This document shows positions 1-33,390 of a DNA stretch of 33,390 nt, piece by piece. The position numbers and the translations under genes were made by a program. The notes under the pieces were generated by a model. It saw nothing but the letters and a program-made list of their open reading frames with translations, was not told the DNA's origin and searched no databases. Origin of the DNA: Acaryochloris sp. CRU_2_0 (lineage in GTDB: Bacteria; Cyanobacteriota; Cyanobacteriia; Thermosynechococcales; Thermosynechococcaceae); contig JAAUOM010000042.1 of NCBI GenBank assembly GCA_012034865.1, positions 1-33,390 of the forward strand. Reading direction: 5' to 3'. Position 1 is the stretch's first letter, and every line of letters starts with the position of its first letter.

Positions 1-286
1 GAAAATTATACAAGTTCCTCAAACAGTCTATCCCAGGCTTCGAGGACGAGGCGTTGGGTGTGTTACGCAGTAACGGCAGTTTTTGGGGTTCTATGGGGTG
101 GTGATGGAGCGTCATTAGCTGGGAAGACTTTAGGGTTTCTATGGCATAGGCTTTGCCGCTGGTGTCGCTGAATTCTACTTCAAAAACACCGGGTTCGTAT
201 TCTTCGACGATCGTGCCAACATTGCCTCGATAGAGTCCTAATTCTGGGAGGTCTTGTAAGAGAGCGACAATATCTAATAGTTTCAT
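1..286 (-). CDS. DUF4926 family small protein, open at the window edge
   Basis: The minus-strand frame starts with ATG at 286-284, preceded by AAGGATGG as ribosome binding site. The product begins MKLLDIVALLQDLPELGLYR and continues with GTIVEEYEPGVFEVEFSD, the usual pattern of DUF4926, a family of about 70 residues. Family similarity ends near residue 65. The frame then runs without a stop through the 32-bp repeat and off the window, so the native stop was probably lost at the insertion junction. DUF4926 genes are often paired with DUF6883 genes, as here (17 bp apart). The pair looks toxin-antitoxin-like, but this is inference and no biochemical role can be read from the sequence. Confidence 0.75.
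   Translation of the reverse strand, partial: MKLLDIVALLQDLPELGLYRGNVGTIVEEYEPGVFEVEFSDTSGKAYAIETLKSSQLMTLHHHPIEPQKLPLLRNTPNASSSKPGIDCLRNLYNF
6..59 (-). pseudogene. orphan duplicate of the methyltransferase 3' end
   Basis: Read on the minus strand in the methyltransferase frame, this segment gives TQRLVLEAWDRLFEELV followed by TAA at 8-6. The first ten residues equal the end of the large methyltransferase gene that stops at 648. That gene then ends DTLGF, while this copy continues DRLFEELV. I infer this is the original C-terminus, separated from its gene by insertion of the DUF6883/DUF4926 cassette. Confidence 0.75.
29..60. repeat. 32-bp direct repeat, copy A
   Basis: This is a perfect copy of bases 662-693, beginning TATCCCAGGCTTCGAGG. 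The flanking bases differ on both sides (C versus G before, T versus C after), so the identity is exactly 32 bp. The two copies bound the DUF6883/DUF4926 pair and coincide with the end of the methyltransferase coding sequence. Confidence 0.95.
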
Positions 287-302
287 TATTTTCCATCCTT
301 TT

Positions 303-635
303 CTAGAGAACATAGCAGGTTACTAAACGGGGAAACTCCTCATCAAATCTGACTATCCAAACACTATGAACGATGGCTGTTTTATTTTGATAGGTCATGG
401 GAAAGTCAATGATATATTTCTAACCGTATTGATTGCTTTTGCCTGGGACTGCATCATGGCTTTCTACCGCTTGAATCGGAGTACTCTTGAGTTCTTCTAG
501 GTTATCAACGGTGATGTTTAGGGCTGACTTGAAGACACGGGCTTTATGTTGCCCATCATCGTGATTGAAGTTAAGGCAGTAGCCTGCCAATTTATTGGTG
601 TCAATGTAGGCTCTCTGGGGATTGGGCAGCTTCAT
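303..635 (-). pseudogene. DUF6883 family protein with an in-frame amber stop
   Basis: The gene starts at ATG 635 (MKLPNPQRAYIDTNKLAGYC) and contains GQHKARVFKSALNITVDN, typical of the DUF6883 family. After NQYG there is a TAG at 422-420. The same frame then continues KYIIDFPMTYQNKTAIVHSV and ends RLVTCYVL at the TAG at 305-303. The total of 110 codons matches the usual length of the family. One base change (CAG or AAG to TAG) explains the break. The gene precedes DUF4926 on the same strand, probably as a two-gene operon. The function is unknown to me. The first 71 residues alone could be made, but they lack the conserved C-terminal half. Confidence 0.8.
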
Positions 636-661
636 TGAGATGCCTCTCTAAAAACCTAGTG

Positions 662-693
662 TATCCCAGGCTTCGAGGACGAGGCGTTGGGTG
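662..693. repeat. 32-bp direct repeat, copy B
   Basis: This is the second copy of the repeat at 29-60, lying inside the last codons of the large methyltransferase gene. Recombination between the copies would remove about 633 bp and restore the ending DRLFEELV to the methyltransferase. Confidence 0.95.
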
Positions 694-3030
694 CGGTATT
701 CGCCGAATTGTTTCATTTCATTATTTTTGAGGACTCGGAAGGTTTCGCTGGGGAAGTCGGGGCCATAAATGTCGGCGGGGTCGAGGATGTAGCGGAGTTC
801 GTCGCGGGTGAGGCCGTAGAGGTGGGCGTAGTAGGCATCGAGTTCGGCACGAAGCAGGGCACGGCGTTCTGGGTTCCAGATGAAGGGTTCGCCGTCGTAG
901 CCCATGTCTTGGGCGAAGGGTTGCATGTCCCAGGCGGTGTAGGTGAGTTCGAGGACGCGAGGGGCGATGAAGTCGATGTCGGTTTGGCTGTAGAATTCTG
1001 GAGCCAGAACGGGGAGTTGTCTCAATACTGTAAAAGTTATGTGAGTTCCACCCAATTTCTGTCTTGTGATGAAGTCGAATATCAAAGAGTTGACGTTTCC
1101 TAAAAAGCAGTTGAATGCATTTTGATAGTTTGCCTCAAAGTGTATGAGTGGTGCAGTGTGCCCAACTCCCACACGAGGCAAAATGCTGAAAATAGCTGTC
1201 CGCTCGTCGGTTGAACGACAAATATCGCGGAAGGCAATGAGCCAATTCTTTTTCCACTTATGGGCGAGACGATTTTCGACCTCCGATCGCCCAACCCAAT
1301 AGCGCGGCACGGGCAGGCAGTTGGGGTCTTGCTTTTCGGCATCGGTCATATCGCGGGTGGAGCCATCGACGGTGTAGGTGGCCCAGCGATGGTCAAACTG
1401 ATGCAGCATCTTAGCTTCGTACAGCGGGACAGATCCCTCACTCGGTTCGGTGGCAAATAAGCCGCTGTCGTTGGACATGTGGAACATTGCAGAAAAGGAA
1501 ATTCCCCAAGGATTTTGTCCGGTGCGATCGTTTTCTAGGACGGGGACGCGCTGATAAATCTTTTGGGTCAGTTCAGCGTCAAAACGGGTGCGGAAAATGG
1601 GACAGGTTAAGGTGTTGGGGTTGATGAGGGCAATATTGTCAGGGGTAAGGTGAAACACCCGCGCTAGATTCTCAAGATACCGAACCTGGGTGGCAAAAAA
1701 GGAAAATTTTGATTTTTGAACTTGGCTGCCGCTAATACAGAGCAATGAAAACTTATAGCTGCGATGAACGGATGAAAAGAGCGCATCTCGGTTCTCAAAG
1801 TCATAGAGACTGGCGATCGCTCTTTTTGAATCAAATCTCCAAAAAACTTCTTGCAGGTGTCGTCAGTCGCGATCCCAGTCGGGACAATAATCCCAGCTCT
1901 GCCAACAGCACTGACAACATTGCGAACGGTTTCGGAAAACACAGCATAAGTGTTAATGTCTCCGGTCGCTGTAAGCAGAAAGCGATTAGACTCTCGAATA
2001 AATTTACCCTGAGCATCGGCATCATGCTTTGCTGTTTCCCATTCTGCGGCTAAGTTAGGGTCATTGGTCTTCAATTGCCAGATTAACGCTTCCCTTGCCG
2101 CCTTGTTAGCTGCACTAGCAATTTCTACATTTCTTGCGGCAAAAAATTCTTTTTCTTGTAGTTTGATCCGTTCCCACGGGGGATTCCCCAACACACAATC
2201 AAACCCACCCAGCCCAAATACCTCTGGGAACTCTAATGGCCAATGGAAAAATTGCTTTTCATCAGCCAGTCGATCTGCTGCATTCACAACCGCCTGCGTC
2301 GCCCAGTTTCCTTTTAGCAAATTCTCTAACACCCCCGAAGTCGGCAAAAGCTGTAAATGCTGCTCCGTCAACGGCATAAAAAACGCCGCCGTCCAAAGAT
2401 TACAGGCCGAACGATCTCGCAACCACGACTTCAAATGCCGACCGTGCTCATACTTCGCCTGCTTTTGTCGCACCGCTGCCGGGTCATCATCTTTCATCCC
2501 CTCAATCTCGCGCCATGCCTTCGCATATTCCTCGCGGTCTTCAAACGTTGACTCCAGCTCCAGGGAAAGTTGCCCTCGCTCGATATCCTTCAGAGCTTTT
2601 TTGTTCGACTTCTTCATCTGGGATGCAATGGCTTTATCATCCCCCGTCACCGCTGTATAAGCCCCATCAGGAATGCCTTCCTTCAAACAATCCAGATCCA
2701 ACACTCCCACCAACGAGTTACCACACTTGATCCGATGATCCAGAAAATTGAGCGATAGCCCCCGACATAACCCCTCCAGCCACAACGCCACCTTACAAAG
2801 GTCAACCGCCAACGGGTTCAAATCCACCCCATAAATACAGTGCTGAATTACATCCCGAATCGCCTGCCGCAACGGTTCCGACCCCGGTTGCGCCTCCCCT
2901 GTCCGCACCCGCGCCAATTCTTTGCCAATTCGTCGGGCTGCTGCCAGCAAAAAATGACCCGACCCGCAAGCCGGATCGCATATTTTGAGGGAGAGGAGGG
3001 CGGCTTCTTGGCGTTGTTGCAGGGAAAGTG

Positions 3031-3070
3031 GGGGATCGGGAGTGGGGAATCGGGAGTGGGAAGTCGGGAG
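3031..3070. repeat. G-rich heptad repeat arm, right of the S23 gene in transcription order
   Basis: The plus strand shows degenerate tandem copies of GGGAGTN/GGGAATC. The opposite flank at 3441-3486 carries the reverse complement of the same heptads. The S23 gene thus sits between imperfect inverted repeats that could pair in the transcript. Confidence 0.8.
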
Positions 3071-3075
3071 GTTGT

Positions 3076-3435
3076 TTATTGTTTGTTCTGCATTGCTCGG
3101 ATCAATGATCTCAGCATCTTGCCCACTGTCTGGCATTGTTGCAGCAGCGGTGAGGAGTTGGTGCTGGTCACCAGACTTACCCTGGTTGCCAGCAACAGAT
3201 GGGTTTCTAGTTCCTTCAGAGATCCCTGAGCGATCTTCAGAAATCGGATGTACTCCCCCCTGTTCTCTCGACCGTAACCTTCGGCGATGTTCGCTGGAAC
3301 CGATACTGCTGCCCTGCGGACTTGAGAGGTCATCCCGTACATCTCCTCCTTCGGAAACTCCTTCGTGACCTGGTAACACCTCTCCGCTAGCGTCATCGCC
3401 TCCTGCCAAACCCTCAGATCCTGATAAGATTCCAT
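3076..3435 (-). CDS. S23/IVP-type four-helix bundle protein nested in the methyltransferase gene
   Basis: From ATG 3435 the frame encodes MESYQDLRVWQEAM, then SQVRRAAVSVPANIAEGYGR and FLKIAQGSLKELETHLLLA, the hallmark of the 'four helix bundle' (S23, TIGR02436-like) family. At about 119 residues it is complete. The frame is also open upstream to 3477, but that extension only translates the flanking repeat, so 3435 is preferred. Homologues are known from intervening sequences inserted in bacterial 23S rRNA genes. Here the gene lies on the same strand as, but out of frame with, the methyltransferase, between its YYTP and DPACGSG motifs. The host frame stays open across it. Whether it is translated is unknown. 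Confidence 0.8.
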   Translation of the reverse strand: MESYQDLRVWQEAMTLAERCYQVTKEFPKEEMYGMTSQVRRAAVSVPANIAEGYGRENRGEYIRFLKIAQGSLKELETHLLLATRVSLVTSTNSSPLLQQCQTVGKMLRSLIRAMQNKQ

Positions 3436-3440
3436 CGCCA

Positions 3441-3486
3441 ACTCCCTGGCTCCCAACTCTCGACTCCCGACTCCCAATCTCCCGAA
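3441..3486. repeat. C-rich heptad repeat arm, left of the S23 gene in transcription order
   Basis: The plus strand reads CTCCC-type heptads (CTCGACTCCCGACTCCCAAT), the inverse of the arm at 3031-3070. The methyltransferase frame translates this arm as GSRESRVGSQ. Confidence 0.8.
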
Positions 3487-4123
3487 ACTCTTCCTCCGCC
3501 TCCCTCAACTTCTCCTCAATCACAGGCTCCAACGCACTTTTGATCAACTGCCCCACCAACTCCGGCGGCGTGTAATAGGAACCCGTCGTCTTGCGATCGC
3601 TCCCCGTCACCAACTGAAATTCCCAAATCCCCTCCCGCTGAACCACCTTGGGATGGAACTCCAGCAAACTCTCATAAACACTACCCAGCTCCTCAACATC
3701 CAACGCCCCATAATTCACCCGGCGTAATTGGCTCTTCTGCTCATAGAGCGACAACTGTCGCAAAGCCAACGTCAAATCATGATTATCGATCGCACAACCA
3801 TCCAAAATACCCAACGTAGAAGACCCAAACAAATCCCCATCCAATGGCGATAGCCCCAACAACTGACCGCGCCAATTTTCATCAAAAAGCTGAAACGTCA
3901 CCCGTAAACCCTGCCACAGATCTTGAAACCCTTCCCGCCTCCAACCACCATCTCGCTCCACTAGGGCACGTAACCGCTCAATACTGTAGTACTCCCGATA
4001 AATCCGCACCTTCTCCGGATCATCCGTAGAGAGCAGCAGATTGCGCGATTCCGCCACCATCAAAAATAACAGCCGATAGATCAGCATTAAGAGCTGCCTG
4101 TAATAGGCTTCCGGCGTAAGTGT

Positions 4124-4210
4124 TCCCTCACCCCCAGCCCCTCTCCCTGAGGGCGAGGGGAGAGTCTTGTCCCCCTTCTCCCTAGGGGAGAAGGGGTTAG
4201 GGAATGAGGG
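4124..4210. repeat. G/C-rich palindromic repeat inside the methyltransferase gene
   Basis: The stretch contains CCCTCACCCCCAGCCCCTC, then a palindromic core CCCTTCTCCC-TA-GGGGAGAAGGG. This resembles dispersed repeats seen in many cyanobacterial genomes. It is read in frame as a Pro/Gly/Ser-rich loop (SPREKGDKTLPSPSGRGAGG, residues 309-328). Its length keeps the frame. Confidence 0.7.
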
Positions 4211-4683
4211 CATCAATTTATCTCGAAGCCCCTGACTCTGGGGATGCTGCAAAAATCCCGTCCCCAAAATCTTTAGGGCAGATTCCACCCCGTCCCGCAG
4301 GCGATCGCGAACCCGTCCCCCTTGCTGCAAAGACTCCTGATGATAAAACTCCAGCAAACATTCGTCACAATCCTCCATCCCTTGAGGCAAGCGGGAGCGA
4401 TGAAACAGCCGATAGAACAGGCCAAACTCAGCAAAGTTTTCCCCCTCAAGAATCTGCTCCAAATCAAACTCGACATAGGTCAACCGCGTCATCAACGTCG
4501 AGTCCCGTAGTAACCGCCAACGCCGACCATTCGTCACCACCGACCAAAGATGCTCAGTCCGGTTCAGATACTCCTGCACCAGAGCATGGGCAGAGAGCCG
4601 GGGTGTTCCACTCGGAGGCCGCTGCTCTAACCGAACACGACACCCAATAATATGAATGGGTGGTTGTTTATAAATTTCGTTGA

Positions 4684-4767
4684 GATCGGGAGTCGAGAGT
4701 GGGGAGTCGGCAGTCGTCTTCCCCGATTCCCTACTCCCTATTCCCCATTCCCCTCTCCCCGCCCGAT
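4684..4767. repeat. heptad hairpin repeat inside the methyltransferase gene, no ORF in the loop
   Basis: The left arm is ATCGGGAGTCGAGAGTGGGG and the right arm carries the inverse CCGATTCCCTACTCCC. The same heptads flank the S23 gene at 3031-3486. It is read in frame as RGEWGIGSRESGKTTADSPL, residues 120-139. It looks like an empty form of the element that carries S23. Confidence 0.7.
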
Positions 4768-5109
4768 GGGAAATTGCATAAGTCTGCTCCTCCACAACCT
4801 CAGCTTTAGCCACATAAACAGGGTCATACCCTAAACTCCGCAGAAACGGTACCACCCACTGTTCTCGCGTCACGGTCGTTGCTGGGTCGTTTTCCGGCAG
4901 TCGGGATAAGGCTCTTTGGAATGCAGCCCAATAGGCTTTGGCATCGCCCCATGCGATCGCAATTTCATCCGCTAACTTGTCAGACTTGGCAAGGCCAAAA
5001 TCTTCTGGAGATTGTCCTTTGACCGCTCCAGTCAAGAGTTCTGTCGTCAAATCGGGCGCAATCAGATTGCCCTGGATATCAACCCCAATCGGCATATCGA
5101 CTGTCGTTT

Positions 5110-7980
5110 TCATTCTGCTGACCTCCGTTGACCGGGCTGAAGCACAAATAAACCCAGCACATCCATGGGCAACTGAGGCTTTACCCGCACCTGTCCCTCC
5201 TTCGTTAGATTGCGAACTCGTCGGTGGGATTGCGCCAACGATTGACCCCGTGCTTGGGCGATCGCCTCTAGCTCCTTCTCAAGGCTACCCAGACTGTCGA
5301 TCAGTTCTTCAATTTCCATCCGCTTTAAGGCAGGGGCAATATCCCCTACAGGTTCTGCCTTCTGAAGTAAATGCTGGGACTCGTCCGGTTCAAGCCAGAG
5401 TGGATTTGAGGGAGGGCCGGTAAAACCAGCCACAAAACATTCCTCAGCCAACAATGTCTCCACTCGCGGACTGCTCAGGAGATAACGCGACCTGAGCAAC
5501 AAAAGGGTTGTACGTTTCTCTACGGCATCAGTAATGGTAAAACCGCAACGAGCTGCGATGGTCTCTGACCGGCCATCGGCCATCGGGTTATGGAGATTCT
5601 CAAGCGTCTCCTCCAAAAGATAATGAGCCAAGCCCTCCACCAGCGAATGATTTCGCCCCACATACTCCACCCCTTCCGGTGCTGGTGTCGTAAAGGTGAT
5701 GGTTCGAGGTTGTGTCCCCAGACTGTTTTGCAGCGGTAACGGAATAGACGGCAGTAACCAACCCAGTTTTTTCTTTTGCAAAGAGGTGTTCAATCGACTG
5801 CACGCCGCCTTCACAAAGCGCTCTACATCGGCTTCGCTGCCTAGGATTTGATCCGACTCCACCAGCTCTTGCTCAACTTCATCGGGTTTAATCGCCCGTT
5901 GAGCAAATCGAGTCCGACTGACTTTTTCCCGCTCCACTGCGCGATCCCAATTCTGATGAACCCGATCGACCGCCGATTCCTCGTTATCCAGCAAATCCAA
6001 GAGCGAAAGTTGTTCAGCATCGGCTTTCCGGTCAAACAGCGACTTAAACACAGCCTCTGAAACCGTGGCGCTGTCCATGGGTACAGGCACTGTAATCCCC
6101 AAAGTCTTGTGAATTTCCACAGCTTTCCGAATCAAAACTTCTAAAACGGCACCATCAACCGGATTATCTTGCCCATAGAGCAAATAGCTTTTGACTAATG
6201 GTGCGGTTTGGCCATAGCGGTCAATTCTGCCCTCCCGTTGCTCTAACCGATTGGGATTCCAAGGCAGATCGTAATGAATCACCGCATTGAAGCACTCTTG
6301 CAGGTTTACCCCTTCACTGAGACAGTCCGTTGCCACTAAAATTCGCGCTGGATAGGTCGTCAATTCCTCCAAACGCACTTCTCGCTCATCCTCAGATAAC
6401 TCGCCTGTAATGGGAATGACTCGAATTTTGTTCCCCCGCTTTTTCTCAAATTTGCTTCGCAGTTCTTCCGCCACATAGTTGGCCGTTGCAATATAGCGAC
6501 ACCAGACGATTGGATTAAAACCTGCGTTGAGTAAGCCCTCAATGGTGGCGATCGCGGCCTGAAGTTTGACATCCTTTGCACCTTTAAGCTTAACCGCCGC
6601 CTGGATAAACCCTCGCAGTTTACGGCGATCGGAATCCTTATAGGTCTGTTGCCCTTGCTCAATGGCGATCGTGGGTTGAGCATCAATGGCCTGTTCTTGG
6701 TCTGTGGGATCGTAGGTGTAAGCCACCATCAAATCTTCATCAATCTCGATGGACGACTCCGTCTCAACATCAGTCTTAGTGACCTGCTTGCTGAGCGTTG
6801 CAATGGCAGCTTCAGGAGAAGACATCACACAACGAATCAAACCTAACGCAGCCCAATAACGTCCGCGCCGCTGAGCATGACTCATATCCTGAGTGGTGGT
6901 TTGAACCAGACCACGGGCAAAATTATAGACCTGCTCGAACAAATCTCGATAATCCTTAGACAGCTTATAAGGCTGTTCTTGCGGGTCACGTTCTGGGAAA
7001 GGGGTCTCATTCCCTAGCCATCGCTTCACATCAGCCCGTCGCCGCTGCACAAAGTGATTGGCCAGCTCAATTCGCTGCTCTTGACTCAGATGATTGATGT
7101 CCCAAGCCTCAAACCTGCGATCGAGCAAGCCAAGAATAGACAGAAATGACGCTTCAATTCCACTGTGGGGGGTCGCGCTCAGCAAAATAAGATGCTGAGT
7201 GTCTTTCTGGGCAATCTCCTGAATGAGTTGATGCCGCTGCTGTTGAGAAACGCTACGTCCTCCTGGTCGGGCACAGGTATGGGCTTCATCCACAATAACT
7301 AGGTCTGGGCAATGGGTCAGGAAGCTTGCTCGTCGGCGATCGGACTTAGCATAATCCAGACTGACGATGATATGGCGATAGTAACCAAAGACATGATGAT
7401 TGCCGCCGGTCAGACCTCGCTCTAATTTAGTAACCGTTCCAGAACGAATCACCACCGCATCAATATGAAATTTCTCCCGTAGCTCACGCTGCCACTGATC
7501 GCAGAGATGCGGTGGGCACAGCACGGCTAACCGCTTCACTTCGCCGCGATCCAGCATTTCCCGTGCGGTGAGGCCAGCTTCAATTGTCTTGCCAATCCCC
7601 ACATCGTCTGCAATGAGGAGGCGTATAGTCTCTAACCGTAGCGCCATCAGTAGCGGAACAACCTGGTAAGGCCGGGGGCGCACCGATAACCGACCTAACG
7701 ACCGAAATGGGCCAGCTCCACTCCGAAGGCTCAGTCGGGCCGCATCCATCAGAAGCTGAGCCGCCGTGTGATCTTGGACTGCTTCTGGCCGGGGCGCTGG
7801 AAATTGAGCCGATGCAATTGGCTCTAATTCAAGGGGCTGGTAAATGCCGCAAACTTGATCCTCGTTCCCACTAAGCGGACGCAGCCGAATGACCTCAGAA
7901 TTTTCTGAGGGTAATACAACCCATTGGCGATTACGACAGGTAACGACAGCACCAGGGGTGGGAAGAAAACTATTTGCCAT
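5110..7980 (-). CDS. SNF2-type helicase, DrmD-like
   Basis: This 956-residue protein is a superfamily 2 DNA helicase/translocase. Motif I is DDVGIGKT (about 125-132), motif II DEAH (231-234) and motif III SATPH (268-272). The second RecA lobe has VATDCLSEGVNLQ and QREGRIDRYGQ. The N-terminal part (RPRPYQVVPLLMALR) is the Q-motif region. The layout fits DrmD, the SNF2-like helicase of class 1 DISARM, whose partner DrmMI would be the methyltransferase just downstream. The stop overlaps the methyltransferase start as ATGA, so both are made from one transcript. The frame is intact and all core motifs are present. Other two-gene helicase/methyltransferase defence systems are possible, since drmA, drmB and drmC are not in the window. 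Confidence 0.82.
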   Translation of the reverse strand: MANSFLPTPGAVVTCRNRQWVVLPSENSEVIRLRPLSGNEDQVCGIYQPLELEPIASAQFPAPRPEAVQDHTAAQLLMDAARLSLRSGAGPFRSLGRLSVRPRPYQVVPLLMALRLETIRLLIADDVGIGKTIEAGLTAREMLDRGEVKRLAVLCPPHLCDQWQRELREKFHIDAVVIRSGTVTKLERGLTGGNHHVFGYYRHIIVSLDYAKSDRRRASFLTHCPDLVIVDEAHTCARPGGRSVSQQQRHQLIQEIAQKDTQHLILLSATPHSGIEASFLSILGLLDRRFEAWDINHLSQEQRIELANHFVQRRRADVKRWLGNETPFPERDPQEQPYKLSKDYRDLFEQVYNFARGLVQTTTQDMSHAQRRGRYWAALGLIRCVMSSPEAAIATLSKQVTKTDVETESSIEIDEDLMVAYTYDPTDQEQAIDAQPTIAIEQGQQTYKDSDRRKLRGFIQAAVKLKGAKDVKLQAAIATIEGLLNAGFNPIVWCRYIATANYVAEELRSKFEKKRGNKIRVIPITGELSEDEREVRLEELTTYPARILVATDCLSEGVNLQECFNAVIHYDLPWNPNRLEQREGRIDRYGQTAPLVKSYLLYGQDNPVDGAVLEVLIRKAVEIHKTLGITVPVPMDSATVSEAVFKSLFDRKADAEQLSLLDLLDNEESAVDRVHQNWDRAVEREKVSRTRFAQRAIKPDEVEQELVESDQILGSEADVERFVKAACSRLNTSLQKKKLGWLLPSIPLPLQNSLGTQPRTITFTTPAPEGVEYVGRNHSLVEGLAHYLLEETLENLHNPMADGRSETIAARCGFTITDAVEKRTTLLLLRSRYLLSSPRVETLLAEECFVAGFTGPPSNPLWLEPDESQHLLQKAEPVGDIAPALKRMEIEELIDSLGSLEKELEAIAQARGQSLAQSHRRVRNLTKEGQVRVKPQLPMDVLGLFVLQPGQRRSAE

Positions 7981-8361
7981 TCAGTCACTCAATCGGTAGA
8001 GAAAATTAAGGATACGTATGCCAAAAGACTACACTTTTAGGGATTATCAAAACAATTTCAGGATATAAACATGTGCAAACCTCCGTGCAGGTGTCTCAAA
8101 ACAGAGGAGCGATCTAGAGCCTGAAGGTGTCTTTTTTGGCTAATTAATCCCCAAAATCCCTCCCGTGCCGGGGTGGATCCAACATCCATTCGGGGGAAAC
8201 AGTAACAGTGCTGGCACGATCATACTCTTCACCAAGACCACAAACGCTGGGTCGAAACAAACAAGAAAAGCCCTAGTCTGGTCTTCAGCCTACAAAGTAT
8301 GGAAAATCTTGTGATGACTCCAATGAGTCCATAAATGAGCGTGAATAGTCGTTCTAATTCG
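7981..8361. other. intergenic stretch between repressor and helicase genes
   Basis: These 381 bp must hold the promoter of the helicase operon, since both neighbours are on the minus strand. I see no convincing gene. On the minus strand a frame ending at TAA 8146-8144 reads SVCGLGEEYDRASTVTVSPE and then WMLDPPRHGRDFGD. It has no clear start and may be the tail of a lost gene. Confidence 0.4.
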
Positions 8362-9075
8362 TCAAAACCCCAGCTTCCGCCCCACCCAAACCACACGCCC
8401 CACGATCGCAAAGTCCGTCCCCTCATCCTGCAAATTCACTGCAAATGAGTCATAAGCCGGATTATCCGAAGTCACTCGAACCACCCCCTTCGGCTGGCGC
8501 TGCAAACGCTTCACTTGAAGCAGCCCATCATACCGAGACACATAAATCCCATCCCGAATCGGTTCCACCCTAGAACTGACCAGCAGCATATCCCCATCCA
8601 TAATTGTCGGCTGCATCGAATCCCCCCGCACATAAATCATACTCACCTCCGCCGGACACACATGCAGATCCTGTCGGAGCCATTGCAAATCCACCGAAAT
8701 CAACTCCGGCTCACCCGCAGCCTCCACAAAGGACCCCGGCCCAGCCGAAGCCCCAATGTCAAACTTCGGAATCTGAACACACTCTTCCTCCTCTGTATTA
8801 GGGACAAAAGGATCGCCCTTCCCCGTAATCAGCCAAGTGAAGTCCGCCCGATGGGTCTCGCAAATCCGGGCAATGACCTCCGCATCCGGCAGACGATCCT
8901 CCTTCTCATAACGGATCAGAGTGCTTTTACTAATGCCAATACTTTTCGCAAACGCCTGCTGCGTCAGTCGCCCCCGCATCTGCTCAATCCGCTGACCGAT
9001 GCCCTTCGATAACGGTTCCCTCGGTTCTGCCTTCGCCTGCGATCGACCAGTTGTGGTGCTTGAACTCCTTGCCAT
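8362..9075 (-). CDS. CI/LexA-like repressor, HTH-XRE plus S24 peptidase
   Basis: This 237-residue protein has an N-terminal helix-turn-helix at about 26-80 (IGQRIEQMRGRLTQQAFAKS) and a C-terminal S24 domain. The Ser-Lys pair is visible: Ser153 in RGDSMQPT and Lys189 in LLQVKRL. A likely self-cleavage bond is Ala111-Gly112 in GASAGPG. By analogy with lambda CI and LexA, it would cleave itself under RecA stimulation during DNA damage and so derepress its targets. The ATG at 9075 has a strong GGAGGTGAACT site just upstream. It faces the RepA-like gene, with two identical palindromes between them that are its likely operators. It is probably the master switch of the island. Confidence 0.88.
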   Translation of the reverse strand: MARSSSTTTGRSQAKAEPREPLSKGIGQRIEQMRGRLTQQAFAKSIGISKSTLIRYEKEDRLPDAEVIARICETHRADFTWLITGKGDPFVPNTEEEECVQIPKFDIGASAGPGSFVEAAGEPELISVDLQWLRQDLHVCPAEVSMIYVRGDSMQPTIMDGDMLLVSSRVEPIRDGIYVSRYDGLLQVKRLQRQPKGVVRVTSDNPAYDSFAVNLQDEGTDFAIVGRVVWVGRKLGF

Positions 9076-9097
9076 AGTTCACCTCCATGCATAAAAG

Positions 9098-9111
9098 TGT
9101 CCGAACGGACA
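9098..9111. promoter_or_regulatory. operator palindrome O1
   Basis: TGTCCGAACGGACA is a dyad with six-base arms, lying 23 bp upstream of the repressor start. The wider context AAAAGTGTCCGAACGGACAA is identical at the second site. The position suits autoregulation of the repressor. Confidence 0.75.
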
Positions 9112-9199
9112 ATCAAGAAAAAGTGAATTCAGAAATATTTTGTGCCAGCTTTTAGAAAGCTGCTAGATTCTTATAAGACTCGTCAAGTCTATCAAAAAG

Positions 9200-9213
9200 T
9201 GTCCGAACGGACA
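9200..9213. promoter_or_regulatory. operator palindrome O2
   Basis: This is an exact copy of TGTCCGAACGGACA, 40 bp before the preferred start of the RepA-like gene at 9253. The two sites are 102 bp apart centre to centre. An upstream start at 9142 would place this operator inside the coding region, which argues for the later start. Confidence 0.75.
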
Positions 9214-9555
9214 ATATTTGTCATGAAAGCCATGACGCATAGGGGATGGAGGATGCAAACAACCAACTCACCAGAAAAAACCTTCAACATTCGAGACTTT
9301 GTGACCTTCGATCGCAATGGGCGGGCATACTGCCCCAGTTGCGAACAAAACAAAAGGGCGATCTCCACCGCCCAACTCCGCAAAATCCATCAGACTCGCC
9401 TCGACTGTGCCCTCTTCAGCCCCATCGATGTCGTAGATTTTCTCGCAAAAGTCCTCGAAAAGCGCGAGTGGATTATCGCAGGCAAAATCCCCAGAGGGAG
9501 AACGATCGCTCTGATTGCCGACGGCGGAACCGGAAAAAGTCGTCTCAGTTATGAC

Positions 9556-9583
9556 TTGGCCGGATGCGATCGCATCCGGCCAA
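9556..9583. repeat. perfect 28-bp palindrome centred on HIP1
   Basis: The left half is TTGGCCGGATGCGA and the right half is its exact reverse complement, with GCGATCGC in the centre. It coincides with the frameshift between the Walker A and Walker B parts of the RepA-like gene. It may be a mutation that completed the palindrome, a protein-binding site, or a hairpin that disturbed sequencing. Confidence 0.85.
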
Positions 9584-10372
9584 TCCTGGAATGGCTTCCG
9601 CACTACTCAAGGAAAAGTCTTGATCATCCAAACTGACGAACCCGATGTCGATTTCTCCGACTCCCTCAGAGATGCCAACTACGACCGATTCGAGCGCGGA
9701 CTGGTACAGGTCGAAACCGAATGGCAATTTTCCCAGATCCCTCAGTTGACCCGATGGCTCGAACAGGAACAACCCTTACTGGTCATCATCGACTCCTTCA
9801 CCGCCGCCAACCGCGCCAGCGAGCTAGACGAGAAAGACACCAACTATGGCTCCTGCATTTACGACCTGCGAAACGTCGCCAACACCTACGGCTGCACCTT
9901 TCTAATCCTGCACCACACCAACAAACTGGGCGAGAGTCGGGGCACAACTGCAATCCCTGACAACGTTAGCGAGGTCTGGTACCTGCGGCATCCTAAGTCT
10001 GAAGACAATCTGCCCAACGATCGCCGCATTTGGAGCATCGAAAAATCCCGCAGCCGTTGTTCGGGAAAGTTCGCGATCGGTTTCGACCCCGATGAGTGCG
10101 TGGTCGTCTACCACGGCGAACACCAAAGCACGCCCAATGGTCAGGGCAACTTAGAGGCAAGGTTGTTGGAGCACTTTGGGCGATCGCCCGGAATCCCTTT
10201 CGAGATCGAAGAGCTTGCTTTACAGTTCAGCAGCAGTGAAGCCCACATTCGCAGACTGGTCAAACGCCTCTGGCGGCAGGGTCACATTTTAGAAGAGACA
10301 CGGGAAGTCTCAGCCAATAACGGCAGAGGGGGACGCTCCAGAAAAAAAGTGTTCGTTTACCCCGAATCGGAT

Positions 10373-10487
10373 GATCAAGTGACAAAAACCCAGACAGGGC
10401 AAAGCTCTTTGTCACTTGATCAAGAACAGTCCAAAGATAATCAGGTGACAAAACCTACGCAAAATCAAGATTCTTTGTCACTTGATC
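10373..10487. repeat. four alternating copies of GATCAAGTGACAAA, possible iterons
   Basis: GATCAAGTGACAAA occurs at 10373-10386, inverted at 10408-10421, with two changes at 10439-10452, and inverted again at 10474-10487. The pairs repeat with a 66-bp period. They encode the linker repeats DQVTK...SLSLDQ and NQVTK...SLSLDH. Repeated dyads inside a replication-protein gene suggest an origin or Rep-binding site. This is inference. Confidence 0.6.
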
Positions 10488-10707
10488 ATCAAAACCCTCA
10501 CACGGACGATCCATTTCTCAGCGCATCGATGCCGCTCAACATGGGGGACTGGGTAGAAATCCTGACGGGCTATTTCGCAGGCAGACACGTTGAAGTGGTG
10601 GGCTTTCCACGAGAAAAACCCGGATGGGTGGATGTGAAGGGCAAGGACTGGGCTATCACCCATCAGTATCAACGGAACGATTTACGATGGATTAGGAGAG
10701 CACAGGT

Positions 10708-11001
10708 ATGACGATGAAAGTTACCGAGACCCAGACAGCCGTCTGGTGCAATAAGCATGAGGCAACCAGGATTTTAGGAGTATCGCTGTCCACCCTCAAG
10801 AATCTGCGGCTCAATAGCCAATTGATTGAGGGAATTCACTGGGTTCGCTTCTCAAGTCGCTGTGTTCGCTACAATGCCGAACTTCTCAAAAATTGGGCTG
10901 CAACCCAGTCGGATTCTGTGCAACATGACCAGGCGATTGCTCAGTATTTAAACTCTTTGCCCTCCAATCAGCAAAAGACTCGTGGGCGGAAAGCAGGGTA
11001 G
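10708..11001 (+). CDS. small DNA-binding protein, AlpA/excisionase-like
   Basis: The gene encodes 97 residues and starts in the ATGA overlap with the stop of the RepA-like gene. The segment NKHEATRILGVSLSTLKNLR is a MerR/AlpA-type helix-turn-helix, and IHWVRFSSRCVRYNAELLKNW resembles the beta-wing and following helix of excisionases. The basic tail ends KTRGRKAG. Its position next to the integrase, and co-transcription with the replication ATPase, suit an excision factor or an AlpA-like activator. It converges on the integrase gene, with 20 bp between them. I cannot tell excisionase from activator by sequence. Confidence 0.65.
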   Translation: MTMKVTETQTAVWCNKHEATRILGVSLSTLKNLRLNSQLIEGIHWVRFSSRCVRYNAELLKNWAATQSDSVQHDQAIAQYLNSLPSNQQKTRGRKAG

Positions 11002-11021
11002 GCTCAAAGCCAAAGATACCG

Positions 11022-12224
11022 TTAGAACTCCGGTACAAATAGTTCACGTTTATTACCTGCATAATGCCTGTAGATAATTTCTGGAGAGTTGCCTACCAAA
11101 CGAGCGACATCCTTAGCATCCAACCCATTTTCCAGAGCCAGCGTAATGAAAGTGTGACGGATATTGTACTGCGGAAGATATTGTTCAACCTTGCCTGCGG
11201 TAACCAAAGATTCAACAACCGGCTTCCAGATGCGATTCAAGAAGTTGTGAGAGTCAATGGTCTTGCCACTGGGGGCAAAAAACACCAGATCGTCTGGCTT
11301 TGCAGTTTTGAGCTTAATTGACAATAGAAATGCCTTGAGACTCTCATTACAAGGAAATGTTCGGGCCTTGCCCGTCTTTGTTTCACCCAAAATCCTGGTG
11401 TCACTGGGTCTTGCTTCCTTGAACTGAATTTTCAGACAATCTGCCGAGATATGCTTCCACTTGAGCGCGATCGCCTCTTCGGACCTGCATCCAGTCATAA
11501 ACAGAAACCGGACGTAGGAAACATAGTAGGAGTGGGGCACAGGAGCAAACTTGGATGAGTAGGTATTCTGCTCAAAAGCCTCAATAATTGCATCCTGCTC
11601 GGCTTGCGAGAATGGGGCACGGCTGGTCTCTCGCTTCACCTTCTTAATGTCCCCGGCCATGCCCTCAAATGCATTTTCAGACATCAACCCTGACTTGACC
11701 GCCCATTTACAACAGGCGTTGATTTGGATCAGGGTTCGACGGGCAATCTCGCTGCTATATTGCTTCAGCAACCAATCCCTAACACCCACAGCATCTTCGA
11801 CCGAGCGGGGTATGCTTTGTAAGCGCTTGGCAATTTTGCCATAGTCCCTAACCAAGGTACTGGCCGCAACCTGAGGGGATTTGTACTGGGTGTACTTTTC
11901 CCATAAGTCAGCCAATGCCAACTTCGGCTCTGCAAGTGGTGTAAAAGACGGTGTAACTGTGCTGAGTACCGACTGGGGCTTGTACCTTGCTAGGGTCGGA
12001 TCAAAACGATCAAAGGCCATATCGGCCTCAATCAGCTTTGCCTTTGCCTCTGCCGCTTTGCGGTTGATCTTATTGTCCGGCAACCCCAAGGAGAGGTAAT
12101 GCCGCTTGCCAGCATAATGAAACCGGAGCTGCAAGCGACCATTGGAAACTAAGATCGAAACAGATCCCTTGCTATTTCTACGTTCCGAGCTTTCTGAGTA
12201 CATTGGACAAAGTTGAACATTCAA
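11022..12224 (-). CDS. tyrosine recombinase (island integrase)
   Basis: This 400-residue integrase would catalyse insertion and excision of the island. The N-terminal arm-binding domain (GRLQLRFHYAGKRHYLSLGL) is of the DUF3596-like type. The catalytic domain shows Arg247 (TGCRSEEAIALKW), Arg356 in NIRHTF and the nucleophile Tyr388 in IIYRHYAG. The box II histidine is replaced by Tyr353 and the second histidine of the usual LGHS by asparagine (VGNS), both seen in some family members. The start TTG at 12224 has AGGAG nine bases upstream. The first ATG, at 12203, lacks a binding site. The gene lies 135 bp from the 3' end of a tRNA gene, the usual attachment site of such enzymes. Confidence 0.88.
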   Translation of the reverse strand: MNVQLCPMYSESSERRNSKGSVSILVSNGRLQLRFHYAGKRHYLSLGLPDNKINRKAAEAKAKLIEADMAFDRFDPTLARYKPQSVLSTVTPSFTPLAEPKLALADLWEKYTQYKSPQVAASTLVRDYGKIAKRLQSIPRSVEDAVGVRDWLLKQYSSEIARRTLIQINACCKWAVKSGLMSENAFEGMAGDIKKVKRETSRAPFSQAEQDAIIEAFEQNTYSSKFAPVPHSYYVSYVRFLFMTGCRSEEAIALKWKHISADCLKIQFKEARPSDTRILGETKTGKARTFPCNESLKAFLLSIKLKTAKPDDLVFFAPSGKTIDSHNFLNRIWKPVVESLVTAGKVEQYLPQYNIRHTFITLALENGLDAKDVARLVGNSPEIIYRHYAGNKRELFVPEF

Positions 12225-12225
12225 T

Positions 12226-12271
12226 GGTGTAAACTCCTCTATTCTAACCTATTTTACACCAAACTTACACC
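12226..12271. promoter_or_regulatory. three GGTGTAA motifs upstream of the integrase
   Basis: GGTGTAA lies at 12226-12232, and its reverse complement TTACACC lies at 12254-12260 and 12265-12271, the last two in phase with one helical turn (11 bp). They sit in the integrase promoter region, next to the presumed attachment site. They could be arm-type sites for the integrase or operators. Confidence 0.4.
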
Positions 12272-12358
12272 ACTTTTCTGGCTAAACATGTCCAATAATG
12301 ACCAACCCGTGTCGTCAATCAACTACGGAGAAGGGATTTATAATGCTTGAAATACTAA

Positions 12359-12431
12359 TGGCTCAGGGCAGATTTGAACTGCCGACCTTGGGCTTATGAG
12401 TCCCCTGCTCTAACCACTGAGCTACTGAGCC
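12359..12431 (-). tRNA. tRNA with CAU anticodon (Met, or Ile2 if lysidine-modified)
   Basis: The 73 bases fold with a perfect 7-bp acceptor stem (GGCTCAG/CTGAGCC), D stem GCTC/GAGC, T stem GGCAG/CTGCC with TTCAAAT loop, and discriminator A. The anticodon loop CTCATAA gives CAU. The anticodon stem is weak: positions 28-30 pair with 40-42, but 27-43 (G, A) and 31-39 (A, G) do not. CCA is not encoded. The 3' end points at the integrase, so this is probably the attachment target of the island to the left. Confidence 0.82.
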
Positions 12432-12654
12432 AAATCACCAGAAGATTCTAGGCTCTAGGGGAATGACCCGCTTGACCTTGTGAAAACTCTGACAATTTAA
12501 CAGCCTAGCATACTCAGCCGTGCCTTTGTTACGTTGGGATTAGGGATTTTTTTCTTGCCGAAGAATACTTGTATCAAGCAGCTTAAAGGATTCGCCAAGG
12601 TTAAGCTGGGCGCAACATGGGAAGATAGCAAATATGTAACTCTTCCCCACACTC

Positions 12655-13629
12655 ATGGACATTAAAAACGGCTTTGTTGGCACTGTCGGCAACACCCCCT
12701 TGATTCGCCTTAACAGTTTTAGTGAACAAACAGGATGCGAGATTCTGGGCAAAGCTGAATTTCTCAATCCGGGTGGTTCTGTCAAGGATCGGGCTGCTTT
12801 GTTTATTATCAATGATGCCGAAGCAAGAGGTGTCTTAAAACCAGGTGGGACAGTTGTTGAAGGAACAGCGGGGAACACGGGGATTGGGTTGGCTCATATT
12901 TGCAATGCCAAGGGCTATCAATGTTTAATTGTCATTCCTGACACGCAATCTCAAGAAAAGATGGATGCTCTGAAGGTGCTAGGGGCTGAAGTGCGGGCGG
13001 TTCCTGCTGTCCCTTATAGTGATCCCAATAACTATGTTAAACTTTCGGGTCGCCTTGCCTATGAGATTGAAAATGCAGTATGGGCTAACCAGTTTGACAA
13101 TTTAGCCAACCGCCAAGCCCACTACGAAGGAACGGGTCCTGAAATCTGGCAACAGACCAATGGCCAGATTGATGCCTGGGTGACGTCCACAGGTACAGGT
13201 GGAACCTATGCAGGGGTTGCCTTGTATCTAAAAGAACAAAATCCTAACCTGAAAACCGTCTTAGCCGATCCCTTAGGCAGTGGTCTCTATAGTTATGTCA
13301 AAACAGGGCAGATCAAGTCTGAAGGCAGTTCCGTGACCGAAGGAATTGGCAATAGCCGAGTCACCGCAAATTTAGAGGGGGTACCCATCGATGATGCTAT
13401 TCAAGTGGATGATCAAACCTGTTTGCGTGTCATTTATCAGTTGCTGCGACAAGATGGTCTGTTCTTAGGCGGATCGGTAGGCATCAATGTGGGGGCTGCG
13501 ATCGCCTTAGCCAAAGAAATGGGTCCAGGTCATACTATTGTCACGGTTTTGTGCGATAGTGGCACTCGGTATCAATCCAAACTGTTTAATCCAGATTGGT
13601 TAAAAAGTAAAGGACTTAGCCCTGGTTAA
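12655..13629 (+). CDS. cysK: cysteine synthase (O-acetylserine sulfhydrylase family)
   Basis: This 324-residue PLP enzyme would make cysteine from O-acetylserine and sulfide. The PLP lysine is Lys44 in GGSVKDRA. The substrate loop reads GTAGNTG in place of the commoner TSGNTG. The phosphate loop is STGTGGTYAG, and the C-terminal SVGINVGAA is typical. The length is normal for the family. It stands alone after the tRNA gene and 58 bp before the membrane protein gene. Related beta-replacing enzymes such as cystathionine beta-synthase cannot be excluded by sequence alone. The symbol is by family, not by proven orthology. Confidence 0.88.
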   Translation: MDIKNGFVGTVGNTPLIRLNSFSEQTGCEILGKAEFLNPGGSVKDRAALFIINDAEARGVLKPGGTVVEGTAGNTGIGLAHICNAKGYQCLIVIPDTQSQEKMDALKVLGAEVRAVPAVPYSDPNNYVKLSGRLAYEIENAVWANQFDNLANRQAHYEGTGPEIWQQTNGQIDAWVTSTGTGGTYAGVALYLKEQNPNLKTVLADPLGSGLYSYVKTGQIKSEGSSVTEGIGNSRVTANLEGVPIDDAIQVDDQTCLRVIYQLLRQDGLFLGGSVGINVGAAIALAKEMGPGHTIVTVLCDSGTRYQSKLFNPDWLKSKGLSPG

Positions 13630-13687
13630 GCAAATCGTCTGTTCGGGGATAGAATCAACTGAGCAGATTCGAAACGCTATACCTTGC

Positions 13688-14695
13688 ATGGAACATCGCT
13701 GGAATTCGGTTAAACAATACTGGGCTAGCTATAAGACCGTTTTTTATACCTGTCTGTTGATGGCGATTTTGGCCTTCTTTGGGCGGGCGTTGTATGAGAA
13801 CTGGCAAGCGATCGCAACGATTCAAATCACCCTATCAGCTTGGGCTTGTTTGGCGATCGCCACCGGAATTACCTTGTTTGCCTTTATCTGGACGGGGTGG
13901 GTATGGGGCTGGATTCTTGAGGATCTAGGGCACCCCGTCAACAACATCTGGGCCACCCAAATCTACCTCACCACCAATATTGCTAAATATCTGCCCAGTA
14001 ATTTGGTGCACTTGTATGGTCGCACTCTGGCAGCAACCCAAATTGGCGTCCCTATTCCTGCTGCTTCATTGAGCATTATTCTCGATACCTTACTCATGAT
14101 CGCATCAGGGTTGATCCTCGGCTTGTTGAGTGTTCCTGGAAAGGGTGGTTGGTCCGCAGGTGTTGGCTTATTAGTAGTTTTAGGGGTAATGCATCCTCTT
14201 GTTCTCCGTTTTTTAGTGCGGCAGTTGCTCCACCTTGCCGCTGCTTTCTCCAAAATCAAGCAGCATAGGGCTAGCCCTTTTCCCCTTAAACACTACCCTT
14301 GGCGACCCTTACTCGGAGAAATTGGGATTCTGATTATGCGAGGTTTAGGGTTTGTCTTAACTGTTCAGGCTCTGACTCCTGTTGAAATTGAAGCTATCCC
14401 CCAATTAATCAGTATTTTCAGTATTGGCTGGTTACTAGGGTTCATTACACCAGGTATTCCAGGCGGCCTGGGTGTATTCGAACTGACCGTTAGTCGGTTA
14501 CTGACGAGTCCTGCTGTATTGACTGAGGCTCAGACCTTCTCCTATGGCATGGCGTTAGGCAGCGTGGCGTTGTATCGATTAATGAATACGATCGCCGAAG
14601 CCATTGGTGCAAGTTTAGCCTGGTTAGATACCAAGCAATCTAGTGCTGCCACTACACCCCTATTGAGGTCAACATCCAATAAAAGAGATCTGTAG
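13688..14695 (+). CDS. flippase-like integral membrane protein (LPG synthase TM / UPF0104 family)
   Basis: This 335-residue protein has about eight hydrophobic segments, for example FYTCLLMAILAFFG near the N-terminus and a glycine-rich SIGWLLGFITPGIPGGLGVF late. The motif NIAKYLPSNLVHLYGR matches the family signature of an N-K-Y-P block followed by GR. Members include the transmembrane domain of lysylphosphatidylglycerol synthase and glycan or lipid transport proteins. It lies in the inner membrane, and the substrate is unknown. It may be co-transcribed with the cysteine synthase gene upstream. Confidence 0.75.
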   Translation: MEHRWNSVKQYWASYKTVFYTCLLMAILAFFGRALYENWQAIATIQITLSAWACLAIATGITLFAFIWTGWVWGWILEDLGHPVNNIWATQIYLTTNIAKYLPSNLVHLYGRTLAATQIGVPIPAASLSIILDTLLMIASGLILGLLSVPGKGGWSAGVGLLVVLGVMHPLVLRFLVRQLLHLAAAFSKIKQHRASPFPLKHYPWRPLLGEIGILIMRGLGFVLTVQALTPVEIEAIPQLISIFSIGWLLGFITPGIPGGLGVFELTVSRLLTSPAVLTEAQTFSYGMALGSVALYRLMNTIAEAIGASLAWLDTKQSSAATTPLLRSTSNKRDL

Positions 14696-15052
14696 AGTAT
14701 TATGGAGTATAAGTTAACTGAGTAGAGCTAGGTTCGAATAAATTCCTAAAAATGCTTGTAAAACCTGTATATTTACTTTGTGGAATCATAAAATATTGTT
14801 TTTTATACCAATTTCAGATCAATTCACACTATTTGCATTTGGGTCATCCTCAGTAGTGGACTAATTGAAACAATGCAACTTCAAGTGAAAATGGTATTAG
14901 GTCTGTCCGTATATTTGCGGAGGGCAACCCTACTCAATAACGCGTACCCTTTTAGGATAGGCAAGTTAATTATTATGTCAGCCGTTGGAAATTCCCACAA
15001 TTTCTATTGACGCTGGATACATAATTGCCTTGTGTATTAGGAGAAATCTAGC
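14696..15052. other. AT-rich intergenic region
   Basis: The 357 bp contain no gene. An imperfect inverted repeat (ATACCAATTTCA at 14805-14816, inverse at 14886-14897, one mismatch) bounds 93 bp and may be a short repeat element. The end of the stretch holds AGGAG, 9 bp before the GTG start at 15053, and presumably the promoter of the c-di-GMP gene. Confidence 0.45.
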
Positions 15053-17438
15053 GTGACTCCCTCTCAGCTTCGCGGCATCTTGAAGCGAAAACGACACTCT
15101 CGTCTCAATCACCTATATGCTGCTTGCCCAACTGTTATTTACAGCATTCATCCAGACACTTATGATTTAACGGCGATTTCACAGAGTGTGGCTGGCTTGT
15201 TTGGTTATAGGGACTTGGAACTATTGGTGGTACCCAGCCGCTGGTTGTCCCTTATTCACCCTGAGGATCGGGTTCAGGTCTTAGAATGCTTAAGCCGGGG
15301 TACTTTAGAGACCCGTCAAGAATGCCAATATCGATTTAAGCATAAGCATTTGGGATATCGCTGGGTTCACAATATTTTTCAGCTCGTACCCCAACCCCAT
15401 GAACCTGGATTGGAGCTAATTGGTTGTTGGTTAGATCGCACTGAACATCAACAAAGTCAGATGGAACTGTACCATCGAGACACTTTATTGGCCGCTGTGG
15501 CCAAAGCAAGTCAACATCTGTTGACCCACACCCATTTTAATATGGCTGTCACCAAAGCCCTGGCCGTGGTGGGAAGTGCAGCCCGGGTGGATCGCATCTA
15601 TGTTTGTGAATTCAAATCTTCCTATCAAGAGGCCTCCCCAGTTTCCCATTTACGCTATGCTTGGGTGAAAAAAGCAGAGTTAAGCTCTAGTTGGCAGTTA
15701 CCCTGGTCTGTGCCACCAGACTTGCTCTCTCAACGAGAGTGGTATCAAGCTTTAGTGCGTCGGCAACCTTTTGCCCAATTGACAAAAAACTTTAGGGATC
15801 AAGAGCGATCGCACTTAATGGAAGCCGAAGTTGGCTCTGTTCTGTTACTTCCCATCGGCGTTGAAGAACAACTATGGGGATTTATGAGTATCGAGACCTG
15901 TCACCTGGAGCGACTGTGGTCTGCTCAGGACATCACCATTCTCATGACGTTAGTGGCTAACTTAAATGGAGCCTTAAAGCATTATCAAAAAGAAACCCAA
16001 CTCCTCCACCATGCCTTTCATGATCCGTTAACCGATCTTCCCAATCGCGCTTTATTCCTCAATCGGTTGCAACAGTCCCTCAAACAAACCGAACGCTATC
16101 CTGGTTTTCTGTTTGCCGTCCTGTTTTTAGATTTAGATCGCTTCAAGATTGTCAATGACAGTATGGGTCATGGCGTGGGGGATCAACTCCTGATGGCGAT
16201 CGCTGAGCGCTTATCGGCTTCTCTGCGGCCAGGGGATACGGCCTCTCGCTTAGGGGGAGATGAATTCGTGGTGCTGTTAAATGGCATTCAAAGCGTGCAA
16301 GATGCCACCACCGCCGCTGAGCGTCTCAGACAACAATTGACATTACCCTTTCACTTGGGAACTCGTGAAGTTTTTATTGATGTCAGCATTGGTATTACCT
16401 TGAGTAACTTTGGCTATCAGGATGCTGAACAGATCATGCAAGATGCGGATGTGGCGATGTACCAAGCCAAATCTGCGGGTAAGGGTTGCCACAAAGTGTT
16501 TAATATGGGTATGCAATCCCAGACCATGGCGCGATCGCAAATGGAAACTGAAATGCGACGAGCCATTGAAAGCCAAGCCTTTGAGCTTTATTATCAACCC
16601 ATTTTTGCCTGAGCACAGGCACCATTACCGCCTTTGAGGCCCTGATTCGCTGGTATGACAGTGATCATCAACTAATTGCCACCGCCGATTTAATTGATGT
16701 AGCCGAAGAGTCCGGAATGATTCAAGACTTGGGTCTGTCTGTTTTGCAACAAGCCTGTGAACAACTGCATCAGTGGCAGCAGTTGCCCCAGTATCAGTCT
16801 TTGCACATGAGTGTCAACCTCTCGGCCAAACAACTCTTCTATCAAGAGTTGGTGAGCAAAATTGATGATATTTTGGAAAAAGTAGGATTAATCCGGTTCA
16901 TCTGAAGCTGGAACTCACAGAAAGCACCATGATCCGCAAAGACTCAGGCACGATCTCCATCCTGTCGCAATTGCGAGATCTCGGTTTAGATCTGTATCTA
17001 GATGATTTTGGTGCAGGCTACTCCTCTTTGAGTTACTTGTACAGTCTACCGATTAGTGCCCTAAAGATTGATCGCTCCTTTATTCAACGGATTGATATGG
17101 GAGAGGAAGGTCAGGCAATTATTCGCTCAATTTTACTGCTGGCTCATAATCTTGGCTTAAAAGTTGTTGCCGAAGGCGTTGAGAATAAAACTCAACTGCA
17201 TTATCTACTCTCTTTAAACTGCGCCTATGGTCAAGGCTTCTTATTCTCTCCTCCTTTGACGGCTCAAGGGGCAACCTCTTTGTTGCGATCGCAGAAAATT
17301 TTAAATGCCAAGCTCTGCAAAGCCAGGAAATGTATGCCCCTTAATCTTCATAAATTCGAGCTTCTGGGGCACTGGGAAACTCCTCACAATATTTCTCAAA
17401 ATTACTTTTGGGCTTTTCCACAAAATCACTCTTCTTGA
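15053..17438 (+). pseudogene. PAS-GAF-GGDEF-EAL c-di-GMP enzyme with two frameshifts
   Basis: From GTG 15053 (AGGAG upstream), the first frame encodes a PAS domain (about 20-130), a GAF-like domain (130-310) and a diguanylate cyclase domain with intact GGDEF (about 401-405) and an RxxD inhibitory site five residues before it (RPGD). It ends at TGA 16610-16612 just after YYQPIF, at the beginning of the EAL domain. The EAL part continues in other frames: AFEALIRW, NLSAKQ, then after a second break near 16889-16892 LELTEST, DDFGAGYSSL, KIDRSFI and AEGVE. Adding one base at each break restores 795 residues, so both domains would be catalytic. As written, only the cyclase half is made. The last 98 bp overlap the CBS-CP12 gene antisense. 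Confidence 0.85.
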
Positions 17439-17795
17439 GAATGTCAGTGATGGAAATAATGCCTAAGAGGTGATCTGCAACCACAGGTGCGCGACGAATA
17501 CCCGTATTGGCAAACAAACGAGCCACATACTCAACCCCTAAATCAGGACTGACCACAATACAAGGCTTGGTCATAATTTCATAGACCTTCATTTTTTGGG
17601 ATCATAGCCAAAAGCAGCCACCTTATAGACAATATCGGTCTCACTCACCATCCCATAGGGATCGCCTGCATACCGAGGTTTGACAATTAATGCCCGGATA
17701 TTTTTATCCTTCATCAGGGCAACCGCCTCAGCAACCGTCGCTGATCCAGTAATGGCAACCACCGCTTGCGTCATGATTTCTTCTGCTCTCATCAT
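17341..17795 (-). pseudogene. CBS-CP12 fusion split by one frameshift, CP12 part shortened
   Basis: Part one, from ATG 17795 (MMRAEEIMTQAVVAITGSAT), holds the first CBS motif and ends DPKK at TGA 17591-17589. Part two starts at ATG 17592 (MKVYEIMTKPCIVV), holds the second CBS motif and ends with a CP12-like tail, EKYCEEFPSAPEARIYED. Seven instead of six A in the run at 17592-17597 would give one 151-residue protein (DPKKMKVYEIM), as in cyanobacterial CBS-CP12 fusions. CP12 modules regulate Calvin-cycle enzymes, and CBS pairs bind adenine nucleotides. Only about 20 residues of the usual 70-residue CP12 module remain, and the last cysteine of its pair is replaced. The ATGA overlap could still allow coupled translation of two half-proteins. 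Confidence 0.75.
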
Positions 17796-17944
17796 AGCTT
17801 TAGGCTCCTCATAAATTGAGATTGGATAGGGGCATCATCACACACAAGCCGCTCAAAGTTTAGCTCAAAAGGGATGCCAAGCGGGTTAAGCGAGAGATGA
17901 ATGTGCCTAACTCCCTGCCTGGAGAAGGTTGGTTAAACCGATGC

Positions 17945-18265
17945 TTAAAGATGCTGATCGAGCACAGTAGTGAACTTTGTGTAGGGATGAATGCCCACTA
18001 AGGTTTCCACTAGCTCTCCTGACTTAAAGACCAAAACAGCAGGAATGCTGCGAATCCCCAATTGCTTCGCCACGGTTTTATTGTGATCAATATCGACCTT
18101 GGCAACTTTAGCTCGTCCTTGATAGTCTGCTGCCAGTTGTTCCAGCAAAGGGCTTATTTTTTTGCAGGGACCGCACCAAGTAGCGGTAAAATCAATGACA
18201 GCAACCGTGTCGTCACTGATCCACTGTTCAAATTCACTGTCTTGGATATAAGGGATAGAACTCAT
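17945..18265 (-). CDS. trxA: thioredoxin
   Basis: This 106-residue redox protein has the active site WCGPC at residues 30-34 and the cis-proline segment RSIPAVLVF. The length is standard and there is no signal peptide, so it acts in the cytoplasm as a disulfide reductase. It is a single gene, 150 bp from the CBS-CP12 gene on the same strand. Cyanobacteria have several thioredoxins, and I cannot assign the m, x or y class with confidence. Confidence 0.9.
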   Translation of the reverse strand: MSSIPYIQDSEFEQWISDDTVAVIDFTATWCGPCKKISPLLEQLAADYQGRAKVAKVDIDHNKTVAKQLGIRSIPAVLVFKSGELVETLVGIHPYTKFTTVLDQHL

Positions 18266-18379
18266 GAGTGCTCAGGGGTAGAGTAAAGCCTTTTCTCGAC
18301 CGATCAAGATAAAATCTCAAAGCAGATCAAGTTGGAGGGTCAAACGTTTGACAGCGATCAACAGAACTACCCCAACAGG

Positions 18380-18406
18380 ATGTAGTAATGGCAACCATTA
18401 CTACAT
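18380..18406. repeat. perfect hairpin, 12-bp stem, 3-base loop
   Basis: ATGTAGTAATGG, loop CAA, then the exact reverse complement. No T-run follows on either strand, so it is not a typical terminator. It lies upstream of both divergent genes. Confidence 0.75.
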
Positions 18407-18636
18407 GCCGCCGAGAATAGGTCGAGCGATTTGCACCTAGGAGATGGTTATTGCTCAAAATTGGAACTAACTGCGCCTAAACGGCTATTGAAGGGAAATG
18501 GCCTTCAACTTAAATTAAGCGGATGAAGATTGCCAGCATGTTCAGCTCAAAACTGTAGGAATATTTAAGTCTAGGAACAGTCCAAAACCGAATTTCTTGA
18601 CAGCCTTTTACTGACAATGTTTCTAGCAAGCTACCC

Positions 18637-18720
18637 GTAACATTCCTCTACTATACCTGCTTAAGGGGTAGGTAGGCTGCCTTGTATAGTAGAGATGCAA
18701 AAGATTTGTAACATTTCTCT
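18637..18720. repeat. hairpin between short direct repeats upstream of the recombinase-domain gene
   Basis: An 11-bp stem (CTCTACTATAC at 18646-18656, inverse at 18684-18694) has a 27-base loop. A 13-base direct repeat, GTAACATTCCTCT at 18637-18649 and GTAACATTTCTCT at 18708-18720 (one mismatch), brackets it. It ends 21 bp before the next start codon, so it may be a leader structure or a tiny inserted element. Confidence 0.6.
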
Positions 18721-18741
18721 TTCACAACTCACTGAATTCTG

Positions 18742-19083
18742 ATGGCTGCTGAACAATGGGATGTCAATGAGGTGAGTCAACGTCTGAACGAAGGACGACT
18801 GGCGAAGGCTGCCCAAGGGGGCTACGTTGGCTATGGATCCCCCCCCTTTGGCCAAACCGCCTACAAAGGAGAATTGGTTGATAATCCCCATGAAAAGCAG
18901 ATCATTGAATTGATTCGCCGTCATCATAAATCGGGTAAATCCCTGCAACAGATTGCCGATTGGCTCAATCAACAAGGGTATCAGACCAAGCGAGGCTACC
19001 AATGGCAGCGGATTTCTGTCAAACGAGTTTTAGATCGCCTGTATGGCAAATCCACCCGTATTTCTGGTGAAACAAGGTCTTAG
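18742..19083 (+). CDS. stand-alone recombinase-domain protein (serine recombinase C-terminal type)
   Basis: This 113-residue protein matches only the 'Recombinase' domain that follows the catalytic domain in large serine recombinases. It shows GGYVGYGSPPFGQTAYKGEL, then DNPHEKQIIELIRRHH, SLQQIADWLNQQGYQTKRG and WQRISVKRVLDRLYGK. There is no resolvase catalytic domain upstream, so it can bind DNA but should not recombine it. It could be a remnant or a domesticated DNA-binding protein. The complete domain and clean frame favour a kept gene. It is followed on the same strand by the CBS gene. Confidence 0.7.
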   Translation: MAAEQWDVNEVSQRLNEGRLAKAAQGGYVGYGSPPFGQTAYKGELVDNPHEKQIIELIRRHHKSGKSLQQIADWLNQQGYQTKRGYQWQRISVKRVLDRLYGKSTRISGETRS

Positions 19084-19177
19084 CAATCAGAGTGAAGCTA
19101 GCAGGGCAAAGGTTTTTGATTGCCCTCAGCCGCTGCTCATCATTATCCCTGTGCTTCCCAACAAGGTAAATCTCCTC

Positions 19178-20179
19178 ATGCAGCAAGATGATCCGATGAT
19201 ATGTACGCCCAATTTAGCAGATGCCATCAATTACCATCCTCTGATTGTGTCTCCAGAGACACCTTTGTTGGATGTGATTGCTCGTATGAGCCAGACCCTT
19301 TTTAGTACCTGTACTTTGGAGAGTGCCCCGCATTCTTCAGCAGAGAAGAGTGTTGCACTGCCGTATTCAGAAGAAAAAACGGTTCTGCCCCGTCCGACTT
19401 GTGCCTTAATTCTGGAAGGGCAGGAGATTTTGGGGATTATCACCGAACGAGATATTGTTCGGGTGGCAGCAGCGGGTATGAACTGTGACCAAGTTGTCGC
19501 TGCTGATGTGATGGTTTATCCCGTTAAAACCTTGCCCTTAGATGATTGTAAAGATATCTTTGCGGTGTTGTTTCTATTTCGACGGTATCAAATCCGCCAC
19601 TTGCCGATTATGGATGCTCAAAATCGACTGGTTGGGATTGCCGAACCTAGTGGCTTACGGAAAGTGCTCAAGCCGGCCAATCTTCTGAAATGGCGGCGCG
19701 TGTCTGAGGTGATGACAACTACGGTGATTCATGCCCCCCTGACTGCTTCTGTGTTGAGTCTGGCTCAGTTAATGGTTGAGCATCGGGTGAGTTGTGTGGT
19801 TATAGTCGAATCGGCTCTAGAGGAAGGTCTTAAACCTGTGGGTATTGTCACAGAGCGAGATATTGTCCAGTTTCAGGCCATGCAGTTTGATATTAGTAAA
19901 ATCACGGCTGAGCGGGTGATGAGTTCTCCTTTATTTTTGCTCAGTCCTCAAGATTCACTGTGGGCGGCGCATCTTGAGATGCAGCAACGGCGAGTGCGGC
20001 GGTTGGTGGTGTCTTGGAATTGGGGTCAGGGTTTGGGAATTGTCACCCAAACGAGCCTTTTAAAGGTGTTTGATCCCTTGGAAATGTATAGCATTATTGA
20101 AACGCTCCAACAAACCATTCAGCAGTTGGAGGCGGAGAAATCGGTTGGCTGGCGGCGGACGAATGCTGAAGTTGGCTAA
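19178..20179 (+). CDS. protein with tandem CBS domains
   Basis: The preferred start is ATG 19178, with AAGGT ten bases upstream. The frame is open to 19043, but that extension overlaps the previous gene. The 333 residues hold two pairs of CBS motifs: ADAINYHPLIVSPETPLLDV with GIITERDIVRVAA, AADVMVYPVKTLPLDDCKD with GIAEPSGLRKVL, VSEVMTTTVIHAPLTASVL with GIVTERDIVQF, and a final AERVMSSPLFLLSPQDSLW with GIVTQTSLLKVF. A short coiled coil ends the protein (IIETLQQTIQQLEAEKS). In cyanobacteria such modules often start sensor kinases. No kinase follows here, so it may act as a separate ligand sensor. Confidence 0.78.
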   Translation: MQQDDPMICTPNLADAINYHPLIVSPETPLLDVIARMSQTLFSTCTLESAPHSSAEKSVALPYSEEKTVLPRPTCALILEGQEILGIITERDIVRVAAAGMNCDQVVAADVMVYPVKTLPLDDCKDIFAVLFLFRRYQIRHLPIMDAQNRLVGIAEPSGLRKVLKPANLLKWRRVSEVMTTTVIHAPLTASVLSLAQLMVEHRVSCVVIVESALEEGLKPVGIVTERDIVQFQAMQFDISKITAERVMSSPLFLLSPQDSLWAAHLEMQQRRVRRLVVSWNWGQGLGIVTQTSLLKVFDPLEMYSIIETLQQTIQQLEAEKSVGWRRTNAEVG

Positions 20180-20267
20180 AAGGAATTCAGATGCAGGAAT
20201 CTTGATTTTGAACAGATTGAGTGAGAGTCTTGAGAGCGAGGGTATTTTTGCTGCTTAGGTTGAAGGT

Positions 20268-20594
20268 ATGGCTGCTGATGGGAACTATATTGTCGTGATG
20301 GTCACCGCTGCTTCCGAGGATGAGGCGGTTGCGATCGCCAACCACCTTGTCTATCATCACTTAGCCGCCTGTGTCAGCCTATTTCCAATCTCTTCTACCT
20401 ATATTTGGAACAATCAGATTTGTCAGGAGCAAGAATGGCAATTGATCATCAAAACCCAGCAACAGCAATTTTCTCCGTTAGAAACAGCCGTGCGTGAACT
20501 TCATTCCTATGCTATCCCGGAAGTGATTGCTGTGCCTGTAATTGCTGGGTCACTTCCCTATCTAAACTGGATATCAACTCAAGTTAATGAGTAA
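20268..20594 (+). CDS. cutA: CutA1-like divalent cation tolerance protein
   Basis: This 108-residue cytoplasmic protein is of the CutA family, which forms ferredoxin-like trimers. Family features are VMVTAASEDEAVAIANHLV at the start, AACVSLFPISSTYIWNNQI in the middle, and EWQLIIKTQ followed by HSYAIPEVIAVPV. It was named for copper tolerance in E. coli, but its true role is unsettled. ATG 20268 follows GAAGGT. The end overlaps the possible start of the next gene by eight bases. Confidence 0.88.
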   Translation: MAADGNYIVVMVTAASEDEAVAIANHLVYHHLAACVSLFPISSTYIWNNQICQEQEWQLIIKTQQQQFSPLETAVRELHSYAIPEVIAVPVIAGSLPYLNWISTQVNE

Positions 20595-20619
20595 GGGTTT
20601 GTCCTTAGGTTTTTTTCTG

Positions 20620-20952
20620 ATGCAGAACACACGCTTAAATACCTTGGTTTCCACGATTGGCCAGCAAATCCGCCAAGAGCTACGCAATCCCTGGCGTCGC
20701 ATTGCGGTGTTGGTGATTGCGCTGCTATTTGGAATTTACGCAGGGATTTCTTTTGCTGCGATCGCAGGTCAGTTGGCCTACATCGATATCATTGGTGCGG
20801 GCTTGGTCTTACTGTTGACAGAGCTGGTGAGTTGGATTTTTTACCGGAATTGGGGCAATGCTCACAAAGCCCTGTGGGCAGAAGCCCTAAATGCCTTTAA
20901 GCTCGGTCTCATTTATGGTTTATTTTTGATTGCCTTTATGTTGGGTAGCTAG
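20620..20952 (+). CDS. ycf20: Ycf20-like / DUF565 membrane protein
   Basis: From ATG 20620 the 110-residue product starts MQNTRLNTLVSTIGQQIRQE and contains RNPWRRIAVLVIALLFGIYA, the signature of Ycf20/DUF565. Two or three membrane segments are visible. The family is found in cyanobacteria and plastids, and a link to non-photochemical quenching is reported for plants and algae. The frame opens at ATG 20587, overlapping cutA, but homologous proteins begin at the later methionine. Translational coupling to cutA is possible. Confidence 0.78.
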   Translation: MQNTRLNTLVSTIGQQIRQELRNPWRRIAVLVIALLFGIYAGISFAAIAGQLAYIDIIGAGLVLLLTELVSWIFYRNWGNAHKALWAEALNAFKLGLIYGLFLIAFMLGS

Positions 20953-21007
20953 CAAAATCTGTTAAGACCTATCAACGCAACCCTGGATAGGAAAAGTTGA
21001 GCAACAG

Positions 21008-21220
21008 CTAAATTTCAGTGAGCTTGGCAATATCCAGGGGTCTGGCGAAATAGTCGATATTTTGGCAGAGCATTTCAATCAATCCCTGGTCATCCGTTAC
21101 ATTTGCTTTAGTACAGTGGGTAAAGAAAGCAAACCCCAGCGTATCAACAGCGAGATGTCGTTTGATGCCATTGGTTGCTTTGTACTTAGTTTGGACTAAA
21201 AGATGGAGAAAGGCAGTCAA
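21008..21220 (-). mobile_element. IS5-type transposase fragment
   Basis: The frame encodes YKATNGIKRHLAVDTLGFAF, FTHCTKANVTDDQGLIEML and then DIAKLTEI before a stop. This is the middle (DDE core) part of an IS5-like transposase, lacking the N-terminal and C-terminal thirds. It is a dead remnant. It differs from the IS5-type copy at the right edge of the window. Confidence 0.75.
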
Positions 21221-21274
21221 TGAAGTTTACCGACTGCCATAAAGTCAATGAAGCCCTTAATCATCATTGACCCT

Positions 21275-21544
21275 ATGCTCTTCGAGCAACTGCGCTAATT
21301 TCGCCAAACCCTGTATGAGAGCTTTGGCAAAGCCAAGGATGCCCTATTTGAGCTGATGAATGCGGTACTGTGTAGCCCAAGCATTCCGTCCTCCAACTCG
21401 AAGCCCACAAGCAAGCCTTTGAATCTGCCCCAAGTGTCATCTGGCTCAGTGATGGAGGGCGGGGCTTTTGGCGAGTTTATCGCACCTTCCGGGAGTAAAT
21501 TGCCTGTCGAGTTAGTCAGAGCTTATCTAGCTGTATACTTCTGA
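21275..21544 (+). pseudogene. degraded gene, probably a transposase remnant
   Basis: From ATG 21275 the frame reads MLFEQLR, a TAA stop at 21296-21298, then FRQTLYESFGKAKDALFELM and a tail ending LPVELVRAYLAVYF. The in-frame stop and the abrupt change after NAVLCSPSIPS point to a broken gene. I think it is the N-terminal piece of a transposase, but I cannot name the IS family. The following 260 bp (21545-21804) show nothing I can support. Confidence 0.4.
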
Positions 21545-21804
21545 GGACTTAGGATGCCAGCAGCCAGAGTGAAACTAGGGTAGGGTGATGCTTGTGGGGA
21601 TATCCGTGTATGCCTACCGTAGAACGGGCTCTTGCCTTTGTCAGAATATGCCAAATGCTCGCCAATGGGGATCAACCTATTTACATATTCCGGTACAACC
21701 AGAACACTAAGATAGTATTTATCCTTGCTGGTGTGACTAAGAGCATAGAGGTTCTAATTTTTTCCGAATAGTTCACGAAAAATGCTTTTCTGGGACGGGG
21801 AATT

Positions 21805-22068
21805 ATGAGTAAGACTGCGATCGGGTTTGGATCAGGTAACTTAGATTTACCAAAAATTTTGCGAAGGGGTCCTGAAGTCTGGAATCAGTGGCGAAAGAAG
21901 AATCCTGATACAAAGATAGACCTCAGCGATGCCAACCTCAGCGATGCTGAAAAATTTTCGTCTAAGCAAATCAAATCAGCCAACAACTGGGAGAGTGCTA
22001 CATATAATGACAAGCGATTGGATGACCCTGAAGTTAGTAAACAGCTTGGATTAGATACTTTGAAGTGA
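21805..22068 (+). CDS. shortened pentapeptide-repeat protein
   Basis: The 87 residues join a typical N-terminus of pentapeptide-repeat proteins (GPEVWNQWRKKNPDTKIDLS, then DANLSDA) to a typical C-terminal cap (SKQIKSANNWESATYNDKRL). Only about two pentapeptides (DLSDA NLSDA) remain between them, so most of the repeat helix has been lost by internal deletion. The stop codon TGA (22066-22068) is the first triplet of the insertion-sequence end that follows. The function is unknown and it may be non-functional. Confidence 0.6.
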   Translation: MSKTAIGFGSGNLDLPKILRRGPEVWNQWRKKNPDTKIDLSDANLSDAEKFSSKQIKSANNWESATYNDKRLDDPEVSKQLGLDTLK

Positions 22069-22308
22069 ACCCCAAAAATTGGACAGTAGGCAAAGAGAGT
22101 AAGCTGAAGTCCAGGAGGAACTGGAGTCATGGCAAAAAAGCCTAGAAGTTATAGCAACGAGTTCAAAGCCAAAGTGGTACTGGAAGTAGTCAGTGGTCAG
22201 CCGACACCGAGCGAAGCCTGTCGAGTCCACAAAGTTCATATGTTGGTGCTCAGCCGCTGGAGGAGTGAATTTCTCAAACAGGCTCTTAGCTCACCGAGAG
22301 GAGGATGA
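22066..22308 (+). mobile_element. IS3-type remnant: left end and truncated orfA
   Basis: The end sequence TGAACCCCAAAAATTGGACA resembles the terminal inverted repeat of IS3-family elements. From ATG 22129 (GGAGGAACT nearby) the frame gives MAKKPRSYSNEFKAKVVLEV, then PTPSEACRVHKVHMLVLSRW, an OrfA helix-turn-helix. It stops at 22308 after 59 residues. OrfB and the right end are missing. Confidence 0.75.
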
Positions 22309-22636
22309 CGCGATTGAGGCTTTGATTAGAAGGGGAAATTCTAATAGTCCCACCTATCCATTTTCTCAAACTGATGAGGACTTAAGAGAGATGGGTGAAA
22401 TTCTTAAGAGAAAGCTAGGGAGCAGTGGCAGCACGATTTAGCAATTAGATATGGTTCTAGGCAAAGCCCTTGTTGAGAACGGGGTACACCTCACATAAAG
22501 CTGCAACAGCAATTGACAATAATTGTAGAAAGCTTTGCAGAAAGGCTGATCCTGAGCTTGATCTGCTTGCTTAACATCTAAACTATTATTAGGTAAGCGT
22601 ACAAAAACAAGCGCATTAAAATCTTCCTTCTCCTTT
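22309..22636. other. region after the IS remnant, no supported gene
   Basis: On the plus strand a frame ending at TAG 22439-22441 reads AIEALIRRGNSNSPTYPFSQ and TDEDLREMGEILKRKLGSSG. It looks like the true C-terminus of a protein whose start was removed by the IS insertion. A minus-strand frame (22656-22438, beginning MAELWGIKEKEDFNALVFVR) could encode 72 residues but overlaps the next gene. I recognise neither. Confidence 0.4.
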
Positions 22637-23338
22637 ATGCCCCACAGCTCTGCCATCCCTTACCCCTGGATCCCATCGTCCCTCAAGGTAGTGTTGCGGT
22701 TTTTATCTTCCCCATCCCTAGCAGTGATTTTGCTCGTGGGTGTGATGGGTACTGTGGCTCAGACTCCCGCTTGGGGTCAAACCCTACGGGAGAAAGTGAC
22801 CTTTGCCAATACTGATATCAACGCTTTTTGGGCGCAGACCTTTCGCAGTATAGGTCGGAAATGGTATAGTCCTAGATCATATACCTACTTTAAAGTGATT
22901 AAGACGGCCTGTGGTGTTTCTGGCCCATTTAACGCCCTTTATTGCCCCCGTGATCATGGTATTTATCTGAATATTCCGTTTTTAGTGAGAGCCGATCAGC
23001 GCTGGGGAGACTTTGCCGCTATCACGATCATGGCTCATGAATACGGCCATGCCGTTCAACGCCAATTAGGGCTGAGTCGTCTCAATCGCTATCTCTATCA
23101 AGAAGAGCTACAAGCCGATTGCTTTGCTGGCGTCTATGCCCAGTATGCCAGTCGCAAAGGCTTACTGGATGCCAATGATGCCCGCGAAGGCTACTATCAG
23201 TCCTACTCAAGTGGCGTTGCCCAGTTTAATCCCAATACCCATGGGACGCGTGAGCAACGGGCTGAAGCCTTTCGACTAGGCTATAGCAGTGGTTTTAAGA
23301 GTTGCTTAAAATATACTGTGCTTAAATTCCGGCGTTGA
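22637..23338 (+). CDS. secreted or periplasmic neutral zinc metallopeptidase (YpfJ-like)
   Basis: The 233 residues begin with a signal-like stretch (SPSLAVILLVGVMGTVAQTP, then AWGQ). The zinc site HEYGH is at about residue 134 (IMAHEYGHAVQRQLGL). A second conserved block, QEELQADCFAGVYAQY, supplies the third ligand, and HGTREQRAEAFRLGYSSGF ends the domain as in the putative neutral zinc metallopeptidase family (PF04228). The substrate is unknown. There is no clear ribosome binding site at ATG 22637, so the start is less certain. It lies directly before larB. Confidence 0.8.
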   Translation: MPHSSAIPYPWIPSSLKVVLRFLSSPSLAVILLVGVMGTVAQTPAWGQTLREKVTFANTDINAFWAQTFRSIGRKWYSPRSYTYFKVIKTACGVSGPFNALYCPRDHGIYLNIPFLVRADQRWGDFAAITIMAHEYGHAVQRQLGLSRLNRYLYQEELQADCFAGVYAQYASRKGLLDANDAREGYYQSYSSGVAQFNPNTHGTREQRAEAFRLGYSSGFKSCLKYTVLKFRR

Positions 23339-23389
23339 TTGATTCCCTGGGGCTGTTTGCTCCTCCTGTTCCTCTTTAAGTTTGATCTC

Positions 23390-24220
23390 GTGACTCCTGA
23401 CACTCTTGCAGATCTTTTAGTGGCTGTCTCGGCTGGTCAGGTCAGTCCAGAGTTAGCCTTACAAAAACTGAAGTATTTAGCCTACGAGCCCGTCGCTGAT
23501 TTTGCCAAAATTGATCACCATCGCACTTTGCGGACGGGTTTCCCAGAGGTGATTTGGGGACCAGGGAAAACCCCATCCCAAATCATTGAAATTATCCAGA
23601 CTATGCAGGTGCATACCGATTGTGTGATGGCCACCCGGATTGAGCCAGAGGTGTTTGTGCAATTGCAATCGGCTTTGCCCCATCTGCACTACTACGACCA
23701 AGCCCGCATCTGTGCCACCATGCCGCTGCCTGCTGCGCCCTCTTATCCAGGACAAATCGGCATCCTGGCCGCTGGGACAGCGGATCAAGCTGTTGCCGCA
23801 GAGGCAGCAGTAACAGCAGGCTTGTTGGGATTTGCCGTCACTCGGTTTTGGGATATTGGCGTGGCGGGCCTGCATCGCTTGTTAAGTTGCCGGGATGCGA
23901 TCGCCATCGCTGATGTCCTGATCGTGGTCGCTGGCATGGAAGGGGCTTTAGCCAGTGTCGTAGCGGGTCTCGTGGATGCTCCTGTCATTGCCGTACCCAC
24001 CAGTATTGGCTATGGAGCCAGTTTTAATGGCCTTGCCCCCCTGTTAACCATGCTCAATTCCTGTGCCCCTGGAATTGGCGTGGTCAATATCGATAATGGT
24101 TTCGGGGCAGCCATCTTAGCAGGGCAGATTTTGAGAACAGCAGGTAAAGTTCAGCTCTCTTTTCAGCCTTCTAGTAGTGAGCAGCCTAATGAAGCTATGG
24201 GAGATGGAGGGGATGCTTGA
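23390..24220 (+). CDS. larB: LarB, nickel-pincer cofactor biosynthesis carboxylase/hydrolase
   Basis: LarB carboxylates and hydrolyses nicotinic acid adenine dinucleotide in the first step of nickel-pincer cofactor synthesis. The N-terminal part has IDHHRTLRTGFPEVIWGPGK, the LarB hallmark. The C-terminal part resembles AIR carboxylase (PurE): GILAAGTADQAVAAEAAVTA, then VVAGMEGALASVVAGLVDAP and VPTSIGYGASFNGLAPLL. GTG 23390 (VTPDTLADLL) is preferred, since the frame upstream to 23339 adds a hydrophobic stretch not seen in the family. LarC and LarE are not in the window. Confidence 0.88.
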   Translation: MTPDTLADLLVAVSAGQVSPELALQKLKYLAYEPVADFAKIDHHRTLRTGFPEVIWGPGKTPSQIIEIIQTMQVHTDCVMATRIEPEVFVQLQSALPHLHYYDQARICATMPLPAAPSYPGQIGILAAGTADQAVAAEAAVTAGLLGFAVTRFWDIGVAGLHRLLSCRDAIAIADVLIVVAGMEGALASVVAGLVDAPVIAVPTSIGYGASFNGLAPLLTMLNSCAPGIGVVNIDNGFGAAILAGQILRTAGKVQLSFQPSSSEQPNEAMGDGGDA

Positions 24221-24282
24221 AGACCCTTGCCAGTATTGATGGGGCTAAAGTTTTTGTCAATCCGTTACCTAAACAACGAGAT

Positions 24283-24717
24283 TTATTTTTGGTGACGGGC
24301 TTCAATGACGGTATGGACATTGCCCCTAGGCAAAAAATCACCTTTGACTGTGATTTCTAAGGGATCGCAGGCGGCGATGAGGTCATCTAGAATTTGATTG
24401 ACCGATTCTTCGTGGGAAATATAGCGATCGCGATAACTGTTGATATACAATTTCAGCGCCTTCAGCTCTACCACCCGCTGATCGGGTATGTAGGTCAGAT
24501 AAATCGTGGCAAAATCAGGGTAGCCTGAAAACGGACATTTACAGGTAAACTCAGGCAACGTAATCTGAATATGATAGCGGCGTCCGATGCGGGGGTTGGG
24601 GAAGGTAATCAGTTCCCCTTCTTGAATCAAACGTTCCCCATACTTGGGTTCAGCAATGTTCTGCTCCAGCGTAGACTGCTGTTCAGCACCTAGATTATGG
24701 CTTGAAGATTGGCTCAT
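24283..24717 (-). CDS. queF: NADPH-dependent 7-cyano-7-deazaguanine reductase
   Basis: QueF reduces preQ0 to preQ1 in queuosine synthesis for tRNA. The 144 residues from ATG 24717 are of the short (type I) form. Key sites are visible: the nucleophilic cysteine in CKCPFSG, the aspartate in PDFATI, and VELKALKLYINSYRDRYISH with the QueF motif. The start at 24717 is preferred to the TTG five codons upstream. It converges on larB, with 62 bp between them. Confidence 0.92.
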   Translation of the reverse strand: MSQSSSHNLGAEQQSTLEQNIAEPKYGERLIQEGELITFPNPRIGRRYHIQITLPEFTCKCPFSGYPDFATIYLTYIPDQRVVELKALKLYINSYRDRYISHEESVNQILDDLIAACDPLEITVKGDFLPRGNVHTVIEARHQK

Positions 24718-24828
24718 AGATTTATTTAGCAAGTGTGGGTCACCCTACCCCTAATTAAAGATCCTTGGGGTTGGAAACGGCTAGACTTGTTATAGCGTAG
24801 ACTGTGGCTACAAAGCAGACATCCATCC

Positions 24829-26088
24829 ATGAAGATCCTTCTCTTGATGTTTTCCCAATTCTTTTCTGCCGCTCAAGCATGGTGTTCCCCTAAGCGATGG
24901 TCAACAATCCTTCGGCGGCGTATCCAGGTGATCTTAGCCACATTGTTGTGGGTGAGTACGACCTTAGGTGTGTCAATACCAGCACAGGCAGAGAGTATGA
25001 CGCCTCGTTCTAGCCCTGCTGCCCAGATCTTGCCCACGGCTGATTCTAGCAAGATTGTTCCCCATAACTTTATTTCAGACGCGGTGCAAAAAGTGGGTGC
25101 CACTGTCGTCAGGATAGATACGGAACGCACCGTGGTTCGACCCACAGTTGATCCTTTCTTCGACGATCCCTTCCTGCGAGATTTTTTGGGTCCAGATCCC
25201 TATAGTCGCAGACCCCGTGAAGATCGGCTCCGAGGTCAAGGCTCAGGCTTTATTATTGACAGCTCTGGGGTTATCCTCACCAATGCCCACGTTGTCAGTA
25301 AAGCTGATACCGTCTCCGTTACCCTCAAAGATGGTCGTATTTTTGAAGGCGACGTTCGGGGAGTAGATGAGGTCTCGGATTTAGCCGTTGTCAAACTCAA
25401 AGGGGTGAATGAGCCTTTACCCGTGGCTCCCTTAGGCAATTCGGATCAAGCCCAAGTAGGAGATTGGGCCATTGCCGTGGGCAATCCTGTGGGGTTAGAT
25501 AATACCGTCACTCTAGGGATCATCAGTACCTTGCATCGAACCAGTGCCGAGATCGGTATTCCGGGTAAACGTCTCGATTTTATTCAAACGGATGCAGCGA
25601 TTAACCCTGGCAACTCCGGTGGGCCTCTCCTCAGCGATGCCGGCGAAGTGATTGGCATTAATACTGCCATTCGTGCTGATGCGATGGGGATTGGGTTTGC
25701 CATTCCCATCAACAAAGCTAAAAGTTTGCAGGATCGGCTTGTGCGGGGTGAGACTATCGCTTATCCCTATGTGGGGGTACAGATGACGACATTAACCCCT
25801 CAACAGGCTCAGGTGAACAATAACGATCCCAATTCTCCTTTCATCCTACCTGAGACGAATGGGGCTTTGGTGATGAAGGTCTTCCCCAATACACCTGCAG
25901 CAGCAGCAGGGATTCGCTGGGGAGATGTGATCGTGGCCGTTGATGGTCAACCGATTAAAGATGCAAATCAACTGCAAACCTTGGTTGAGAATTCAGAAGT
26001 AGGCCAAAAGTTGCAGCTCACCCTGAAACGAGGCGATCGCACCCAGCAAGTGGCTGTACGCACGGCTGCCTTGGAAAATACAGCTTAA
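24829..26088 (+). CDS. hhoA: HtrA/Deg-family serine protease with PDZ domain
   Basis: The 419 residues start with a signal sequence (VILATLLWVSTTLGVSIPAQ, then AES) for export. The catalytic triad is His154 (TNAHVV), Asp184 (SDLAVVKL) and Ser263 (GNSGGPLL). One PDZ domain follows (about 310-415), with GALVMKVFPNTPAAAAGIRW. In cyanobacteria HtrA, HhoA and HhoB are periplasmic or thylakoid-lumen quality-control proteases. A single PDZ and this length fit all three, so the symbol is tentative. The mannosyltransferase gene follows after 12 bp and may share the transcript. Confidence 0.85.
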   Translation: MKILLLMFSQFFSAAQAWCSPKRWSTILRRRIQVILATLLWVSTTLGVSIPAQAESMTPRSSPAAQILPTADSSKIVPHNFISDAVQKVGATVVRIDTERTVVRPTVDPFFDDPFLRDFLGPDPYSRRPREDRLRGQGSGFIIDSSGVILTNAHVVSKADTVSVTLKDGRIFEGDVRGVDEVSDLAVVKLKGVNEPLPVAPLGNSDQAQVGDWAIAVGNPVGLDNTVTLGIISTLHRTSAEIGIPGKRLDFIQTDAAINPGNSGGPLLSDAGEVIGINTAIRADAMGIGFAIPINKAKSLQDRLVRGETIAYPYVGVQMTTLTPQQAQVNNNDPNSPFILPETNGALVMKVFPNTPAAAAGIRWGDVIVAVDGQPIKDANQLQTLVENSEVGQKLQLTLKRGDRTQQVAVRTAALENTA

Positions 26089-26100
26089 TGCTGGGTCTCT

Positions 26101-27516
26101 ATGAAAACATTGACTGCTCCAGGCCGCCCACCTCTCCCCCTGTGGTTTTGGGGTGGCCTGCTCTGTACCTGGCTATTTGCCCTAGCCTTACGGTTTTGGG
26201 GTCTCGCCCGGTTTAATACCCTCGTCTTTGACGAGGTCTATTTTGCCAAATTTGGTCATCATTATCTGACCCATACAGAATTTTTTGATGCCCATCCCCC
26301 CCTCGGCAAATATTTGATTGCCCTAGGGATCACCCTCAAAGGGTTTAATCCCTGGGGATACCGCTGGATGAATGCCCTGGTTGGGTCTTGCCTGCCCCTA
26401 CTCTTGGCCGGGATCGCTTATCAGCTTAGTCGGCGTCTGACGTTCGCCTTGATAGCCGCTGGGTTAGCCAGCCTGGATGGTTTATTACTGGTGGAATCTC
26501 GGTATGCCCTCCTGAATGTACACATCCTATTTTTTGGACTGCTGGCGCATTGGCTGGTGCTAATCGCCTTGGATCGCAAGGGCAGCCCCCGTCTGCTCTG
26601 GTTGACGGCGGCAGGAGCTAGCTTTGGGGCTACGATCGCTGTCAAATGGAATGGTTTAGGTTTTCTCTTGGGACTCTACCTGGCCTGGTTAGTTGCCAAG
26701 GTAGTTCAGGGATTCTGCGCGGATCAATCCCATCCTCAAATGAGGGTGCCAGTGCAGCGATTATCAGAAATATCAAGCTGGCAGTTGTTTGTCTATGTAC
26801 CTGCGATCGCCTTAGTCGTCTACAGCTTGCTATGGCTACCTCACCTAGCCCAAAATCCTGACTATAATTTCTGGCAAGTCCATGAACAAATGTTCGGCTA
26901 TCATCATCAGCGGGTTGGCGGTTCTGAAGTTCATCCTTATTGTTCCCGTTGGTACACCTGGCCACTGCTATTAAAACCCATCAGCTATTTTTATCAAACG
27001 GTTCAGAGTACTAGCGAACCCGTACCCGTTGTCGGCCCGCCTCTACCCCCAGATGCGGTGAAATGGATTTACAGTGTTTATGCCACAGGTAATCCTCTGC
27101 TATGGTGGTCAACCACTTTAGCCATTTTCGCTGTATTAGCTCGCTGGCTGCGGCAAAGCTGGCAGGGGATCACCCATCGTCTGCGAATAACTCACTTTTC
27201 TAGGATCCCTGCTCCAGAGCAGGTATGGATTCCCCTCTATCTCAGCATGAATTATCTGGCAAATTTCTTGCCTTGGGTGGGGGTGAGTCGTTGCACATTT
27301 TTGTACCACTATATGCCAGCTTCAATGTTTAGCACCTTGGCAATGGCTTGGTTGATCCATGGCTGGCTACAAGGGTCTGATCAGCGCTGGCGAACCGCTG
27401 CGGTTACTTTTCTATTTGCTAGTTTAATCAGCTTTATGATCTGGCTACCCCTCTTCCTCGGTTTGCCCTTAACGCCAGGATCATGGCAACTCTTGCGGGG
27501 TCAATTTTTCGGTTGA
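26101..27516 (+). CDS. PMT-type dolichyl-phosphate-mannose protein mannosyltransferase (GT39)
   Basis: This 471-residue membrane enzyme has about ten hydrophobic segments. The N-terminal loop carries the family acidic motif FDEVYFAKF and FDAHPPLGKY. A later loop has WYTWPLLLKPISYFYQ, and NYLANFLPWVGVSRCTFLYH matches the C-terminal PMT domain. The family transfers mannose from a polyprenyl phosphate carrier to proteins. The bacterial acceptor here is unknown. The frame is intact and ends at a hairpin. Confidence 0.85.
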   Translation: MKTLTAPGRPPLPLWFWGGLLCTWLFALALRFWGLARFNTLVFDEVYFAKFGHHYLTHTEFFDAHPPLGKYLIALGITLKGFNPWGYRWMNALVGSCLPLLLAGIAYQLSRRLTFALIAAGLASLDGLLLVESRYALLNVHILFFGLLAHWLVLIALDRKGSPRLLWLTAAGASFGATIAVKWNGLGFLLGLYLAWLVAKVVQGFCADQSHPQMRVPVQRLSEISSWQLFVYVPAIALVVYSLLWLPHLAQNPDYNFWQVHEQMFGYHHQRVGGSEVHPYCSRWYTWPLLLKPISYFYQTVQSTSEPVPVVGPPLPPDAVKWIYSVYATGNPLLWWSTTLAIFAVLARWLRQSWQGITHRLRITHFSRIPAPEQVWIPLYLSMNYLANFLPWVGVSRCTFLYHYMPASMFSTLAMAWLIHGWLQGSDQRWRTAAVTFLFASLISFMIWLPLFLGLPLTPGSWQLLRGQFFG

Positions 27517-27544
27517 GTAGGGGCAAGCAGCCCTTCGCCCCTAC
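27517..27544. terminator. hairpin between convergent genes, likely shared terminator
   Basis: GTAGGGGC pairs perfectly with GCCCCTAC (27517-27524 and 27537-27544). It overlaps the stop codon of the RodZ-like gene and directly follows the mannosyltransferase stop. There is no long T-run, so efficiency is uncertain. Confidence 0.5.
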
Positions 27545-28386
27545 GTTGATTTACCGGATAGTGAAGCCGCTTCTAAGGTCAATTCTTCAACCGCACCAGA
27601 TTCACCCATGGGTTTGGCTGGTTTTTGGTTGACGGCCACCATTACTCCCCCAGCATTGCCAGCCTGAATGATCAACTGTTTTTTGGCGACAATGGTTTTG
27701 TTGACTCCTGGTGATAAAGTGCCTTCATAGCTGACTTTGCCATCCACCACAATCTTCAGCCAAGAGGCTTCTTTAATGCTGAGATCCACGCGCACGGTAT
27801 TTGATTTAGGAGTAGAGGCTTGGATAGCACTAGCAACAGGCTTGGCGGATTTAGGAGCTGTTTGAGCCTGGGAAAAAGGAGCTGAGTACTTCGGTTGACT
27901 GGGTTGGGATGGCGGCACCGTTGCCCCTGGCGTTGAGGGTGAATCGCTTGCTGAGGTAAAAGCCGAAGGATTAGTTAAATAAGATAAGCCCACGCCTGCT
28001 GAAAGAATGAGAACGATATAGAGCAAATACAAGTGGACAGGGCGCAACCCCCCCCGCAGCCTCCCTCCCTTTTGTTGACGTTTCTTGATATTACTATCAT
28101 CTTGAGGTTGTTCTACACTGGCTTGGCCAGAAAAGATATCGGCCAGATTAGCGCCATTTAGCCCCAAAGTATCAGCAAATCGCCGGATAAATCCCTTTGT
28201 ATAAATCACTTCGGGTAAGCAGTCCATCCGACCTTCTTCAATAGCCGACAGCAAGCGAATCGGGATCATGGTCTTGGCTGAAATCTCTTCTAGGGATATG
28301 TGCCGTTGCTGACGAGTTTCGCGTAATTGAGCACCAATCTTTGTGAGTTTTTGGGTTAAATCTGGCTCAATTTCCAGCGGATTCAT
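27541..28386 (-). CDS. RodZ-like helix-turn-helix membrane protein
   Basis: The 281 residues begin with an XRE-type domain (IGAQLRETRQQRHISLEEIS, then AIEEGRMDCLPEVIYTKGFI). A basic stretch and one transmembrane helix follow (LYLLYIVLILSAGVGLSYL, about 120-140). After a Ser/Pro-rich linker comes a DUF4115-type C-terminal domain (SWLKIVVDGKVSYEGTLSPG). This order matches RodZ, which links MreB to the cell envelope, though many cyanobacterial homologues are unstudied. The start overlaps the end of the pseudouridine synthase gene by 20 bp, so translation is probably coupled. Confidence 0.78.
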   Translation of the reverse strand: MNPLEIEPDLTQKLTKIGAQLRETRQQRHISLEEISAKTMIPIRLLSAIEEGRMDCLPEVIYTKGFIRRFADTLGLNGANLADIFSGQASVEQPQDDSNIKKRQQKGGRLRGGLRPVHLYLLYIVLILSAGVGLSYLTNPSAFTSASDSPSTPGATVPPSQPSQPKYSAPFSQAQTAPKSAKPVASAIQASTPKSNTVRVDLSIKEASWLKIVVDGKVSYEGTLSPGVNKTIVAKKQLIIQAGNAGGVMVAVNQKPAKPMGESGAVEELTLEAASLSGKST

Positions 28387-29170
28387 AGGGGATACTCCTT
28401 TTTAGGCTGATATTGCTCCTAACTTTAATCATATGCCGCAGGCTGTTGATCTCAGCAGAGGTTAGTGACCGATACTGTCCCTGGGGTAATAGTTTACCTG
28501 ATGGTGAGTGCAGAGAGACTGAGCCGATCTCGCTTCGATGCAAGCGGCGCACAGGATAACCCAGTTGTTCAGCAATTCGCCGAATTTGACGATTTCTGCC
28601 TTCTTCCAGAATGACCTCTACACAAATAGAATTTGTACGTCTTTGATAAGGCTTCAAAATTTGAATGTGCGCAGGTAAGGTTTTGCGATCCTCTAACCAA
28701 ACTCCCTGACGCCATTGCTCTAATACTGACTGCGGGGGGCAACCTTGCAGCCAAACCTGGTAGATTTTGGGGATATGGTGACGAGGATGGGTAAGGGCAA
28801 AGGTGAATTGACCATCATTGGTCAATAAAAGGGCTCCTGTAGATTCCACATCTAAACGCCCTACGGGATGTAGCCCTTGACGATGAGTCGGTGGGAATAG
28901 ATCCAGAACGGTGGATCTATTTTGGGGATCTTTACAGGTGGAGACAATCCCTTGAGGTTTATGGAGGAGAAAATAAACCCGTTGAGGACGATCGATGGGT
29001 TGGAGTAAGCGACCCTTAAACGTAATTTGATCCCGCTGTGGATCGACTTTTTGACCTAATTCTGCCGTCTGTCCATTGAGTTGAACTTGGCCCGCTAAGA
29101 TCAATTGTTCTGCCTGACGGCGAGAGGCAATGCCCCATTGAGATAACAACTTCTGTAGCCGAACTTCCAT
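28367..29170 (-). CDS. RsuA/RluB-type ribosomal RNA pseudouridine synthase
   Basis: The 267 residues start with an S4 RNA-binding domain (RLQKLLSQWGIASRRQAEQL). The catalytic aspartate lies in GRLDVESTGALLLTNDG, and EGRNRQIRRIAEQLGYPV is the other conserved block. RluB acts on 23S rRNA and RsuA on 16S. The sequence favours the RluB/RluE/RsuA group but does not fix the target. The C-terminal 30 residues after TSAEINSL are an extra tail that overlaps the RodZ-like gene. Confidence 0.85.
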   Translation of the reverse strand: MEVRLQKLLSQWGIASRRQAEQLILAGQVQLNGQTAELGQKVDPQRDQITFKGRLLQPIDRPQRVYFLLHKPQGIVSTCKDPQNRSTVLDLFPPTHRQGLHPVGRLDVESTGALLLTNDGQFTFALTHPRHHIPKIYQVWLQGCPPQSVLEQWRQGVWLEDRKTLPAHIQILKPYQRRTNSICVEVILEEGRNRQIRRIAEQLGYPVRRLHRSEIGSVSLHSPSGKLLPQGQYRSLTSAEINSLRHMIKVRSNISLKRSIPYESAGN

Positions 29171-29338
29171 ACAATGGGCAGGAGCAATTCATGGATTAAT
29201 TCTAACGAGTTAGAGGGAAGGTTTGCTAGGATTGGCAGCAATTTGTCTCTTTGTTCACCACTACAATTCATCCTTAACTGTTTAGGATTACCCCTATATG
29301 TTACTAAAAGCTAAAGACAACAGTAAAACAAGATTCTG

Positions 29339-29391
29339 TGTGGGAGCCAAAGCTAGTTGGCGGTTTCCGCCAACTAGCTTTGGCTCCCACA
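29339..29391. repeat. perfect hairpin, 25-bp stem, 3-base loop
   Basis: The left arm TGTGGGAGCCAAAGCTAGTT continues GGCGG. The loop is TTT and the right arm is the exact reverse complement. It lies in the 340-bp gap (29171-29510) between two minus-strand genes. A perfect stem of this length is unusual for a terminator and suggests a mobile palindrome. Confidence 0.9.
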
Positions 29392-29452
29392 GCCGCCCTA
29401 TCCATCCCCACCGTATAGACGGATGGGGTATTCCGCTAATTCATTTAAAGCA

Positions 29453-29484
29453 ACAGAAGCTGGAGCGATCGCTCCAGCTTCTGT
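29453..29484. repeat. perfect 32-bp palindrome with HIP1 at the centre
   Basis: ACAGAAGCTGGAGCGA is followed by its exact reverse complement, with GCGATCGC in the middle. It is the second long palindrome in this gap, 62 bp from the first. Confidence 0.9.
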
Positions 29485-29488
29485 CTTA

Positions 29489-29508
29489 ATCCTTTGAAAC
29501 CAAAGGAT
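29489..29508 (-). terminator. short hairpin after the FAS1 gene
   Basis: ATCCTTTG, loop AAAC, CAAAGGAT. It begins 3 bp past the stop of the minus-strand FAS1 gene. No T-run follows, but together with the palindrome at 29453-29484 it probably ends that transcript. Confidence 0.5.
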
Positions 29509-29510
29509 GT

Positions 29511-30350
29511 TTACTTGAGCAGGTTGGGAGGTAACAAGACTTTGTCAATGGCATGGATAACACCATTGCTACCCATTACATCTGCTTGAACCACAGATGC
29601 TTCATTAACCTTGACTGTACCACCCTCAACATTAACTTTGACGGGATCGCCCGCAACGGTAGCCACATCTCCTGATTTTAATTCTGAAGAGACAGCTTTG
29701 GTCGGAACGACATGGTAGCTCAGAATTTTAACCAGCTTGTCTTTATTTTCCGGTTTTAGAAGTGTATCAACAGTACCAGGCGGCAGCGCAGCAAAGGCGT
29801 CCTCTGTGGGCGCAAAAACGGTGAAAGGTCCTTGACCAGATAACGTTTCTACCAAATTTGCGGCTTTGATAGCAGCAACTAAGGTTTTGAAGGAGGCATT
29901 CCCGCTTGCGACGTCAACAATGGTTCCTTGTGAGCTTGCACTAGAATCTTTCATCTCAGGTGCAGGAGCTTCAGAGGAGGGTTTGTCAGAAGGAACTGCC
30001 TCTGGAGGAGTAGCTTCGGCAGGGGGTGCCTCTGGAGGAGCTGCCTCTGGAGTTTCAGTAGTGGGAGTTTCAGTAGTGGGAGCTTCCCCAGTAGGAGTTT
30101 CAGTTGTAGGAGTTTCAGTGGTGGGAGCTTCCTCCGCAGGCGTTTCAGTTGTGGGAGTTTCAGTATTTCCAGTACACCGAGAATTCAGAGGAAAATTCTT
30201 ACATAGAATTTCCTTAACTCCTGGGCGTAGCTCTTCGGTGGATGCATCAGAACTGGTTGTTTCGGTTTTTTTTGATTCTGCTGCGGCAATTCCACTGGTT
30301 GCGGCCAATAAACAAAGGCTACTTACAATCGTCAGGACTTGTTTTTTCAT
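29511..30350 (-). CDS. secreted fasciclin (FAS1) domain protein with Pro/Thr/Glu repeats
   Basis: From ATG 30350 the 279 residues begin with a signal peptide (MKKQVLTIVSSLCLLAATSG, then IAAAES). A linker of repeated ETPTT/EAPTT units spans about 65-130. A single FAS1 domain ends the protein: TIVDVASGNASFKTLVAAIK, then GPFTVFAPTEDAFAALPPGT, LSYHVVPTKAV and NGVIHAIDKVLLP. FAS1 domains mediate adhesion at the cell surface. The linker DNA has in-frame repeats of 12-18 bases, so repeat number may vary between strains. The GTG three codons upstream is a possible alternative start. Confidence 0.88.
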   Translation of the reverse strand: MKKQVLTIVSSLCLLAATSGIAAAESKKTETTSSDASTEELRPGVKEILCKNFPLNSRCTGNTETPTTETPAEEAPTTETPTTETPTGEAPTTETPTTETPEAAPPEAPPAEATPPEAVPSDKPSSEAPAPEMKDSSASSQGTIVDVASGNASFKTLVAAIKAANLVETLSGQGPFTVFAPTEDAFAALPPGTVDTLLKPENKDKLVKILSYHVVPTKAVSSELKSGDVATVAGDPVKVNVEGGTVKVNEASVVQADVMGSNGVIHAIDKVLLPPNLLK

Positions 30351-30685
30351 AGGACACACAGAACTCTACTGAATGAAATGAACATAATGCGTTAGCTCAG
30401 CAGATACTGCGCTGAGCTAACCCAGAAAAATTGACACTATAGGTCTTAAGAAATAGAGTTGCTTTGGGCGGCAGATTTGTTCCCGAAAGTATGAACTTTT
30501 TTAAACAAAAGATAAATATTTATTGATTGCGACCGATGGGAACCCGCCTGTGTAGTTCTTTAGGGAAATTTGGTGTGGGTTGGGGTGATTTTAAGCCAGA
30601 ATGGTGAACAGAGTCTTGGATTGAACTTTTGAGGTTTGATCTCAAGGTCGAAACAGGACTCATTGTTCTTTTAAGATGTGAGATA
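30351..30685. promoter_or_regulatory. intergenic region with hairpin and possible plus-strand promoter
   Basis: A perfect 11-bp stem (GTTAGCTCAGC at 30391-30401, inverse at 30411-30421) lies upstream of the FAS1 start. TTGACA (30431-30436) with TAGAGT 17 bases later (30454-30459) may be a promoter for the DUF1995 gene. Confidence 0.4.
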
Positions 30686-31393
30686 GTGTTCCCCGATTCT
30701 TTGGAAACGGCAATATCCCAGGCAGCAGCAGCAACTCAGGCTGCGATCGCAGCCCAGCAAACCCGACTGCAAATTGAGATTGCTATCCCTGAACTCAAGC
30801 CCCTGCCCGTGGCTCAGCAATATTTGAGCCAGATTCCCAGGTTAGGTCAGACCGTCAAAGTCTTTTTCTCAGATACGGGGGCAGCCGCCCTCGCTCGTCA
30901 CCAATGGCCAGATGTCTTCTACGAACTGAGGGGCATTGAAGAGCTGATGGAACCCGTCCATCCAGAAGACGATGCCTTTGTTTTTGTTGCGCCCACCCCA
31001 GTGGAAGTAGGTAAGGTCGAGGAAATTTGTAATCGGGCAGGAGAGCGGGTCTGTATCCTTCTCAATCCTCGCTTAGAAGATATCTCGACGGTGGGAATTG
31101 GCAGTGCCGGTCGTCATCTGAGGGAGCGTTTTTTGAATCATATTGAACCTTGCTATTTCTTTTTCCCCTTAGAGCGGGGAGCCTTAATTCGAGCCTACCC
31201 TGGAGATTGGCAGGTTTGGTGGGCTCCCGCAGAACCAGCAGAGAGTGAATATCAGTTAATTGCCTCGCAAGAGCAGCGGCCTTCCGGCGAAGAGTTAGGC
31301 CAAATTTTGGCTCCGATGATGGCTACAGAGCAAGTCCACAAACCCAGCTTGTTCGCCAACATGCAGCAATTTTGGAAAGCATTAACTCAATAA
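30686..31393 (+). CDS. DUF1995 family protein
   Basis: Starting at GTG 30686 the product reads VFPDSLETAISQAAAATQAA, as family members do. The frame is open upstream to 30629 (TTG), but that stretch is not family-like. Further family features are FFSDTGAAALARHQWPDVFY, EDDAFVFVAPTPVEVGKVEE and EPCYFFFPLERGALIRAYPG. About 235 residues, soluble. DUF1995 proteins occur in cyanobacteria and plastids and have no settled function; some are reported near photosynthetic complexes. The unknown gene at 31406 follows after 12 bp and is probably in the same operon. Confidence 0.78.
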   Translation: MFPDSLETAISQAAAATQAAIAAQQTRLQIEIAIPELKPLPVAQQYLSQIPRLGQTVKVFFSDTGAAALARHQWPDVFYELRGIEELMEPVHPEDDAFVFVAPTPVEVGKVEEICNRAGERVCILLNPRLEDISTVGIGSAGRHLRERFLNHIEPCYFFFPLERGALIRAYPGDWQVWWAPAEPAESEYQLIASQEQRPSGEELGQILAPMMATEQVHKPSLFANMQQFWKALTQ

Positions 31394-31405
31394 AGAGCCT
31401 TAGTC

Positions 31406-31858
31406 ATGACATCTCACCGCCGACTTCTTTACGAGCAGTCTGTTGTACACAATGGGTATTTAATCATTCCCTACGTTTACAGTGAGATTGCCGGAACCCC
31501 TATTTATGCCTATCGTTTGCTGTCTGAACTGGGTCATCGCAGTCCCTGGCATCGGGCTAAAAATCCAGCCAGGCTCCATTCCAGTCGAGTTGAAGGTATT
31601 CTCCAGATTGCCAAGGAGCATTTGGATGCCCAGGTGCTCATGAGTCAGGCTCTAGATTTTTTCAAGCAGCGCTACATTTATAACCATAATTTGATCATTA
31701 TTTCTGAGATTAGGGGCAAGTTTTTCTACGATCATTACCCTCCCACCCGTCTCAATAATATTGCTGCCCCCAAGATCTTTAGCAGTGAGGCGGACTGTAT
31801 CAATTGGGTGAAGACAGGTCTAGATCGCAATTTGCAAAAATCTGGCTCTACAATGTAA
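31406..31858 (+). CDS. conserved-looking protein of unknown function
   Basis: The 150 residues show no domain that I recognise. The protein is soluble and rich in aromatic residues (GYLIIPYVYSEIAGTPIYAY). It contains LDFFKQRYIYNHNLIIISEI and ends in a polar tail. It sits 12 bp after the DUF1995 gene and 34 bp before argD on the same strand, so the three may be co-transcribed. The length, clean frame and spacing make it a real gene. Confidence 0.7.
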   Translation: MTSHRRLLYEQSVVHNGYLIIPYVYSEIAGTPIYAYRLLSELGHRSPWHRAKNPARLHSSRVEGILQIAKEHLDAQVLMSQALDFFKQRYIYNHNLIIISEIRGKFFYDHYPPTRLNNIAAPKIFSSEADCINWVKTGLDRNLQKSGSTM

Positions 31859-31892
31859 GGCAAACCTTGTTCTTGTTGGTGAAGGAGTGCTT

Positions 31893-33161
31893 GTGAGTCC
31901 CACAAACCTTGCTCAAGATCCGTCTATGGCTGTGATGCCAGCGGTCAGTTCATTTAGAGCCGCAGACTTTGATCAAACGGTGATGACCACCTATGATCGA
32001 TTTGCGATCGCCCTAGAGCGGGGGCAAGGCTGTCGCGTTTGGGATACCGAGGGACGAGCCTATCTCGATTTTGTAGCTGGGATTGCCACTTGCACCTTGG
32101 GCCATGCCCACCCAGCTTTGGTAGCAGCAGTCACCGCCCAAATTCAGACCCTGCATCATGTTTCCAATTTTTATTACATTCCCCAGCAAGGGGAGCTAGC
32201 CGATTGGCTGACGCAGCATTCCTGCGCCGATCGCGCATTTTTCTGTAATTCTGGGGCAGAAGCCAATGAAGGGGCGATTAAGTTAGCCCGTAAGTATGCC
32301 CATACGGTCTTAAAGATTGACCAGCCCATTATTCTAACGGCGAATTCTAGTTTTCATGGACGCACCCTCGCTACGATTACCGCTACAGCTCAGCCCAAGT
32401 ATCAAAAGCATTTTGATCCACTGGTGCCGGGATTTCATTATGTGCCCTTTAATGATTTGGCAGCCTTAGAGAATGCGATCGCCACCCTCGATCAAGACCA
32501 CCGCCAAGTCGCCGCCATTCTCCTAGAACCCTTGCAAGGCGAAGGTGGCGTTCGCCCTGGACAAGTTGAGTACTTCCAAGGGGTGCGCCAAATTTGTGAT
32601 CAAAAAGGGATTCTGCTGATTTTAGATGAGGTACAGGTCGGAGTGGGCCGGACTGGCAAACTCTGGGGACATCAGCACTTAGGGATTGAACCCGACATTT
32701 TTACGCTGGCCAAAGGTTTAGCAGGCGGCATACCCATTGGTGCCCTCTTAAGCAAGGAATTTTGTAGTGTTTTCCAACCCGGCGATCATGCCAGTACCTT
32801 TGGCGGCAATCCCTTTGCCTGTGCAGCAGCGCTAGCCGTTCTCAATACCTTGGAGGCAGAACAGTTACTAGAGAATGCAGCTCAGCGAGGTGAACAATTA
32901 CGGACTGGGTTAAGGGAAATGGCATCTCAATTCCCCCATCTAATTGCCGAAGTCCGAGGTTGGGGGCTGATCAATGGTCTGGTCCTCAAAGATGAGATTG
33001 ACCTCACTTCCCTTACAGTGATTAAAGCTGCCATGAATGCAGGCTTGCTCCTGGTTCCTGCTGGCCCCAAAGTAGTTCGGTTTGTGCCACCTCTAATTGT
33101 CAGTGAGGCAGAAATTGAGCAAGCTCTCCAAGTTGTTGGGCAGATCATTGCCGATCTTTAG
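31893..33161 (+). CDS. argD: acetylornithine aminotransferase
   Basis: This class III PLP aminotransferase converts N-acetylglutamate semialdehyde to N-acetylornithine in arginine synthesis. The PLP lysine is in FTLAKGLAGGIPIGALL. Other family blocks are FCNSGAEANEGAIKLARKYA, SSFHGRTLATITAT, LEPLQGEGGV and LILDEVQVGVGRTGKLWGH. The start GTG 31893 is five bases after AGGAG. GTG 31887 and ATG 31926 are alternatives. The length of 422 residues is normal. Ornithine aminotransferases share these motifs, but the context of a lone biosynthetic gene favours ArgD. Confidence 0.9.
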   Translation: MSPTNLAQDPSMAVMPAVSSFRAADFDQTVMTTYDRFAIALERGQGCRVWDTEGRAYLDFVAGIATCTLGHAHPALVAAVTAQIQTLHHVSNFYYIPQQGELADWLTQHSCADRAFFCNSGAEANEGAIKLARKYAHTVLKIDQPIILTANSSFHGRTLATITATAQPKYQKHFDPLVPGFHYVPFNDLAALENAIATLDQDHRQVAAILLEPLQGEGGVRPGQVEYFQGVRQICDQKGILLILDEVQVGVGRTGKLWGHQHLGIEPDIFTLAKGLAGGIPIGALLSKEFCSVFQPGDHASTFGGNPFACAAALAVLNTLEAEQLLENAAQRGEQLRTGLREMASQFPHLIAEVRGWGLINGLVLKDEIDLTSLTVIKAAMNAGLLLVPAGPKVVRFVPPLIVSEAEIEQALQVVGQIIADL

Positions 33162-33195
33162 TCTCTGCTGTTTGCCAGAGTATTGGGTGAAATTT

Positions 33196-33390
33196 AGAGG
33201 CTGTTTATAAAGTAAACCTTTAGGCAGCTAATCGCTTGAGCATCAATCGGGTCATCACAGCATAAATCGCCGCCTCGCTCATGTCTGTCAAACGCTCGTA
33301 ATCTTTGCTCAGACGACGATACCAATTGAGCCAACCAAAGGTTCGCTCGACCACCCATCGCTTCGGTAAAATCTCAAACCCTGGGTCAGC
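33196..33390 (-). mobile_element. IS5-type insertion sequence, 3' end, cut by the window edge
   Basis: The minus strand encodes the C-terminal 56 residues of a transposase: [20 protein letters not shown], then [20 protein letters not shown] and LMLKRLAA with TAA at 33222-33220. The conserved Glu of the DDE site lies in VVERTF. GAGGCTGTTTATAAAGT at 33196-33212 is the likely terminal inverted repeat. It inserted 34 bp after argD. Confidence 0.85.

Follow-up and report, generated by a model that had tools for sequence, protein, structure and literature searches.

How small toxin-antitoxin-like units that carry no mobility gene move from place to place is, to our knowledge, an open question, and one end of the cyanobacterial contig presented here raises it in compact form. 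The window (the whole stretch of DNA analysed, positions 1-33390, 33,390 nt) is the entire contig G000:C110 of a 259-contig assembly, and near its start a pair of small genes lies between two copies of the tail of a DNA methyltransferase gene. Did the pair enter the 3' end of that gene, copying the tail as it did so, or did the second tail come to lie beside the pair in some other way?

A two-gene unit between two copies of a gene tail

The 32-bp perfect direct repeat occupies positions 29-60 and 662-693, at a spacing of 633, and can be stretched to 36 bp with one mismatch (25-60 and 658-693); at up to two mismatches the 32-bp sequence occurs twice in the window and in 0 of 100 shuffles. Its sequence is that of the 3' end of a DrmMI/type IIG-like methyltransferase gene, and its two copies bracket a DUF6883-DUF4926 pair, exactly as the original prediction had it. 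On the minus strand the order is a SNF2-like helicase, the upstream partner (5110-7980; best PADLOC matches DpdE and DrmD), the target gene, an N6-adenine methyltransferase (648-5113; Eco57I/N6_Mtase by family, DrmMI and type IIG by PADLOC), and then DUF6883 and DUF4926. The inner repeat copy (662-693) lies within the methyltransferase reading frame and reads ..TQRLVLEAWDTLGF-stop, the gene ending DTLGF with its stop at 648-650; the outer copy (29-60) reads ..TQRLVLEAWDRLFEELV-stop, the methyltransferase frame running on to DRLFEELV and a stop at 6-8. Both ends are thus read as they had been described. The unit between the repeats measures 601 bp (61-661, minus strand) and consists of a leader, the DUF6883 gene (303-635, minus strand; Pfam match within 420-635, E 1.5e-13) and the DUF4926 gene (61-286, minus strand; Pfam match within 2-286, E 6.6e-26), with no other family found. 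In particular, Pfam detects no recombinase, integrase or transposase in the unit, and its ends bear no inverted repeats of at least 14 nt.

It had been proposed that precise excision could restore the native gene and that the element may switch reversibly. Switching is unsupported, because all three genes, the methyltransferase included, are damaged, and none of the lesions was part of the original prediction: DUF6883 is a pseudogene by an in-frame TAG at 420-422, DUF4926 lacks one base near its 3' end relative to its homologue in genome G188, and the methyltransferase changes frame somewhere in 1724-1853, where its reading frames overlap. Excision alone would thus give no intact methyltransferase frame. 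The statement that DUF4926 runs into the outer repeat without a stop of its own holds for the present frame, in which the stop is absent because of the one-base deletion; the aligned TAA nevertheless survives out of frame at 63-65, 2 nt before the repeat. Unless the three lesions are sequencing errors, the locus looks like one in decay rather than a live switch.

Only 28 bp separate the outer copy from the contig end and, the window being a whole contig of so divided an assembly, the assembler could have joined an outer tail to DUF4926 at that end. We consider such an artefact improbable: the terminal 70 bases have no match to other contigs better than E 1, the outer copy has a plausible methyltransferase end of its own, unlike that of the inner copy, and the same architecture lies inside long contigs of two other genomes, G368 and G241. 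No empty site was found for the window's own locus, the 28 bp beyond the outer copy being too little for comparison with a pair-free relative. Because a window that ends there cannot decide whether an insertion took place, other copies of DUF6883 were collected.

Flanking repeats, empty sites and a replacement at other loci

Of 388 genomes sampled from the class, 213 have a copy of DUF6883 (E up to 0.001), and DUF4926 follows within 250 nt in 171 of 174 DUF6883 matches (167 loci, before removal of duplicates). Among 161 distinct pairs, 151 had enough flank for a repeat test, the window pair being excluded for its short right flank. The prediction had called for a search for direct repeats around other copies of the pair, and these flank 34 of the 151, compared with 9 of 132 control ORFs (one-sided Fisher p = 1.6e-4) and with 26 of 1104 pseudo-positions in the same loci (one-sided Fisher p = 8e-18, the pseudo-positions overlapping and hence not independent); in 117 of the 151 pairs a flanking repeat was undetected. 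Exact repeats of at least 12 nt occur at 11 of 156 pairs, the fraction in mispaired flanks being 0.000. A flanking repeat is nothing unusual in itself: in other bacteria, 10 to 18% of small variable segments have direct repeats on either side, for the most part shorter than 30 bp, according to the accessible part of one survey (PMC2884548). Many of the 34 repeats are intergenic and contain the word GCGATCGC, and some resemble each other across genomes. Repeats borne by the element itself were considered and rejected, all cross-matches among the 34 involving intergenic GCGATCGC-type repeats except for those between two near-identical loci of genome G138. In only five of the 34 rows does the repeat extend over the stop codon of a long upstream ORF (more than 450 aa): L197, with an N6_Mtase gene that we label hsdM; L193, with a HlyD-family gene; L251, with a gene of AIRS domains that we take to be purL; and L218 and L124, two almost identical hsdM loci from a single genome.

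The window's own genome holds further copies of these genes. A second pair on the minus strand of G000:C189 (L183) lies between direct repeats of 103 nt that are 92% identical, the first 144 nt before it and the second 124 nt after it; a third DUF6883, at G000:C112:157-480 (minus strand), contains an in-frame TAA. One scan of viral contigs with the G188 DUF6883 as query, which reaches close relatives only, found no relative of the pair.

Two of the flanked loci have before-and-after counterparts. The G368 pair stands between the two copies of an 83-bp duplicated sequence, which comprises the end of the HlyD-family gene and the first codons of the next gene, presumably hetP-like. At the same site, 8 of 9 same-genus relatives (G411, G412, G413, G414, G416, G417, G418 and G419) have a single copy of 83-84 bp and no insert, the exception, G415, being a genome of 73% completeness. 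At the right joint of the G368 insertion, 28 nt nearly repeat (96%) a sequence that lies some 1.3 kb further downstream, consistent with what template switching would leave. Near the empty site of G416, at a different place, lies a 5'-truncated piece of the G368 cassette (G416:C277:2955-3218, in L358; 98% over 264 nt), and the identity of this piece, set against flanks that are 81-90% identical between the two genomes, points to recent movement. A 20-nt word behind the G368 DUF4926 was tried as a recombination site and set aside: its 18-nt core occurs in 5 of 369 loci, which represent three genomic places, and the whole word occurs in 0 viral contigs. In G241 the pair begins 3 nt after the stop of the presumed purL, and a 29-bp copy of the end of that gene starts 2 nt after the DUF4926 stop; G177 provides the empty site, the joined flanks being matched over 234 nt at 88% with 0 gaps, and G388 has the pair. 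The reading of the repeats as an insertion footprint that copied a gene tail thus finds its counterpart in duplications and empty sites of the same pair elsewhere, and an insertion with target duplication is most likely for the window as well, whose copy would have arisen like those of G368 and G241.

At two other loci the outcome takes a different form. G188 has the pair behind a methyltransferase of the same family as the window's, with no outer tail; comparison with G248 (L143) reveals that about 581 nt containing the pair replaces about 402 nt containing what we take to be xisH, with flanks 96% identical and the presumed xisI still following. In G183 the tail of hsdM is duplicated over 128 bp at 93%; no clean single empty site was found for it, the two flanks being matched on different contigs, and we regard it as probably an insertion with a 128-bp duplication. 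Insertions of the pair are therefore accompanied by duplication of 29 bp (G241) or 83 bp (G368), or by loss of about 402 bp (G188). Illegitimate insertion is favoured by the variable duplication lengths (29, 32, 83 and 128 bp), the one deletion and the unit's freedom from a recombinase, and the variable lengths argue against one fixed transposase stagger.

A cassette moved in trans by an unknown site-specific recombinase that uses gene 3' ends, in the manner of island or integron integrases, would account for the several targets that are gene 3' ends and for a right repeat that begins no more than 31 nt from the DUF4926 stop in 18 of the 34 flanked pairs. It is nonetheless very unlikely in our view, as the unit brings no recombinase, the repeats of the coding cases range from 29 to 128 bp with no common site in their sequences, and the G188 event is a replacement rather than an insertion. 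The upstream neighbours are also diverse: a same-strand ORF of at least 100 aa lies nearby in 72 of 156 pairs, with 124 Pfam families matched, the commonest being COR-A/COR-B (8 members) and N6_Mtase (4).

Methyltransferase ends and tail copies

The methyltransferase nearest to the window's by tree path (L028) ends DRLFGKA and has no pair behind it, and the best DNA match (G048, 90% over 331 bp) ends DQLFGSS; both resemble the window's outer end, DRLFEELV, more than its inner end, DTLGF. The inner end had been regarded as aberrant. This stands in so far as no pair-free homologue ends exactly DTLGF, and falls in so far as LGF-type ends are native: L006, L048, L064 and L071, all pair-free, end QLGF, KLGF, RLGF or RMGF. 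The named methyltransferase loci contain neither DUF6883 nor DUF4926. By eye, the window's inner end and leader resemble LGF-type methyltransferase ends such as that of L064; an inner end of LGF type and an outer end of DRLF type would fit, though they do not prove, a donor tail-plus-pair that recombined into a resident DRLF-type gene. In the methyltransferase tree, whose bootstrap had not settled and in which three LGY-ended rows fill under half of the columns, the window groups with L028, and G188 falls into another clade with L142, L143, L145, L146 and L177. The pair is thus found behind this methyltransferase family in a second clade. The first four of these relatives share the LGY end of G188, and all five are without the pair in the available downstream DNA. 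One could suppose that the inner junction is ancestral, given the same gene order in G188; we rejected this since the G188 methyltransferase belongs to the other clade and has LGY-ended, pair-free relatives.

Tail copies also occur behind methyltransferases of the family at loci with other cargo. Of the 95 methyltransferase loci with 500 nt or more of downstream sequence, six (L064, L065, L066, L085, L091 and L172) have a clean downstream copy, in each case a short 3' tail of 58-203 nt; inclusion of L042 and L044, dropped for repeats of 17-18 nt, would make it 8 of 95. L082, with 33-nt tail repeats, has 200 nt downstream only and stands outside this count. We had considered that methyltransferase tails are duplicated more often than those of other genes and abandoned the idea, the excess over neighbouring ORFs being insignificant (3 of 100 clean, p = 0.22; 5 of 100 including the dropped L049 and L177, p = 0.25); upstream copies of control 5' ends occur in 1 of 96. 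Downstream matches to the body of the methyltransferase gene (e.g., L030, L048, L070 and L086, among the matches listed) are presumed to be interspersed repeats.

The cargo is varied. L064 (3595-6300; Halomicronema sp. CCY15110) has Septu PtuA/PtuB, bounded by the end of the methyltransferase on one side and by two degenerate tail copies on the other, along with a fragment that we presume to be XisH; L066 has a 56-aa ORF, L085 an AHJR-like nuclease gene and L172 (G332) an AAA_15 gene. L065, from Longilinea, outside the cyanobacterial phylum, has two genes and two further tails, and in L091 the tail copy stands amid palindromic repeats with no cargo gene. Arrays form behind hsdM too: in G183 the order is hsdM, DUF6883-DUF4926, a tail (45 aa, 87%), ParD-ParE-nucleotidyltransferase and a second tail (17 aa, 82%), and one contig of G138 (C5, near 10061 and near 64126) bears two near-identical loci of hsdM, DUF6883-DUF4926, tail copy, second gene and tail copy. 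We raise, tentatively, an integrase-free cassette economy in cyanobacteria, in which toxin-antitoxin-like and defence units might be accreted behind genes, notably those for DNA methyltransferases, each leaving a tail copy so that arrays build up; the tails might then allow RecA-driven loss or shuffling and rewrite the methyltransferase C-terminus.

Several smaller observations concern the same stretches. Short repeats inside the methyltransferase genes of L042, L045, L049 and L058 recur just downstream (NYELRIT in L042, KIPDFSPNYS in L058). In L031, L047 and L050 a gene of 260-264 aa behind the methyltransferase is followed by incomplete copies of its 3' portion; the one scanned, that of L031, matches DUF2887. 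In the window's genome, G000:C74:899-973 (L179) is an orphan, frameshifted tail of the window's methyltransferase family that ends DRLLEKLN, with no methyltransferase in front of it in the stretch read. In G335:C88 (L170, about 1850-2234) an orphan methyltransferase tail comes after what by eye is a fragment of the partner helicase, and the whole looks like a decayed system.

Orphan tails of the family, such as the one behind the helicase-like fragment in G335, bring up another origin for the window's outer copy, namely that an LGF-ended methyltransferase, DUF6883 and DUF4926 are the resident order and the outer tail is what is left of a second, decayed methyltransferase. The native LGF-type ends of several homologues agree with this, as does G188, where methyltransferase, DUF6883 and DUF4926 stand in line with no outer tail. 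We nevertheless hold it to be unlikely: the six clean downstream copies are short 3' tails, the window's outer copy begins 2 nt past the aligned DUF4926 stop, and G188 lies in the other methyltransferase clade, among relatives without the pair.

A proposed route and its relation to known systems

Insertion remains our preferred reading. We think it probable that the pair is a compact, mobility-gene-free unit that was inserted at the methyltransferase 3' end by illegitimate recombination, with a long target duplication. The left side would most likely be held by homology, supplied by a donor methyltransferase tail or by the tail itself, and the right side would be joined without homology just upstream of the point from which the left side departs, leaving the last part of the gene present twice. 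A right joint downstream of that point would instead lose resident DNA, as in G188, where the pair replaces the presumed xisH. The insertion itself could be either homology-facilitated or a template switch. Such units may persist by behaving like toxin-antitoxin or defence modules and through transcription driven by the preceding gene.

Insertion with long, variable target duplication is reportedly treated by Nobusato et al. 2000 and Furuta et al. 2010. The loci described here resemble that process in having a transposase-free unit, long and variable direct copies of the target (of the order of 100 bp in that process; here 32 bp in the window, 29 bp in G241, 83 bp in G368 and 128 bp in G183) and a relative with one copy, which exists for G368 (8 of 9 relatives) and G241 (G177), none having been found for G183. 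They differ in that restriction-modification genes are inserted there, as in Helicobacter pylori, whereas here DUF6883-DUF4926 is inserted in cyanobacteria and the methyltransferase is the target. The available portions of the published accounts place the process among restriction-modification genes (PMC3874152, PMC3031569, PMC1643837; see also PMC4978471). The suggestion of an undescribed cassette type must therefore be narrowed: the process is known, and the novelty, within the literature searched, lies in the DUF6883-DUF4926 cargo, in the before-and-after comparisons and in the connection with methyltransferase tails. Full-text searches returned no mention of DUF6883, one of DUF4926, and no work joining target duplications, toxin-antitoxin and cyanobacteria; the one paper that touches on insertion, direct repeats and target site duplication alongside toxin-antitoxin and cyanobacteria apparently concerns archaeal elements.

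Integrative elements that target gene 3' ends bring a substitute tail with them, and the old end is left on the far side with direct repeats flanking the element. The new gene end, the old end beyond the insert and the direct repeats are shared with the window, whose unit differs in measuring 601 bp without an integrase, and in that repeat length and sequence differ among the sites compared. Integron gene cassettes are likewise small, comprise one or two genes, stand behind another gene and may be lined up in arrays, separated by repeats; here, by contrast, the repeats, where readable, are the tails of upstream genes, and the unit is again without an integrase. Insertion sequences and transposons differ as well, the unit having neither inverted repeats of at least 14 nt nor a transposase, and its duplications of 29-128 bp no fixed short length. 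A mechanistic parallel comes from the available part of a study of type VI secretion (T6SS) effector/immunity arrays and Rhs loci, which models displaced 3' ends by homology-facilitated illegitimate recombination (PMC5361080): one end is anchored in a conserved gene, the opposite end is joined without homology and the former 3' end comes to lie further downstream, whereas in our loci it is a methyltransferase or housekeeping-gene tail that is displaced, with the target copy kept as a duplication.

A role for the pair is suggested by its arrangement. Two small co-oriented genes kept together, DUF4926 following DUF6883 with the constancy seen in the census, recall type II toxin-antitoxin systems, and we regard a toxin-antitoxin-like role as putative. 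Neither protein matched a named toxin or antitoxin family, and PADLOC gave no match for the pair; solved-structure matches were judged to be chance for both proteins (best E 0.0087, to surface proteins, for DUF6883 and 0.39 for DUF4926).

The cyanobacterial phylum includes transformable laboratory strains. In a single two-gene family, an empty site, a duplicated target and a replaced neighbour are found as before-and-after pairs, making the route by which such units move measurable. The same loci suggest that defence-like genes can accrete at the tails of DNA-methyltransferase genes.
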